From the NCBI GenBank assembly GCA_902619105.1, contig CACNCV010000003.1:1-64000 (forward strand): a DNA stretch of 64,000 bases, in the 5' to 3' direction. Below, piece after piece: positions 1 through 64,000 of this stretch. A program made the position numbers and the translations under genes. The notes under the pieces are model-generated. The model had not been told where the DNA came from and did not search any database. It saw only the letters and a list, made by a program, of their open reading frames with translations. Numbering within the stretch: position 1 is the first letter of the stretch; every line of letters starts with the position of its first letter. The stretch is from an uncultured Pelagibacteraceae bacterium (GTDB lineage: Bacteria; Pseudomonadota; Alphaproteobacteria; Pelagibacterales; AG-422-B15).

Positions 1-536
1 TATCTAGTTGTGCACAAGTTGTAACAGGAACTGCTGTAAAAGTCGCAACCGTATCTCAGGAGGAAAGATCAATAGGTGAGTTCGTGGATGATGCCATTAT
101 AAAAACTGTTATTAAAAATACATATTTTGACCAAAGCGAAAATTTATTTTTTAATATTGATGTTGAAGTTTCACAAGGACGAGTTTTACTTACAGGCACA
201 GTAGAAAACGTCGATCTTAAAATTGAGGCAACGAGAATAGCATGGGGAGTTAACGGAGTAAAAACAGTAATTAATGAAATACAAATCAGCAATACAGATA
301 GTATATTAAATTTTGCAGACGATTTAGTAATAAGTACAAAAATCTTAGGTAAGTTAATGTTAGAGGAAGAAATAAACTCTCTGAATTACAACATAGAGAC
401 AGTTAATAAATTAGTTTACATAATAGGTATTGCCAGAACTGAAAAAGAGAAAGAATTGGTTATCAGTATTGCAAGAGATGTGTACGGAGTTGAAGAAGTT
501 ATTGACTATATAAATATTAAATCAAGTGATTTATAA
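1..536 (+). CDS. BON-domain lipoprotein (OsmY/DolP-like), 5' end outside window
   Basis: The reading frame is open from base 3, so the gene begins before the window and the ATG at 84 is internal. The first visible residues are S-S-C-A-Q, which looks like the end of a lipobox (x-S-S-C), so the mature protein is probably an outer-membrane lipoprotein anchored at that Cys. The rest consists of two BON-type repeats: the first includes the segment beginning GRVLLTGTVEN and ending GVNGVKTVINEI, the second a similar segment ending YGVEEVIDYI. BON proteins bind membrane surfaces and support envelope integrity; DolP is the best-known relative. The next gene, gshB, starts 5 bp downstream. In many alphaproteobacteria a BON lipoprotein gene sits beside yraN and gshB, which fits. 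The lipoprotein call depends on the unseen signal peptide. Confidence 0.82.
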   Translation, partial: SSCAQVVTGTAVKVATVSQEERSIGEFVDDAIIKTVIKNTYFDQSENLFFNIDVEVSQGRVLLTGTVENVDLKIEATRIAWGVNGVKTVINEIQISNTDSILNFADDLVISTKILGKLMLEEEINSLNYNIETVNKLVYIIGIARTEKEKELVISIARDVYGVEEVIDYINIKSSDL

Positions 537-541
537 CGAAG

Positions 542-1471
542 ATGAAAATTGGATTTCAGATAAATGACATCGAAACACTCAATTTTAATACTGATAGCAC
601 TTTACCAATAATTTTAGAATCTCAAAAAAGAAAAAATAAAAATTATTATTTTTTGCCAGGCTCCTTAACTTATAAAAATGGTTCTGTTTACGCTGAAATT
701 AGGGAAATTAAATTTAATGATAATAAACTGAAAAAGTATTCAATCGGAAAAATACAACATACTAATCTTGAAAATTTTAGTCATATTTTTATCAGACAAG
801 ACCCACCTTATAATATGGAATATGTATCATCTTTGCATTTATTGGAGCAAGTAAAAGGATCTACAAAATTTATAAATCTCCCAAAGGGTATAAGAAATGC
901 GCCAGAAAAAATTTCAATGTTAAATTATAAAAAAATAATACCACCTACAATTATCACTCGATCAAAAAGAGAAGTTGATTTTTTTGTAAAAAAATATGGA
1001 AAGTCAGTAATTAAACCACTTTATGGAAATGGAGGTGATAGTATATTCTTGTTAAATAAAAAAGATGAGAACTATAATCAAATTACTGAGAGATTTATTG
1101 ATCAGCACAATGAACCTTTCATTGTTCAAAAATTTTTGCCAGATATCAAAAATGGAGACAAAAGAGTCATTTTAATTAACGGCGAACCAATTGCAGCATT
1201 AAGGCGAATACCAAAAAATAATGAAATAAGATCAAATATTCATGTAGGTGGGAATTGTGAGGCAATAAATTTATCTAAGCAAGACTTTAAAATTTGTAAT
1301 GAAATTAAAGATCTTTTAATAGAAGAAGGACTTTTTTTTGTAGGTATTGATATTATTGGTAAATACTTAACAGAAATTAATGTTACATCACCGACTTGTA
1401 TACAAGAAATCAAAAAATTACATAAAATTGATATTGCAAAAATAATTTGGAATAAGCTTAATGTCCGATAA
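542..1471 (+). CDS. gshB: Glutathione synthetase
   Basis: ATP-dependent ligase joining glycine to gamma-glutamylcysteine, the last step of glutathione synthesis in the cytoplasm. At 309 residues it matches the bacterial GshB family (about 315). Family landmarks visible in order: the RQDPPY segment near residue 85, the ATP-grasp segment KPLYGNGGDS, VQKFLPDIKNGDKRV followed by GEPIAALRR, RSNIHVGG, and the C-terminal FVGIDIIG...EINVTSPT motif that binds metal and ATP. It follows the BON lipoprotein gene by 5 bp and precedes the esterase gene, so co-transcription is likely. No gamma-glutamylcysteine ligase gene is in the window. Nothing looks degraded. Confidence 0.95.
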   Translation: MKIGFQINDIETLNFNTDSTLPIILESQKRKNKNYYFLPGSLTYKNGSVYAEIREIKFNDNKLKKYSIGKIQHTNLENFSHIFIRQDPPYNMEYVSSLHLLEQVKGSTKFINLPKGIRNAPEKISMLNYKKIIPPTIITRSKREVDFFVKKYGKSVIKPLYGNGGDSIFLLNKKDENYNQITERFIDQHNEPFIVQKFLPDIKNGDKRVILINGEPIAALRRIPKNNEIRSNIHVGGNCEAINLSKQDFKICNEIKDLLIEEGLFFVGIDIIGKYLTEINVTSPTCIQEIKKLHKIDIAKIIWNKLNVR

Positions 1472-1486
1472 ATACCTATATTTTAT

Positions 1487-2449
1487 ATGAGTGTACAAGC
1501 AAAAATATTAAATTTAATGCTTAGGAAATATATTAAGAATGTTCAACCTCCAGTTGAAGAAAGATCTTATATAGAAGCAAGGAAGATGATGAATCAAGAA
1601 GGGTATAGTGATCAAAATTTATCATGGGGATCTAAACTTTTACAAAAATTAATTTTTAATAAATCTAGCTTAGATATATTTATAAATGAAATTTATTTAA
1701 ACAAGATTCGAACATTACATTTTTCTCACACAAATTTTAATAATAAAAAATGTATTTTATATTTTCATGGAGGTGGATATGTTGCTGGCTCGCCTGAAAC
1801 TCATCAAAATATGTTATTATCTTTGGCAAAATTATCCTCAATTCAAATTTTCGCCATCGATTATTCATTGTCTCCCGAAAGTACATTCCCAATTGCAATT
1901 AATGATGCTGTGAGTAGTTATCATGCACTATTAGAAAAAGGTTTTAAAAGTGAAAATATTTTCTTTGGTGGAGATTCAGCTGGTGGAAATTTGGCTTTAG
2001 TAAGTATGCTCAAATTACAAGAGCTAAATCAAAAATTACCATCTAAATTATTTTTGTTATCACCATGGACCGATCTTACAGGTGAAGGTAGAAGTATCAA
2101 AGAAAACTCGAAATCTGATCCTTACTTATCTTATGACAACTGGCTTAATACATCACTTTCCATGAAAAAAACTGTTAAAGAATGGTACGCTCCAAATCAA
2201 GATTATAATAATCCACTTATATCACCCGCATTTGGTGAATATACTAATTTTCCAAAAACATTAATTCAAGTAAGTGATATTGAAATTTTGTATAGTGATT
2301 CACAAGTTGTTGCGTCACAAATTAGAAAGGGTGGTAATGAAGTTGATTTAAGCATCTATAATGATTTACCTCATGTTTGGCAAATTTTTGGTTTTCTGCC
2401 CGAGGCAAAACAAGCACTTAGAGAGATCTCAGAATTCTTATTAAATTAA
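1487..2449 (+). CDS. Alpha/beta-hydrolase esterase of the hormone-sensitive-lipase type
   Basis: A 320-residue alpha/beta-hydrolase fold protein. It carries the HGGG oxyanion-hole motif (YFHGGGYVAGSPETH) and the nucleophile elbow GGDSAGGN, the signature of the hormone-sensitive-lipase (family IV) esterases and acetyl-hydrolases. The acid probably lies in the SDIEILYSD segment and the catalytic His in LPHVWQIF near the C-terminus, so the Ser-Asp-His triad appears intact. The substrate cannot be read from sequence; short-chain acyl or acetyl esters are typical of the family. No signal peptide is seen, so it is probably cytoplasmic. It ends by sharing stop-codon bases with the convergent malic enzyme gene (TTAA at 2446-2449). 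Confidence 0.88.
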   Translation: MSVQAKILNLMLRKYIKNVQPPVEERSYIEARKMMNQEGYSDQNLSWGSKLLQKLIFNKSSLDIFINEIYLNKIRTLHFSHTNFNNKKCILYFHGGGYVAGSPETHQNMLLSLAKLSSIQIFAIDYSLSPESTFPIAINDAVSSYHALLEKGFKSENIFFGGDSAGGNLALVSMLKLQELNQKLPSKLFLLSPWTDLTGEGRSIKENSKSDPYLSYDNWLNTSLSMKKTVKEWYAPNQDYNNPLISPAFGEYTNFPKTLIQVSDIEILYSDSQVVASQIRKGGNEVDLSIYNDLPHVWQIFGFLPEAKQALREISEFLLN

Positions 2450-4713
2450 CTTTTAAATGCTGATAGAGCGGCTAAGTTGACAATATCTGAAACATTAGCA
2501 CCTAGAGGAGCGATTTGAATACTCTCCTTAAATCCAACTAGATAAGGTCCTACTAATGTACCACCACCCAGCTCTTGTAACATCTTTGTAGAAATACTAG
2601 CACTGTGTATTGCTGGCATGATAAGTAAGTTTGCTGGTCCTGATAGTTTACAAAATGGATACAAACTCATCAAATTTTCATTGAGAGCAGTGTTAGCTCC
2701 CATCTCTCCATCATATTCAAAGTCAACATTTTTTTGGTCTAGAATCTTTTTTGCGTCTCTCATATAGATAGATCTTTCCGTGAATGGTTTGCCAAAATTT
2801 GAATATGAAACTAACGCAGCTCTTGGTTCAATTCCGAATATGTCTCTAACAACTTCAGCACTTTCTTGAGTAATATTTGCTAGCTGAGATGCATTTGGCA
2901 TGTCATGAACATTTGAATCTGCAACAAAAATTGTTCTTCCATTACATAACATCACTGTCATACCAAGGATTGTCTTATTAGGTATTGGATCTAAAACATA
3001 CTCTATACTTTCTAATGACGCGGCATAACTTCTAGTTAATCCACAAACCATTGCATCTGCTTCTTTTAAGGAAACCATACAAGCCGCAAAAACATTTCTT
3101 TCTCTTATAAGTAAGTCTAAACAATCTTTTTTTAAAAAACCTTTCCTTTGTAATCGGTGGTAAATATGTTCTGCGTATCTGTCATGTTCATTTTTATTTC
3201 TTGTACTATGAATTTCCATTTGATCAAAAAATTCCAAACCCATAGATTTCATTTTATCTTTAATAATCTCATCTCTTCCAATTAATATTGGGGTGCCCAT
3301 CCCATTATTAAGAAAAATCACAGCAGCCCTTATCATATCTTCCTCTTCACCTTCAGTAAAAATAACTCTTTTTGGATTTTCCTTTACTTCTTGAAAAACT
3401 TTTTGAAGAAGACCGGCTGAAGGATTTAGTCTAGCAGATAATTCATTAGTATAGTTTTCCATATCAACTATAGCTTTTCTTGCCACACCGGTGTCCATAG
3501 CAGCTTTAGCAACTGCTGGTGGTACTTTACTAATCAGTCTTGGATCAAAAGGGGATGGAATTATATAATCAGGACCATATTGAGGTCTTTTACCAGGATA
3601 GGCATTTGCTACCTCATCAGGAACATCTTCTTTAGCTAAATTAGCAATTGCTCTTGCGGCCGCAATTTTCATTTCAAGGTTTATTGTTTTTGCTCTAACG
3701 TCTAAAGCACCTCTAAATATGTATGGAAAACCTAAAACGTTGTTAACTTGGTTAGGATAATCAGATCTTCCGGTCGCTATAATTGCATCTTTTCTGCACT
3801 CTTTTATTTTTTCAGGAAGTATTTCTGGTTCGGGATTTGCCATTGCAAAAATGATTGGCTTTTCGACCATTGATAAAACCATATTCTGGCTAATAATATT
3901 TCCAATCGAAAGTCCAAAAAAAATATCAGCACCCTTCAATGCATCTTCAAGAGTTCTGCAATTGGTTTTAATTGCATGTGCAGATTTCCATTGATTCATA
4001 TTTTCTTTTCTATCAGTGTGTATTACTCCTTTAGTATCGCACAAAATTGCATTCTCATTAGGCATACCCATTGCTTTTAATAATTCAAGGCATGCAATAC
4101 CTGCAGCCCCTGCACCATTAACAACAATTTTTGCTTCATTAATTTTTTTACCAGTAAGATCCATTGCGTTTATTAATGCGGCAGCAGATATAATTGCGGT
4201 GCCATGCTGGTCATCATGAAAAATGGGTATGTCCATTATTTCTCTAAGTGAGTCTTCGATTATGAAGCATTCTGGTGCTTTGATATCCTCAAGATTTATT
4301 CCACCAAAAGAAGGCCCTAAATATCTTACAGAGTTAATGAATTCTTCGGCATCTTCAGTATCAATCTCTAGATCAATAGAGTCGATGTCTGAGAATCTTT
4401 TGAATAGCACAGATTTTCCTTCCATAACTGGCTTAGATGCATGGGCCCCTAAGTTTCCAAGACCTAAAATTGCTGTACCATTCGAAATTACTGCAACTAT
4501 GTTACCCTTACTTGTATAATCGTAAACTGTACTTGTATCTTCGGCAATTGCATTTACAGGAGCTGCAACACCAGGTGAATATGCCAACGAAAGATCTCTT
4601 TGAGTTTCAAGAGGTTTTGTGGCCTTAATTTCTATTTTACCAGGCTTACCTTGCGCATGAAACACTAAAGCTTCTTTTTCACTAAAATGTTCTTCTCTAT
4701 CTTTTTTTTTCAT
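2446..4713 (-). CDS. maeB: NADP-type malic enzyme with C-terminal phosphotransacetylase-like domain
   Basis: A 755-residue two-domain protein. The N-terminal half (about residues 1-430) is malic enzyme, oxidatively decarboxylating malate to pyruvate; visible landmarks are AYSPGVAAPV, DDQHGTAI and the nucleotide-binding segment VVNGAGAAGIACLELL. The C-terminal half (about 435-755) resembles phosphate acetyltransferase, as in E. coli MaeB, where it is thought to regulate rather than catalyse. Length matches the family (about 760). The ATG at 4713 is preceded on the coding strand by a purine-rich stretch. Divergent from murJ. Together with pckA at 58.3 kb it links the TCA cycle and glycolysis/gluconeogenesis. 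NADP specificity is inferred from family membership only. Confidence 0.95.
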   Translation of the reverse strand: MKKKDREEHFSEKEALVFHAQGKPGKIEIKATKPLETQRDLSLAYSPGVAAPVNAIAEDTSTVYDYTSKGNIVAVISNGTAILGLGNLGAHASKPVMEGKSVLFKRFSDIDSIDLEIDTEDAEEFINSVRYLGPSFGGINLEDIKAPECFIIEDSLREIMDIPIFHDDQHGTAIISAAALINAMDLTGKKINEAKIVVNGAGAAGIACLELLKAMGMPNENAILCDTKGVIHTDRKENMNQWKSAHAIKTNCRTLEDALKGADIFFGLSIGNIISQNMVLSMVEKPIIFAMANPEPEILPEKIKECRKDAIIATGRSDYPNQVNNVLGFPYIFRGALDVRAKTINLEMKIAAARAIANLAKEDVPDEVANAYPGKRPQYGPDYIIPSPFDPRLISKVPPAVAKAAMDTGVARKAIVDMENYTNELSARLNPSAGLLQKVFQEVKENPKRVIFTEGEEEDMIRAAVIFLNNGMGTPILIGRDEIIKDKMKSMGLEFFDQMEIHSTRNKNEHDRYAEHIYHRLQRKGFLKKDCLDLLIRERNVFAACMVSLKEADAMVCGLTRSYAASLESIEYVLDPIPNKTILGMTVMLCNGRTIFVADSNVHDMPNASQLANITQESAEVVRDIFGIEPRAALVSYSNFGKPFTERSIYMRDAKKILDQKNVDFEYDGEMGANTALNENLMSLYPFCKLSGPANLLIMPAIHSASISTKMLQELGGGTLVGPYLVGFKESIQIAPLGANVSDIVNLAALSAFKS

Positions 4714-4834
4714 ATTCTTTTTTTTGGATTTTATATAGGTTTTTTCCTGCTTTTCAAATTCAAAAGATATATATTGAATGAACCTTTATTTTTGGAGTCA
4801 TTTAAATCAAAATAGATTAATAAACAATGTTTAT

Positions 4835-6373
4835 ATGAATGTTTTAAGGTCGTCATTTATTTATTCTTTATTTACTTCGATTAGTAGAATTTTCGGTTTT
4901 TTAAGAGACATTCTAATTGCCAATTTTTTAGGTACAGGAGTTATTGCCGATATTTTCTTTATTGCTTTCAGATTGCCCAATACATTTAGGAGAATTTTTT
5001 CAGAAGGAGCTTTAAATTCAGCTTTTGTGCCTATCTACTCTAAACTTATTAAGGATAATCTTGCGCAAGAGTCGAGAAAATTTGCTGGAAGTATTTTTTT
5101 GATTTTCTTAATAGTATCGTCATTAATTGTTCTAATCATTGAAATATTTATGCCTTTTTTTGTGTCGATTTTGGCTCCCGGTTTTACGAATGATTACGAC
5201 AAGTTTACTGAACTAGTTAAAATTTCAAGAATTATTTTTCCTTTTCTGATTTTAATTAGTGTTTCATCAATTTTTTCATCCATTCTTAATTCCCATAATA
5301 AATTTGCATTGTCAGCAGCTCTTCCCATAATATTAAATATAACATTGATTATTGCACTCGTCATCGCATCTTATACAACGGGTGATTTTTTATTATTTTT
5401 ATCTTGGAGTGTTATTATAGCTGGATTAATTCAGATCTTATTTCTTACAATTGCTCTTGCTAGAGGAAAAATATATTTTTTCTTAAATGTAAAAATATAT
5501 ACCAATCATATTAAGCGTTTTACAAAATTATTTTCTGCAAGTTTTTTTTCGTCTGGATTATTGCAGCTAAATATTTTAATCGGAACGATAATTGCTTCTT
5601 ATGAGAGTGGAGCAATTTCATATTTGTATTATGCGGATAGAGTTTACCAATTACCTCTTGCACTTATAGGCATAGCAATTGGAGTCGCATTGCTTCCTTC
5701 AATTTCTAGAAAGATTAAATCAGAAAGTCTTGATATAATTCACAACTCAATAGAACAAACTTTATTATATTCATTATTATTTGCTGTCCCTGCGTCAGTA
5801 GGAATTTTTACTCTTTCAGAGCAAATAATAAGTGTTCTTTTTGAAAGAGGAGAATTTACTGAGACGTCGTCATTATTTACTACCAGAGCCCTTCAATTCT
5901 ATGCTTTAGGTCTCATCGCGTTTATTCTTATGAAAATTTATACACCAATATTTTTTGCATATGAAAATGCAAAGCCTACACTATATATTTCTGCTATCAA
6001 TTTAGTTATTAACACCATATTAAGTATAGTCTTATTTATTTATATAGGCTTTATTGGAATTCCAATAGCTACAAGCGTATCTGCATGGATAAGTGTTTTC
6101 TTAATGAACAATTCCTTAAACAGGCATGGTTATTACCGAATCAGCAAAAGAATTTTTTTACCTACAACAATAATTATTTTTGCATCAATTATAATGTACT
6201 TATATTTGCTTTTTCTTAAAAACTATTTAGGGATATTTTTTAATTTTTTACAAGACAATGAAATTATATTTCTTTTGTTTTCAGTGCTTTCTTCAATACT
6301 ACTTTATTTTATCCTTATTTCATTTTACAAGCCGTTTAAATATTCTGAAATTAAAAAGATTTTACAAAAATGA
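4835..6373 (+). CDS. murJ: Lipid II flippase MurJ (MviN family)
   Basis: Polytopic inner-membrane protein of the MOP/MATE superfamily that flips lipid-linked peptidoglycan precursor. The protein has about 14 hydrophobic segments and the family's N-terminal region (SRIFGFLRDILIANFLG), then FRLPNTFRRIFSEGALNSAFVPIY, which contains the conserved arginines. The frame is also open from an ATG at 4778, but homologues begin at a sequence like MNVLRSSFIYSLFTSISR, so the ATG at 4835 was chosen (512 residues, the family size). The stop overlaps the trpS start (ATGA, 4 bp), indicating translational coupling. The position upstream of trpS is a conserved alphaproteobacterial arrangement. Confidence 0.95.
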   Translation: MNVLRSSFIYSLFTSISRIFGFLRDILIANFLGTGVIADIFFIAFRLPNTFRRIFSEGALNSAFVPIYSKLIKDNLAQESRKFAGSIFLIFLIVSSLIVLIIEIFMPFFVSILAPGFTNDYDKFTELVKISRIIFPFLILISVSSIFSSILNSHNKFALSAALPIILNITLIIALVIASYTTGDFLLFLSWSVIIAGLIQILFLTIALARGKIYFFLNVKIYTNHIKRFTKLFSASFFSSGLLQLNILIGTIIASYESGAISYLYYADRVYQLPLALIGIAIGVALLPSISRKIKSESLDIIHNSIEQTLLYSLLFAVPASVGIFTLSEQIISVLFERGEFTETSSLFTTRALQFYALGLIAFILMKIYTPIFFAYENAKPTLYISAINLVINTILSIVLFIYIGFIGIPIATSVSAWISVFLMNNSLNRHGYYRISKRIFLPTTIIIFASIIMYLYLLFLKNYLGIFFNFLQDNEIIFLLFSVLSSILLYFILISFYKPFKYSEIKKILQK

Positions 6374-7392
6374 ACGAAGTGAAAAATAATACAGTTTTAT
6401 CGGGTGTTCAACCATCTGGTGATCTTCATATAGGCAACTATCTTGGTGCAATTAAAAATTTTGTAAGTATGCAAAATGACTACAATTGTTTTTTTTGTAT
6501 AGTTGATTTACATGCGATTACAGTAAAGCAAGATCCAAATACACTTATTAATAATACATTGGAAGTTGCAGCAAGTTACATTGCATCAGGTATTAATCCT
6601 AAAAAAAGTGTTATATTTAATCAAAGTAGTGTGCCTGCTCATTCAGAGCTAGCTTGGATATTCAATTGTGTAACAAGAATGGGATGGTTAAATCGAATGA
6701 CACAATTCAAAGATAAAGCTGGCAAAGATAAAGAAAATGCAAGCTCAGGTTTATTTATCTATCCAAACCTAATGGCTGCGGACATATTAATTTATAAAGC
6801 AACTCATGTGCCAGTTGGGAATGATCAAAAGCAGCATCTCGAACTCACAAGAGATATCGCACAAAAATTTAATCGTGACTTTAATTGTGAAAACTTTTTT
6901 CCTATTCCTGAACCAATTATAGATAAGAATATTTCAAGAATTATGTCTTTAAAAGATGGTAATCAAAAAATGAGTAAATCGGATCCATCCGAATATTCAC
7001 GAATAAGTCTTTTAGATGAAAGTGATGAGATTATAAAAAAAATAAAAAAAGCAAAAACTGCAGATAATGTAATGCCAGAAAAAATCGAGAAAATAATTAA
7101 TTTAAGTGAGGTTAATAATTTGCTTAATATTTATTCAGGATTTTCTGGTATCGAAAAACAGAAGTTAATTGAACAATATAAAGGAGAAAATTTTGCTAAT
7201 TTTAAATCTGATTTATCTGATATTATTATAGAAAAAATGAAACCTATAACAGCAGAAATCAAAAAACTTATGCAAGATAAAAGCTATCTCTTACAGATTT
7301 TATTAGAGGGTAAAAATAAAGCAAACGAAGTTGCGCAAAAAACAATCAAAGATGTATATGACATAGTAGGATTACTTAGAAATGAAACATAG
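6370..7392 (+). CDS. trpS: Tryptophanyl-tRNA synthetase
   Basis: Class I aminoacyl-tRNA synthetase charging tRNA-Trp. The HIGH-box variant HIGN lies at about residues 20-23 (QPSGDLHIGNYLG) and the KMSKS loop at about residues 200-204 (NQKMSKSDPSE). The 340-residue length matches bacterial TrpS. It overlaps murJ by 4 bp and the following universal-stress-protein gene by 11 bp, so these three genes are almost certainly one transcript. No T-box or trp leader is seen; the start lies inside murJ. Confidence 0.97.
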   Translation: MNEVKNNTVLSGVQPSGDLHIGNYLGAIKNFVSMQNDYNCFFCIVDLHAITVKQDPNTLINNTLEVAASYIASGINPKKSVIFNQSSVPAHSELAWIFNCVTRMGWLNRMTQFKDKAGKDKENASSGLFIYPNLMAADILIYKATHVPVGNDQKQHLELTRDIAQKFNRDFNCENFFPIPEPIIDKNISRIMSLKDGNQKMSKSDPSEYSRISLLDESDEIIKKIKKAKTADNVMPEKIEKIINLSEVNNLLNIYSGFSGIEKQKLIEQYKGENFANFKSDLSDIIIEKMKPITAEIKKLMQDKSYLLQILLEGKNKANEVAQKTIKDVYDIVGLLRNET

Positions 7393-7858
7393 ATCAAAAT
7401 TTTTAGTAATAGTTGACGAGTCAACAGAATTGCATGTAGCTATTAGGTTCGCAGCTAAGCGTGCACAAAGTACAAAGGGAGGCGTCATCCTATTAAATGT
7501 AATAGAACAGTTTGATCCTCAACAATGGCAATCAATTGAAGACATAATCCTTCAGGAAGCAAGAGAGAAGGCACAAGAAAAACTTCAAAAATGGTCTAAA
7601 GTAATTTATGATCTTACAGGTGGTGTTCCTGAATTAATGGTTAAGGAAGGTGTAACAAGTGAAAAAATTATTGAAACGCTTGAAGAAGACAATGCAATTA
7701 GATTTCTTGTTCTAGCTGCTGCAGACGCAGATCAGCCAGGGCCACTTGTATCTCTTTTGGCGGGTCAAAAATCCGGAAAATTACCTGCCCCTATTGTAAT
7801 TATTCCGCAGGGACTTTCAGACGATGTAATAGACGATTTAGCATCGCGATCAAATTAA
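7382..7858 (+). CDS. Universal stress protein family (UspA-like)
   Basis: A 158-residue single Usp domain protein. The N-terminus has the strand KFLVIVDES and the helix LHVAIRFAAKRA; the middle has a long charged helix (about residues 40-75); the C-terminus has VSLLAGQKSGKLPAPIVIIP, corresponding to the nucleotide-binding G-x2-G-x9-G(S/T) region in altered form. It could bind ATP or AMP weakly; the exact role in stress survival is unknown. It overlaps trpS by 11 bp. The same trpS-usp-nfu order is found in many alphaproteobacteria, so the call is supported by context as well as fold. Confidence 0.85.
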   Translation: MKHRSKFLVIVDESTELHVAIRFAAKRAQSTKGGVILLNVIEQFDPQQWQSIEDIILQEAREKAQEKLQKWSKVIYDLTGGVPELMVKEGVTSEKIIETLEEDNAIRFLVLAAADADQPGPLVSLLAGQKSGKLPAPIVIIPQGLSDDVIDDLASRSN

Positions 7859-7944
7859 AAATCAATTTAATTTCAGTAACTTAATAAATAACTGTATCAA
7901 ATCTTTAAAAATTTATGAATCTAACTATATAACTTGAAAAACAT

Positions 7945-8508
7945 ATGTTCATACAAACCGAATCAACACCAAATCCAAATTCCTTGAAGTTCATTCTCGA
8001 CAATTATGAGCTATGTGAAAATCCAATCGAGTTTAATAAATCACACAATGATAAACAGTCAGCGCTTGCTGACGAACTCTTTAAAATCAAAGGAATTGTA
8101 AATATATTATTTAACAAGAATTGTATTTCAATTAATAAAAATGAATTTACTTGGGATCAACTTAAAGCTTCTATATTGCAAGTTATTTCCAACCATATAA
8201 CTTCAGGTCGACCAGCAATCGAGAAACAAGATAGCGATACCAGCGAATTAGATCATATCAAATTTGATGAAGAAGATTTTAATGTGGTGAATATGATTAA
8301 TAGTATTTTATCTTCAAAGATCAGACCAGCAATAATGCAAGATGGTGGTGATGTAAAATTTATAAAATATGAGAGTGGTACAGCCTATCTTTCGCTAAAG
8401 GGAAGTTGCGCAGGCTGTCCTAGCGCAACAGTTACGTTAAAAAATGGAATTGAAAATATGCTTAAACATCATATTCCTGAAGTCAAAAATGTTGAGCAGG
8501 TATTTTAA
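7945..8508 (+). CDS. NFU-type Fe-S cluster carrier/scaffold
   Basis: A 187-residue protein with the two-domain architecture of mitochondrial NFU1 and alphaproteobacterial NifU-like proteins. The N-terminal Nfu_N domain begins MFIQTESTPNPNSLKFI. The C-terminal NifU domain carries the cluster-binding C-x2-C (Cys155 and Cys158 by my count, in GSCAGCPSA). Such proteins receive a [4Fe-4S] cluster and pass it to client enzymes; MiaB and the Fe-S protein at 32 kb are possible clients in this window. An 86-bp AT-rich gap separates it from the Usp gene. I see no obvious promoter or Fur/Irr-like site in that gap. Confidence 0.93.
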   Translation: MFIQTESTPNPNSLKFILDNYELCENPIEFNKSHNDKQSALADELFKIKGIVNILFNKNCISINKNEFTWDQLKASILQVISNHITSGRPAIEKQDSDTSELDHIKFDEEDFNVVNMINSILSSKIRPAIMQDGGDVKFIKYESGTAYLSLKGSCAGCPSATVTLKNGIENMLKHHIPEVKNVEQVF

Positions 8509-8521
8509 AGGTTTTAAAACA

Positions 8522-9490
8522 ATGAATATTTTAATTACTCAAGATAAAAACATTCAATTTCTATTTAAATTGTACTATTTTATTTTTTTACTAATTATTT
8601 TGTCAGTTTTAACTTCTTTAATATTTACTAATAATTTTTATCAAAAAACTGTTACTACAAAAAATGCATTAATCAATACCGATGAAAAGGATTTAGCAAC
8701 TATATATATAAGTGATTTACAAACTGTAAAATCTCTCCAGCAAAATGAACTTATTCACGACTTTCACATTGACAATGTTAGGAAAACTAAGATTGTTCCT
8801 AATATAGTTATTGCTCAGCTTCCTAGGGATTTGAAGAATATTAAATCAATTAAAAATAGAAAAGACCTTTTCATAAAGATTACGTTACCATTAATAGTTC
8901 AAGAGAACGAAAAGCTTTTATCATTAAATAAAAAAATAAAATCAATCAAAAATAGTTTTGATAAAATTTCTAGAAAAGAGGCTGATTGGGTCAATAAACT
9001 AATGGTTAAATATAGAGCAGATACTTTGGATGCTTTATTAATAAAAGTTGATAAAATACCCGTATCCCTCGCCCTCGCCCAAGCTGTAATTGAAAGTGGA
9101 TGGGGAACCTCAAGATTTGCTTACGAGGGGAATGCACTATTTGGACAATACGTGTGGGGTTCAACTAATCATGGAATTATACCTAACGATAGAGAAACTG
9201 ATGCAAAATATAAAATTAAATCGTTTGATAGTTTAAGTGAGTCAGTAGCATCTTACATGAAAAATCTAAATACAAATTTTCACTATAATGAGTTTCGTAT
9301 CAATAGATTTGTCTTAAGATCAAACAATATACCTTTAAGAGGAATGTATTTAGCCGAGTATTTATTAAGTTATTCTATTGAAGATAATTATACCGACAAA
9401 ATCAAAAATATTATTGAGATAAATGACTTTGAAGATTTTGAAAATATAAATATAGAAAAACAGCTCCCGCTAATTACAGATATTATTTAA
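8522..9490 (+). CDS. Membrane-anchored glucosaminidase (Bax-like, GH73 type)
   Basis: A 322-residue protein with one N-terminal membrane segment (about residues 14-36, FLFKLYYFIFLLIILSVL) and a C-terminal glucosaminidase domain. The domain signature is VSLALAQAVIESGWGTSRFAYEGNALFG, whose Glu after VI is the expected catalytic acid, followed by the later conserved Tyr/Ala-rich segments (SVASYMKNLNTN). Bax/FlgJ-type enzymes cut the glycan strands of peptidoglycan; the active domain would face the periplasm. The frame extends back into the nfu gene to 8444, but the ATG at 8522, after the nfu stop, places the membrane anchor at the usual position. It overlaps the convergent deacetylase gene by 8 bp. 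Confidence 0.86.
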   Translation: MNILITQDKNIQFLFKLYYFIFLLIILSVLTSLIFTNNFYQKTVTTKNALINTDEKDLATIYISDLQTVKSLQQNELIHDFHIDNVRKTKIVPNIVIAQLPRDLKNIKSIKNRKDLFIKITLPLIVQENEKLLSLNKKIKSIKNSFDKISRKEADWVNKLMVKYRADTLDALLIKVDKIPVSLALAQAVIESGWGTSRFAYEGNALFGQYVWGSTNHGIIPNDRETDAKYKIKSFDSLSESVASYMKNLNTNFHYNEFRINRFVLRSNNIPLRGMYLAEYLLSYSIEDNYTDKIKNIIEINDFEDFENINIEKQLPLITDII

Positions 9491-10517
9491 TTAAAAACTG
9501 ATACCCAAACCAATACCATTTATCATCAACAATTGTCGTGCAATTGATTCTAGCTCTTCCTTCTAAGTAAGCTTCATTTAAATTAATTTGCACTCTGTCT
9601 TTTTTTATATTTATAATTTCTTGCTTATCCCACTTGCCGCCCGGATTAGAAAAACAATTGATAGAATTTCCTTTCAAGTTTTTGACGATACTGAATTCAA
9701 TAGATGGTTTTCTGTCATCAACTAAAAACATATCTGTGGGCATAAAATCCTCTACATCTAAAGAATAGGCATTTACCGCAAACTCAAATCTATCCATTTC
9801 ACCAAATTTCTCGTTTAATGAAAATCTTGGTAAATAGTAATGATTATCAAAGCTTGAAATAACGCCAGAGTGCTGACCAAATGCATGCGAAATATCAAAT
9901 TCTTTCAAAATTCCAATTACCTCATTACTTGTTTCGCCGTAAGGATATGCAAAAAGTTTTGGTATAAAGCCAACATTCTTAATCCAACTTTTATGAGAAT
10001 TTAAAATATCTTTTTTTATATCTGCAACATCGTTCAATGGCATGTGTAAGTGTGTGGATGTATGCTGACCAACACTCCCACCTTCATTGATAAATTGTCT
10101 AATTTGAGGCCATGTCATATAGTCTTTTATTTTTTTATCAATTATGTCGGTAGAGATAAATAATGTGACCGGAATATTATTGTCTCTAAATACTGGCCAT
10201 GCAATTTTGTAAAATGAACTGTAAGCGTCATCAACAGAAAATGCTATTGCTTTGTTATTAAATTTTTCATTTTTTTTTAAATTTTCAACTATTTCTTCTA
10301 GACTCAAAATTTGAATCTTATTTTCCAAAACATATTCTATGTGCGATAGAAATTGCTTTTCTGTTACATTGGTTGAAGGATATTTGTTTTCATCAAATCT
10401 ATGATACATAAACACTGAAATACCAGGTTCAGAAAAGGCAGGCAAAGTATAGGAAAAAAGAATTATAAGAAATAAAAAATAATTTTTACTTAATTTAGTA
10501 AAAAAAAAATAATTCAT
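9483..10517 (-). CDS. Secreted polysaccharide deacetylase (NodB domain)
   Basis: A 344-residue protein with a signal peptide (hydrophobic core about residues 12-25, ending PAFSE) followed by a carbohydrate esterase 4 / NodB domain. By my count the metal site is visible as Asp96-Asp97 (FSVDDAYS, where most relatives have FDDG) and His152/His156 (QHTSTH). A later segment, FAYPYGE, is also a family motif. It should remove N-acetyl groups from an extracellular or periplasmic glycan such as peptidoglycan or an exopolysaccharide; which one is unknown. The C-terminal roughly 90 residues form an extra region I do not recognise. It is convergent with the glucosaminidase gene and divergent from tsaB. 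Confidence 0.85.
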   Translation of the reverse strand: MNYFFFTKLSKNYFLFLIILFSYTLPAFSEPGISVFMYHRFDENKYPSTNVTEKQFLSHIEYVLENKIQILSLEEIVENLKKNEKFNNKAIAFSVDDAYSSFYKIAWPVFRDNNIPVTLFISTDIIDKKIKDYMTWPQIRQFINEGGSVGQHTSTHLHMPLNDVADIKKDILNSHKSWIKNVGFIPKLFAYPYGETSNEVIGILKEFDISHAFGQHSGVISSFDNHYYLPRFSLNEKFGEMDRFEFAVNAYSLDVEDFMPTDMFLVDDRKPSIEFSIVKNLKGNSINCFSNPGGKWDKQEIINIKKDRVQINLNEAYLEGRARINCTTIVDDKWYWFGYQFLIK

Positions 10518-10558
10518 ATCATCTAATATTTAGTCTATATGTAAAAAATAGCAATATT

Positions 10559-11185
10559 ATGTTCTTAATTTTAGATTTTACTCAATCATTGCGATTGGCA
10601 ATAATTAATAATAATAAAACTATTAGTAAAGAAATAAAAACAAAAAAAAATATATCCGAAATATTAATTATAGAAATTGACAAATTCTTAAAAAAATCAA
10701 AAACAAATTTTAAAACAATTAAATCAATTTGTGTGATAACAGGGCCTGGAAGCTTTACAGGTATTAGATCAGCATTAACCTTTGCCAAATCACTAAAGCT
10801 TACAACAAAATTAGACATTTTTGGAATATCTAAGTTTGAAATAATCAACTCTCAATTTAAATCAAACAAGTACAATAAAAAAAAATGTATACTTTTACAT
10901 TTCAAGGATAAGCAATTTTTTTTACAAACATTTAAAGACCATAAAGCTATAGAAAAAGCAAAATTGCTCGATTTAGATAATGTAGAGTTGAGATTTAACG
11001 ATAAAACAACTTATATTTATGATAATATTTTATTTAGAGATTTATTAGAAAACACGGTTAAAGCTAGTATAAAAAAAAATTTTCATTTAATAGATTACAA
11101 TTTAGATGGATTAAGAGAAATTATTATAAAAAATGCTATTGATAACTCAGAACCAAAACCGTTATATATAACTAACTATTATTGA
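10559..11185 (+). CDS. tsaB: tRNA threonylcarbamoyladenosine biosynthesis protein TsaB
   Basis: Partner of TsaD and TsaE in making N6-threonylcarbamoyl-adenosine at position 37 of ANN-decoding tRNAs. The N-terminal ILDFTQSLRLAIINNNK strand pair is the ASKHA-type start, and TGPGSFTGIRSALTFAKSL is the TsaB signature. At 208 residues it is slightly shorter than E. coli TsaB (231). rimI, which often follows tsaB, is absent: fur begins 9 bp downstream. tsaE is present at the right edge of the window (63652), so two parts of the same pathway lie in this segment. Confidence 0.93.
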   Translation: MFLILDFTQSLRLAIINNNKTISKEIKTKKNISEILIIEIDKFLKKSKTNFKTIKSICVITGPGSFTGIRSALTFAKSLKLTTKLDIFGISKFEIINSQFKSNKYNKKKCILLHFKDKQFFLQTFKDHKAIEKAKLLDLDNVELRFNDKTTYIYDNILFRDLLENTVKASIKKNFHLIDYNLDGLREIIIKNAIDNSEPKPLYITNYY

Positions 11186-11194
11186 GATGAAAAA

Positions 11195-11614
11195 ATGATC
11201 GATGTAAAAAAATTGTGTAAAGAAAAAGGACTAAGAATGACTGAGCAAAGAAATATTATTGCTGACGTTATTACTGAAATGAGTGTGATGGGACATCCTG
11301 ATGTAAACGAAATATTTCTAAAAGCTAATGAGATGGATAAAAATATCAGTATTGCAACAGTTTATAGAACAGTAAAATTATTTGAAGAATACGGTGCAAT
11401 TGAAAAGCATGAGTTTAAAGATGGCAGATCAAGATATGAAGCTATAGAGGACCACCATCATGATCATTTAATAGATATTGAATCCGGAGATATACACGAG
11501 TTTACGAATGAAGAAATTGAAAATATTCAACGGAAAGTTGCTGAATCATTAGGCTATAAACTTGTTGATCACAGACTTGAACTTTATGGAATAAAAAATA
11601 AAAAAGATAATTAG
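11195..11614 (+). CDS. fur: Fur/Mur family metal-responsive repressor
   Basis: A 139-residue Fur-family regulator. The DNA-binding winged helix is visible (GLRMTEQRNIIADVI and ISIATVYRTVKLFEEYGAI), followed by the metal-site segment DHHHDHLIDIESGDIHEF. The C-x2-C pair found in gamma-proteobacterial Fur after HHDH is replaced by I-E-S-G; this is the usual state in alphaproteobacterial Fur/Mur proteins, several of which respond to manganese. It could therefore be Mur rather than an iron sensor. It sits in the tsaB-fur-plsC-miaB run, with 9 bp before it and no gap after (plsC begins at the next base). A second Fur-family protein, Irr, is encoded at 31.1 kb. Confidence 0.92.
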   Translation: MIDVKKLCKEKGLRMTEQRNIIADVITEMSVMGHPDVNEIFLKANEMDKNISIATVYRTVKLFEEYGAIEKHEFKDGRSRYEAIEDHHHDHLIDIESGDIHEFTNEEIENIQRKVAESLGYKLVDHRLELYGIKNKKDN

Positions 11615-12391
11615 ATGTCTATATTGAGACTTACTTTTATACTTGTCTTTTTAATTTCAATTATATTTGTATCTATACCAATACAATTCTTTTGTAATGT
11701 TATTGGTTTTAAAGTTAAGAAACTTTATCCTTTACTTTTTTACCGTATGATAAAAATAATCACAGGGATAAATATTAACTTTGATTCAACAAAACTTAAT
11801 AAAAAAAATGCAGGTGTCCTATATATTGCTAACCATGTATCTTGGTTTGATATTATTTGCTTAGGAACATTGCTTAATGCTAGATTTATTGCAAAAAAAG
11901 AAGTTTCAAAAATGGGAATATTTGGTTTTTTAGCAAAGTTAAGCAATACTTTTTTTATAGACAATGAAAATAAAAACAAAATTATAGAGTACAACCATCT
12001 AATTCAAAAAAAACTTCAAGAAGGCGAAAATTTTATTATATTTCCTGAAGGGACTACTTCAGATGGAAATGGTATTTTAGATTTTAAATCCTCAATGTTG
12101 GAATGTGCTTTTGATGATAATAATAAAATAAACATTCAGCCGATTTCAATATGCTATTCCAAATTAAATAATATTCCTATGGGAATATATTTAAGGCGTA
12201 ATATTGCATGGGTAGGAGATACTTCCATGGTCGCGGCTATGGCAAATTTTCTTAGATCTGGTAGGATAACTGTCGATATCATTTTTCACGAAATTATGAG
12301 CATTAATAATTTTGAGAATAGGAAAGATTTGGCAGTATATTGTGAAAAAAAAATACTAAAAGGCATAAATCAAAAAATTAAAGTTAATTAA
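11615..12391 (+). CDS. plsC: 1-acyl-sn-glycerol-3-phosphate acyltransferase
   Basis: A 258-residue inner-membrane acyltransferase that acylates lysophosphatidic acid to phosphatidic acid. It has an N-terminal hydrophobic segment (about residues 4-27), the catalytic H-x4-D motif in NHVSWFDII, and the substrate-binding motif FPEGTTSDG (EGTR in most relatives, EGTT here). A paralogous role such as ornithine-lipid acyltransferase OlsA cannot be excluded, since the same motifs are shared. It starts at the base after the fur stop codon, and miaB starts 1 bp after its own stop, so the genes are translated as one polycistron. Confidence 0.88.
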   Translation: MSILRLTFILVFLISIIFVSIPIQFFCNVIGFKVKKLYPLLFYRMIKIITGININFDSTKLNKKNAGVLYIANHVSWFDIICLGTLLNARFIAKKEVSKMGIFGFLAKLSNTFFIDNENKNKIIEYNHLIQKKLQEGENFIIFPEGTTSDGNGILDFKSSMLECAFDDNNKINIQPISICYSKLNNIPMGIYLRRNIAWVGDTSMVAAMANFLRSGRITVDIIFHEIMSINNFENRKDLAVYCEKKILKGINQKIKVN

Positions 12392-12392
12392 A

Positions 12393-13700
12393 ATGAGTCA
12401 TCCCACTTTTTTTGTTAAATCTTATGGATGTCAAATGAATATGTATGATAGCAAAAAAATTGTATCAATTCTGGAAAATAAGGGTTTAAGGCAAAATAAA
12501 GATATAGAAACTGCTGATCTAGTCGTTTTCAATACTTGCAATATAAGAGATAAAGCCGCCCACAAACTTTACTCGGATATAGGAAGAGTAAATAAACATA
12601 AAAAAGAAAAAACTATCGCAGTTGTTGGATGTGTTGCTCAGGCTGAAAATGAAGAAATGTTTAATAAAAATAAATCAATCGATATAGTACTAGGTCCACA
12701 GAGTTATCATTTATTACCTCAAATGATTGATGACCTTAAACAAAATCCAAAACAATTAAATACGGAATTTATAGTTAACGAAAAGTTTGATTACCTTTCT
12801 GAACAAAAAAGAAAACAAGGCGTTTCATCCTACTTAACGATTCAAGAAGGTTGCGATAAATTTTGCTCTTTTTGCGTAGTTCCTTATACAAGGGGGCCTG
12901 AGTACTCTCGCCCTTTAATATCATTACTTAACGAAGTACAATTTCTAACAGATAATGGTGCTAAAGAAATAGTATTATTGGGTCAGAATGTAAATGCGTA
13001 TAATATTTCTCATCACGGTCGAAAAATAAATATTGCAGATTTAATTGAAGAGATTAGTAAAAACAAAAATTTAGAAAGAATAAGATATACAACTTCACAT
13101 CCAATTAATATGAGCGATGACTTGATAAAACTTCATGCAACTAATGAAAAGCTTATGCCTTTTCTTCATTTGCCAGTCCAATCTGGTTCATCAAATATAT
13201 TAAAAAAAATGAATAGAAAATATGATACAAATTTATATAGAAAAATTATTGAAAAATTGAAAGCTGCTAATTCAGAAATTGAAATATCATCTGATTTTAT
13301 AATTGGTTATCCAGGCGAAACTGATGATGATTTTAAAAAAACACTTGATTTAGTGAGTGAGATAAAATTCACGCAATCTTATTCTTTCATTTACAGCGCA
13401 AGACCAGGAACTAAATCATCATTTGAAGAAGACAAAACTCCGCTAAGTATAAAAAAAGAGAGATTGTCAATACTTCAAGATAAACTTAAAGACATACAAT
13501 TTGAATTCAATAAAACTTTTTGTGGAAAAGATATTGATGTTTTAATTGAAAATCAAAGCACTAGTAACCCTGAATACTTCTTTGGTAGAACACCCTTTAT
13601 GCAATCAGTTTACATAAAATCGCAAGAATTAAATCCGGGCGATGTGAAAAATGTAAATATTTCAACTTGCAATCATAAGAACTTGTATGCTAGTTGTTAA
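12393..13700 (+). CDS. miaB: tRNA-2-methylthio-N6-dimethylallyladenosine synthase
   Basis: Radical-SAM methylthiotransferase adding a methylthio group to i6A37 of tRNAs. The N-terminal UPF0004 domain begins FFVKSYGCQMNMYDS, with its three cluster cysteines in GCQMN, NTCNIRD and VGCVAQ. The radical-SAM motif C-x3-C-x2-C is in GCDKFCSFCVVPYTRGPE. A TRAM domain occupies the last 65 or so residues. The 435-residue length fits the MiaB family. The gene lies between plsC and phoH in a conserved alphaproteobacterial order. The nearby NFU protein is a plausible cluster donor. Confidence 0.96.
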   Translation: MSHPTFFVKSYGCQMNMYDSKKIVSILENKGLRQNKDIETADLVVFNTCNIRDKAAHKLYSDIGRVNKHKKEKTIAVVGCVAQAENEEMFNKNKSIDIVLGPQSYHLLPQMIDDLKQNPKQLNTEFIVNEKFDYLSEQKRKQGVSSYLTIQEGCDKFCSFCVVPYTRGPEYSRPLISLLNEVQFLTDNGAKEIVLLGQNVNAYNISHHGRKINIADLIEEISKNKNLERIRYTTSHPINMSDDLIKLHATNEKLMPFLHLPVQSGSSNILKKMNRKYDTNLYRKIIEKLKAANSEIEISSDFIIGYPGETDDDFKKTLDLVSEIKFTQSYSFIYSARPGTKSSFEEDKTPLSIKKERLSILQDKLKDIQFEFNKTFCGKDIDVLIENQSTSNPEYFFGRTPFMQSVYIKSQELNPGDVKNVNISTCNHKNLYASC

Positions 13701-13720
13701 GATAAGATTTATATAAAAAT

Positions 13721-14734
13721 TTGAAAAATAAATTACTAAATAACACCGATAAAAAATCTTCTCTTCAAGGTATAAATTCAACTGTTATCAATATTGATAA
13801 TTCTGAAGTATTAGATATATTTGGCATCAATAATGAAAATATAGAATTTTTTGAAAACAATTTACCATTGAAAATATTCCAAAAAGGTAATCAATTAATT
13901 ATTCAAGGGAATAAAAAAAATACTGATATTTTAAAAAACGCCATAACTCAAACAATCAGCGAAAAGAAAATGAACAAAGCAGTTAATAACAATATTAACT
14001 CGATGCAGGAGAATTTAAAAAAGAGTATGTCAAATGACATAAAAAATATAAATATTACTAAAACAGTTAAATTAGATGTTGTTGGTAAAAGTAAACTACA
14101 AAATACTTACTTAGAAATATTACAAAAAAAACAAATAGTATTTGCGGTAGGACCAGCAGGTACAGGAAAAACTTTTCTTGCTGTTGCTGCAGCAGTTTCT
14201 CAATTACTAGAAAAAAAGTTTGATCGAATTATCTTGTCTAGGCCTGCTGTTGAAGCAGGGGAAAAACTTGGTTTTCTCCCTGGCGATTTAAAAGAGAAGG
14301 TTGACCCATACTTAAGACCACTTTATGACTCTTTGTATGATTTAATGCCATCTGAAATTGCATCAAGAAAAATCCAATCGTCTGAAATTGAAATCGCACC
14401 TTTGGCCTTTATGAGAGGAAGGACTCTTAATAATTCTTTTGTTATACTTGATGAAGCCCAGAATGCGACACATAATCAAATCAAGATGTTCTTAACTAGA
14501 TGTGGCAAGAATTCAAGAATGATTGTAACTGGTGATCCATCTCAGACAGATCTAACTAAAAGAGGTGATTCCGGTTTGCTTAGATCAATTAAAATTTTGT
14601 CAGATATTGAGGGGGTTTCAGTCATAAATTTTGGACAGAAAGATATTGTTCGAGATGAAATGGTTACAAAAATTATAAATGCTTATGACTCATATGACGA
14701 TCAGATTAAAGACCTTTTTGATCAAAAAAATTAA
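13721..14734 (+). CDS. phoH: PhoH family ATPase (YbeZ-like)
   Basis: A 337-residue protein with a poorly conserved, Asn/Lys-rich N-terminal region (about residues 1-115) and a PhoH ATPase domain. It has a Walker A motif VGPAGTGKTFLA and a Walker B-like VILDEAQN, with the family sequence SRPAVEAGEKLGFLPGDLKEKVDPYLRPLYD between them. The role is thought to be RNA-related, with YbeY as partner in rRNA maturation; ybeY follows after 4 bp. The only reasonable start is a TTG at 13721; there is no ATG upstream in frame after miaB, and no clear ribosome-binding site is visible. Confidence 0.92.
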   Translation: MKNKLLNNTDKKSSLQGINSTVINIDNSEVLDIFGINNENIEFFENNLPLKIFQKGNQLIIQGNKKNTDILKNAITQTISEKKMNKAVNNNINSMQENLKKSMSNDIKNINITKTVKLDVVGKSKLQNTYLEILQKKQIVFAVGPAGTGKTFLAVAAAVSQLLEKKFDRIILSRPAVEAGEKLGFLPGDLKEKVDPYLRPLYDSLYDLMPSEIASRKIQSSEIEIAPLAFMRGRTLNNSFVILDEAQNATHNQIKMFLTRCGKNSRMIVTGDPSQTDLTKRGDSGLLRSIKILSDIEGVSVINFGQKDIVRDEMVTKIINAYDSYDDQIKDLFDQKN

Positions 14735-14738
14735 ATAG

Positions 14739-15200
14739 ATGATTGAGATTAACTACAACGTTGATGAGGTAGGATGGAAAAAAAATTTTCCATATTTCAA
14801 AAAGTACATTTCAAAAACAGTAAAAGAAACAATTAACATTATAGGTATTGGAATTAATAAAAATATTTCTGTAACCTTTTTTTTGACCTCAAATAAAAAA
14901 ATTAAGGAATTAAATCTGAAGTATAGAAATAAAGATAAACCTACAAACGTTTTATCGTTCCCAATGCAATTTTCTTACATGAACTACTATCTTTTAGGTG
15001 ACATAGCACTGTCAAACCAAACTTTAATAAGAGAGGCAACAGAACAAAAAATTACAAAGTATGACTACTTATGTAAGATGACAATTCATGGAATGCTTCA
15101 TTTAATGGGCTATGATCATGAGACAGACAAACAATTTAAACAAATGAGAAAATTTGAAAAATTAATATATAGTAATATCAAGCAAAAGAATGATAAATAA
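14739..15200 (+). CDS. ybeY: Endoribonuclease YbeY (16S rRNA maturation)
   Basis: A 153-residue zinc-dependent RNase with the signature H-G-x-L-H-L-x-G-Y-D-H (HGMLHLMGYDHETD), whose three histidines bind the metal. Upstream, KPTNVLSFP is the second family motif. YbeY takes part in 16S rRNA 3'-end processing and 70S quality control. It starts 4 bp after phoH, and its last 11 bp overlap the next gene, consistent with the phoH-ybeY-corC-lnt operon seen in many proteobacteria. Confidence 0.95.
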   Translation: MIEINYNVDEVGWKKNFPYFKKYISKTVKETINIIGIGINKNISVTFFLTSNKKIKELNLKYRNKDKPTNVLSFPMQFSYMNYYLLGDIALSNQTLIREATEQKITKYDYLCKMTIHGMLHLMGYDHETDKQFKQMRKFEKLIYSNIKQKNDK

Positions 15201-16026
15201 AATATTCAATAAAAATTTCTTTACTAAAAAACCTTCTAATAATTCTTTAAAAGAAAGTATTGAAACTGTTTTAGATAGCCATCTTAAAGATACAGAAGGA
15301 ATATCCAAACACGAAAGACTAATGCTTTTGAATATATTAAAAATTGAGGGCATTAGGTCATCAGATATTATGATACCAAGAGCTGATATCGGTGCTGTTG
15401 AAATAAATGATAGTTTCGAGAAAGTGCTTCAAGTTTTTATCAAGGAAGCTCACTCAAGAGTCCCCGTATATGAGAACAATCTGGATAACGTTGTTGGGAT
15501 GGTTCACATTAAAGACATAGTAAATTATCAAAATAAGAAAAAAATTGAAGCCAACTTTCTTAGAGATTTAAAAAGAGATATTTTAGAAATACCACCATCA
15601 ATGCCTGTACTTGATTTACTTCTAAAAATGCAAATCACTAGGCTTCATATGGGAATTGTTATTGATGAGTACGGCTGTACTGACGGTTTAATTACAATTG
15701 AAGATGTAATCGAAGAAATTACTGGTGAAATTGAAGATGAGCACGACGAAAAGAATTTACCAATGCTAATTAAATCATCTGCTAATGTTTTTGAAGCAAG
15801 TGCTAGAGTTGAAATTGATGAGCTACAAAAAGTGACTAATACACAATTCCTTGATTCAAGTGAGAACGAAGATATTGATACTTTAGGTGGACTAATCTTT
15901 TCAATTGCGGGCCGAGTACCTCAAAGAGGAGAAATTATAAAACACAGTTCAGGAACAACTTTTGAAATTAAAGATGCAGATCCCATGAAAATAAAGTCTG
16001 TTAAAGTTTCAACTCCAAAAAAATAA
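15190..16026 (+). CDS. CBS-domain protein, CorC/TlyC type
   Basis: A 278-residue soluble protein with an N-terminal linker, two CBS domains (about residues 55-180; the first begins IRSSDIMIPRADIGAVE) and a C-terminal CorC_HlyC transporter-associated domain (about 195-275, with EDIDTLGGLIFSIAGRVPQRGE). Relatives are annotated as magnesium/cobalt efflux protein CorC or haemolysin TlyC; the evidence for either activity is thin in most species. A role linked to the envelope is suggested by its place between ybeY and lnt. The start overlaps ybeY by 11 bp and the stop overlaps the lnt ATG (TAATG). Confidence 0.9.
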   Translation: MINKIFNKNFFTKKPSNNSLKESIETVLDSHLKDTEGISKHERLMLLNILKIEGIRSSDIMIPRADIGAVEINDSFEKVLQVFIKEAHSRVPVYENNLDNVVGMVHIKDIVNYQNKKKIEANFLRDLKRDILEIPPSMPVLDLLLKMQITRLHMGIVIDEYGCTDGLITIEDVIEEITGEIEDEHDEKNLPMLIKSSANVFEASARVEIDELQKVTNTQFLDSSENEDIDTLGGLIFSIAGRVPQRGEIIKHSSGTTFEIKDADPMKIKSVKVSTPKK

Positions 16027-17459
16027 TGAGATCACTGGGCTTTATTCTAAATAAAAAGTCCTATCTATTTACTTTAAATTTTCTTTTAGGGTTATCCTTA
16101 GCTTTTAGTTTTGAGCCCTTCAATGTGCCATTTTTATCAGTAATTGTGATTGGGCTATATTTTTTGTTGAATGACTTTGTTTTTCAAAAATTACAGAGTT
16201 ACTATAAGATTTTTTTCTATAATGGTTTATTTTTTGGTTTTGGTTTTTTCTTATTAGGTATGTATTGGGTTTCAAATTCAATATTAGAATTTGATCCTGA
16301 TTTATATTATGTTGTACCGATAATTTTTATTCTTTTTCCAGTATCCCTATCTATTTTTTTTGGATTAATGCAAATAGTTAATGCTTTTCTCTGGAGTGAA
16401 TCTAATTCAAAGATATTTTATTTCAGTTCTGTATGGATTATTTTTGAATTTTTAAGAAGCATATTATTCACCGGTCTCCCTTGGAATTTAGTTGGCTATA
16501 GTTGGTCATGGTCATTAAAATATTCACAAGCGGTTTCTTTTTTGGGTATATATGGGCTTGGATTATTAACTGTATTTTGTTCAGCATGTATCTTTTCATT
16601 TTTATTAAATAATAAAAATAAGCCTTATCTAATTACTGCAATTATAATACTTACTTTACTATATATATATGGTTTTTTTAGAATAAATTATTATCAAGTG
16701 GTTTTTTCTAAAAATGATTTAAGAATTGTACATACTCATCTAAATCAAAAAGATAAGTGGACTAAACAATCAATTGATAATACTGCAGCCATGGGCTCAC
16801 CTAACCTAATTACAGTATTTCCTGAAACTTCTCTTGGCTTTGATTCTAACAGACCACAAAACTGGATAGTTGGGTATATAAGAAAGGATGAAGATAATTT
16901 TTTTAATTCCGTTAGCTATATGGGATTTTCTTATGATAAGAAAATTCTCGTACCTTTTGGTGAGTATTTTCCGTTATCAAAGTTATTTAATATTTTTTTT
17001 CCTCACAATTTATTCTTCAAAAATGAATTAACCAGAGGTAATAGTAGTCAAATATTTCCAACAAATATTACCCCACTTATTTGTTATGAAGTAATTTTCC
17101 CTAGTCTTGTTCGTAAAAGTATTTCTAATAATACAGATTTATTAGTTAATATAAGTAATGATGGTTGGTTTGGGAGTTTGAGTGGTCCCAGGCAGCATTT
17201 TGTTCATGCCCAGTTTAGATCTATTGAACTTGGAATTCCAATGGTAAGATCATCAAATAAAGGTATTTCAGGATTAATTGGTCCTAAAGGAGAAATAATA
17301 AGTGTTGTAGACTCAAGTAAAACTACTTACTTAGATGTAAAAATCCCAAAAAAATTAGAGACAACCGCTTATAGAGTAAATGGAAATTTTTTTACGTATT
17401 TTTTAATAGTTTTATTTTTTATAATTGGATATGCTATTCGATCTAAACAAAAAAAATAA
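16026..17459 (+). CDS. lnt: Apolipoprotein N-acyltransferase
   Basis: Inner-membrane enzyme that adds the third acyl chain to lipoproteins. About six hydrophobic segments span the first 215 or so residues, followed by a periplasmic nitrilase-type domain and a final membrane segment near residues 452-470. The catalytic triad can be placed as Glu267 (FPETS), Lys305 ([12 protein letters not shown]) and Cys353 (ICYEVIFP) by my count. At 477 residues it is a little shorter than E. coli Lnt (512). The product would act on lipoproteins such as the BON protein at the left edge. It is followed directly by metK; the small XRE-type regulator gene often found between them is absent. Confidence 0.94.
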
Positions 17460-17463
17460 AAAT

Positions 17464-18621
17464 ATGAGTGAACAATATTTATTTACAAGTGAATCAGTAT
17501 CTGAAGGTCATCCTGATAAGGTATGTGATATAATTTCTGACTCAGTCGTTGATGATTTTTTATCGCAAGAGAATCCTGAAAATTCAAGAGTTGCAATGGA
17601 AACACTTGTTACGACAAACAAGGTTGTAATGGCAGGTGAGGTTAGAGGCCCTGATAATTATAAATGTGATTACGAGTCATTAGCTAGAGATGCTGTTAGA
17701 GAAATTGGATATGAACAAGATGGTTTTCACTGGAATAAGTTTTCATTTGATTGTTCTGGAGTTCATAGTCAATCTGCTGATATTGCTATGGGAGTTGATG
17801 CTTCAGGAAATAAAGATCAAGGCGCTGGTGACCAGGGAATAATGTTTGGTTATGCTTGCAAAGAAACACCTTCTTTAATGCCAGCCCCAATTTATTATTC
17901 ACATAAGATTTTGGAAGAAATGGCTATTAAAAGAAAGAAAGGTGACACGCCAGGAATTCAGCCTGATTCAAAAAGTCAAGTTACGCTTCAATACAAAAAT
18001 GGTTCTCCTGAAAAGTGTACTAAGATTGTTGTGTCCACCCAACATGATGAAAATCTTGATCAACAAGGAGTGAGTGAAATAATTATTCCTATCATAAAAA
18101 ATATTATGCCAGAGGAGTGGATTAGCAATGAAACTGAAATATTAATTAATCCAACTGGTAAATTTGTAATAGGTGGTCCTGATGGTGATACAGGCTTAAC
18201 TGGAAGGAAAATAATAGTTGATACCTATGGTGGAGCAGCACCCCATGGTGGAGGTGCATTTTCGGGAAAGGATCCCACTAAGGTAGACAGATCAGCAGCA
18301 TATATTTCAAGATACATTGCTAAAAATATTGTTGCATCTGGAATAGCTGAAAAGTGCACTTTGCAATTAGCATATGCAATTGGAGTTGCCGATCCTTTAT
18401 CAATATATGTTGATACACACGGTACCTCAAAAATGTCAGATGAGGATCTCATAAAAAAAATTGTAACCAACATTGATCTCACCCCTAGGGGCATTAGAGA
18501 CCACCTTAATTTACATAAGCCAATTTACAAAAAAAGTGCTGCATACGGACATTTTGGAAGAGATGCTGAGAATGATGGATCTTTTTCATGGGAAAAAATA
18601 GACTTATCAAAAAAATTATAG
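17464..18621 (+). CDS. metK: S-adenosylmethionine synthetase
   Basis: Makes SAM from methionine and ATP. Motifs in order: [14 protein letters not shown] at the N-terminus, [12 protein letters not shown], and the phosphate-binding [19 protein letters not shown]. The frame is open from 17425 inside lnt, but the conserved start [12 protein letters not shown] places the ATG at 17464, 4 bp after lnt, giving the family length of 385 residues. No SAM riboswitch can fit in that 4-bp gap. SAM users in this window include MiaB, TrmB and UbiE; AhcY at 62.3 kb recycles the SAH they produce. Confidence 0.97.
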
Positions 18622-18628
18622 AATTTTT

Positions 18629-19333
18629 TTGTTTTCATCAAAAAGCGAATATCCTAAGTACTATTCTTACAAAGGAAGAAAAATATCAAAAAGAATTTCC
18701 TTAACTCAAAAAGAATTAATTAATAAAATTTATAATCAGTACTCACTAGATGAGCAGATTATAAAATATCACAATAACTATGACTCAAATAAAAAAATAA
18801 CGCTTCCAAAAAGGTTCACAAAAGTAAACATTGAAATTGGTTTTGGCGATGGGGATTTTTTAATTAAAAATGCTATCTCCTACCCAAATGAATTATTTAT
18901 TGGAATAGAAGTTTATCTAAATGGAATTGCAAAGGTTCTTACAAATATTTCAAACATTAAGTTAGAAAATATAATTCTTAGTCACCTTAATAGTATATAT
19001 TTTTTAGAGGCAATACCTTACAGGTCTGTAGATAAAATATTCATAATTAATCCAGATCCATGGATTAAAAAAAAACATAATAAAAGACGTTTAATATCCT
19101 CTGAGGTAATAAAGCTATTAATTAATCTAATTAAAACAAAAAATTCAATTTATATAACTACTGACTCAGAGCTTTACCTCAAAGACATGGTAAGCTTGAT
19201 AAGTAAGCATGTAGGAAATATAGGAACTTATGATTTAAGAATTTTATCAAAAAACGACCGATTATATGGAATTTCTAGATACCAAAGGAAAGCAATTGAA
19301 AAAGGTGAGAAAATTTATCAATTAATATTTTGA
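18629..19333 (+). CDS. trmB: tRNA (guanine-N7)-methyltransferase
   Basis: SAM-dependent methyltransferase forming m7G46 in tRNAs. The Rossmann motif IEIGFGDGDFLI and the TrmB signature INPDPWIKKKHNKRRLISSE (FPDPWPKKRHHKRR in most relatives) are visible. No ATG is available near the N-terminus; the best start is TTG at 18629, 7 bp after the metK stop, giving 234 residues. In many alphaproteobacteria the next gene is rimP; here only 118 bp separate the stop from nusA, so rimP is missing from this site. Confidence 0.9.
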   Translation: MFSSKSEYPKYYSYKGRKISKRISLTQKELINKIYNQYSLDEQIIKYHNNYDSNKKITLPKRFTKVNIEIGFGDGDFLIKNAISYPNELFIGIEVYLNGIAKVLTNISNIKLENIILSHLNSIYFLEAIPYRSVDKIFIINPDPWIKKKHNKRRLISSEVIKLLINLIKTKNSIYITTDSELYLKDMVSLISKHVGNIGTYDLRILSKNDRLYGISRYQRKAIEKGEKIYQLIF

Positions 19334-19353
19334 AATTTCTGAAGCTAACTTAC

Positions 19354-19382
19354 TTGATTTATTAATACTTCAGGTGTATAGA
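19354..19382 (+). promoter_or_regulatory. Probable sigma-70 promoter for the nusA operon
   Basis: TTGATT (19354-19359), a 17-bp spacer, then TATAGA (19377-19382). Each hexamer differs from consensus at two positions, and the spacing is ideal. It lies between trmB and nusA and would place the transcript start near 19389, just upstream of the leader hairpin at 19409-19435. Seen by eye only. Confidence 0.55.
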
Positions 19383-19408
19383 AATATAAAAATATTGCTA
19401 ATTCAAAC

Positions 19409-19435
19409 AAAGTGGGTTAAGCCCACTTTTTTTTT
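19409..19435 (+). terminator. Intrinsic terminator or attenuator in the nusA leader
   Basis: Perfect 8-bp stem AAAGTGGG / CCCACTTT with the 5-base loop TTAAG, running into a nine-base T run. It is one of only two convincing hairpin-plus-T-run terminators seen in the window. It could end the metK-trmB transcript, but it also lies about 20 bp downstream of the start expected from the promoter at 19354 and 16 bp before the nusA ATG, so it may act as a transcription attenuator for nusA. Confidence 0.85.
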
Positions 19436-19451
19436 ACGCTAAAGGATAAAT

Positions 19452-20987
19452 ATGGTTAGTGCCAATAAAATTGAAATTTTAAGAATTGCTGAAACTGTCG
19501 CCCAAGAAAAAATGATAGATAAGACGATTGTAATTGCTGCATTAGAGGAAGCTATTGCTAAGGCAGCCAAAAGTAATTACGGTGAAGAGAATGAAGTTAT
19601 AGTAGAAATCAACCAAGAAAATGGTGATATCTCGATTTCAAGGAAAATGCTTGTCGTTGAAGAAGTAAAAAATAAATTTCTTGAAATCACATTAAAAGCA
19701 GCAAAAAAAATTAATGGCGCAGCTCAAATAGGTGACCAGCTTTTAGATCCATTACCACCATTAGATTTTGGAAGAATAGCAGCTCAATCAGCAAAGCAGG
19801 TAATTAATTCTAAGGTTAGGGAAGCTGAAAGAGAAAGGCAATATATTGAATACAAAGATAGAGTAGGTGAAATTGTAAATGGAATAGTTAAAAGAACAGA
19901 GTTTGGTAATATTATATTAGATTTAGGAAAAGCAGAGGGAGTAATTAGAAAAGACCAAACAATTCCAAGAGAAATCCTTCGCAATGGTGATAGAGTAAGG
20001 GCTTATATATATGATGTAAGATCTGAATTAAAAGGACCACAAATATTTCTATCTAGGTCACATCCACAATTTATGGCAAAACTGTTTACTCAGGAAGTTC
20101 CAGAGATTTATGACGGTATTATATCTATTAAGAGCGTAGCACGTGACCCAGGCAGTAGAGCAAAAATTGCTGTTTTCACTGAAGATGGATCAATAGATCC
20201 AGTTGGTGCATGTGTTGGCATGAGAGGTAGCAGAGTTCAAGCAGTTGTTAACGAATTGCAAGGCGAGAAAATAGATATTATAAATTGGTCTGAGAACGTG
20301 GCAAACTTAGCCATTGCGTCCTTATCTCCTGCAGAAGTTTTAAAAGTTGTTTTAGATGAAGATCAAAATAAAATTGAGGTTGTGGTATCCGAAGAGCACT
20401 TAAGCTTAGCAATTGGAAGAAGAGGACAAAATGTAAAGCTTGCTACGGAGTTAACTGGATATGAAATCGATATTTTAACAGAAGATGAAGAGTCTTCAAA
20501 ACGCCAAGAAGATTTTGCTAATAAGACAAATATATTTATTTCGTCACTAGATGTAGACGAAACTCTTGCACAACTTTTAGTAAGTGAAGGCTTCGGAAGT
20601 GTTGAAGAAGTAATTGAAACAGATAAATCTGAGTTATTGTCTATTGATGGATTTGACGAAGAAATTGCTACAGAGTTAATAGAAAGAGCAAATAAATATT
20701 TGGCAGATAAAGAAGATGAAAATCAATCGAAAATTGAAAAATTAGAAGTTTCTGAGGATTTATCACAGTTTGAGCTTTTATCAAAAGCCATGATCGTTAA
20801 GCTCGCTGAAAGTGATATAAAAACACTAGACGATTTTGCAGGTCTTACAACAGATGACTTAATAGGGTATCTTGAGGTGAAAGGTGATAAAAATTCTAGA
20901 GTTGCAGGGTTACTAGAAGAATTTAATCTTACAAGAGAAGAAGGAGATCAATTAATAATGGAGGCTAGAAAAATATGGCTTGATTAG
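19452..20987 (+). CDS. nusA: Transcription termination/antitermination factor NusA
   Basis: A 511-residue NusA with the full proteobacterial architecture: N-terminal RNA-polymerase-binding domain (1-125), S1 domain (about 133-200, GEIVNGIVKRTEFGNIILDLG), KH1/KH2 domains (DPVGACVGMRGSRVQAVVNEL and LSLAIGRRGQNVKLA) and two acidic helix-hairpin-helix repeats in the last 150 or so residues. It controls pausing, termination and antitermination. A ribosome-binding site AAAGGA (19441-19446) lies 5 bp before the ATG. The usual upstream partner rimP and the downstream ylxR are both absent; infB begins 21 bp after the stop. Confidence 0.97.
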   Translation: MVSANKIEILRIAETVAQEKMIDKTIVIAALEEAIAKAAKSNYGEENEVIVEINQENGDISISRKMLVVEEVKNKFLEITLKAAKKINGAAQIGDQLLDPLPPLDFGRIAAQSAKQVINSKVREAERERQYIEYKDRVGEIVNGIVKRTEFGNIILDLGKAEGVIRKDQTIPREILRNGDRVRAYIYDVRSELKGPQIFLSRSHPQFMAKLFTQEVPEIYDGIISIKSVARDPGSRAKIAVFTEDGSIDPVGACVGMRGSRVQAVVNELQGEKIDIINWSENVANLAIASLSPAEVLKVVLDEDQNKIEVVVSEEHLSLAIGRRGQNVKLATELTGYEIDILTEDEESSKRQEDFANKTNIFISSLDVDETLAQLLVSEGFGSVEEVIETDKSELLSIDGFDEEIATELIERANKYLADKEDENQSKIEKLEVSEDLSQFELLSKAMIVKLAESDIKTLDDFAGLTTDDLIGYLEVKGDKNSRVAGLLEEFNLTREEGDQLIMEARKIWLD

Positions 20988-21008
20988 TCATATTTATATA
21001 ATTTTATT

Positions 21009-23417
21009 ATGGCTGAAAATAAAGATACAGCAAAGAAGAAAAAAACTCTCAGCTTAAAACTAGGTTCAAAGCCTAAACTTGCTCCTACAAAGAATATTGA
21101 AGCAGGCAAAACAGTTATCGTCGAAAAGAAAAGGTATAAAAGAGTCCAAAGTCCAGAATCACAATCCATAAAAAATAATACTAAAAATTTCAGCGGTATT
21201 GCAAAGGAGCCGGTTAGTACCAAAAAAGAAAATATTAATGAAAACAAATCAGGCGTTGTTCTTAAGCCTTTATCCAAAGACGAGCAAAAAAGAATACTCA
21301 GAGCTGATAATAAAAAAGATAAAAAAGATGAAATTGAAAAAATTAGATTAGGAAAGTCATCAAATCACCCAGATAAAGCTAATGCTCCCATAGCGTTAGA
21401 TACAAATATTAATTTGGATAACGTAGATAACAAAGATATCAAAAGAGATATTGATAAGAAAAAAAATCCTAATATAGCTCATGATATTGATGATCGAAAG
21501 AGAACACAAAATACTTTCGGCAGAAAAAAAATCAGAGAAAGAAAGGTTACTATTGTAACTGCTTTAAGTGATATAGACGAAAGAACAAGAAGTCTTGCAG
21601 CTTATAAGCGTGCTAAGCAGAAGACAAAAAAATCTAAAATTGAGCACGAGCCAGCAAAAAAAATCGTTAGAGATGTCTATATACCAGAGTCCATAACTGT
21701 AAAAGAACTAGCCAACAGAATGACAGAAAAGTCAGGTGACTTAATTAAATCACTTATGAAGATGGGAATGATGGCTACAATTAATGAGTCAATTGATGCA
21801 GACACAGCGGAGCTTTTGGTTACAGAATTTGGTCATAACTTCAAAAGAGAAAACATTGAGGATATTGAAAAAGACCTTATTTCAAAAGATACAAAAGCAG
21901 AAAAAAATAAAACAAGATCACCGATTGTAACAATTATGGGACATGTTGATCATGGAAAAACATCTTTACTGGATAAGGTTAGAAACTCAAATGTTGTTTC
22001 AGGAGAAAGTGGGGGAATAACACAGCATATTGGTGCATACGAAGTAGAACACAATAATAAAAAAATCACTTTCATAGATACTCCAGGTCATGCGGCTTTC
22101 ACTGATATGCGTGCAAGGGGTGCTAATGTAACTGATATTGTAGTTTTAATAGTTGCTGCAGATGACGGTGTAATGCCACAAACAAAAGAAGCTATTTCTC
22201 ACGCAAAGTCAGCTAAAGTTCCAATTATTGTTGCAATTAATAAATGTGACAAACCAGATTCAAATCCTCAAAAAATAAAAGAGCAACTATTGTCAGAAGA
22301 TTTAATAGTCGAAGATTTGTCTGGAGAGATACAATCAGTTGAAGTATCAGCTGAAACAGGTAGTAATATTGATAAACTCCTTGATGCCATTGTTTTACAG
22401 GCCGAACTTTCAGAATTAAAAACAAATAATGAAACTTTTGCAGAAGCAACCGTCATAGAAGCAAATGTTGATAAAGGAAGAGGTCCTCTCTGCAATATTA
22501 TTGTGACGAATGGAAAATTAAAAGTTGGTGATATTGCAGTAGCTGGAAGTGAATATGGAAAAGTAAGAGCAATACTAAATGATAAAGGCCAAAATTTAAT
22601 AGAAGCTACTTCATCTATGCCTGTTCAAGTTTTAGGCCTAAATGAGCCACCTGAGGCTGGAGACAGCTTTGTCACTGTGGAAAGTGATGAAAAAGCTAGA
22701 GAGTTATGTGAAATTAGAAGCCAAATCAAGAAAAATAAAATTTTACCAAAAAAAATCAAAAATATTGATAATGAATTAGCTTTTGGGTCTTTAGACAATA
22801 ATAAAGAAATATTAGAAGTTGTTATAAAAGCCGATACACGCGGATCATCAGAAGCAATAATTCATCAGTTAGAAAACATTAAAAGTGATAAAATAGTAAT
22901 TAAAGTTATACATTCAGGTGTCGGTTTCATTAATGAGAGTGATGTAGCTCTTGCATCGGCATCAAATGCATTATTATTATCATTTAACTCAACCACTACA
23001 AAGGAAGCAAAGATCAAAGCAAAAACAAATAATATTATAATTCAAAATTTTGATATTATTTATGAGCTTATTGAATTTGTTTCTGATTATGCAAGTGGTA
23101 AATTAAAACCAACTATTAAAGAAAATTTTATTGGAAAAGCTGAAGTTCTAAAAATTTTCAAAGTTTCAAAGATTGGTGCAATAGCAGGCTGTAGAATAAT
23201 AGAGGGTTCAGTTAGTAAAAATGCAAAAGTTAAAGTAACAAGAAATGAAAAAACAATTTTTGATGGAAATATCCTGAGTCTCAAAAGAGAAAAAAATGAA
23301 GCTAACGAAGTAAAATCTGGAACTGAGTGTGGAATTAGTATTAAAGAATTTAATGAATTTGAGGTAGGGGATTTTATTGAAGCCTTTAGTGTTGAGGAAA
23401 TTGCACAGACGTTGTGA
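21009..23417 (+). CDS. infB: Translation initiation factor IF-2
   Basis: An 802-residue GTPase that places initiator tRNA on the 30S subunit. A long Lys-rich low-complexity N-terminal region (about 1-215) precedes the IF2_N domain (VKELANRMTEKSGDLIKSLMKMGM). The G domain follows: G1 GHVDHGKTSL, G3 DTPGHAAF, G4 NKCD. Domains II-IV then run to the C-terminus. No ribosome-binding site is apparent before the ATG. The final TTGTGA includes the GTG start of rbfA (3-4 bp overlap), so rbfA is translationally coupled. Confidence 0.97.
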   Translation: MAENKDTAKKKKTLSLKLGSKPKLAPTKNIEAGKTVIVEKKRYKRVQSPESQSIKNNTKNFSGIAKEPVSTKKENINENKSGVVLKPLSKDEQKRILRADNKKDKKDEIEKIRLGKSSNHPDKANAPIALDTNINLDNVDNKDIKRDIDKKKNPNIAHDIDDRKRTQNTFGRKKIRERKVTIVTALSDIDERTRSLAAYKRAKQKTKKSKIEHEPAKKIVRDVYIPESITVKELANRMTEKSGDLIKSLMKMGMMATINESIDADTAELLVTEFGHNFKRENIEDIEKDLISKDTKAEKNKTRSPIVTIMGHVDHGKTSLLDKVRNSNVVSGESGGITQHIGAYEVEHNNKKITFIDTPGHAAFTDMRARGANVTDIVVLIVAADDGVMPQTKEAISHAKSAKVPIIVAINKCDKPDSNPQKIKEQLLSEDLIVEDLSGEIQSVEVSAETGSNIDKLLDAIVLQAELSELKTNNETFAEATVIEANVDKGRGPLCNIIVTNGKLKVGDIAVAGSEYGKVRAILNDKGQNLIEATSSMPVQVLGLNEPPEAGDSFVTVESDEKARELCEIRSQIKKNKILPKKIKNIDNELAFGSLDNNKEILEVVIKADTRGSSEAIIHQLENIKSDKIVIKVIHSGVGFINESDVALASASNALLLSFNSTTTKEAKIKAKTNNIIIQNFDIIYELIEFVSDYASGKLKPTIKENFIGKAEVLKIFKVSKIGAIAGCRIIEGSVSKNAKVKVTRNEKTIFDGNILSLKREKNEANEVKSGTECGISIKEFNEFEVGDFIEAFSVEEIAQTL

Positions 23418-23803
23418 TTTTAAAAAGAAAAAATGAAAAAACTAGCAGATCACACAAAGTTTCTGAGATAATCAGAAAAGCTGTAAGTGAAGTTCTTGTT
23501 AGAAATGAAATGCCTCTTGATGCTCCGTTCAAGTTTCCAATAAGTGTAGTTAAAGTTGAAATGAATTCAGATTTAAAAATTGCATATATAGACGTAATTA
23601 CGCATGAAAAATTAGAAGATGATGAAATTATCTTAAAATTAAATTCTTGTAAGCATTATCTTTCAAGAGAAGTAACAAGTTTAATTAACTTAAAGTTCTC
23701 ACCTAAACTTGTTTTTAGAATTGATAGAAGTATCGATGAAATGAGTAATATTGAAAAAGTACTTAGAAAAGAAAAAGTTCTAAATGATCTTAATAAAAAT
23801 TAA
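23414..23803 (+). CDS. rbfA: Ribosome-binding factor A
   Basis: A 129-residue KH-like protein needed for late 30S maturation. The N-terminus (KVSEIIRKAVSEVLVRNE) and the segment PISVVKVEMNSDLKIAYIDVI match the RbfA family. GTG at 23414 was chosen because no in-frame ATG occurs before the conserved helix and because it overlaps the infB stop. truB begins 3 bp after its stop. It belongs to the nusA-infB-rbfA-truB-rpsO-pnp block. Confidence 0.93.
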   Translation: MILKRKNEKTSRSHKVSEIIRKAVSEVLVRNEMPLDAPFKFPISVVKVEMNSDLKIAYIDVITHEKLEDDEIILKLNSCKHYLSREVTSLINLKFSPKLVFRIDRSIDEMSNIEKVLRKEKVLNDLNKN

Positions 23804-23806
23804 TAC

Positions 23807-24679
23807 ATGAATGGCTGGATTTTTATAGATAAACCAAAAGATATAACTTCGTTTAAAGTAATACAAAGACTTAGAAAAATTCTAAACATTAAAAAGATTG
23901 GGCATGCAGGAACTTTAGATCCGTTTGCGACAGGCATACTTGCAATTGCTGTTGGGGAAGCCACTAAAAGTATTCATTATTTTAATCAAAATAAAGTTTA
24001 TAAATTTAATGTAGTTTTTGGAGTATCAAAAGATACTGACGATATAACTGGAAATACAACTGATAAATCCGATATCATTCCAACTAAAGAAGCAATTGAT
24101 CAATGCTCAAGAAAATTTATTGGCAATCATTCTCAAGTACCACCTCAATATTCTGCTGTAAAAGTTAATGGCAAAAGAGCCTATAAGCTAGCAAGAACTA
24201 ACCAAAAATTTACAATTCAATCTAAAGACGTGTTTATAAAAAGTTTAAAATGTTTAGAATATAAAAATAAGAACGAGTACTCCTTCATAATGGAATGTTC
24301 ATCTGGAACTTACGTTAGATCAATTGCAAGAGATATTGGAAAAATGCTTGGAACATATGCCTATGTTTCTGAGTTAAGAAGAATAAAAATAGGTAAAATT
24401 GAGGAAAAAGATATTATTTTACTAGATAAATTTGAAGAATTAGTACATATTGGCGATCATTTTGAAGTAATGCATTCAATTAGAGAGGTACTGGACGACA
24501 TCCCGGCAGTACTGATCGATCAAGAATTAAGCCTTAAATTTCGAAATGGTCTAAGCTTTGAATATTCTAATAAAAAATCTGAAAATGATTATTTATTAAT
24601 TGAAACAGAAAAAAAATTTATTGGAATAGGTAAAGCTGTAGATGGAAAAATAAAGCCCGTAAGGGTGTTCAACTTATAA
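23807..24679 (+). CDS. truB: tRNA pseudouridine-55 synthase
   Basis: Modifies U55 in the T loop of nearly all tRNAs. The catalytic motif H-A-G-T-L-D-P is present ([24 protein letters not shown]) with the nucleophilic Asp, followed by the family segments [20 protein letters not shown] and [15 protein letters not shown]. The 290-residue length fits. The start is 3 bp after rbfA and the stop is 11 bp before the rpsO ATG, in the conserved rbfA-truB-rpsO-pnp order. Confidence 0.96.
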
Positions 24680-24690
24680 AAGGAAATGTG

Positions 24691-24960
24691 ATGTCGATAA
24701 ATAGAGAAAAAAAGAATAAAATAATTGATGAGCATGCGAGATCTGAAAAAGATACAGGGTCTCCAGAAGTTCAAATAGCAATACTTAGCGAGAGAATATC
24801 AAACCTAACAGAGCATTTTCAGTCTCATAAAAAAGATAACCACTCAAGGACTGGACTTATGCGATTGATAAATCAAAGAAGGAGTTTGCTGGCTTATCTA
24901 AAAAAAAGCAATAAAGATTCTTACGAGAAATTAATAGATAAACTCGGTATTAGAAAATAA
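24691..24960 (+). CDS. rpsO: 30S ribosomal protein S15
   Basis: An 89-residue S15, exactly the family length. Recognisable segments are [27 protein letters not shown] and [24 protein letters not shown] immediately before (24688) is also in frame, but the ribosome-binding site AGGAA (24681-24685) is better spaced for the ATG at 24691, and the S15 family starts at M-S-I. rpsO and pnp are adjacent, as in most proteobacteria, where the mRNA is subject to S15 and PNPase feedback; I did not identify the RNA pseudoknot. Confidence 0.97.
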
Positions 24961-24998
24961 AGCAATGATAATTAAAATTTTTAGAGGAATGAAAGAAT

Positions 24999-27068
24999 AT
25001 GATAAAAGTTATTTCAAGAGAAATGAATTGGGGAGACCAAGTATTAAAAATAGAAACAGGAAAGGTTGCTAAGCAGGCAACAGCATCAACCATAGTTAGT
25101 TATGGAGAGACAGTTGTTATGGCTAATGTCGTAGCTGCTAAAACCGCAAAACCCGACATTGATTTCTTTCCATTAACTGTAAGTTACCAAGAAAAATTTT
25201 ATGCTGCAGGTAAAATTCCAGGGGGTTTTTTTAAACGTGAAGGTAGACCTACTGAATTTGAAACCCTTACTTCAAGATTAATTGATAGGCCTATAAGACC
25301 ATTATTTCCTGAGGGATTCAAAAACGAAACTCAAGTTATCTTAACTGTATTATCACACGATACAGAAACAAATCCTGATATAGTTGCAATGATAGCCGCT
25401 TCAAGTGCTTTGACATTATCCGGAATACCATTCATGGGACCAATTGGTGGGTGTAGAGTTGGATATGACGGAAAAGATTACATATTAAATCCAAAAATTA
25501 ATGAAGAAACTCAATTAGATCTTGTAGTATCTGGAACTCAAAATGCAGTCCTGATGGTAGAGTCTGAAGCTAAAGAACTTTCTGAGGAAATTATGTTGGG
25601 TGCAGTTAAATTTGGACACGAGTCGATGCAAGAAGTCATAAAAATCATTATCAATCTTGCTGAGGAGTGTGCTAGAGATCCATGGGAATTTGAATATAAT
25701 GTTAATGATCAGTTGATTAATGAGCTTAAAAGTGAATTTGAAGATCAAATCAAGAAAAGCTATTCAATTGTTGATAAGATTGAAAGACAAAACTCATTAA
25801 GTGAGATTAAGTCTGCTGTAGAAGAAAAATACGCCGACATTGAAGATGAAAACATTAACGAAGTAATGTCATATTTCAAAAAAATTGAAAAAGATGTGGT
25901 CAGATCTCAAATTTTGAATGATAAGTCTAGAATTGATGGGCGTAAGCTTGATGAAGTAAGAAATATTTCTTCAGAAGTCTCATGGCTGCCCAGAACACAT
26001 GGATCTTCTTTATTTACTAGAGGTGAAACACAGGCAATAGTTGTTGCAACTCTCGGATTTGGAGAAGATGAGCAACGAATTGAGGCACTTCAAGGTTCTT
26101 ATAAAGAAAATTTCATGCTTCATTATAATTTTCCTCCATACTCAGTTGGTGAGGTTGGAAGAATGGGTTCAGCAGGTAGAAGAGAAATTGGTCATGGTAA
26201 ATTAGCTTGGAGAGCCCTTAAGGCAGTATTGCCTAATAAAGAAGATTTTGATTATACAATCCGCTTAGTATCAGATATTACTGAATCAAATGGTTCATCG
26301 TCGATGGCGACTGTTTGTGGATCTTCACTAGCCCTAATGGATGCTGGAGTTCCTATTAAAAATTCAGTTTCTGGTATTGCAATGGGTTTAATTAAAGAGG
26401 GCGATGATTTTGCTGTATTATCTGATATCCTAGGTGATGAAGATCATTTAGGTGATATGGATTTTAAAGTAGCAGGTACCAAAGACGGTGTTACCTCATT
26501 GCAGATGGATATTAAAATCACCGGAATAACATATGAGATTATGGAAAAAGCTCTCGACCAAGCTAAAGGTGGAAGAGAATACATCTTAAATGAAATGAAT
26601 AAAGCGTTAGACTCTCCAAGAACTGAGCTTGGACCTTACACACCAAGAGTTGAAATGATGAAAGTCAAAAGAGATAATATTGGCGAAATTATTGGAAAAG
26701 GTGGCGCAACCATAAAAGATATAATTGAAAAATCTGGAGCAAGAATCGATATTAGTGATAGTGGAAATGTAAAAATAGCTGGAACCAATAATGAATCAAT
26801 TCAAGCCGCAATCGAACTAATAAACTCAATTATTGAAGAACCAGAAGTTGGTCAGGTTTATGAGGGTAAGGTTGTTAAAATTATGGAATTTGGTGCATTT
26901 GTTAATTTCTTTGGTAAAAGGGACGGGCTTGTTCATATTTCACAACTATCTGAAGAGAGAGTTGAGAAAGTTACTGACGTTGTAAGTGAAGGTGATATAG
27001 TGAAGGTCAAAGTAATCGGTTTTGATAAAGGCAAGGTTAAATTATCAATAAAGGATGCTGAAATCTAA
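24999..27068 (+). CDS. pnp: Polyribonucleotide nucleotidyltransferase (PNPase)
   Basis: A 689-residue 3'-to-5' phosphorolytic exoribonuclease. It has two RNase PH-like domains (first beginning [14 protein letters not shown]; second containing [23 protein letters not shown] and the [22 protein letters not shown] catalytic segment), then a KH domain ([25 protein letters not shown]) and an S1 domain ([21 protein letters not shown]). Shorter than E. coli PNPase (711) only in the tail. A ribosome-binding site AGAGGA lies about 11 bp before the ATG. It works with the rRNA/tRNA processing enzymes in the same block. Confidence 0.97.
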
Positions 27069-27083
27069 ACAAAGGTTTCATTA

Positions 27084-28535
27084 ATGGAATACATTAATAC
27101 TTCAGAAGATAAACTTCATGAAGAATGTGGTGTATTTGGTATATTTGGAAGTCCAGACGCTTCCGCACTTACTGCCTTAGGATTACATGCCTTACAACAT
27201 CGTGGTCAAGAAGGTGCAGGAATTGTTTCATTTGATGGAGAAAAGTTTCACGGCGTTAGAAGGCCAGGACTTGTTGGGGATCACTTTAATAAACAAGAGG
27301 TGATTGATAGGTTAAAGGGTAGCAATGCAATTGGTCACGTTCGATATTCTACAACTGGTGACTCAATTTTAAAAAATATTCAGCCCTTGTATGCAGATTT
27401 AATGTCAGGCGGCTTTGCATGTGCTCATAATGGAAATCTCACAAATGCTTCAGCTTTAAGAGAAAAACTTGTCAGTCGCGGATCAATTTTTCAATCTACA
27501 TCTGATACTGAAACAATTTTACAATTAGTAGCGCAGTCTGAGAGAAAGCAAATAGTTGACAAACTTATAGATGCTTTATTTCAAATCCATGGGGCCTATT
27601 CACTTGTTATTCTTACAAACAAAAAACTTATTGGTGTAAGAGATCCTTATGGAATAAGGCCTTTAGTTCTTGGTGACCTCAATGGGGCCCCAGTTCTAGC
27701 TTCAGAATCATGTGCTCTTGATATTATCGGTGCAAAATTTGTCAGAGAAATTGAAAATGGAGAAATAATAATAATTTCAGAAAAAGGGATGGAAAGCATT
27801 AAACCTTTCCCAAAAGTTGCGGAAAGACCATGTATTTTTGAGAGGATCTATTTTTCTCGCCCTGACAGTATGCTGGGAGGAAACACAGTTTATACTTATA
27901 GAAAAAATCTTGGAATAGAATTAGCAAAAGAACATTATGTTGATGCAGATACAGTTGTACCTGTTCCTGACTCAGGAGTTCCAGCCGCCCTAGGCTATGC
28001 ACAGCAGTCAAATACGCCATTTGAATTAGGTATAATTAGAAATCACTATGTTGGAAGAACATTTATCGAGCCATCCCAAAGTATCAGACAATTTGGTGTT
28101 AAGCTTAAACATAACGCTAACGTATCTTATATTAAAAATAAAAAAATTATTTTAATCGATGATTCTATTGTAAGGGGAACTACAGCAAAAAAAATAATTA
28201 AAATGATTTATGATGCAGGTGCGAAAGAAGTACATTTAGGCATAGCATGCCCTCCGATAAAGCATCCTGATTTTTATGGTATAGATACTCCAGATTATAA
28301 TGAACTTATTGCGTCAAAAAATAGTATTGAAGAGATTAATAAGACTATTGGATCTAAATCATTATTTTTCTTATCATTAGAGGGCACTTACAGAGCTATG
28401 GGCTATGAGAACAGAAATCCTGACCAACCTCAATTTACTGATCATTGCTTTACAGGCGAGTACCCCACAAGTTTAATTGATCGTGAAAAGGGGAATATAT
28501 CAAAACAGTTTTCTCTTTTAACAGAAAAAAACTAA
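27084..28535 (+). CDS. purF: Amidophosphoribosyltransferase
   Basis: First committed enzyme of purine synthesis. It is an N-terminal-nucleophile glutaminase fused to a phosphoribosyltransferase. The nucleophile is Cys15 (HEECGVFGIFG), so a short 14-residue propeptide must be removed. The PRPP-binding motif is ILIDDSIVRGTTAKKI. The 483-residue length is typical. The gene follows pnp by 15 bp; cvpA, a frequent upstream partner, is absent. The last 4 bp overlap the convergent fabI gene through shared stop bases. Confidence 0.97.
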   Translation: MEYINTSEDKLHEECGVFGIFGSPDASALTALGLHALQHRGQEGAGIVSFDGEKFHGVRRPGLVGDHFNKQEVIDRLKGSNAIGHVRYSTTGDSILKNIQPLYADLMSGGFACAHNGNLTNASALREKLVSRGSIFQSTSDTETILQLVAQSERKQIVDKLIDALFQIHGAYSLVILTNKKLIGVRDPYGIRPLVLGDLNGAPVLASESCALDIIGAKFVREIENGEIIIISEKGMESIKPFPKVAERPCIFERIYFSRPDSMLGGNTVYTYRKNLGIELAKEHYVDADTVVPVPDSGVPAALGYAQQSNTPFELGIIRNHYVGRTFIEPSQSIRQFGVKLKHNANVSYIKNKKIILIDDSIVRGTTAKKIIKMIYDAGAKEVHLGIACPPIKHPDFYGIDTPDYNELIASKNSIEEINKTIGSKSLFFLSLEGTYRAMGYENRNPDQPQFTDHCFTGEYPTSLIDREKGNISKQFSLLTEKN

Positions 28536-29311
28536 ATTTCTTTAGGAACACCTACAATATTATAGCCGCAGTCAACGTAATGTGTCTCACCTGTTACGCC
28601 AGAAGACAAATCACTTAGTAAGTATAGGCCTGATTTTCCAACATCCTCTAAATCAATGTTTCTATTCATTAAAGAATTTTTCTCAGACCACTTCATCATG
28701 TCTTTGCCACCAGAAATACCAGCCATAGCAAGTGTTTTCATTGGTCCTGCTGATAATGCATTGACTCTAATGTTGGAAGGGCCGAGATCAGCAGCTAAAT
28801 ATCTTACACTGGACTCAAGAGCAGCTTTTGCAACACCCATTACGTTGTAGTTCCGAATATATTTTTGAGATCCATCATAGGTAAGTGTTAGAAGTGAACC
28901 ACCATTTTTCATCAGTTTTTCAGCTTCGTGAGCTACCTCCGTAAAAGAAAAACATGAAATAAGCATAGTATTTGAAAAGTTATTGCGTGATGTATTCAAA
29001 TATTTTCCTTTTAATTCTTCTTTTTCAGAAAATGCTATTGAATGTAATACAAAGTCAATTTCGCCCCAATGATTTCCAATTTCATCAAATGATTTTTTTA
29101 CCGATCCTTCTTTTAATACGTCACATTCGATTAAAAAATTACTTTTAATCGAATCTGCTAAAGGCTTCACTCTTCGATGTAAAGACTCTCCCTGATAAGT
29201 AAAACAAAGCTCAGCACCTTCATCAGATAATTTTTTTGAAATTCCCCAAGCAATGGAATGATCATTAGCAACACCCATAACCACCCCTTTTTTTCCATGC
29301 AGTAAACTCAT
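28532..29311 (-). CDS. fabI: Enoyl-[acyl-carrier-protein] reductase (NADH), FabI
   Basis: Final reductive step of each fatty-acid elongation cycle. It is a 259-residue short-chain dehydrogenase with the FabI-specific cofactor segment [12 protein letters not shown] and the catalytic Tyr-x6-Lys (Tyr155 and Lys162 by my count) that separates FabI from other SDR proteins. The last gene of the fabA-fabB-fabI operon; its start overlaps the fabB stop by 4 bp. FabI is the triclosan target in other bacteria; nothing here tells whether this form is sensitive. Confidence 0.95.
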
Positions 29312-30519
29312 CCTTCAAACCTCTTAAATACTAATGATGCATTTGTACCGCCAAATCCAAAGCTATTACTCATTGCGGTATCAATTTTTTCATCATGACG
29401 TGAAGTAAGTATATTCATTCCAACTGCTTCTTCATCCAACTCCTCAATATTAGCAGATTCAGAAACAAAATTATTATTCATCATTAATAAAGTGTAAATT
29501 GACTCATGAACACCAGCGGCACCTAAAGAGTGTCCACTCAAAGATTTTGTAGAACTGATGAGAGGCAAATCATCTTTAAATACTTTTTTTATTGCTTTTA
29601 ATTCAGCAATATCACCTACAGGTGTTGATGTTCCGTGAGCATTAATGTAATCAATTTTTTCAATATCTTTTTTTGCCATGATCATGCACCTTTCAGCACC
29701 TTCCCCTGATGGTTGAACCATGTCATGACCATCCGATGTAGCTCCATAACCGACTATTTCAGCGTATATCTTAGCATTTCTCTTTACCGCTGTTTCTAAA
29801 TCTTCCAAAACGACTACCCCACCTCCGCCGGCAATAACAAAACCATCACGATGTTTATCAAAAGCCCTTGAAGATTTTGAGGGTTGATCATTATATTTTG
29901 AGGATAAAGCAGGCATTGCATCAAAGAGCGCTGACAAAGTCCAATCTAATTCCTCACCTCCTCCAGCAAATATACGATCTTGTTTTCCCATTTGTATAAT
30001 TTCATAAGCATTACCTATACAGTGGGCACTTGTAGAGCATGCTGAACTTATTGAATAATTTATACCTTTAATTTTAAAATAAGTTGATAAAGTTGCAGAG
30101 TTGGTGCTGCACATGACTTTTGGAACACTTGTAGGACCAATTTTTTTCGGACCTTTTTCTCGAGTGATGTCAAACGCTCTAAGTAAGCTTTTGGTAGATG
30201 GTCCACCTGATCCCATAATTAAACCTGTCATATTATTCGATATTTCATTTTCATTAAGTCCGGAGTCCTCAATAGCCTCATTCATAGCAATATAATTATA
30301 GCTCGCTCCATCTCCCATAAATCTAAGAAACTTTCTTTCTATAGTTTCTTCTAAATTGAGATCTATTTGGCCACTTACCTGGCTTCTAAAACCCATTTCT
30401 TTTTGTGATTGGTCAAAAGAAATACCGGACGAAGCATTGTATAATGATGATTTTACTTCATCTTTGTTATTTCCAAGCGATGATACGATTCCAAGGCCTG
30501 TAATTACAACTCTTCTCAT
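29308..30519 (-). CDS. fabB: 3-oxoacyl-[acyl-carrier-protein] synthase I
   Basis: A 403-residue condensing enzyme needed, with FabA, for unsaturated fatty-acid synthesis. The active-site Cys is in [12 protein letters not shown] (Cys161 by my count); the two catalytic His lie in [11 protein letters not shown] and [15 protein letters not shown] FabF assignment is possible on motifs alone, but direct linkage to fabA in the order fabA-fabB-fabI, conserved in alphaproteobacteria, favours FabB. The start overlaps the fabA stop by 1 bp. Confidence 0.94.
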
Positions 30520-31019
30520 TATTTAATCAGTCCTACTTTTAATCCTTCGGCAGAATATATTTGCTTACCATCTACTTCTACCACTCCATCGCCTACTCCT
30601 ACAATAACACCTCTTTTTATTATTTTTTTCATTTCAATTTTATATTCAACCAATTTTGAGTCCTTTAAAATTTCACCACCAAATTTTACACTACCTGAAC
30701 CTAGCGCTCTTCCGCGTCCAGGTTCACCAATCCATCCCAAATAGAACCCAACTAATTGCCACATTGCATCCAAGCCTAGACATCCTGGCATCACAGGATC
30801 CATTTCAAAATGACAATCAAAAAACCATAAGTCTGGTGTGACGTCCAATTGAGCAACAATTTCACCTTTACCGAATTTACCACCACTATCAGTAATTTTT
30901 GTTATTCTATCAAACATTAACATTGGCGGAAGTGGAAGCCGTGCATTTCCAATACCGAACATTGTGCCGTGAGCGCAATCTAAAAGATCCTCTTTTGTAA
31001 AGCTTGATTTTTTTTCCAC
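30519..31019 (-). CDS. fabA: 3-hydroxydecanoyl-ACP dehydratase/isomerase
   Basis: A 166-residue hot-dog-fold dehydratase that also isomerises trans-2 to cis-3-decenoyl-ACP, the branch point to unsaturated fatty acids. The catalytic His70 and Asp84 (by my count) lie in [24 protein letters not shown]. The length is close to E. coli FabA (172). First gene of the operon; a likely promoter lies about 40-60 bp upstream on the minus strand and overlaps the inverted repeat at 31061-31090. The divergent neighbour is irr, a conserved pairing in alphaproteobacteria. Confidence 0.96.
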
Positions 31020-31051
31020 AAGGTTTATCTATCTTATTGTTTTATATGAAG

Positions 31052-31081
31052 TTTATAAGATTAATGTATTATTATTGTAAA
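31052..31081 (-). promoter_or_regulatory. Probable fabA promoter
   Basis: On the minus strand TTTACA (31081-31076), an 18-bp spacer, then TATAAA (31057-31052), which would start transcription about 25 bp before the fabA ATG. The -35 element lies inside the inverted repeat at 31061-31090, so a protein bound there would be placed to control it. Read by eye. Confidence 0.45.
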
Positions 31082-31090
31082 ATACATTAA
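31061..31090. repeat. Perfect 10-bp inverted repeat with 10-bp spacer between fabA and irr
   Basis: TTAATGTATT (31061-31070) and its exact reverse complement AATACATTAA (31081-31090) flank ATTATTGTAA. Half-site centres are 20 bp apart, about two helical turns. The element overlaps the likely fabA -35 box and lies 20 bp before the irr ATG, so it could be an operator acting on both genes. It is not the Irr-box type found at 31527. AT-rich DNA makes chance repeats more likely. Confidence 0.6.
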
Positions 31091-31110
31091 ATTTTAATAA
31101 AAATAAATTT

Positions 31111-31503
31111 ATGAAAGATATCAAGCATTTTTTGAGACAAAACTCGCTAAGACCAACTAAGCAAAGAGTGATTATAGCAAATTACTTATTTGACGGTGTA
31201 AACAAGCATGTAACAGCTGAAACTCTATCAAATAAACTTTTGAAGATGAAAGCAGGGATATCTCTTGCAACAATTTATAATACCCTTCATGACTTTTACG
31301 AAAAAGGTCTTTTAAAAAAATTAATGATTAATTCTGAACGTATTTATTTTGATACTAACACTGAGCATCATCACCACTTTTATTCCAAAAAGGATCAAAA
31401 ATTGATTGATATAAATGTAGACATGAAAGTAAGTGGCCTCCCAAAGCCTCCAAAAAATAAAAAAATTAATAAGATAGAAGTTCTAGTTCACCTAGATAAT
31501 TAA
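31111..31503 (+). CDS. irr: Iron response regulator Irr (Fur family)
   Basis: A 130-residue Fur-family protein with a winged helix (LRPTKQRVIIANYLF; ISLATIYNTLHDFYEKGLL) and the Irr-type His-rich segment TEHHHHFYSKKDQKLIDI. Irr senses iron through haem status in alphaproteobacteria and binds ICE/Irr-box sites. No N-terminal haem regulatory Cys-Pro motif is seen, as in most Irr outside Bradyrhizobium. Divergent from fabA. A near-consensus Irr box lies 24 bp downstream of its stop, before the rubrerythrin gene, so Irr probably regulates that neighbour. Confidence 0.93.
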   Translation: MKDIKHFLRQNSLRPTKQRVIIANYLFDGVNKHVTAETLSNKLLKMKAGISLATIYNTLHDFYEKGLLKKLMINSERIYFDTNTEHHHHFYSKKDQKLIDINVDMKVSGLPKPPKNKKINKIEVLVHLDN

Positions 31504-31526
31504 TTGATAATAATTCTCAATATCAG

Positions 31527-31543
31527 TTTAGAACGATTCTAAT
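31527..31543. promoter_or_regulatory. Irr box / iron control element upstream of the rubrerythrin gene
   Basis: TTTAGAACGATTCTAAT matches the ICE/Irr-box pattern as I recall it, TTTRGAAYNRTTCYAAA, at 16 of 17 positions. It is a near-perfect 6-7 bp dyad around the central G. It lies 3 bp upstream of a TTGACT -35 hexamer (31547-31552), so Irr bound here would contact the promoter region. The irr gene itself ends 24 bp upstream. Confidence 0.8.
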
Positions 31544-31546
31544 GTA

Positions 31547-31574
31547 TTGACTTTTTTCAAATCAATTATATCTT
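31547..31574 (+). promoter_or_regulatory. Probable promoter of the rubrerythrin gene
   Basis: TTGACT (31547-31552) is a strong -35 hexamer; the best spaced -10 is TATCTT (31569-31574, 16-bp spacer), with overlapping alternatives such as TATATC. It lies directly downstream of the Irr box. A strong ribosome-binding site AAGGAGAG (31589-31596) then precedes the ATG at 31601, one of the best in the window, suggesting high expression. Confidence 0.5.
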
Positions 31575-31600
31575 TGTATTAACTTATTAAGGAGAGACAA

Positions 31601-32020
31601 ATGACTGAATTAAAAGATAGTAAAACTTTGGATAACCTAAAAGCAGCTTTTGCAGGTGAGAGCCAAGCAAATAGAAGATATTTATACTTTGCACAAAAAG
31701 CAGATGTTGAAGGCCACAACGATGTAGCTGCTGTATTTAGATCAACTGCAGAAGGTGAAACAGGACACGCTCATGGACATTTAGAGTTTATGGAAGAAGT
31801 AGGTGATCCTGCAACAGGAGAACCAATTGGTTCAACAGAGGATAATCTAAAAGCTGCTATAGCTGGAGAAACTCATGAGTATACAGATATGTATCCAGGC
31901 ATGGCAAAGACTGCAAGAGAAGAGGGTTTTGACGAAATAGCTGATTGGTTCGAAACATTGGCTAAAGCTGAAAAGTCTCACGCAGGCAAATTCCAAAAAA
32001 CATTAGACTCAATCGATTAA
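31601..32020 (+). CDS. Rubrerythrin (di-iron domain only)
   Basis: A 139-residue ferritin-like four-helix protein. The di-iron ligands are in place by my count: Glu20, Glu53-x2-His56, Glu90 and Glu124-x2-His127. The C-terminal rubredoxin domain of classical rubrerythrins is missing, so electrons must come from another protein. Rubrerythrins reduce hydrogen peroxide; some alphaproteobacterial relatives are Irr-controlled iron exporters, but this one lacks the membrane VIT domain. It is followed by a terminator and then by the CCG Fe-S protein and DUF3501 genes, a repeated neighbourhood, which suggests these are its partners. Confidence 0.95.
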
Positions 32021-32022
32021 TT

Positions 32023-32050
32023 AAAAAGGGGCTTAAACAGCCCCTTTTTT
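32023..32050 (+). terminator. Intrinsic terminator between the rubrerythrin and Fe-S protein genes
   Basis: Ten-base-pair stem AAAAAGGGGC / GCCCCTTTTT with a 7-base loop (TTAAACA) and a six-base T run. It ends only 5 bp before the ATG of the next gene on the same strand. It should end most transcripts after rubrerythrin and lower expression of the two downstream genes, rather than being an isolated end-of-operon signal. Confidence 0.9.
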
Positions 32051-32055
32051 CTATC

Positions 32056-33396
32056 ATGGATATAAAAAAAGAAGGCAGTTTAGCTGCACCTACACGTGAT
32101 ATTGTAGATTGGAACTCAGATGAATATCTAAATGAAAAAGCTTTAGATGCTGAGATGCGTCGACAGTTTGAAGTTTGTCATAGTTGCCGACGGTGCTTTA
32201 ATCTCTGCGATAGTTTTCCAACATTATTTGATTTTATTGACGACTCGCCAAATGAGTCAGTTGATGATTTAACAGAAAAACATTTCGAAGATGTTACAGA
32301 TAAATGCACATTATGTGATATGTGTTTTATGACTAAATGTCCTTACGTACCACCCCATGAATTTAATATCGATTTTCCTCATCTGATGCTCAGATACAGA
32401 ACTTATCAAGAAAATCAAAAAAAATTATCTAAAATTCCAAAAGAACTTGCAAAGATAGATCGAAATGCGAGTCTCGCAAGACTGTCGCCCAGTATAGCTA
32501 ATTGGTCATCTGATAAAAAAAATAAATTAACAAGAAGTCCGTTGGAACTTATGACAGGTATAGATAAAGATGCTGAATTACCTAAGTTCGAAAAAAAGTC
32601 ATTTCATGATAACTTTAAAAATATTTCTAATAAGCTGAATAAAAATGCTCCAGCTTATGGAAGAAAGGTCGCAATTTATTCAACATGTTATGTTAACCAT
32701 AATAATTCAAAAGTAGGAGTAGCAGCTAATAATGTTTTAAATTTTAATGGTGTGGACACAATATCGACGTACCCAGGTTGTTGTGGAATGCCACATTTAG
32801 AGCAAGCGCAGCATGAAAAAGTAAAAATTCAATCAGAAAATATCTCAGAAGAATTATGTAAACTTATCGATCAAGGTTATGACATAGTAACTCTCACAGC
32901 CAGTTGTGGTTTAATGTTAAAATTTGAATGGCCATTAATTAACCCAGAAAATAAAAATGTTAAACGGCTATCAAAGCATGTTTTTGACATTGATGAATAT
33001 ATTGTTGATATAGCTAAAAAAGAAGGACTTGTTGATGGTTTACAATCTTTTGATGATGGAATTACTGTTCACAACGCCTGCCATGCTCGGGCACAAAATA
33101 TGGGCAATAAAGCGCTAGAAATGTTGAAAAAAATTCCCGAAACCAAAGTAGATGTCGTTGAAAAGTGCGCTGGACATGGAGGAACTTTTGGGGTTATGAA
33201 AAAAACAAGAAAGTCGGCAATTAAATACGGCAGGGCGACTGCTCGTCAAATCCGAAACAAAAAAAACAAGTATATGGTCTCGGACTGCCCTCTTGCTTGT
33301 AAGCATTTAAATGAATTTTTAAATGAAGATAAAGATACAAAATATATATCAATGCATCCAATAGAAGTTATAGCAAAATCCTATAATTTAACTTGA
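32056..33396 (+). CDS. Two-[4Fe-4S] / CCG-domain Fe-S oxidoreductase (GlpC/HdrD-like)
   Basis: A 446-residue protein of the heterodisulfide-reductase-related family. Two ferredoxin-type clusters are read from Cys41/44/47/51 (CHSCRRCFNLCD) and Cys84/87/90/95 (CTLCDMCFMTKC). Two CCG domains follow (STCYVN...PGCCGMPH, and HNACHAR...EKCAGHGG), each likely binding a cluster or a substrate disulfide. No membrane anchor is seen. Relatives pass electrons between quinone or ferredoxin pools and a partner; here it may supply the rubrerythrin. The start MDIKKEGSLAAPTRD matches what I recall of homologues, yet no ribosome-binding site is visible because the terminator abuts the ATG. The precise reaction is not known. 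Confidence 0.88.
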   Translation: MDIKKEGSLAAPTRDIVDWNSDEYLNEKALDAEMRRQFEVCHSCRRCFNLCDSFPTLFDFIDDSPNESVDDLTEKHFEDVTDKCTLCDMCFMTKCPYVPPHEFNIDFPHLMLRYRTYQENQKKLSKIPKELAKIDRNASLARLSPSIANWSSDKKNKLTRSPLELMTGIDKDAELPKFEKKSFHDNFKNISNKLNKNAPAYGRKVAIYSTCYVNHNNSKVGVAANNVLNFNGVDTISTYPGCCGMPHLEQAQHEKVKIQSENISEELCKLIDQGYDIVTLTASCGLMLKFEWPLINPENKNVKRLSKHVFDIDEYIVDIAKKEGLVDGLQSFDDGITVHNACHARAQNMGNKALEMLKKIPETKVDVVEKCAGHGGTFGVMKKTRKSAIKYGRATARQIRNKKNKYMVSDCPLACKHLNEFLNEDKDTKYISMHPIEVIAKSYNLT

Positions 33397-33426
33397 TATT
33401 TAATGATTAATTATTAGGTAAGTGAT

Positions 33427-34020
33427 ATGCCAATCGAACAAAAAAAAATCGACTCGTCAGATTTATTAGACTTAACTACTTATTCAAAAGAGCGTAAGGC
33501 AATTCGAAAAGAAGTTGTTGCAATGAAAAAAAATAGACGAGTAGAGTTAGGACCACATTCTACTTTCTACTTTGAAAATTTTTTTACAATGAAGGCTCAG
33601 ATACAGGAAATGCTTTATATTGAAAAAGGTGGCGATGAACAATTAAGAGATGAGTTAGAGGCGTATAATCCCCTAATACCAAATGGTTCAGAATTAGTTG
33701 CTACATTCATGTTTGAAATAGATAATCCATTAACTAGAAAAAAAGTTTTGTCCTCTTTAGGTAATGTAGAAAATAAGACATATATAAAGGTAAATGGAAA
33801 TAAAATTTTTGCTGTACCTGAAAATGACGTAGATCGTACAGACAACTCAGGAAAAACGTCATCAGTTCATTTTCTGCATTTTAAGTTTGAGGATCATCAT
33901 GTTAGAGATTTTAAAGATATGGATTGCACTGTTGAGATTGGAACCGACCACGAAAAATATCCACATATTTCAGTACTTACTAATGAGGTAAAGACTGCAC
34001 TAATAAAAGATTTTGATTAA
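33427..34020 (+). CDS. DUF3501 family protein
   Basis: A 197-residue soluble protein that I recognise as DUF3501 from its length, its segment KNRRVELGPHSTFYFENFFTMKAQIQEML and its constant place beside CCG-type Fe-S and rubrerythrin genes. No catalytic motif or cofactor site is evident; a His-rich stretch (HFLHFKFEDHHVRDF, about residues 148-162) could bind metal, but this is inference. It follows the Fe-S gene by 30 bp with AGGTAAGTG upstream of the ATG as a modest ribosome-binding site. The stop shares TTAA with the convergent dut gene. Function unknown. Confidence 0.85.
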   Translation: MPIEQKKIDSSDLLDLTTYSKERKAIRKEVVAMKKNRRVELGPHSTFYFENFFTMKAQIQEMLYIEKGGDEQLRDELEAYNPLIPNGSELVATFMFEIDNPLTRKKVLSSLGNVENKTYIKVNGNKIFAVPENDVDRTDNSGKTSSVHFLHFKFEDHHVRDFKDMDCTVEIGTDHEKYPHISVLTNEVKTALIKDFD

Positions 34021-34478
34021 TCTTTTCCAGTAGATCCAAATCCTCCATCACCTCTTTTTGTTTGATCAAGATCTTGAACTTCTTTAAACGTTACTTGTAT
34101 AGCATTTGTGAAGACCATTTGAGCAATTCTATCTTTTGGATGAACAGTAAATTCATCTTTGCTTAAATTTATTAATACAACTTTAATTTCACCTCTATAA
34201 TCACTGTCTATTGTTCCAGGAGTGTTTAATATTGTTATACCATGTTTAAATGCTAAACCAGATCTTGGCCGAATCTGAGCCTCCAAACCTTTTGGCATTG
34301 CAATTGAAATTCCACATGGAATAATTTCTCTTTCCCATGGACGAATTTTAACTGAATTTTCAATGGATGCACTTAAGTCAACTCCAGCAGCCTCATCAGT
34401 CTGATAAGAAGGAACATCAAAATCCTTAAGCTTTGAAATTTTTTTTATATGTACTTCTGAGAAAGGTAGATTAGCCAA
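34017..34478 (-). CDS. dut: Deoxyuridine 5'-triphosphate nucleotidohydrolase
   Basis: A 153-residue trimeric dUTPase that keeps uracil out of DNA and supplies dUMP. The five family motifs are visible: DEAAGVDLSA, RPRSGLAFKHG, NTPGTIDSDYRGEI, KDRIAQMVF and the C-terminal RGDGGFGSTG arm. It lies 10 bp downstream of coaBC on the same strand, the classical coaBC-dut pair of proteobacteria. Confidence 0.97.
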   Translation of the reverse strand: MANLPFSEVHIKKISKLKDFDVPSYQTDEAAGVDLSASIENSVKIRPWEREIIPCGISIAMPKGLEAQIRPRSGLAFKHGITILNTPGTIDSDYRGEIKVVLINLSKDEFTVHPKDRIAQMVFTNAIQVTFKEVQDLDQTKRGDGGFGSTGKD

Positions 34479-34488
34479 ATCAATAATA

Positions 34489-35685
34489 TCAATTATTTAA
34501 GTGAAGAGAAATTTTTTGACACAGTTTCTTGGCTACTTCTTTTTTTGTCATCAATTCCCAGTTTTCAGAATATAGTTTTGACGTAAAGTATATTTTATTT
34601 GTGTCCTGATTAAATATACTATTTTCTGAAACATTGTTCCCTAGAACCCAATCACAGCCTTTTTTACTTAGTTTTTCATCGGAGTTTCTTTCAAGATTAC
34701 TAGTCTCAGCTGCGAAACCTACTACCAGTTTTGGCCTTAAATGGTTTCTTTTACTTAGTCTTTCCAAAATATCTGGGTTTTCTTCTAAAATAATATTTTG
34801 ACGTGATCCATCTTTCTTTATCTTTGCAATCTCTTTATTAGCAATCTTATAGTCTGCTACGGCAGCAGCACATACTGCTATATCTGCTGGCAGTGAACTT
34901 TCGCATGCTTCTAACATTTGATCAGCTGAGTTCACTTTTATGACCTGTTCTACATTAGGCTCGGCTAAGCTCGTTGGGCCAGAAACTAAAGTTGTTTTTG
35001 CACCTAAACTTTGTAATGTTTCTGCTATTGCATAGCCCTGTTTTCCAGAGGACTCATTAGAGATAAATCTTACAGGGTCTATCATTTCTTTAGTTGGACC
35101 AGCAGTCACTAAGGCAGTTCGATTCACAAGAGGTTTATAATCAAGCGCATCAAAATATTTTTTAATAAATTTTACGACTTCATTCGGTTCAGCCATGCGG
35201 CCTTCGCCGTATTCACCGCAAGCCATTTCACCGTTATCTGGGCCGATAAATTCGATGCCATCGTTTTTCAATGTCTCAACATTTCTTTGTGTAGAATTAT
35301 TCAACCACATTCTCACATTCATTGCCGGTGCAATCAGTATTGGCTTGTTTGTAGCCATGAGAACAGTAGATGCAAGATCGTCAGCCACCCCGTAAGCCAT
35401 TTTTGAAATCATATTTGCAGTCGCTGGAGCAACTAAAATAATATCTGATAATCTAGAAAGTTGAATGTGACCCATTTCATGCTCATCTGTTAAATTAAAC
35501 AAATCAGTATAAACTTTATTTCCTGAGAGACTTTCAATAGATAAAGGTGTTACAAATTCAGATCCAGATTTTGTTAAAATACATGTTACATCTACGTTAT
35601 TTTTCTTTAATTCACGTATTGTTTCTAGAGACTTGTATGCAGCAATACCTCCAGTAATAATCAATAGAACTTTTTTATTTTGCAT
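34489..35685 (-). CDS. coaBC: Bifunctional phosphopantothenoylcysteine decarboxylase / phosphopantothenate-cysteine ligase
   Basis: A 398-residue fusion carrying two steps of coenzyme A synthesis. The N-terminal flavin-binding CoaC half has GGIAAYKS, the His-containing segment HIQLSR and the substrate clamp APAMNVRMW. The C-terminal CoaB half has LVTAGPTKEMIDPVRFISNESSGKQGYAIA. The frame is also open from a GTG at 35694, but the ATG at 35685 (MQNKKVLLIITGG) gives the family N-terminus. The order ubiE-ubiB-coaBC-dut, divergent from mutM, is widespread in alphaproteobacteria. Confidence 0.95.
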   Translation of the reverse strand: MQNKKVLLIITGGIAAYKSLETIRELKKNNVDVTCILTKSGSEFVTPLSIESLSGNKVYTDLFNLTDEHEMGHIQLSRLSDIILVAPATANMISKMAYGVADDLASTVLMATNKPILIAPAMNVRMWLNNSTQRNVETLKNDGIEFIGPDNGEMACGEYGEGRMAEPNEVVKFIKKYFDALDYKPLVNRTALVTAGPTKEMIDPVRFISNESSGKQGYAIAETLQSLGAKTTLVSGPTSLAEPNVEQVIKVNSADQMLEACESSLPADIAVCAAAVADYKIANKEIAKIKKDGSRQNIILEENPDILERLSKRNHLRPKLVVGFAAETSNLERNSDEKLSKKGCDWVLGNNVSENSIFNQDTNKIYFTSKLYSENWELMTKKEVAKKLCQKISLHLNN

Positions 35686-35740
35686 TTTGTACACGTATAC
35701 TTTTTTATTCTAAATGACTAGTAATAAACGAAAAATTTCT

Positions 35741-37276
35741 CTAAATGAATACAAAAGCAAGCATTATTCCAACTATAAGGGCTACACCGCCTATTACATA
35801 TGAATTGCCAGCACTATTTTTTGGAGTTTTATCCTCTTCATTCTTTACAATCAAATCAAAGGCTTGATCAGCTCTTGAGATAAAGTCGGGAATGTCAGGA
35901 ACTTTTCTTGCTATACTTTGTAATGCCTGTTGCGTTTGTTGAAGTCTATTTTTTATTCCTAACTCATCTTTTAGCCATGTTTCAATTTCAGGTTTCGATA
36001 CTTCCCAAAAATTAATATCTGGATCCAACTTTCTGGCAACGCCCTCAACCGTTATCATTGTTTTCTGTAAAAGCAAAAGCTGTGGTTGTAAAAACATATT
36101 AAATTGCTTTGTTATATCAAATAACTGGAGAAGCACATTTCCCATTGAAATATTTTTAGCTTTTTGATTTATGATTGGCTCCCCGATCGATCTCAAAGCT
36201 TGTGAAAAATCCTCTATAGATTGATTTTTGTCAATCAAGCCTGCTTCTTGATGAATTTTTGCAATATGTAAATAATCTTGTTTTATAAATCCATAAATAA
36301 TTTCTGCTAAATAAGATCTATTTTTTTTATCCAATCTACCCATAATACCAAAATCAACTGCTAAAAGTTTACCTTTTGGATTAAGGAATAAATTACCTTG
36401 ATGAAGGTCGGCATGAAAATACCCATCTCTTATTGACTGTCTTAAAAAATTTATAATCAGATTTTCAGCTGCCTGTTTTTTATTTACTTTTTTTTCGTTC
36501 AACTCATCAATTTTGTCTGCAGGAATACCAATAATTTTTTCCATCGTTAGTATTTTTTGGGTAACTTTATCCCAATAAACTTTTGGTACATAAAAACTCT
36601 CATCCATATTCGTATTCTCAGATAACTCTGAAGCAGCCGCAGCCTCATATCTTAAATCCAGCTCAAACTTTATGACTTCCTTTGCTTTTTTTATTATAGA
36701 ATTAGGCCTTAACCTATGAAATTCAGTGAAATTTTCCATGAAAGTGGTAAGCCACTCAAGCCTTTCCATTTCCTGATTGATTATTTTTTCTATTTCTGGC
36801 CTTAGAACTTTCACCGCCACATCAATTTCTGTATTAGATGATTTTATTTTAGCAAAATGCACTTGAGCAATTGAAGCTGCAGCAATTGGTTCGCTAAATT
36901 GTGAAAAAATACTATCAACACTTGTTCCAAACTCATCTTCAATAATTTCAATAGCTATTTTTCTAGAAAAGGGTGGCAAATTATCTCTTAATAATGACAG
37001 ATCCTCTGCAATTGTATTGCCTACGATATCTGGCCTTGTAGATATTAACTGTCCTAGTTTAACAAATGAAGGACCAAGTTCGTTCAATGCTTGCGCAATT
37101 CTTAACCCGTCAGATTTATTCTTATGGTTTTTATCATAAGACACACCTATAGAAATTAAATTAGTAAAAAAAATAAATAAAAATTTAAATCGTATATTTT
37201 TATTTATTAAGATTAATACATTGTACTTTTTTAGTACTCTAATCAGTTTGATCAAAAAAAGTAAATTACTGAGCAT
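35741..37276 (-). CDS. ubiB: UbiB family atypical kinase (ubiquinone biosynthesis)
   Basis: A 511-residue ADCK/UbiB protein needed for ubiquinone synthesis. The family KxGQ motif is in SFVKLGQLISTRPD; AAASIAQVHFAKI replaces the P-loop; DGYFHADLHQGNLFL and LLAVDFGIMGRLD contain the catalytic and metal-binding residues. A C-terminal hydrophobic segment (last 20 or so residues) should anchor it to the inner membrane. It overlaps ubiE by 11 bp, so the two ubiquinone genes are coupled. Confidence 0.95.
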   Translation of the reverse strand: MLSNLLFLIKLIRVLKKYNVLILINKNIRFKFLFIFFTNLISIGVSYDKNHKNKSDGLRIAQALNELGPSFVKLGQLISTRPDIVGNTIAEDLSLLRDNLPPFSRKIAIEIIEDEFGTSVDSIFSQFSEPIAAASIAQVHFAKIKSSNTEIDVAVKVLRPEIEKIINQEMERLEWLTTFMENFTEFHRLRPNSIIKKAKEVIKFELDLRYEAAAASELSENTNMDESFYVPKVYWDKVTQKILTMEKIIGIPADKIDELNEKKVNKKQAAENLIINFLRQSIRDGYFHADLHQGNLFLNPKGKLLAVDFGIMGRLDKKNRSYLAEIIYGFIKQDYLHIAKIHQEAGLIDKNQSIEDFSQALRSIGEPIINQKAKNISMGNVLLQLFDITKQFNMFLQPQLLLLQKTMITVEGVARKLDPDINFWEVSKPEIETWLKDELGIKNRLQQTQQALQSIARKVPDIPDFISRADQAFDLIVKNEEDKTPKNSAGNSYVIGGVALIVGIMLAFVFI

Positions 37277-37955
37277 TTATAATTTTTGTGGCATTGTGTA
37301 TGGCTACTATTCCATTAAAAATATTACGATAGTTTACATCTGTAAATTTTGTACCCTCAATGATTTTTTTAAAATTTTCTTGTGATGGGAAATTACTAAT
37401 TGTTTTTGTTAAGTACTCATAAGGCTTTTCATCTCCAACAATCATTTTACCCATTACTGGTATAATTGAAGAATAAAAATTATACACATTTGAAATTGTT
37501 TCATTCTCAGCTTTGGAAAATTCTAAGCAATAAAATTTTCCCCCAGGTTTTAACACTCTATATGCTTCACCCAATGATTTTTCAATATTAGAAAAATTCC
37601 TAACACCAAAGGATACGAGGTATGCATCAAATGTATTTTCTTTAAAAGGAAGATCTTCTGCAGGTGCAACAATCCATTCAATTTTATCTTTAAAGTTGTG
37701 ATTTTTTTTTCCTTCTTCAATCATAAATTCATTAGGATCACACACAGTAGCCTTTCCTTTGCCTTTAACTCTTTTTAAGAATCGTCTTGCAACATCACCA
37801 GTTCCTCCGGCTACATCAATTATATGCATCTCCTTTTCCGGAGAAAGCCAATCGATTAGTAATTCTTTCCAATACCTATGTGCACCAAGTGACATAATAT
37901 CATTCATGATATCGTATTTACTTGCAACTTTATCAAAAACTTCTTTTGTTTCCAT
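37266..37955 (-). CDS. ubiE: Ubiquinone/menaquinone C-methyltransferase UbiE
   Basis: A 229-residue SAM-dependent methyltransferase acting on the quinone ring. Family motifs are FDKVASKYDIMNDIMSLGAHRYWK at the N-terminus and the SAM site IIDVAGGTGDVARRFL, followed by LPFKENTFDAYLVSFGVRNF. No menaquinone genes are seen here, so ubiquinone is the expected product. First gene of the minus-strand block ubiE-ubiB-coaBC-dut, 53 bp from the divergent mutM start. Confidence 0.96.
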   Translation of the reverse strand: METKEVFDKVASKYDIMNDIMSLGAHRYWKELLIDWLSPEKEMHIIDVAGGTGDVARRFLKRVKGKGKATVCDPNEFMIEEGKKNHNFKDKIEWIVAPAEDLPFKENTFDAYLVSFGVRNFSNIEKSLGEAYRVLKPGGKFYCLEFSKAENETISNVYNFYSSIIPVMGKMIVGDEKPYEYLTKTISNFPSQENFKKIIEGTKFTDVNYRNIFNGIVAIHNATKIINAQ

Positions 37956-38008
37956 AATACGTTTATTTATTTAATATCTTATAAACTAAAAAAGTATAAA
38001 TGTAATAT

Positions 38009-38836
38009 ATGCCAGAGCTACCAGAAGTCCAAACAGTTGTAAATGGCATAAAAAGCAAAATTAATAAGCATAAAATTTTACGATTCAAGAAATATATAAG
38101 TAAATTAAGATATCCTATCCAAAAAAATTTATCTTCAGAAGTAGAGAGCTCTACAGTTACAACTGTTTATCGAAGAGCAAAATATATAATTATAAATTTA
38201 TCAAATAACAGATCATTAGTAATACACTTAGGCATGTCAGGAAGGATTATTATTGTAAAAAATAATAAAAAAAAATTTAAACACACACATTTCTCTATCT
38301 TTTTTGACAAGAACTTAGTTTTTCAATTTATTGACCCAAGAAGATTTGGATATATTTTTGTTACAGAGACGGCTTCATTAGAAAGACATAGGTTCTTTGT
38401 GAACCTTGGAGTTGAGCCCCTTAATAGACAATTTAACGATCGGTATCTTTTGAACGTAACGAAAAATAAAAAATCGCCGATTAAAAATATAATTATGAAT
38501 CAAAAATATATTGTTGGTGTTGGAAATATTTATGCTTCTGAAGCATTATTTATGTCAGGTATTCATCCATTCAGGTTAGGTAAAGATATTACAAAACGGG
38601 ATTGTGTAAAATTGGTACGCGCTATTAAAAGTGTACTAAAAAAATCTATAAAACTAGGCGGTTCAAGCATAAACGATCATACGATGGTTTCTGGAAAGAT
38701 GGGATATTTTCAAAATAAATTGTATGTTTATGGTAGAGAAGGTTCAAAATGTGTAAAAAGATCTTGTCAGTCGCCCATAATACGAATAGTAATAACGCAA
38801 CGTTCATCGTTTTATTGTTCTGAATGTCAAAGATAA
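38009..38836 (+). CDS. mutM: Formamidopyrimidine-DNA glycosylase
   Basis: Removes 8-oxoguanine and formamidopyrimidine from DNA and nicks the site. The catalytic N-terminus MPELPEVQTV supplies Pro2 (nucleophile) and Glu3. A C-terminal zinc finger has the pairs Cys-x4-Cys and Cys-x2-Cys (KCVKRSC; FYCSECQR). The RRFGYIF and GIGN-like (VGVGNIYASEALF) segments are also present. Length 275. It is followed by rpsT and dnaA, in the standard alphaproteobacterial arrangement. Confidence 0.96.
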   Translation: MPELPEVQTVVNGIKSKINKHKILRFKKYISKLRYPIQKNLSSEVESSTVTTVYRRAKYIIINLSNNRSLVIHLGMSGRIIIVKNNKKKFKHTHFSIFFDKNLVFQFIDPRRFGYIFVTETASLERHRFFVNLGVEPLNRQFNDRYLLNVTKNKKSPIKNIIMNQKYIVGVGNIYASEALFMSGIHPFRLGKDITKRDCVKLVRAIKSVLKKSIKLGGSSINDHTMVSGKMGYFQNKLYVYGREGSKCVKRSCQSPIIRIVITQRSSFYCSECQR

Positions 38837-38852
38837 AAAAATATAGTTAATT

Positions 38853-39116
38853 ATGGCCAATACAAAATCTGCAAAAGGTAAAGTAAGAGAGATTTCTAAA
38901 AAAACTGATATTAATAAATCGGTAAGAAATAGATATCGTACCTACATTAAAAAAGTAGAACTAAATATTGTTAAAGGCAATAAAAATGAAGCTCGAGAGG
39001 CGCTCAAGTATGCAGAGTCAGAGATAATGTCAGCTGTTTCAAAAAAGATTGTTCACAAGAACACTGCCTCAAGAAAAATTTCACGTTTATCCAGCCAAAT
39101 AAAATCTATCAAATAG
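38853..39116 (+). CDS. rpsT: 30S ribosomal protein S20
   Basis: An 87-residue basic protein that binds 16S rRNA. It starts MANTKSAKGKVREISKKTDINKSVRNRYRTY, with the S20 pattern NKSVR-x-R-x-RT and the C-terminal HKNTASRKISRLSSQIK. The N-terminal helix is less Arg-rich than in many relatives, consistent with the AT-rich codon use here. It lies 16 bp after mutM and 325 bp before dnaA. Confidence 0.94.
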   Translation: MANTKSAKGKVREISKKTDINKSVRNRYRTYIKKVELNIVKGNKNEAREALKYAESEIMSAVSKKIVHKNTASRKISRLSSQIKSIK

Positions 39117-39441
39117 ATTCATTAAACTTTTTCCGTAGCTTATGAAAAGCAGTGAAAGTTACATACAAACATAACTCACTAATTTAATTCTAAATTTTAT
39201 AAGTATCTTAATTACTTTTATTATTGCGATTCATTTTTAGAGAAGTTAGTTTAATTCAAATTAAAAAATATCTTTTTTAATTATTCAGAAAAAATAATTT
39301 TTTAGACTAAAATTATTAATAATTTAGTCAGGGCTTTTTTTGATCCAATTTCTATTTTCAATAAAAAGTTTAAAAAAGAATTATGTTTTTTTTGTAAATT
39401 AGATAAGATTTTAATAGGGCTGTTGGAGGGGCTTGCAAAAA
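39117..39441. other. Gene-free region upstream of dnaA; possible origin or dnaA control region
   Basis: The only stretch longer than 300 bp without a gene. It is very AT-rich, with A/T runs like a DNA-unwinding element (about 39259-39303), and holds the palindromes listed at 39293-39329. I found no strong DnaA box: the best match to TTATCCACA is TTATTCAGA at 39281 (7 of 9). Its position between rpsT and dnaA makes it a candidate origin, but alphaproteobacterial origins are often elsewhere, for example near hemE. A Shine-Dalgarno-like GGAGGGG (39425-39431) ends the region. Confidence 0.4.
39293..39329. repeat. Nested AT-rich palindromes upstream of dnaA
   Basis: Three overlapping dyads: AATAATTTT (39293-39301) with AAAATTATT (39309-39317); GACTAAA (39305-39311) with TTTAGTC (39323-39329); and, inside the latter, the perfect 16-bp palindrome AAATTATTAATAATTT (39310-39325). 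A seven-base T run follows at 39335-39341, five bases after the last arm, so a weak rpsT terminator is possible. An operator or origin element is equally possible. Confidence 0.5.
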
Positions 39442-40851
39442 ATGTATCAAGATTTAAATAAGAAACAAGCTTCATCAACTGACTTAAAAGATCAATGGAA
39501 TTCAGTTTTAAAAAAACTCAATACGGAATATGGAAATGAGATATTTAATAGTTGGATAAAGAATATCTCAATAAGAAACTTAGATGATGATGTTTTATAC
39601 TTTACTGTACCTACAAGATTTATTAGAGATTGGATTACTTCACATTATTTAGACAAAATTATATTTTTTCTAAACCAAGAAAATTCACAAATAAAAAGGG
39701 TAAAAATTAACATTGATAATTCGCTCACTGCTAACATGCTTAATATTGATAAAGCTTCAAGTGATCAAAGGCAAATAAACAATAATTCAAACACCTCTAA
39801 TTACATTGATGACTGGCCGTTAGACGACAGATTTAAGTTTGATAAATTTGTTGTTGGTTCATCTAATGAGCTTGCCTATGCTTCTGCAAAAAGATTTTGT
39901 TCAACTGATGTAAATGATTTTAATCCTCTTTATATTTATGGTGGTGTTGGTTTAGGTAAAACTCACTTGCTCCATGCAATTGGATGGAAATTAAAAGAAG
40001 AAAATATAGTTAATAGTGTTTTGTATCTTTCTGCTGAAAGATTTATGTTTCAATTTATAAAATCTCTAAGACAAAAAGATACAATGTCATTCAAGCAAAA
40101 ATTTAGATCCGTAGACGTATTAATACTCGATGATATTCAGTTCATGATTGGTAAGGTTTCAACACAAGAGGAGTTTTTTCATACGTTTAATTCATTATTA
40201 GATATGAACAAAAAAGTCATAATTTCAGGTGATAGATCCCCAAGTGAATTAGGCAGTTTTAATGAGAGAATGAAGTCAAGATTATCAGGCGGGTTGGTAG
40301 TAGATATTATGCCTGCAGATTTTAATTTGAGATTTTCAATAATTAAAAATAAATATGAAGAACTTATTAAGAGAAATAAAAATTCATTAAGTCTAGATGA
40401 GGAGGTTTTATCGTTTTTAGCAAGAACAGTAACCTCCAACGTAAGAGAACTTGAAGGTGCTTTAAATAAAGTTTACACATTTTCAAATATTTTGGGTAAG
40501 AAGATCGACGTTGAACTAACTAAGTCGGTTTTAAAAGATCTACTTAAGTCTAACGATAGAAGAATTACAATAGACGAAATTCAGAAGAAAGTATCAAGTT
40601 ATTATAATATCAAGCTTGACGATCTTATTTCTAGCAGAAGAATAAGAACTTTTGCAAGACCGAGGCAGGTAGCAATGTATCTATCAAAAAAACTTACAAC
40701 TAGATCGCTACCCGAGATTGGAAGAAAATTTGGAGGAAGAGACCACACGACCGTTATTCATGCAGTAAAAAAAATTGATGAATTAAAAGAACATGACTCA
40801 AAATTTGATGAGGATGTTAACTTGATTACTCAAATGATAACTTCTATTTAA
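39442..40851 (+). CDS. dnaA: Chromosomal replication initiator DnaA
   Basis: A 469-residue initiator ATPase. An N-terminal helicase/DiaA-binding domain (WNSVLKKLNTEYGNEIFNSWIKNI) and a variable Asn-rich linker precede the AAA+ core (Walker A GGVGLGKTHLLH, Walker B LILDDIQFM, sensor segment NVRELEGALNKV). The C-terminal DNA-binding domain has the DnaA signature GGRDHTTVIHAVKKI. A TTG at 39433 is also in frame, but the GGAGGGG at 39425-39431 is correctly spaced only for the ATG at 39442. First gene of dnaA-dnaN-recF-gyrB. Confidence 0.97.
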   Translation: MYQDLNKKQASSTDLKDQWNSVLKKLNTEYGNEIFNSWIKNISIRNLDDDVLYFTVPTRFIRDWITSHYLDKIIFFLNQENSQIKRVKINIDNSLTANMLNIDKASSDQRQINNNSNTSNYIDDWPLDDRFKFDKFVVGSSNELAYASAKRFCSTDVNDFNPLYIYGGVGLGKTHLLHAIGWKLKEENIVNSVLYLSAERFMFQFIKSLRQKDTMSFKQKFRSVDVLILDDIQFMIGKVSTQEEFFHTFNSLLDMNKKVIISGDRSPSELGSFNERMKSRLSGGLVVDIMPADFNLRFSIIKNKYEELIKRNKNSLSLDEEVLSFLARTVTSNVRELEGALNKVYTFSNILGKKIDVELTKSVLKDLLKSNDRRITIDEIQKKVSSYYNIKLDDLISSRRIRTFARPRQVAMYLSKKLTTRSLPEIGRKFGGRDHTTVIHAVKKIDELKEHDSKFDEDVNLITQMITSI

Positions 40852-40875
40852 TCAATTACTGATGCTTAATAATTT

Positions 40876-42003
40876 ATGGAATTTAAAATAAATAGTTCAG
40901 ATCTACTTAAGGCACTGTCACATATTCATGGAATAGTCGAAGTTAGACATACATTACCAATACTCTCAAACATTATACTAAAAGCAAATGGTAATGAGTT
41001 AACTCTGTCATCAACGAACTTAGATATATACTGTGCGGACAAAATTAAATCAGAAGTCTCTGTAGCAGGTGAAATTTCAGTTTCAGCAGTGACATTTTTT
41101 GAAATTGTCAAACGACTTCCACCGGGTTCGGAAGTTGTAATGACAATGGAAGAAGGAGCAAATGAAATTAAACTAAAATGTGGAAGGTCTAAATTCAACT
41201 TATCAACTCTTAAAACTGATGATTTTCCTATTATTTCTGATAATGATTTATCAACAAACTTTGTCTTAAGCGCCGATGAATTGATTAGAATTATAGACAA
41301 AACAAAATTTGCAGTGTCAAACGAGGAAACGAGATATTATTTAAATGGTATTTTTCTACATAAAGCAGATAGAAATTCTATACAATTTTTACGGGCTGTT
41401 GCCACAGACGGCCATCGTTTGGCACAATATGATATTCCACTTCCACAGGGCGCTGAAGATATAACTGGAATTATTATTCCAAAAAAGACTATTTTTGAAT
41501 TAAGAAAAGTGCTTGATGATGCCAATGGCGACGTGAGTATTTCACTAAATGAAAATAAAATTAGATTTACCTTTAATGATCTAAAAATTATCTCAAAGGT
41601 TATTGATGGCACGTTTCCTGATTATACAAAAGTTATACCTCAGAATAATAACAAGAATTTTAAGACGAATAATAATGAATTAAAAAATGCTATTGATCGT
41701 GTTTCGGCCGTTGCAGCTAATGAAGAGTCTAAATCTAAAGCAATCAAGCTATCTCTTGAAGATAATAAGCTTAATCTAAGTGTTGAAAGTCAATCTAAAG
41801 GTTCAGCAAATGAGATAATAGATATTAACTATGATGGTGATAAAGTTGATATAGGTTTTAATTCCAAATATATCATAGATATTTGTAATGAAGTCGATGG
41901 AGAGGAAGTTGACATAAGTTTATTAGATTCGGTCTCACCAGCCATTATTCTTGATAAGACAGATGAAAATCTCTTTTTCGTTCTAATGCCTATGCGAATT
42001 TAA
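40876..42003 (+). CDS. dnaN: DNA polymerase III beta subunit (sliding clamp)
   Basis: A 375-residue ring-forming clamp with three similar domains. Recognisable features are the N-terminal SSDLLKALSHIHGIVEVRHTLPILSNI, the domain-2 segment VATDGHRLA, and the C-terminal VLMPMRI that forms the peptide-binding pocket end. It follows dnaA by 24 bp and precedes recF by 2 bp. PolA, encoded at 53.4 kb, is a possible client. Confidence 0.97.
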   Translation: MEFKINSSDLLKALSHIHGIVEVRHTLPILSNIILKANGNELTLSSTNLDIYCADKIKSEVSVAGEISVSAVTFFEIVKRLPPGSEVVMTMEEGANEIKLKCGRSKFNLSTLKTDDFPIISDNDLSTNFVLSADELIRIIDKTKFAVSNEETRYYLNGIFLHKADRNSIQFLRAVATDGHRLAQYDIPLPQGAEDITGIIIPKKTIFELRKVLDDANGDVSISLNENKIRFTFNDLKIISKVIDGTFPDYTKVIPQNNNKNFKTNNNELKNAIDRVSAVAANEESKSKAIKLSLEDNKLNLSVESQSKGSANEIIDINYDGDKVDIGFNSKYIIDICNEVDGEEVDISLLDSVSPAIILDKTDENLFFVLMPMRI

Positions 42004-42005
42004 TT

Positions 42006-43121
42006 ATGTATCCTAATACTAGGATTGACAAAATTTCACTAATTAATTTTAAAAACCATTTAAATACAAACCTAAAAGATCTTGGTTCATTTGTTGTCCT
42101 TAATGGAAATAATGGATCAGGCAAAACAAATATATTAGAGGCGATATCACTTTTTTCACCTGGTCGAGGTATAAAAAATACACGCTTTGTGGAGATGCCT
42201 AATAAAGTGAGGGATCAAAATAATTTTGAGATTAAAATAAATGTAAAGTATGACGCTGGTGAAGTTGAACTTTTTCGAAGTTTCTCTTCTGTTGAAAAAA
42301 ATAAAAATTATATTTCAGTAGATAATGAGAAAATTACTAATTTTCAATTATTAGATTTCATAAATATATTATGGATTACACCAATTATGGAAAAAGTGTT
42401 AATTCAAAGTAATTCAGAGAAAAGAAATTTTTTTGATCGTCTTATTTTCAATATAAATAAAAGCCACTTAAAAAATTACGCAAAATTACAAAAATTGCTA
42501 AGTGAGAGGTTAGCTTTATTGAAAGAAAAAAATTACGATACAGATTGGTTAGTTATCGTCGAAAAAAATATTGCAAAACTCTCTGTTAGATTACTATTTG
42601 ATAGGATAACTTTTATCGACCAGCTTAACCATAACCTAAGATCTGTTATAGCTCCATTCAATGCATGCCAAATTGATATTTATCATGAATTATCCAAATT
42701 AGGTAAAATTAGTGATTCTGAAGATTTTACAGAAAAGTATATAAATGCATTAAATAAAAATAGGGAAATAGATACTGCATTAAACAAAACTACCTTAACA
42801 GTTAACAAGGTGGAAATTAAAATATTCAATAACATTGAAAAGATTATTGAAGCTAGAAATTGCTCAACCGGAGAACAAAAATCTATACTACTTTCAATAT
42901 TTTTGTCAGTCGCTAATATGGTAAAAGAAAAAAACAGTAGTCGTTCCCCTATTATTTTAATTGATGAGGCAATGGCACACCTGGATACTGAACATAAAGA
43001 ATTTCTATTTAGTGAACTGGAGAGTTTAAAATCACAAGTATGGTTCTCTGGTGTTTCAAAAGATCTATTTGAGAATATTAATAACCAAACTGTTTTCTTT
43101 GACATGAAAAATGTTGTATAG
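42006..43121 (+). CDS. recF: DNA replication and repair protein RecF
   Basis: A 371-residue SMC-like ATPase that, with RecO and RecR, loads RecA at gaps. It has Walker A (NGNNGSGKTNILEA), an ABC-type signature (CSTGEQKSILLSIFLS) and Walker B (ILIDEAMAHLDTEH). The gene is 2 bp after dnaN and 22 bp before gyrB, in the conserved dnaA-dnaN-recF-gyrB block. Confidence 0.95.
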   Translation: MYPNTRIDKISLINFKNHLNTNLKDLGSFVVLNGNNGSGKTNILEAISLFSPGRGIKNTRFVEMPNKVRDQNNFEIKINVKYDAGEVELFRSFSSVEKNKNYISVDNEKITNFQLLDFINILWITPIMEKVLIQSNSEKRNFFDRLIFNINKSHLKNYAKLQKLLSERLALLKEKNYDTDWLVIVEKNIAKLSVRLLFDRITFIDQLNHNLRSVIAPFNACQIDIYHELSKLGKISDSEDFTEKYINALNKNREIDTALNKTTLTVNKVEIKIFNNIEKIIEARNCSTGEQKSILLSIFLSVANMVKEKNSSRSPIILIDEAMAHLDTEHKEFLFSELESLKSQVWFSGVSKDLFENINNQTVFFDMKNVV

Positions 43122-43143
43122 TGCAATAAAACAAAACATATAA

Positions 43144-46259
<3,116 letters not shown>

Positions 46260-46325
46260 GTTTTTAATGATTGAAAGTATATAGAATATTATTAGATTAA
46301 CATGTCTAATGATAGGAAATAAATT

Positions 46326-47624
46326 TTGACTGACTTGCTTAAACAATCTTTTGATGAAGAAATTAATTTAAAATTAAGAACTTTAAACCTTATACATTGG
46401 ACAGCTATATTTGGTCAGTTCTTTGCCATTATAATTGCATATTTTTATTTCGAAATAAGCTTTAGTATATATTTCTGTATATTTTTGATACTTCTTAGTG
46501 TTGTATTAAATATTCTTGTTAGTATTTTTTATCCTTTAACAAAAATACTTAATTATAATGAAACTTTTTTAATTCTTGTATTCGATTTACTTCAATTAGT
46601 TGGTCTTCTTTTTTTAACCGGAGGTCTGACAAATCCATTTTCTGTATTAATACTTGCGCCGCTTGTTATTGCGGCAACCTATCTTGATTTAAAAAGAATA
46701 ATTGTTATCACGCTAATAGCTATTATTTCACTTAATTTCCTTGCGTTTTTTTATTACCCGTTAGAGAGTGATGCATTGGGTATTAGTCAAAATGAATTTT
46801 CTACGTTTGAGATATTTTTAATATGGTCGGCATTAATAATTGCGGCAATATTTCTTACATTTTATTGTTTCAGGGTGGCTGATGATTCAAGAAAAACTCG
46901 TAAGGCACTAAAAGAAACGCAACTTTCTCTTTCAAATGAGGAAAAAATTTCTGCATTGATGGGATTAACAGCTGCAGCAGTACACGAACTAGGTACTCCG
47001 TTATCAACTATATCAGTGATTACAAAAGAACTTGTCAATAATAATGATGACGAACAAGTAAAAGAAGATTTAAATGTGATACAATCTCAGCTGAAAAGAT
47101 GTAGTAATATATTAGAAAGATTAAGATCAAATAGTTTAGATGACAAAAATAATGAGTTTATAAACCAGTTAGACTTTATTCGTCTGATTAATGAAATAAC
47201 ATCTTCTTATGATAATAATAATATTAACATTATTATTTCTAATGATCCTTATTTTGAGAACATCAATGTTACAATTCCCAGGTCAGCTGAAATAGTTCAT
47301 TCAATAACTAATGTAGTTGATAATGCATTTAAATTTGCAAGCTCACAAGTGGATATCAATTTAATTAGTGAAGAAGAAAATATTACTATTGAAGTAGCAG
47401 ATGATGGCCCAGGATTTGCACCAGAAATATTCCCCTTTCTTGGGGAACCTTATATCAGAAATAATAATAAGGCTAAAAAGCAGGGTCTTGGCTTAGGTTT
47501 ATTCATTTCTAAAAACTTACTTGCAAAGTCTCAAGGCGAGATTAAATTTTCTCAAAGGGAAGGTGGTGGAGGATTGGTAAAAATAGTTTTATCAAAAAAT
47601 TACCTCAATTTATCTAATGAGTAA
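46326..47624 (+). CDS. regB: Redox-responsive sensor histidine kinase RegB/PrrB
   Basis: A 432-residue membrane kinase of the RegB/PrrB/ActS family. Six hydrophobic segments precede residue 183 or so, with the conserved quinone-related loop GGLTNPF at 99-105. The H-box AAAVHELGTPLSTIS has the phosphorylated His220. Cys259, in the segment QLKRCSNIL after the H-box, is in the position where I expect the redox-active Cys of R. capsulatus RegB. The HATPase region ends with DDGPGFAPE and GLGLGLFISKNLL. Start TTG at 46326. It overlaps regA by 8 bp; the senC/prrC gene often between or beside them is absent. Confidence 0.93.
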   Translation: MTDLLKQSFDEEINLKLRTLNLIHWTAIFGQFFAIIIAYFYFEISFSIYFCIFLILLSVVLNILVSIFYPLTKILNYNETFLILVFDLLQLVGLLFLTGGLTNPFSVLILAPLVIAATYLDLKRIIVITLIAIISLNFLAFFYYPLESDALGISQNEFSTFEIFLIWSALIIAAIFLTFYCFRVADDSRKTRKALKETQLSLSNEEKISALMGLTAAAVHELGTPLSTISVITKELVNNNDDEQVKEDLNVIQSQLKRCSNILERLRSNSLDDKNNEFINQLDFIRLINEITSSYDNNNINIIISNDPYFENINVTIPRSAEIVHSITNVVDNAFKFASSQVDINLISEEENITIEVADDGPGFAPEIFPFLGEPYIRNNNKAKKQGLGLGLFISKNLLAKSQGEIKFSQREGGGGLVKIVLSKNYLNLSNE

Positions 47625-48171
47625 TGTAAAAGAAGTATATGTAAATAACGAAAAATCATTAATGATAATTGATGATGATGATGTATTTAGGAATAGGTTA
47701 ATCACTGCAATGAAACGTAAGGGCTACGAAGCTTTTGGGGCTTCATCAGTTTCGGAAGCTATATCACTGGTTAACACAAATGCTCCAAAATATGCAGTAA
47801 TTGACTTACGCCTAAATGATGGTAATGGCTTGGAGGTTGTTTCAATTTTATCTAATAAAAGGCCAGATAGCAAAATAGTAATGCTTACAGGATATGGTAA
47901 TATACCAACTGCAGTAGCGGCCGTGAAAGAAGGAGCGTGTGATTATCTCGCTAAACCTGCGGACGCTGATGATATTGAGGCCGCACTAAAAGCTCCTTAC
48001 TCATCTACACCTGAACCTCCACAAAATCCAATGTCTGCGGATAGGGTGAAGTGGGAGCATATACTGAGAGTTTATGAGTTATGTAACCGAAATGTTTCTG
48101 AGACCGCTAGGAGATTAAAAATGCACAGACGTACTTTGCAGAGAATACTTCAGAAAAAATCACCAAAATGA
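47617..48171 (+). CDS. regA: Response regulator RegA/PrrA/ActR
   Basis: A 184-residue regulator with a receiver domain (phosphorylated Asp63 by my count, in YAVIDLRLNDGNG) and the unusually conserved Fis-type helix-turn-helix at the C-terminus (NVSETARRLKMHRRTLQRILQKK). A Pro-rich hinge (TPEPPQNPM) joins them, as in other members. RegA acts globally on respiration, carbon and nitrogen genes under low-redox conditions. It ends 4 bp before the stop of the convergent ferritin-like gene. Confidence 0.95.
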   Translation: MSNVKEVYVNNEKSLMIIDDDDVFRNRLITAMKRKGYEAFGASSVSEAISLVNTNAPKYAVIDLRLNDGNGLEVVSILSNKRPDSKIVMLTGYGNIPTAVAAVKEGACDYLAKPADADDIEAALKAPYSSTPEPPQNPMSADRVKWEHILRVYELCNRNVSETARRLKMHRRTLQRILQKKSPK

Positions 48172-48175
48172 TTCA

Positions 48176-49375
48176 CTAAGCAGTTTTTTTTAATTTATTA
48201 ATCTCACTTAAGACACTTACACCTTGATCAGCAATTTCCTGGCCAGCAACTGTATCACTTTCATTATTTAGTTCATCCATGTTAACAAATTCTGCATAAG
48301 TTGCCCTAGTTCTATCAGTAATTATGTGAGCCTTTAGAAGTGTTTTGACGAGAACTCGAAAGATATTGTTTTGATTTTTCATTTCATCTTTGATTACCTC
48401 GCCCTGATCAATGTATTTATGAAACTCCTTATCAACCCACTTATGATCTAAGCCAACACAAGAATATACATGTTTCTTCTCAAATGGATTGACCAGGTTA
48501 AACAGAAGTTCAACGAATATTTTCTCTGCCCAATCTTCAACTTTGATATGCTCTTTCTTAGTCAATTTTGGAACTGTTCTATCAGCCCATATTTTACCAA
48601 ATTTATGATGGAACGCTTCATCACTCATCGTATATTTTAATAACGTTTTCAATACGGGGTCATTCGTATTCTCATATGCCATGGCAAATGCTCCCATAGC
48701 TAATCCCTCAATCATCATTTGCATTCCAATGATCTTTTTATACACTAAATCAGACGAAACAATTTCGTTGGCTACTCTACCTAAAGTTGGCCCAACTTTA
48801 TAAGGTGACCCCCATCTTGCTTGAATATACTTAGTAAAACCAGCAACATGTCTAGCTTCTTCCCTTGTTTGATTAGCTGCATATTCTTGAGCACCTGGAT
48901 CTCTTAACACGTGACATAAACTTGCACTCAACGAAAGAGCGGCCTGCTCACCATGAAGAATTTGGGATAATACAAATCTAAAACTCTCATTATTTAATTT
49001 AATTAACTGATGCTTTGACAACTTCTCCCTAATACTTGGGATTTGAAGTTCAATTCCGAAAGGTCCATCGGGGTCAACAATATTTTCATTTTCGATGTCA
49101 AATGGAATATCAAAATCAATGTATTTTTTATCATTGGGGTCCCAGAAATGTTTATGTGTAGCGCTAATTATCTTATCAAAGGCATCTGATCGGTCACTGT
49201 AGCGATCTTCATCCATCATTGGAATAAAGTGATTAGGATTTGCTGCGTTGTATGCAGGATCTTTTGTAAGAGAGTTTTTACCAGATTTGGAAGTTTGCCA
49301 TTTTTCTTGAACCTTATAGATTTGATCTTTGGCTACAATTTTTGCAATTTGTATTTTTTGTGATAATTCCACCAT
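48176..49375 (-). CDS. Ferritin-like di-iron protein, putative oxygenase
   Basis: A 399-residue protein with the ligand set of R2/AurF-type carboxylate-bridged di-iron enzymes: by my count Glu143 (HGEQAA), Glu173-x2-His176 (EEARH), Glu223 (MIEGLAMG) and Glu253-x2-His256 (DEAFHH), with spacing 30/50/30. The N-terminal segment HFWDPNDKKYIDFDIPFD recurs in relatives that I know only as ferritin-like domain-containing proteins. No signal peptide. The substrate is unknown. It is divergent from the RND exporter gene with a 237-bp gap holding a palindrome, so it may act on a compound that the exporter moves. Confidence 0.75.
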   Translation of the reverse strand: MVELSQKIQIAKIVAKDQIYKVQEKWQTSKSGKNSLTKDPAYNAANPNHFIPMMDEDRYSDRSDAFDKIISATHKHFWDPNDKKYIDFDIPFDIENENIVDPDGPFGIELQIPSIREKLSKHQLIKLNNESFRFVLSQILHGEQAALSLSASLCHVLRDPGAQEYAANQTREEARHVAGFTKYIQARWGSPYKVGPTLGRVANEIVSSDLVYKKIIGMQMMIEGLAMGAFAMAYENTNDPVLKTLLKYTMSDEAFHHKFGKIWADRTVPKLTKKEHIKVEDWAEKIFVELLFNLVNPFEKKHVYSCVGLDHKWVDKEFHKYIDQGEVIKDEMKNQNNIFRVLVKTLLKAHIITDRTRATYAEFVNMDELNNESDTVAGQEIADQGVSVLSEINKLKKTA

Positions 49376-49418
49376 TCAAACGATTATATACATTTTACTT
49401 TATAATTAAACATATAAA

Positions 49419-49432
49419 TGAACAGTTGTTCA
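49419..49432. promoter_or_regulatory. 14-bp palindrome, possible TetR-type operator
   Basis: TGAACA-GT-TGTTCA, perfect 6-bp arms around two bases, in the gap between the ferritin-like gene (44 bp from its ATG) and the RND exporter gene. The size and symmetry are typical of TetR-family operators. No TetR-type regulator is encoded nearby, so the binding protein is unknown. Confidence 0.45.
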
Positions 49433-49612
49433 CTTTATTTATTAAAAAATAAAATAAAAACAATAATTTAAATAATAAAAAATTTTACGTCATTATTCTT
49501 ACCTCATATAATGCTTGAAAATGTGCCAAACGTTTATAATTTAATAATGTACAAAATCATTAATTTCTCATATTTTGTGCGACTATCATTAAAAGAAATC
49601 ATTTATTAACGA

Positions 49613-52294
49613 ATGTTGCAAAAAATAGAAAATTGGTTCTTTAAATTTCGCCTACCGGTTCTTTTGAGTTTTGTTCTTCTCACTTTAATTATGGGATATT
49701 TTGCAGTTCAGATAAGAATGGACGCAGGATTCTATAAACAACTCCCAAGTAATCACACATTTGTAAAAACTTACTATGAGTATCAAGATGATCTAAGTGG
49801 AACCAATAGTATTACTGTTGCATTAAGAACAACAGATGGCGACATATTCAATCAAGAATATTTTACAAAATTATTTGAGCTTAATCAGACGATTAGATAT
49901 TTACCAGGTGTAAATCAGGGCTCAATGCAATCATTATGGACACCAAATGTGAAAGTGATGCGTGTAACTGAAGAAGGCTTTGAAAGTACTGAGGTAATTC
50001 CTGGAAATTTAACTCCAGAAAAATTAAATGAAGCAGAAATAAATAAGATTAAAGAAAGAATACTAACTGGTGGTCATGTAGGCAGTATCGTATCTAATGA
50101 TTTTACATCTTCTCTGATTAAAGTTGAGTTAACAGAGTTTAATCGGAAAACAGGTGAGAGATTAGATTATCTTCAATTGGGACAAGATATTGAGGTTATA
50201 AGAGACGAATTTGAAAAAGGTGATTATCGAGTTGAAATAATTGGCTTTGCGAAAATGATTTCAGATATAGCAAGTGAGGCTTACAATGTAGTAATATTCT
50301 TCGGACTTGCATTCTTACTTACTGTACTTGCTGTTTACTGGTACTCTAGATCTTGGACACTTACATTCCTTCCACTCATTTGCTCATTAACGTCTTTAAT
50401 TTGGCAGTTTGGAATGTTAAAGATCCTAGGGTTTGGACTAGACCCTCTTGCAATTCTTGTACCTTTCTTAGTATTTGCAATAGGAGTATCTCATGGAATA
50501 CAACAAGTTAACCAAATTACAAAAGAAGTAATAGAGGGCCAAACAGCAGAATACGCAGCTAGGGCATCGTTTTCAAGATTATTAGTGCCTGGAACAATGG
50601 CTTTAGTTACAGATTTAGTTGGTTTTGGAACTTTGATTTTACTTCCGATAGGTATGATACAGGAATTAGGAATAACCGCATCGATAGGCGTTGCATTTAA
50701 AATAATTACAAACCTTGTTATGCTTCCACTGGCCGCTTCTTATGCAAGATATAACAAAAGTTTTGCAACAAGAGCCCAAGCAGCAATAACTTATAGACAA
50801 AACTTAATGGGCTTTTTTGGTTTGCTTGCTAGACCTAAACCTGCTGTTATTACCTTGTCTGTAAGCGCATTGCTTTTTGCAGGGGCAACTTATCTAGCGA
50901 GTGAAAGACATGTAGGAGACTTACACGCCGGTGCACCGGAATTGAGACCCGAAGCTAGATATAATAAAGATATTAACGAAATAACTAAAAGGTACGCTGT
51001 GACCACTGACGTTCTAGTCGTTATTGCTGAAACTGGTGCAACAGGAGGAATAAACCCCTGTAGATCAGATTACATAATGGAAGCGCAGGACAACTTACAT
51101 TGGTATTTAGAAAACATTCCAGGCGTTACAAAAGTAATTTCTTTATCAAGTGTAGCAAAAAGAGCTTTGAGTGGATACGCGGAAGGTAACTTAAAATGGA
51201 CTTATCTTCCAAGGAATGAAAGAGCACTTGCATTTGCTACAAGTGTGGTTGACCCATCAACGGGGCTTATAAATGAAGCCTGTTCGATAATGCCTATATA
51301 TGTTTTTACAGAAGACCATAAAGCCACAACAATTAGTCGATTAGTAGAAATTCTCGAAGAATATAACAAAAAATTTAGAGACTCAGATGAGACTTTAACT
51401 TTTAGAGTTTTAATTGAAAAGCCAGCAGAAGGCACTGAAATAATCCCTGATGCCAGTTTTGTTGGAAGTAATGAACTACCCGTTGAAGATTTAGGTGTTG
51501 CAAATCCTGTAATTTTTACTGATGATGAATTTACTGATTTTAGTTACGAAAAGGGCTTTAATTCAAGAAACTTATGGACCACAAATTTGGTAGCTTACTA
51601 TCGTGACATTGACTCATATGATGCAAAAACTGATTTTAGGGTTAGTGATATAAAACAATCTGAAATAGTTTTTAAAGAATTTTTTCAAGAAAATCCAGAA
51701 TACTCTCATATTCTCTTTGACACAGATGAAATCAAATACAGGTTGGCAAGCGGAACAGTAGGAATTCAACATGCAACAAATCAAGTTATTGAAGAAGGGG
51801 AATTACCTATGATGATAGCTGTGTATATCGTGATTATAATTCTTGTCTTTGCTACTTACTTAGACTGGAGAGCAACTATTTGCTGTACCGTTCCTCTAAC
51901 CTTTGCAACAATGCTAGGGTATGCGTTTATGGACTTAGCTCAAATTGGCCTTAAGGTTTCAACCTTACCAGTTATGGTTTTGGCCGTTGGCGTTGGAGTA
52001 GACTATGCTTTTTATATATACAATAGATTAAATATGAGAATGAAAGAAGGTCTTGGTATTACAGAGGCATTTGAGCATACTTTTGCAAATACAGGTGCTG
52101 CAGTAGTATTTACTGCTATTACTCTAGCAATCGGTGTTTCAACATGGTCATTCTCTGCACTAAAATTTCAGGCAGATATGGGATCATTACTTACCTTTAT
52201 GTTTATAATAAATATGGTTTGTGCGATGACGACATTACCTGCTCTAGCTGTTGTACTTGATAAATTATTTCCAAGAAAAAAAATTAATTCTTAG
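49613..52294 (+). CDS. RND/MmpL-family exporter
   Basis: An 893-residue inner-membrane transporter. It has one N-terminal membrane segment (about residues 13-32), a large periplasmic loop, five more segments beginning near residue 220 (VVIFFGLAFLLTVLAVYWYS), a second loop (about 430-725), and a final group of segments including LPVMVLAVGVGVDYAFYIYN, the MMPL-type repeat (matching LAILVPFLVFAIGVSHG in the first half). Members move lipids or hydrophobic compounds; the closest type I recall is the RND exporter found with DUF1302/DUF1329 genes in other proteobacteria, but those are not here. It overlaps the convergent ABC ATPase gene by 11 bp. Confidence 0.88.
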   Translation: MLQKIENWFFKFRLPVLLSFVLLTLIMGYFAVQIRMDAGFYKQLPSNHTFVKTYYEYQDDLSGTNSITVALRTTDGDIFNQEYFTKLFELNQTIRYLPGVNQGSMQSLWTPNVKVMRVTEEGFESTEVIPGNLTPEKLNEAEINKIKERILTGGHVGSIVSNDFTSSLIKVELTEFNRKTGERLDYLQLGQDIEVIRDEFEKGDYRVEIIGFAKMISDIASEAYNVVIFFGLAFLLTVLAVYWYSRSWTLTFLPLICSLTSLIWQFGMLKILGFGLDPLAILVPFLVFAIGVSHGIQQVNQITKEVIEGQTAEYAARASFSRLLVPGTMALVTDLVGFGTLILLPIGMIQELGITASIGVAFKIITNLVMLPLAASYARYNKSFATRAQAAITYRQNLMGFFGLLARPKPAVITLSVSALLFAGATYLASERHVGDLHAGAPELRPEARYNKDINEITKRYAVTTDVLVVIAETGATGGINPCRSDYIMEAQDNLHWYLENIPGVTKVISLSSVAKRALSGYAEGNLKWTYLPRNERALAFATSVVDPSTGLINEACSIMPIYVFTEDHKATTISRLVEILEEYNKKFRDSDETLTFRVLIEKPAEGTEIIPDASFVGSNELPVEDLGVANPVIFTDDEFTDFSYEKGFNSRNLWTTNLVAYYRDIDSYDAKTDFRVSDIKQSEIVFKEFFQENPEYSHILFDTDEIKYRLASGTVGIQHATNQVIEEGELPMMIAVYIVIIILVFATYLDWRATICCTVPLTFATMLGYAFMDLAQIGLKVSTLPVMVLAVGVGVDYAFYIYNRLNMRMKEGLGITEAFEHTFANTGAAVVFTAITLAIGVSTWSFSALKFQADMGSLLTFMFIINMVCAMTTLPALAVVLDKLFPRKKINS

Positions 52295-53213
52295 TTAATT
52301 TAAGAAATACGTCTTCAAGCTTAGTCTCATTTATATTTAAATCTTTAATTTGAATATTAGATAACCGCAATGCGTCTAAAATTTTATTGATTCTAATTTC
52401 ACTAGGCTTGTAATTAATTATTAGAGTGCCATTTTTTAGTTCACATTCTAAATTTAATCCAATTATTGGCTCTAGATTCGGATTTTCATCATCTAATGAA
52501 ATAATTATTTGTTTTCTGTCAATTAATGATTTTATATTTGATGTCGTATTCTTTGTTATTAAATTACCACCATCTATTATTGCAATTTCATTACATAACT
52601 CTTCTGCTTCATGTAAATAATGGGTTGTAATGATAATTGTTTTACCTTCACCATTTAATTTATTTATATTAGCCCATAAATTTGCTCTAAGCTCAACGTC
52701 TACACCTGCTGTTGGTTCATCAAGAATTAATATTTCAGGATTATGAACCATTGCTTTAGCTATCAGTAATCTTCTTCTCATTCCTCCTGATAATGTTCTA
52801 GCGTATGCGTGTGATTTATCTTCTAGTGCAAGAAGTTTTAATATGTCATCAGTCCTTCTTTTATTTTTTGGAACCCCAAATAAACCAGCCTGAATTTCTA
52901 ATAACTCATATGGAGTAAAGAAAGGATCGATATTTAACTCTTGAGGAACGATGCCCATTAATTTTTTCACATCTTTTAACTTTTCATCATGGCTCATGCC
53001 GAATATGTCTATGTGCCCAGATGTCTTTCTTACCAGATCAGCTAAAATATTAATAAATGTTGATTTACCCGCACCATTAGGTCCTAGCAATCCAAATATC
53101 GAGCCTTTCTTTACTTGAAGGGAGATATTATTCAGAGCTACTTTTTCATTTTTAGATCCTACGCCGTAAATTTTATTTAAATCTCTCACTGATATTGCGA
53201 CATCGCTTGACAT
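52284..53213 (-). CDS. ABC transporter ATP-binding protein (ABC-2 / YadG-like)
   Basis: A 309-residue ATPase with Walker A (GLLGPNGAGKSTFIN), signature (LSGGMRRRLLIAKA), Walker B (ILILDEPTAGVD) and switch His (ITTHYL). The C-terminal 75 or so residues form the extra domain of drug- and polysaccharide-type ABC-2 ATPases. The integral membrane partner is not next to it: the upstream gene is a small zinc-finger protein on the other strand and the downstream gene is an RND exporter. The permease must be encoded elsewhere in the genome. Confidence 0.92.
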   Translation of the reverse strand: MSSDVAISVRDLNKIYGVGSKNEKVALNNISLQVKKGSIFGLLGPNGAGKSTFINILADLVRKTSGHIDIFGMSHDEKLKDVKKLMGIVPQELNIDPFFTPYELLEIQAGLFGVPKNKRRTDDILKLLALEDKSHAYARTLSGGMRRRLLIAKAMVHNPEILILDEPTAGVDVELRANLWANINKLNGEGKTIIITTHYLHEAEELCNEIAIIDGGNLITKNTTSNIKSLIDRKQIIISLDDENPNLEPIIGLNLECELKNGTLIINYKPSEIRINKILDALRLSNIQIKDLNINETKLEDVFLKLTKN

Positions 53214-53275
53214 AAAAAAATAATAAATATTAGAATTAATAGTTTTTCAAAGTAATTTCTTGTATCATTCTGATT

Positions 53276-53452
53276 ATGAATTCTCCAGAAATAAAAAGCG
53301 CACAAAATAAAGATATTGAATATGTTAATTCGAAAAAATTAAGCTGCGCTGGAGTTGAAGGTCCATTAGGTCACCCAAAAGTATACCTTGATATGGGAGA
53401 TGATAATAAGATCGTTTGTCCGTATTGTAGTAAACTATTTATACTTAAATAA
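53276..53452 (+). CDS. CHCC-type zinc-finger protein (NDUFS6-like)
   Basis: A 58-residue protein with ligands Cys24, His33, Cys48 and Cys51 (SCAGVEGPLGHPKVYLDMGD and VCPYCSKLF), the C-H-C-C pattern of the zf-CHCC family that includes the complex I accessory subunit NDUFS6. In alphaproteobacteria the family occurs as a short stand-alone protein, and a link with respiratory complex I is plausible but not shown here. It begins 62 bp after the divergent ABC gene start, and the polA ATG follows its stop codon directly, so the two are coupled. Confidence 0.88.
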   Translation: MNSPEIKSAQNKDIEYVNSKKLSCAGVEGPLGHPKVYLDMGDDNKIVCPYCSKLFILK

Positions 53453-56269
53453 ATGGCTGATAGAAATCACCTATTTTTGGTTGATGGGTCAGGATATATT
53501 TTTAGAGCATATTATGCATTGCCACCACTATATCGAAAAAGTGATGGGCTGCCAACCGGAGCAGTGAATGGTTTTTGTAATATGCTTTATAAATTAATTG
53601 AAGATACTGACAAAAAAATTAGCCCAACACATCTAGCAGTAATTTTTGACAGTGCCAGAAAAACTTTTAGAAATGATATTTACAAAGAATATAAAGCTAA
53701 TAGAGGTGATCCACCAGAGGACTTAATACCACAATTTAAAATAATAAAGGATGCTGTGAAAGCTTTTGGCATACCATCAATTGAATTAAGTGGTTATGAA
53801 GCAGACGATATTATTGCAACATATGCATCACTCGCAGAAAATAAAAAGTGGAGTGTATCTATAGTTTCTTCCGATAAAGATCTTATGCAAATTGTTTCAA
53901 ATCAGGTGAAATTAATCGATACAATGAAAAATAAAACAATTGGCCCGAATGAAGTCCTAGAAAAGTTTGGTGTTGGTCCAAAAAATGTTATTGATGTTCA
54001 AGCACTGGCTGGTGATAGTTCTGACAATGTACCAGGTGCACCAGGTATTGGAATTAAAACTGCAGCGCAGCTTATAAATGAATTTCAGAGTATTGAAAAT
54101 CTTTTGGAAAACTATGAGGAAATCAAACAGCAAAAGCGCAGAGAAACAATCAGGGATAGTAGGAAAAATATCCTTATAAGCAAAGAATTAGTTACATTGA
54201 AAAAGGATGTAAACAATATTCCAGCTCTCGATAATTTAGTTAAAAAAGAAATTTCTGTTGAGACTTTAGTTCCTTTTTTAGATGAGCTGGAGTTAAAGAA
54301 GTTATCTGAAAGGATAAGAAAAAAAAATCCAAATATAAAAATTACATCCAAAAAGCTAATAAGCACCAAAAAACTAAAAAATATAAATGAGCAAATTGAA
54401 AAACCAGATGGTAATTTTACAAAATCGGTCGAAATTTCTAATTTCAAATCTTCTTACAATTTAATAAATGATGAAAAAAAACTTAAAAAGCTGGTTAGCG
54501 AAATCTATGATGTGGGTGAATTTGTATATGATGTTGAAACAGACTCGCTCAATATAATCGAGGCTAATCTAGTTGGCGTTTCTTTTTGTTTTAACCAGAA
54601 AATTGCCTACTACATTCCTGTGCAACATGTTGACCATGATGAAAAGAAAATTCAAAGCCAAATATCTCTCAAAAGTTTTCTATCAATAATTGCCCCTTTA
54701 ATGAAAGATGAGTCCATAATTAAAATAGGCCACAATATTAAATATGATAATTCAATTTTAAATAAATATGGAGTTGAAGTAAGGGGTTTTCACGATACCA
54801 TGTTAATGTCTTATGTTCTCGATGCAGGCGTCAATCGGCATAATATGGATGAATTAGCCAATATTCATTTAAACAGAGAAACAATTAAATTTAAAGATAT
54901 AGTTGGCAGTGGTAAATCACAGATTACTTTTGACAAAGTAAAAATTGATGATGCACTAAATTATGCAGCTGAGGATGCAGAAATAACTTACAAATTATAT
55001 TTGTTTTTAAAAAAAAGAGTTCAACAAGAGAAAGGTAATTATATTTATACCAACATTGAAAGAGAACTAATTAATCCGATCCAATCAATGGAAACAAATG
55101 GAATTAAAGTTGATAAGAAATATCTAAATGATTTATCATTTCAATTCTCACAAAGAATAGAGAAACTTGAAAAAAAAATATACAAGGAAACAGGTTCAAA
55201 TTTTAATATTGGCTCTCCAAAACAATTATCTGAAATCTTATTTGATAAATTAAAACTTAAGCCACCTAAAAAAACCAAAACTGGTGAAAAATCTACAGGT
55301 ATTGAAGTTTTAGAAGACCTTGCATATGAAGGAAATAAAGTTGCTGATACAATTATTCAGTGGCGACAAATCTCTAAATTAAAGAATACATATACAGATG
55401 CACTTCAAAACCATATTGTAGAAAAAACTGGCAGAATACATACATCATTTGCTATGGCTTCAACTAATACAGGAAGACTGGCATCATCAGATCCAAACCT
55501 ACAAAATATTCCGATAAGAACTGAGGAAGGGAAATCAATTAGAAAGGCCTTTATACCCGATCAAGGCTATGTGATGTTTGCTGCCGATTATAGTCAAATT
55601 GAACTAAGAGTTCTCGCACATATGGCTGACGTGGCACAACTAAAGGAAGCGTTTATAAATAATGAAGATATACATCAAATTACTGCCTCAGAAATTTTCA
55701 ATGTAAAACTAAAAGAAGTAGATAACGAATTAAGAAGAAAAGCCAAAGCAGTTAACTTTGGAATCATATATGGGATCTCAGCCTATGGACTTGCAAAACA
55801 GCTTTCAATATCAAATTATGAAGCAGGGGATTTTATAAAAAAATATTTTCAAAAATTTTCAGGAATCAAGGAATTTATGGATCATACGAAGGAGTTTTGT
55901 AGAAATAACGGTTATGTTGAGACGATTTGTGGCAGAAAATGCTTTTTTCCAAGAATTAAGGACAAAAATTTTGCTCTTAGATCTTTTCAAGAAAGAGCAG
56001 CAATAAATGCACCAATTCAGGGTACTGCAGCTGATATTATTAAATTAGCCATGATTAAAATAAATGGTAAAATTAAAAATTCAAATGATTGTAAAATGCT
56101 TTTACAGGTTCATGATGAATTAATTTTTGAAATAAAAAAAAGTAAATTAGACCACTTTAAAAAAATTATTATAGAAGAAATGGAAAATGCATTAATGCCC
56201 AAATTTGATTTTTCTGTACCTTTAGTAGTTGACCATAACCATGCTCTAAATTGGAGTGATGCTCATTAA
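53453..56269 (+). CDS. polA: DNA polymerase I
   Basis: A 938-residue enzyme with all three domains. The 5' nuclease covers roughly residues 1-290 (LFLVDGSGYIFRAYYAL; SGYEADDIIATYAS; GDSSDNVPGAPGIG). The 3'-5' exonuclease appears active, with Asp360-x-Glu362 (YDVETDSL). The polymerase has SQIELRVLAHMA, RRKAKAVNFGIIYG and the C-terminal QVHDELIFEI. The length is typical of proteobacterial PolA (928 in E. coli). It starts directly after the zinc-finger stop, and its TAA overlaps the next ATG by 1 bp. Confidence 0.97.
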   Translation: MADRNHLFLVDGSGYIFRAYYALPPLYRKSDGLPTGAVNGFCNMLYKLIEDTDKKISPTHLAVIFDSARKTFRNDIYKEYKANRGDPPEDLIPQFKIIKDAVKAFGIPSIELSGYEADDIIATYASLAENKKWSVSIVSSDKDLMQIVSNQVKLIDTMKNKTIGPNEVLEKFGVGPKNVIDVQALAGDSSDNVPGAPGIGIKTAAQLINEFQSIENLLENYEEIKQQKRRETIRDSRKNILISKELVTLKKDVNNIPALDNLVKKEISVETLVPFLDELELKKLSERIRKKNPNIKITSKKLISTKKLKNINEQIEKPDGNFTKSVEISNFKSSYNLINDEKKLKKLVSEIYDVGEFVYDVETDSLNIIEANLVGVSFCFNQKIAYYIPVQHVDHDEKKIQSQISLKSFLSIIAPLMKDESIIKIGHNIKYDNSILNKYGVEVRGFHDTMLMSYVLDAGVNRHNMDELANIHLNRETIKFKDIVGSGKSQITFDKVKIDDALNYAAEDAEITYKLYLFLKKRVQQEKGNYIYTNIERELINPIQSMETNGIKVDKKYLNDLSFQFSQRIEKLEKKIYKETGSNFNIGSPKQLSEILFDKLKLKPPKKTKTGEKSTGIEVLEDLAYEGNKVADTIIQWRQISKLKNTYTDALQNHIVEKTGRIHTSFAMASTNTGRLASSDPNLQNIPIRTEEGKSIRKAFIPDQGYVMFAADYSQIELRVLAHMADVAQLKEAFINNEDIHQITASEIFNVKLKEVDNELRRKAKAVNFGIIYGISAYGLAKQLSISNYEAGDFIKKYFQKFSGIKEFMDHTKEFCRNNGYVETICGRKCFFPRIKDKNFALRSFQERAAINAPIQGTAADIIKLAMIKINGKIKNSNDCKMLLQVHDELIFEIKKSKLDHFKKIIIEEMENALMPKFDFSVPLVVDHNHALNWSDAH

Positions 56270-57054
56270 TGTCAGATGTAATTGTTCTTGTTACTGGAGG
56301 TTTTGATCCAATTCACAGTGGGCACATAGCATATCTAAAGGATGCAAAAAAATTAGGGGATAAACTTATTGTAGGAGTCAATTCTGATCAATGGTTGGTA
56401 CAAAAAAAAGGAAGTCCTTTCCTTCCAATCGAGGAAAGAATTGAAATAGTATCAAATTTATCTGTAGTGGATAAAGCTATTGAATTTACTGATGATGAAT
56501 TAAATTCAGCTTCAGGCGCAATTCAAAAAGTAATAGATCAATATCCAGATAATAAAATAATTTTTGCAAATGGAGGGGATAGAACCTCAGATAATATTCC
56601 TGAGATGGAAAAATTTAAAAATAATAAAAATGTAGAATTTGAATTTGGTGTTGGAGGAGATTTTAAAAAGAATTCATCTAGTTGGATATTAAAAAATTGG
56701 CAAGGACCACTTGAATACAGACCATGGGGCTGGTTTAGAGTAATTGATGATAGTGATGATCATAAAATAAAGGAAATACAAGTAAATCCAAATTCAAGAC
56801 TTAGTTATCAGTCACATGCCAAAAGATCTGAAGTATGGACAGTAATTAAGGGTGATGCAACTGTATTGATTGAAGACAGAGAGCATCATTTAAAAGTAAA
56901 TAATTCAATTTTTATTCCGGTAGGTAGCAAACATCGATTGGAAAACAATACTGACTCACCACTAAATATAATTGAAGTTCAGACAGGCACATATTTTGGT
57001 GAGGACGATATTGTCAGATATGAAGACGATTATGATAGAAAATTAAACAAATGA
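56269..57054 (+). CDS. Nucleotidyltransferase fused to a mannose-6-phosphate-isomerase-type cupin
   Basis: A 261-residue fusion. Residues 1-145 are a cytidylyltransferase-like domain with the nucleotide-binding motif HSGH (residues 16-19, in GGFDPIHSGHIAYL) and KNSSSWILKN in the place of the ISSTxxR motif; the closest known type is RfaE2/TagD. Residues 147-258 are a ManC-type sugar-isomerase cupin (RPWGWFRVIDD; QSHAKRSEVWTVIKGDA; KHRLENNTDSPLNIIEVQTG), with His183, Glu188 and His222 as likely metal ligands. It might activate a sugar or polyol phosphate for an envelope glycan. No other surface-sugar genes are nearby. It overlaps polA by 1 bp and the MFS gene by 4 bp. Confidence 0.85.
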   Translation: MSDVIVLVTGGFDPIHSGHIAYLKDAKKLGDKLIVGVNSDQWLVQKKGSPFLPIEERIEIVSNLSVVDKAIEFTDDELNSASGAIQKVIDQYPDNKIIFANGGDRTSDNIPEMEKFKNNKNVEFEFGVGGDFKKNSSSWILKNWQGPLEYRPWGWFRVIDDSDDHKIKEIQVNPNSRLSYQSHAKRSEVWTVIKGDATVLIEDREHHLKVNNSIFIPVGSKHRLENNTDSPLNIIEVQTGTYFGEDDIVRYEDDYDRKLNK

Positions 57055-58319
57055 GTAAGCTTCCTGCAAATAAATATTTAGCTTTCTTTCTACTTCTTAA
57101 TATCTTTAATTTTGTAGATAGAAATTTATTAATGGCTTTTGCCAATGAAATAAAAAGTGATTTTAATCTTTCAAATGTTGAATGGGGTCTTTTAACAGGT
57201 GTTTATTTTCTTTTTTTCTACTCGATATTTGGAATTTTTATGGGAGTTCTTGGGGACAAATTTAATAGAATGAAAATTATTGCATTAGGTGTCTTTTTGT
57301 GGAGTTTAATGACTGCATTCACGGGTATCGCAAAAAGCTTTGTTCATTTGGTAATTGCAAGGGCCTTAATTGGCATTGGTGAGTCAGCACTAACTCCAAA
57401 TGCAGTCTCAATGCTTTCTGATTTATTCCCACAAAATAAAAGAGCGACAGCATCAGCTATTTATTACCTAGGTATTCCACTTGGTGTTGGAGTTGGTTTA
57501 ATTATAGCCTCGGTCTTTGGACCTATATTTGGATGGAGAACAGTTTTCATAACATTAGGTTTAATAGGTATAGTTCTGGCAATCATAACCTATTTTCTTG
57601 CTGTGCCTAAAAGAGGAGAACAAGAAAACATACAAAATGAAAATGAAAACAGTTTATCTACTAAAGAAATAATCTCAAAAACTCTTGAAACATTTTCAAA
57701 TTCAAAATCAATCATATTTCTAATTGTTGGCGGTATTTTTATGCATATACCACTTGGTACTGGCAATTTTGAACTTCTTTGGGCTGTCAATGAGAGAGGT
57801 TTTACAAGTTCATCTTATAACCTACTATTTGGAACCTTTTTTATTGTAGGTGGAACGTTTGGTGCTGTAGTAGGTGGTGTTATAACAGATAAGTTTGGCC
57901 CAAAATTTGAGGGCGGTGCAATGACTGTTCTTACGATTTCATATTTAATATTAACTCCGCTAACTATAAGTTACAGATTTATTGAGCCAAGTGGTTTATT
58001 TTTTTATTTCACGTTATTTTTTATATCTGTGAATGTTACATTTTGGGTAGGGCCAATATTTGCAGCTATGCAAACACTTACTCCATACAAAGTAAGATCC
58101 ACCATGTTGGCAGTATTTATCTTAGGTGTAAATATCATTGGTATGGGATTGGGAAGCTTCGTCACAGGGTATCTTGCAGATTATGTGTTTAATAATACAG
58201 CCTCACCATATACTTGGTCTTTAGTTGCTGTAGGAGCAACAGGAACTGTATCAATACTTTGTTTTTATATTGCTAGTTTTAATTATAAAAAAGACGCAGA
58301 ACTTGCTATGCAGACTTAA
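57051..58319 (+). CDS. MFS transporter (spinster-like)
   Basis: A 422-residue protein with about 12 membrane segments. The MFS motif A lies after segment 2 ([16 protein letters not shown]), and the early segment [31 protein letters not shown] is of the type seen in spinster/phthalate-permease-like transporters. The second-half motif is [16 protein letters not shown]. The substrate is unknown: organic acids, sugars and sphingolipid-like molecules occur in related groups. It begins 4 bp inside the fusion gene, so the two could be one unit. The stop shares TTAA with the convergent pckA gene. Confidence 0.9.
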
Positions 58320-59896
58320 ATCTGAGAAGGTCCTGAATTTATTATTTTCTCTTCAACATCAGACTCGAACTTTACAAAATTGTCTATGAACATGTTTACT
58401 AACTTTTTTGCTTGTAAATCATATTCAGATGAATCAGCCCATGTGCTTCTTGGATCTAAGACGCTTCCATTAATTCCATTAACTTCTAATGGCACGAAAA
58501 ACCCGAAATTGTCATCCTTTCTCATTTCTACGTTAGAAAGCTCACCAGATAATGCAGCATCTAATAACCTTCGAGTATTTTTTATAGATATTCTTTTACC
58601 CACACCGTAAACACCACCGGACCAACCTGTATTTACTAGCCAACAGTCTACATTATGTTTAGAAATCTTTTCTTTGAGCAAGTTGCCATATTCTATTGGA
58701 TTTCTTGGCATAAAGGGAGCCCCAAAACATGTAGAAAATGTTGCTTGTGGTTCATTTGAAAGTCCAATTTCTGTTCCAGCAACCTTAGCTGTATAACCCG
58801 ATAGAAAATGATACATAGCTTGATCAGGTGACAGTTTTGCGATTGGAGGCAACACACCAAAAGCATCAGCTGTTAACATAATTATATTTTTTGGATGATT
58901 TGCTTTACCTGATTTTATTACGCCAGGAATATAGTCTAATGGATATGCCCCTCTTGTATTTTCTGTAAGAGAATTATCGTCAAGATCTAAAAGGCCATTT
59001 TCTTTCATTACCACATTTTCTATGACAGTTCCCTTCATTTGAGTAGTTTGATATATTTCAGGCTCAGCTTCTTCTGACAAACGAATAAGTTTCGCATAGC
59101 ATCCTCCCTCAAAATTAAAAAGACCATCGTCAGACCAGCCATGTTCATCATCACCTAATAGAGATCTCTTTGGATCAGCACTTAACGTTGTTTTACCAGT
59201 TCCAGATAGACCAAAAAAGATTGCTGAGTCGCCATCACTCCCAGTATTAACTGAACAATGCATTGGCATAACTTTTTTTTCTGGCAATAAAAAATTAAGG
59301 AGAGTAAAAACTGATTTTTTTGTCTCTCCAGCATACTCAGTTCCTGAAATTAGAATTACTTTCTCTTTTAAATTTACGATAATAGCTGTTTCACTATTGG
59401 TTCCATGAAATTTAGGATCCATTTTTAAATTTGGAAAATTTATTATTGTAAAGTCAGCTATAAAATTATCAACTTCCTCTGGCGTTGGCCTGACTAAAAG
59501 GTGCCTTGCAAACAGACCATGCCATGCGTATTCAGTAATTATTGTAACTTTTAAAGAATGACTTCTATCTGCTCCACCCATTAAATCATGAGTGTATATC
59601 GATTTACCATTAGCAAATTCTATAAATGAACTAGCTATTTTTTGATAATTTTCCTCAGAGATGGGCACATTGGTATCACCCCAGTGGATTTTACCTTTAT
59701 TATCATCTTCCTTTACAAAAAACTTGTCATTTGCCGAACGTCCTGTGTGTTTTCCTGTTTCGACAACTAACGCGCCGTGTTTAGACAACTGTCCTTCACC
59801 ATTCTTATGAGATATTTCATATAGCTCCTCAGAACTTAAGTTACGGCTTACTTTAGAAGCATTTTCTATAATTTGATTATTTAGATGATTATTCAT
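58316..59896 (-). CDS. pckA: Phosphoenolpyruvate carboxykinase (ATP)
   Basis: A 526-residue enzyme converting oxaloacetate to phosphoenolpyruvate. It has the kinase loop [14 protein letters not shown], the LLGDDEHGW segment and YDL-type substrate contacts, and the N-terminal [13 protein letters not shown]. The frame is open back to 59920, but the ATG at 59896 ([15 protein letters not shown]) gives the family start. It is divergent from chvI-chvG, an alphaproteobacterial arrangement in which ChvI is known to affect pckA in some species. It signals gluconeogenic growth on organic acids or amino acids, in keeping with MaeB. Confidence 0.96.
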
Positions 59897-60033
59897 GATA
59901 TGAGTGTGTGATAAAAACATATAATTACATTTATGTTAAGGGCAAATATTTACAAAGTTAATATACCTGTTAGTTATATTTTTATGATTTTCTGCCATTT
60001 TAATGCCATAACTCATTATTAATAAATAGAAGT

Positions 60034-60732
60034 ATGAAGACTTTAATTGCGCTCGTTGATGATGACCGAAATATTTTGATTTCCTTGGAAGAGCTGCTGA
60101 AAAAAGAAGAATTTGAAATTCATACTTATGCTGATGGTCAATCTGCTTTAAATGGAATGTTTAGATATCCCCCCGCCTTAGCTGTAATTGACATAAAGAT
60201 GCCTCGTATGGATGGTTACGAGCTTTTTAGAAAGATAAGAGAAAAACTTAAAATACCAGTAATATTTCTTACATCAAAAGATCAAGAAGCAGATAAGTTG
60301 AAAGGTTTAATGCAGGGTGTTGATGGCTATGTTACAAAAGGAGGTAATTTTTCTAAAGAAATTTTAATTGAAACAATTAAAAATACACTAAATAGAGTTA
60401 AAATTGACTCTGATAGTAAGAATGTAAATGAAATAATTCTACATGGTGATTTAAGACTGGACTGCTTAAGACATTCTTGTGAATGGAAAGAAATTCAACT
60501 TGATGAAGATTTAACTACAACAGAATTCAAAATAATTAGAGAGTTAGTTGAGAGACCAGGAATTGTAAAATCTAGAGAGCGCCTAATGGAGATAGCATAT
60601 AATGATGAGCTTGATGTAGACGACAGGACGATCGATAGTCATATAAAAAGAATTAGAAAAAAATTTCGTAAAATAGATCCTAAGTTCAATGCTATTCACA
60701 CATTGTATGGTTCAGGATATCAATGGAAATAA
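60034..60732 (+). CDS. chvI: Response regulator ChvI
   Basis: A 232-residue OmpR/PhoB-type regulator. The receiver has acidic residues near D9-D11 and the phosphorylated Asp53 (LAVIDIKMPRMDGYEL); the C-terminal winged helix is visible (DLTTTEFKIIRELVERPG; DRTIDSHIKRIRKKFRK; ALYGSGYQW-like end). Its neighbours chvG and pckA identify it as the alphaproteobacterial ChvI/ExoS-ChvG system, which responds to acid or envelope stress. The 137-bp gap to pckA has no obvious ChvI site that I can name. chvG begins 27 bp after its stop. Confidence 0.94.
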   Translation: MKTLIALVDDDRNILISLEELLKKEEFEIHTYADGQSALNGMFRYPPALAVIDIKMPRMDGYELFRKIREKLKIPVIFLTSKDQEADKLKGLMQGVDGYVTKGGNFSKEILIETIKNTLNRVKIDSDSKNVNEIILHGDLRLDCLRHSCEWKEIQLDEDLTTTEFKIIRELVERPGIVKSRERLMEIAYNDELDVDDRTIDSHIKRIRKKFRKIDPKFNAIHTLYGSGYQWK

Positions 60733-60759
60733 AATATATTTCTGTTTAAAATAAAAAAG

Positions 60760-62280
60760 TTGAACAGTTTATTAAAAAAATATTTATTTTACAATTTGCT
60801 AGGACTAGTACTGCTAGCTTTAGCAACTACAGTATTAATAGTTGTTTTGAATAACTTTCAATTGAATAAAAGACTCAAGGAGATCGATAATCAAAATTTA
60901 ATAATTTATAATTTTTTAAATTCATCAAATTTTTTTAGAAATAATGAGTCTGAAAGTATATACGAAGTTATTTTATCTAAGCTAGAGATTAAAAATTTAT
61001 CTATATTAATTTTAGATAATAAAGGAAATGTGGTGATTGATACAAAAGGGTATGATGTTGCTTCAGGCAGCATTACTCCAAGCCCACTTATTGAGATTGA
61101 GGAGCTTGGTAAAAATTCTAATGATAATGAAATTTTGAATTTGAGCGAAAAAAGCGCTAGCTTTAGGGAATTTCTTAAAAACAAAATCTTTATTGAAAAA
61201 TACAATAATTCTAAAAAAGGAATAAAGAGTAGTTTTTCCGTTCAACAAGAAAATAAAAAGTTAGAACTATTTTCAATTTTACCTGTGAATCTAAATGACG
61301 ATGTCTTTCATATAGTTGCTTACGAAGATAATACTGAAATTCAAAGGATTAATAATCAAATAAGGTTTAATGTACTTTTGGCTGGTCTAGCTATTGCATT
61401 TAGCCTCATTCTTTTTTCTTTTTTCTTAAACTTCATAATTCTTAAGCCAATCAAAAAATTAGCAAAAGCTGCTGAAAATGTAGATGCAGATGTTAAATCG
61501 AAACCATTAATAACTGTTCTTGATAGGAGAGAAGATGAAATTGGTCAACTTTCAAAAATTATTAATACCATGCTTAAAAACCTATATCAAAAAATAGATA
61601 ATGCTGAAAATAATTCAGCTGATCTAATGCATGAGATAAGAAATCCACTTGCATCCATAAGAATGGCCACTGATGTAATCAATGATAAATTAGATGATGA
61701 GCAGAAAAAATTTCTTGATTTAATCTTAAATGATATTTCAAGAATTGAGAATATTATCACTGATTATTCATCAATGATTAAAGATGAAGTAAATCTATAC
61801 AAAAGTCAGTCTAATGTTTTTAATATTAGGGAACTTTTAGATGAGTTAATTCGTAATTATAAAGAGAATGTTCCCAATAAATTAAATATAAAATTTTTTA
61901 CCAATGAAAATCAAAATCTTCTGGTCAATGGCCAAAAATCTTTTCTTTATCAAGCCTTTGACAATATCATAATGAATGCCGCCTCATTCTCTCCATCAGG
62001 CGGTATTATTGAGATTGTATTATCGTCAACAGAAAACTATCTAAGTGTTTCTATTTCTGACGAAGGCCCAGGAATTAAGGACCCAAACATAAAAAGAATT
62101 TTTGATAGATTTTATTCTTTTAGAGACAATAAAAATGACCAAAGTCATTCAGGTTTAGGTCTGAGTATTGCTAAGCAAATTATAGATGCTCATGATGGCT
62201 ATATATCTGCGGACAACGTCATAGAAGGTGGAAATATAATGGGTGCTAAGTTCATCGTTAATTTACCATTGGCAGATTAG
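60760..62280 (+). CDS. chvG: Sensor histidine kinase ChvG
   Basis: A 506-residue membrane kinase. One membrane segment near residues 10-28, a periplasmic sensor region of about 175 residues, a second membrane segment (about 205-228, LLAGLAIAFSLILFSFFLNF), a HAMP domain and a kinase core. The phosphorylated His is His291 (SADLMHEIRNPLASIR); ATP-binding boxes are ADNIIMNAA-like (FDNIIMNAASFSPSGG), DEGPGIKDPN and HSGLGLSIAKQII. TTG at 60760 is the only good start. In other species the periplasmic partner ExoR restrains ChvG; it is not in the window. The hprK/PTS genes that often follow are not present; ahcY comes next. Confidence 0.93.
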   Translation: MNSLLKKYLFYNLLGLVLLALATTVLIVVLNNFQLNKRLKEIDNQNLIIYNFLNSSNFFRNNESESIYEVILSKLEIKNLSILILDNKGNVVIDTKGYDVASGSITPSPLIEIEELGKNSNDNEILNLSEKSASFREFLKNKIFIEKYNNSKKGIKSSFSVQQENKKLELFSILPVNLNDDVFHIVAYEDNTEIQRINNQIRFNVLLAGLAIAFSLILFSFFLNFIILKPIKKLAKAAENVDADVKSKPLITVLDRREDEIGQLSKIINTMLKNLYQKIDNAENNSADLMHEIRNPLASIRMATDVINDKLDDEQKKFLDLILNDISRIENIITDYSSMIKDEVNLYKSQSNVFNIRELLDELIRNYKENVPNKLNIKFFTNENQNLLVNGQKSFLYQAFDNIIMNAASFSPSGGIIEIVLSSTENYLSVSISDEGPGIKDPNIKRIFDRFYSFRDNKNDQSHSGLGLSIAKQIIDAHDGYISADNVIEGGNIMGAKFIVNLPLAD

Positions 62281-62331
62281 ATGAAATATTAAGATTGATT
62301 AATGTTATATATAACCTATATTTTATGATCT

Positions 62332-63624
62332 ATGGCAAATGAGGACTACAAAGTAGCAGATATAAATCTTGCAGATTTCGGTAGAAAAGAGATTTCACTC
62401 GCTGAAACTGAAATGCCTGGATTAATGGCATTAAGACGAGAATATAAAGGAAAAAAACCACTTGAAGGGGCTAGAATTCTCGGCTGTCTTCATATGACCA
62501 TACAAACTGCTGTGTTAATTGAAACATTAGTAGAATTAGGTGCGGATGTAAGGTGGTCATCATGTAATATATTTTCAACACAAGATCATGCCGCAGCTGC
62601 AATAGCAAAAGCAGGTATTCCAGTTTATGCATGGAAAGGTGAAACAGAAGAAGAATATTGGTGGTGCGTAAGACAAACAATTGAAGGTAAAGAGGGTTGG
62701 AAGCCCAATATGATACTTGATGACGGTGGCGACCTTACAAGTTTAATGCATAAAGAATATAATGAATTATTAAAAGAAGTTAAAGGTCTTTCAGAGGAAA
62801 CAACAACGGGTGTACTTGCATTAAAAAAAATGGAGAGTGATGGAACTTTAATGGTGCCAGCTATTAATGTGAATGACTCAGTTACTAAATCTAAGTTTGA
62901 TAATCTGTATGGATGTAGAGAAAGTTTAGTTGACGGAATTAAAAGAGCAACTGATGTTATGATGTCAGGTAAAGTTGCTATTGTAGCTGGTTTTGGCGAT
63001 GTTGGAAAAGGAAGCGCAGCATCATTACGTCAAAGTGGTGCAAGAGTAATGGTCACTGAAACAGATCCAATTTGCGCATTACAAGCAGCAATGGAAGGTT
63101 ATGAAGTTGTTTTGATGGATGAAATGATTAAGGAAGCAGATATTGTTGTTACAGCAACAGGCAATAAAGATATTGTAACAGCCGATCATATGAGAGATAT
63201 GAAAGATAGAGCAATTTTATGCAACATTGGTCACTTTGATAATGAAATTCAAGTTGATGCACTTAGAAATTACAAATGGGACGAGATTAAGCCACAAGTA
63301 CACGAAATCACATTCCCTGATGAAAAAAGAATTATTTTATTAGCTGAGGGAAGACTAGTTAATTTAGGTTGCGCTACTGGTCATCCAAGTTTCGTAATGA
63401 GCGCTTCTTTTACTAATCAGGTAACAGCGCAAATCGAATTATGGAATAACTCAGAAAATTATGAAAAAAAAGTTTATGTGCTTCCAAAGCACCTGGACGA
63501 AAAGGTTGCACGACTACACTTGGAAAAGGTAGGAGCTAAACTTACACAATTATCAAAAGATCAAGCAGACTATATTAGTGTAACTCCAGAGGGACCCTAT
63601 AAACCTGAAGCTTATCGATACTAA
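62332..63624 (+). CDS. ahcY: S-adenosyl-L-homocysteine hydrolase
   Basis: A 430-residue NAD-dependent enzyme splitting SAH into adenosine and homocysteine, so relieving inhibition of methyltransferases. Motifs in order: [14 protein letters not shown] with the substrate His, [14 protein letters not shown], the NAD-binding [20 protein letters not shown] and the C-terminal [19 protein letters not shown]. The 51-bp gap after chvG is too short for an SAH riboswitch with its normal leader, and I see none. Complements metK. Confidence 0.97.
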
Positions 63625-63651
63625 ATTTCATTTTAGTGTTAGAATTTATTC

Positions 63652-64000
63652 ATGCTCCTAAAAAATGAGAGGGATACACAACTCTTTGCAAGAAAATTAG
63701 TAAAGTTTTCTAGGGGGAACAATATAGTAATTTGTCTTAATGGCAGTTTAGGATCTGGAAAAACCACATTCAGTAGGTATTTTATTCAAGAGTATTTAAA
63801 AGATGCAAAAATAAAAGAAATACCAAGTCCAACATTCACCCTGCTACAGATATATGAACATAAAAATATTAAAATTAATCATTTTGATTTTTATAGACTT
63901 AACTCAGCCGCAGAGTTAGTTGAATTAAATTTTATGGAATCAACATTTGACGATGCATGCTTAATAGAATGGTCTGATAAATTCAAAGAAATTCTTCCAA
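63652..64000 (+). CDS. tsaE: tRNA threonylcarbamoyladenosine biosynthesis protein TsaE (3' end outside window)
   Basis: The first 116 residues are present. A P-loop ATPase with Walker A GSLGSGKTTFSRYF at about residues 31-44 and the TsaE signature SPTFTLLQIYEHKN...NHFDFYRLNSAAELVELNF, then LIEWSDKF, in which the Glu-Trp pair is typical. TsaE is the ATPase partner of TsaB (10.6 kb) and TsaD. It starts 27 bp after ahcY. The C-terminus is cut by the window edge. Confidence 0.94.
   Translation, partial: MLLKNERDTQLFARKLVKFSRGNNIVICLNGSLGSGKTTFSRYFIQEYLKDAKIKEIPSPTFTLLQIYEHKNIKINHFDFYRLNSAAELVELNFMESTFDDACLIEWSDKFKEILP

Follow-up and report, generated by a model that had tools for sequence, protein, structure and literature searches.

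The locus raises the question of what a ferritin-like protein and an RND transporter, encoded divergently in a SAR11 genome (Pelagibacterales, AG-422-B15-type), do together. Both genes lie in a 64,000-nucleotide stretch of DNA (the window). An initial annotation suggested that they form a small module that modifies a hydrophobic compound and exports it. The two open reading frames, of 399 aa on the minus strand and 893 aa on the plus strand, have the coordinates and the 237-bp gap described there, and the gap contains the palindrome reported at 49419–49432. The features of the locus, in which the di-iron gene is called fer, are as follows:

46326–47624, plus strand: RegB/PrrB/ActS-type redox sensor kinase (NF033792, 402.6 bits, cut-off 350)
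47617–48171, plus strand: RegA/PrrA/ActR-type response regulator (NF033791, 285 bits, cut-off 250)
48176–49375, minus strand: fer, R2/AurF-like di-iron protein, 399 aa, ligands E143, E173/H176, E223 and E253/H256
49376–49612: divergent intergenic region common to fer and the RND gene, 237 bp
49419–49432: dyad TGAACA-GT-TGTTCA, a probable operator, 43 nt from the fer start codon
49613–52294, plus strand: RND/MMPL transporter of the HAE3-like class, 893 aa

RegB and RegA directly adjoin the fer-RND pair, with 4 bp separating the end of the RegA-type gene from the end of fer.

The ligand residues previously assigned to fer (E143, E173-x-x-H176, E223 and E253-x-x-H256) are found at those positions, and none of the six (E...ExxH...E...ExxH) varies among the 38 aligned relatives. 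The predicted fer model (pLDDT 83.6, pTM 0.86) aligns with R2, R2lox, AurF and CmlI at Z scores of 17.5–18.5. fer thus combines the ligand set of R2-like (ferritin-like) proteins with a helical R2-type fold in the model. It shares this fold and the E/ExxH/E/ExxH plan with R2, R2lox and the arylamine N-oxygenases AurF and CmlI, but differs from them in its low identity to the aligned structures (9–17%) and in its AurF Pfam score (PF11583, 15.7 bits), which falls below the cut-off of 29.6. PF11583 nevertheless matches 38 of 38 aligned fer proteins at E ≤ 1 (best 1.6e-9). The window protein has no Pfam match above cut-off, and a phmmer search of the PDB with the single fer sequence returned no match. 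A Foldseek search with the model gave nothing at E < 0.001 (best 2.4e-3, stearoyl-ACP desaturase), and a PDB profile search gave weak matches, the best to aldehyde decarbonylases (E 0.03).

The invariant ligands and the fold alignment support the earlier assignment of fer to R2/AurF-type di-iron enzymes. The protein lacks an N-terminal hydrophobic stretch, in keeping with the reported absence of a signal peptide, and its sole hydrophobic 19-mer at or above the cut (residues 215–233) lies inside the core. We consider fer a putative oxygenase that would carry out O2 chemistry. CylC-type dimetal halogenases are described in an excerpt of PMC8406957 as distant relatives of AurF, and halogenation of this type remains an alternative reaction class. 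Aldehyde-deformylating oxygenase (TIGR04059) was rejected at 17.8 bits against a cut-off of 222.65; the likeness is a weak profile match across the fer core, whereas fer is far longer. Ferritin-type iron storage is not favored, since the listed fold matches are R2, R2lox, AurF and CmlI and the partners are transport genes.

The RND protein belongs to the RND/MMPL superfamily (PF03176, 73.4 bits, cut-off 20.5). Its best NCBIfam match is TIGR00921 (HAE3), at 180.5 bits below the cut-off of 351.9, and a crude window scan finds 11 hydrophobic stretches against the twelve membrane spans of HAE3. The superfamily and HAE3 matches agree with the earlier proposal of an RND/MmpL-type protein for hydrophobic compounds and place the window RND in the hydrophobe class. 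Orthology with HpnN was rejected (51.5 bits for TIGR03480, cut-off 751.85; 25.3 bits for NF052374, cut-off 1100).

We fetched 40 SAR11 loci, and divergent fer-RND genes are kept in all 37 whose contig reaches the RND gene. Within the genus, fer was identified in 29 genomes and the RND gene in 30; neither was found in 23 searched Pelagibacterales genomes of another family. We further surveyed 14 chosen alphaproteobacterial genomes, with an RND match threshold of E ≤ 1e-15. Ten of these encode an RND match, and in all ten the best-matching gene is transcribed divergently from a fer homolog, an arrangement seen for none of the six paralogs read among 14 further RND paralogs in the survey genomes. 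The other four genomes encode fer without an RND match. RND-fer pairs are present in Parvibaculum sedimenti HXT-9 (L126), P. indicum DSM 25305 (L183) and Tepidicaulis marinus MA2 (L127). Many fer copies lie near neither RND nor cassette genes (below), so the family is not tied to a pump everywhere.

The linkage that the initial annotation proposed to check is thus conserved across distant alphaproteobacteria, and the RND protein does not fall in a family with an unrelated known substrate. Because the same pairing recurs in such distant genomes, it is very likely that fer and the RND protein cooperate in handling an oily compound.

A second gene association involves a DUF1302-DUF1329-YCF48 cassette. 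The AmeABCD system of Castellaniella defragrans is described, in the portion of PMC6394551 consulted, as an HAE3 RND with DUF1302, DUF1329 and COG4447 partners. Of 40 named non-SAR11 loci, 11 have a YCF48-type gene immediately upstream of fer; eight of these 11 include DUF1329, six include DUF1302 and nine contain a tandem fer pair. Relatives of the window RND adjoin DUF1329 genes too. The SO-S41 genome contains both arrangements: its one RND gene at threshold is linked to fer (L186), and a DUF1302-DUF1329-YCF48-fer-fer locus lies elsewhere (L094).

The window's genome encodes a separate DUF1302-DUF1329-YCF48-SDR cassette (contig C1, 74–80 kb), and neither RND nor fer accompanies the SAR11 cassette in any of the nine loci read. 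DUF1302 was identified in 34 of 36 genus genomes but in none of the 23 Pelagibacterales from another family. No DUF1302 match was obtained for G023 (93% complete) or G004 (76%), two genus genomes that do encode fer and the RND. The AmeABCD-type gene set (DUF1302, DUF1329, YCF48/COG4447 and an RND that corresponds at the HAE3-like level only) is therefore all present in the window's genome, with the RND gene in the window and the other three elsewhere rather than in a single cassette. The fer family recurs with either half of an Ame-like system, and the SAR11 genome encodes the other half. Of the proposed small module, the fer-RND pairing held up; its completeness did not, and the module is probably incomplete given the separate cassette without an RND of its own and the adjoining RegB/RegA genes. 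Our reading is that the SAR11 pair may belong to an Ame-like envelope system that is split between loci and handles a hydrophobic compound, with fer as the oxygenase for that compound.

Trees were built from 81 fer rows (SAR11 rows thinned, duplicates L001–L031 and fragments left out), from 49 chosen fer rows without distant paralogs and from 28 RND rows. In the unrooted fer tree, SAR11 fer groups with the fer of L093 (100/99). That gene has no RND within 10 kb, and the same MAG has another fer beside an RND gene (L187). RND-linked and cassette-linked fers fall in two other groups. Several inner forks are weak, and fer-linked rows require two label changes in the RND tree. Given the separate groups and the unrooted tree, SAR11 fer may or may not be an ortholog of the RND-linked or the cassette-linked fers.

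On balance, we think it probable that fer is an oxygenase dedicated to a hydrophobe handled by a split Ame-type HAE3 envelope system. In this mechanism, fer would be a cytoplasmic R2/AurF-like enzyme whose di-iron site activates O2 and oxidizes the hydrophobic compound. The window RND would act as a proton-driven, AmeD-like inner-membrane engine that transfers the product (or, with lower probability, the substrate) out of the inner membrane to the periplasm. The second locus would supply an outer-membrane barrel, a LolA-like periplasmic carrier and a periplasmic YCF48 protein, with DUF1329 and DUF1302 passing the compound across the outer membrane. A dimeric regulator could bind the dyad upstream of fer and set the expression of fer, the RND gene or both.

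Several observations bear on other readings of the pair. The pump might transport the hydrophobe unmodified, either inward or, for solvent tolerance, outward, with fer initiating its breakdown as in organisms that degrade hydrocarbons, terpenes or steroids. In the excerpts available, growth on monoterpenes (PMC6394551), Tween 20 (PMC10866462) and benzene or phenanthrene has been tied to Ame-like systems or to components of them. One or two P450-like genes also lie near 5 of 11 non-SAR11 fer-RND pairs (L110, L123, L126, L183 and L184); the two in P. sedimenti (L126) are Pfam-checked. However, no catabolic operon is found among the open reading frames beside the window pair. The best-known classes of RND pumps are exporters, which also counts against a catabolic or detoxifying role, and we regard it as possible though doubtful. 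A somewhat less likely reading is that the RND protein functions by itself in the manner of HpnN or BstA and flips a fer-modified membrane lipid to the periplasm, and that the cassette is unrelated. HpnN is reported in part of PMC6394551 to function without partners. The window RND likewise has no adjoining partner gene and matches the HpnN models locally, and G023 and G004 have the pair but no DUF1302 match. Yet the HpnN matches lie far below cut-off, genes of the cassette are repeatedly found next to fer relatives elsewhere, and none of the nine SAR11 cassette loci read has an adjacent RND.

It is improbable that the linkage is simply an inherited neighborhood (RegBA-fer-RND near gyrB) with no shared function. 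A RegB-type kinase gene lies near fer in several other alphaproteobacteria, RegB/RegA occur near fer also where no RND gene is beside it (L113, L133 and L135–L137), and in L102 and L122, as in the window, the pair has a gyrB-like gene (identified by eye) in its vicinity. These associations imply that the region is old. Nonetheless, the 17 kb read in SO-S41 contains fer-RND but no RegBA, the pair stays while other neighbors change, and DUF1302-DUF1329-YCF48 genes lie next to fer-family members at other loci.

The palindrome TGAACA-GT-TGTTCA is the sole exact match in the window. Allowing up to two mismatches gives seven matches versus 5.7 expected, a chance-level count, which leaves the exact match and its conservation as the only informative features. 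The exact dyad occurs twice in 1.24 Mb and the reversed control pattern not at all. The conservation exceeds chance: across all 17 near-clade gaps neither TGAACA nor TGTTCA changes at any base, whereas the two bases between them do. A related dyad, equally far from the start codon, is found in 31 of 38 gaps (≤3 mismatches) or 32 of 38 (≤4), and it is absent from six. The palindrome keeps a fixed position and its variants retain the dyad form, so it is probably an operator. A TGARC-N4-GYTCA dyad was found in none of 11 non-SAR11 fer-RND gaps, nor near the cassette, nor in L198–L200, where the DUF1329 genes are located, and the TetR2 regions L172–L177 contain no intergenic TGA-type N4 dyad. A relaxed pattern occurs 0–5 times per genome in 43 genus genomes, with four matches in the window's genome and one for the reversed control. 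That search also returned another recurrent site, TGAACCTTCGTTCA. A promoter and terminator scan of the gap was uninformative (two promoter-like sites versus 3.2 in shuffles, no terminator).

The suggested search for a TetR-family gene able to read the palindrome yielded a candidate in the genome. This genus-restricted TetR gene is present in 29 genus genomes and none of the 23 searched Pelagibacterales of another family, and is the better of two candidate regulators. The other is a BetI-like TetR (contig C3, 101746–102408), which would place the pair in a betaine- or amine-type catabolic regulon. Its own promoter region contains TTGAAT-N4-ATTCAA, and TTGAAC-N4-GTTCAA precedes an aminotransferase-like neighbor; the half-sites of both resemble the fer dyad. 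The flanks are unlike these sites, however: 30 of 31 fer dyads are preceded by a purine and followed by a pyrimidine, and none is preceded by T. We compared 18 genome handles, 17 of them distinct (G020 and G469 are the same genome), comprising 11 with the dyad (≤4 mismatches) and six without. The BetI-like gene is present in 7 of the 11 distinct dyad genomes but also in 4 of the 6 dyad-less ones. The six are probably one lineage (RND identity 65–72%), making this nearly a single contrast. We consider regulation by the BetI-like protein unlikely.

A broader and much more tentative proposal is that the fer family is a dedicated oxygenase of Ame-type systems in Alphaproteobacteria, and that this SAR11 lineage uses such a split oxygenase-pump system to produce an oxidized hydrophobic metabolite or outer-membrane lipid and release it into seawater. 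If true, this capacity would be absent from the 23 searched Pelagibacterales genomes of another family. An unannotated enzyme family would gain a testable partner and substrate class, and the so far puzzling DUF1302/DUF1329 genes would be connected with an oxygenase-like protein, a hint that streamlined SAR11 genomes encode chemistry on lipids or hydrocarbons. Among the open-licence literature matches listed, titles and abstract beginnings do not join the fer family with RND or DUF1302/DUF1329. In the parts of PMC6515984 and PMC12502724 seen, 'ferritin-like' and 'RND transporter' occur in unrelated places.

Known systems resemble the proposed one to different degrees. HpnN (hopanoid) and BstA (sterol), as portrayed in an excerpt of PMC10942540, are MMPL-type RNDs that handle polycyclic lipids, like the class of the window RND; the window protein scores far below the HpnN cut-offs, and BstA is likened by description. 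In Pseudomonas putida, the separately numbered pairs PP_0765/0766 and PP_2018/2019 show correlated fitness on Tween 20 (PMC10866462, in part). This co-fitness of a DUF1302/DUF1329 pair with an RND and periplasmic protein pair parallels what we infer for SAR11 and provides a precedent for a split Ame-like system. Contacts among PP_2018, PP_2019 and PP_0766 have been reported as well. The P. putida phenotype, by contrast, is growth on Tween 20, and the section on these pairs names no di-iron enzyme. The Tween 20 growth defects fit uptake as well as export. AmeABCD, with AmeD compared by description, shares with the SAR11 genome an HAE3-like RND and DUF1302, DUF1329 and YCF48-type genes, but in SAR11 these genes are divided between two loci and have a di-iron protein attached.

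The product of fer, the di-iron protein gene (399 residues), had no Pfam match at E 0.001; under looser settings AurF reached 15.7 bits (cut-off 29.6) and aldehyde decarbonylase also surfaced. With E values of 1 or lower allowed, the AurF profile matched 38 of 38 aligned proteins, the strongest at 1.6e-9. The R2/AurF-type ligand set that the initial annotation had recognized (E143, E173/H176, E223 and E253/H256) is invariant in all 38. A structure model built from that 38-protein alignment (pLDDT 83.6, pTM 0.86) aligns with R2, R2lox, AurF and CmlI at Z 17.5-18.5, a spread of about 1; Foldseek returned no match at E < 0.001, the best being stearoyl-ACP desaturase (2.4e-3). The enzyme class is thus secure, though the reaction, which may be an oxygenation, is not. 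A distant fer paralogue in another alphaproteobacterium (locus L142) adjoins a gene with FAD-, NAD- and 2Fe-2S-binding domains; reductases with these domains are of the kind that feeds such oxygenases. Most non-SAR11 fer relatives carry AAE as their last three residues, as do some distant paralogues; SAR11 fer proteins and the fer at locus L093 do not (alignment A1).

The window, positions 1-64000 of contig 3, belongs to a genome of 1.24 Mb (90% complete) whose closest named relatives are AG-422-B15-type SAR11 single-cell genomes. The genes around fer and RND, the MMPL-type transporter gene, are as follows.

46326-47624, plus strand, RegB gene (above NCBIfam cut-off)
47617-48171, plus strand, RegA gene (above NCBIfam cut-off)
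48176-49375, minus strand, fer
49613-52294, plus strand, RND
52284-53213, strand opposite to RND, DrrA-like ABC ATPase gene

The ends of RegA and fer lie 4 bp apart. Many alphaproteobacteria have RegA and/or RegB no more than ~6 kb from a fer gene, whether RND is there or not (L113, L122, L123, L126, L127, L133, L135-L137, L183-L185 and L187). The ATPase gene overlaps the RND gene end by 11 bp, and no permease gene beside it was found among the neighboring ORFs listed.

Linkage of the two genes in other genomes, proposed as a check, is conserved in SAR11 and in distant alphaproteobacteria. We fetched 40 SAR11 loci, three of which (L068, L078 and L090) end before the RND start; the divergent pair is kept in all 37 others. 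Searching 14 non-SAR11 genomes with the window RND (E up to 1e-15) gave matches in 10; in all 10 a fer homologue is transcribed divergently from the best-matching RND gene.

Non-SAR11 fer-RND pairs in those genomes: L102, L122, L123, L126, L127, L183-L187

An eleventh pair (L110) comes from another assembly. Genomes G314, G369, G409 and G484 gave no RND match at this threshold, though fer is present. The searched genomes hold 14 further RND paralogues; none of the six read has fer nearby, and two (L188 and L190) adjoin DUF1329 genes. Fer in L069-L071 is 93% identical to the window's, against 72% for the neighboring RND and, in L069 and L070, ~52% for RegB. This disparity suggests that fer was transferred or recombined between SAR11 lineages.

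We compared 38 fer-RND gaps (the 37 loci and the window). Seventeen hold an exact TGAACA-N2-TGTTCA, in every case at 42-44 nt from the fer start; 14 further gaps have the dyad at the same place with up to three mismatches, and one has four. Of the 31 dyads with no more than three mismatches, 19 are perfect 5+5 dyads. Variants include TGAGCATATGTTCA and, with both halves altered, TGAGCGTATGCTCA. Half-sites that change in pairs while their position stays fixed are consistent with a dimeric regulator. The TGAACA dyad is absent from six gaps (L069-L074); by eye, the alignment of L072-L074 has ATATCA-N3-TGATAT instead. In the near-clade gap the longest invariant run is another one, of 13 columns near the RND start, so the gap holds conserved signals besides the dyad.

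A TetR-family reader of the palindrome had been anticipated, and the genome does encode two TetR genes.

G000:C3:210222-210833, TetR2, restricted to the genus, in the order pyrD-TetR-SDR (pyrD named by eye)
G000:C3:101746-102408, TetR1, with a BetI-type C-terminal domain

TetR2 is missing from all six dyad-less genomes and found in 10 of 11 distinct dyad-bearing ones; the six are probably one lineage, which makes the match weak, and no such dyad was found in TetR2's own operon. TetR1 fits less well (4/6 dyad-less, 7/11 dyad-bearing genomes); its own promoter has similar dyads with different flanks. TetR2 may nonetheless be the regulator of the pair. At L143:5244-13039, a BetI-like TetR gene lies beside FAD oxidoreductase, GcvT/DmdA-like, class III aminotransferase-like and Rieske-like genes (named by eye). 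The locus has the dyads TTGAAT-N4-ATTCAA and TTGAAC-N4-GTTCAA and is a probable small SAR11 regulon.

The fer trees group SAR11 proteins with the L093 fer (support 98/100 and 100/99 in two trees). No RND lies within 10 kb of the L093 fer, although a different fer of that MAG adjoins its RND (L187). Two further groups hold the fers linked to RND elsewhere and those linked to the YCF48-type cassette described below. Because the trees are unrooted, they leave two options for SAR11 fer: a divergent orthologue of the RND-linked fers, or another paralogue that came to occupy their place. The RND tree does not unite fer-linked rows in one clade and needs two label changes. These trees do not establish simple vertical inheritance of fer and RND together; the pairing of the fer family with RND holds whichever descent applies.

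The window RND passes the MMPL cut-off, and its best NCBIfam match is HAE3 at 180.5 bits, under the model cut-off of 351.9. RND pumps are usually proton-driven exporters, and outward transport would be expected here. A second RND of the genome (L200:8118-12396), accompanied by a LolA-like gene and a 394-residue protein without a Pfam match, scores only 35.5 bits against it.

Outside SAR11, a YCF48-type gene lies directly upstream of fer in 11 of 40 named fer loci (L093-L132). Fer is a tandem pair in nine of the 11, DUF1329 is also present in eight and DUF1302 in six; in five, the contig starts inside the block. Pfam confirmed all three domains in L094. The genome SO-S41 has this cassette with fer-fer (L094), and its sole RND found is fer-linked (L186); the MAG JANXXU likewise has both fer-RND (L122) and YCF48-fer (L101) loci. 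DUF1302, DUF1329 and YCF48-type proteins are described as partners of the HAE3 pump AmeABCD in Castellaniella defragrans (PMC6394551). The fer family recurs with both Ame-like halves.

The other half is present in the window's genome.

Contig 1, ~74-80 kb, DUF1302-DUF1329-YCF48-SDR cassette

Neither RND nor fer was found near the cassette in the nine genus loci read (~19-20 kb each). Across 36 genus genomes, fer occurs in 29, RND in 30, TetR2 in 29 and DUF1302 in 34; each occurs in 0 of 23 Pelagibacterales genomes of another family. G023 and G004, which hold fer and RND, have no DUF1302 match and are counter-examples. DUF1329 of any type, other copies included, occurs in 43/43 genomes in a search confined to the genus. 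The first aligned piece of cassette DUF1302 is 30-79% identical between genomes (L199:6123-8951, L201-L208), far below its neighbors DUF1329, YCF48 and SDR, which range over 63-97%; diversifying pressure on the DUF1302 surface may explain the contrast.

We propose that a hydrophobic compound would be handled by a split Ame-like envelope system, with fer as its enzyme and RND as its inner-membrane pump, the two SAR11 loci probably acting jointly. P. putida offers a genetic precedent for the split system proposed in SAR11: on Tween 20, the fitness of PP_0765/0766 (DUF1302/DUF1329) is reported to correlate with that of PP_2018/2019, which encode a periplasmic protein and an efflux transporter (PMC10866462). 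For a related cluster, high expression is reported in a culture that degrades benzene (PMC13101534).
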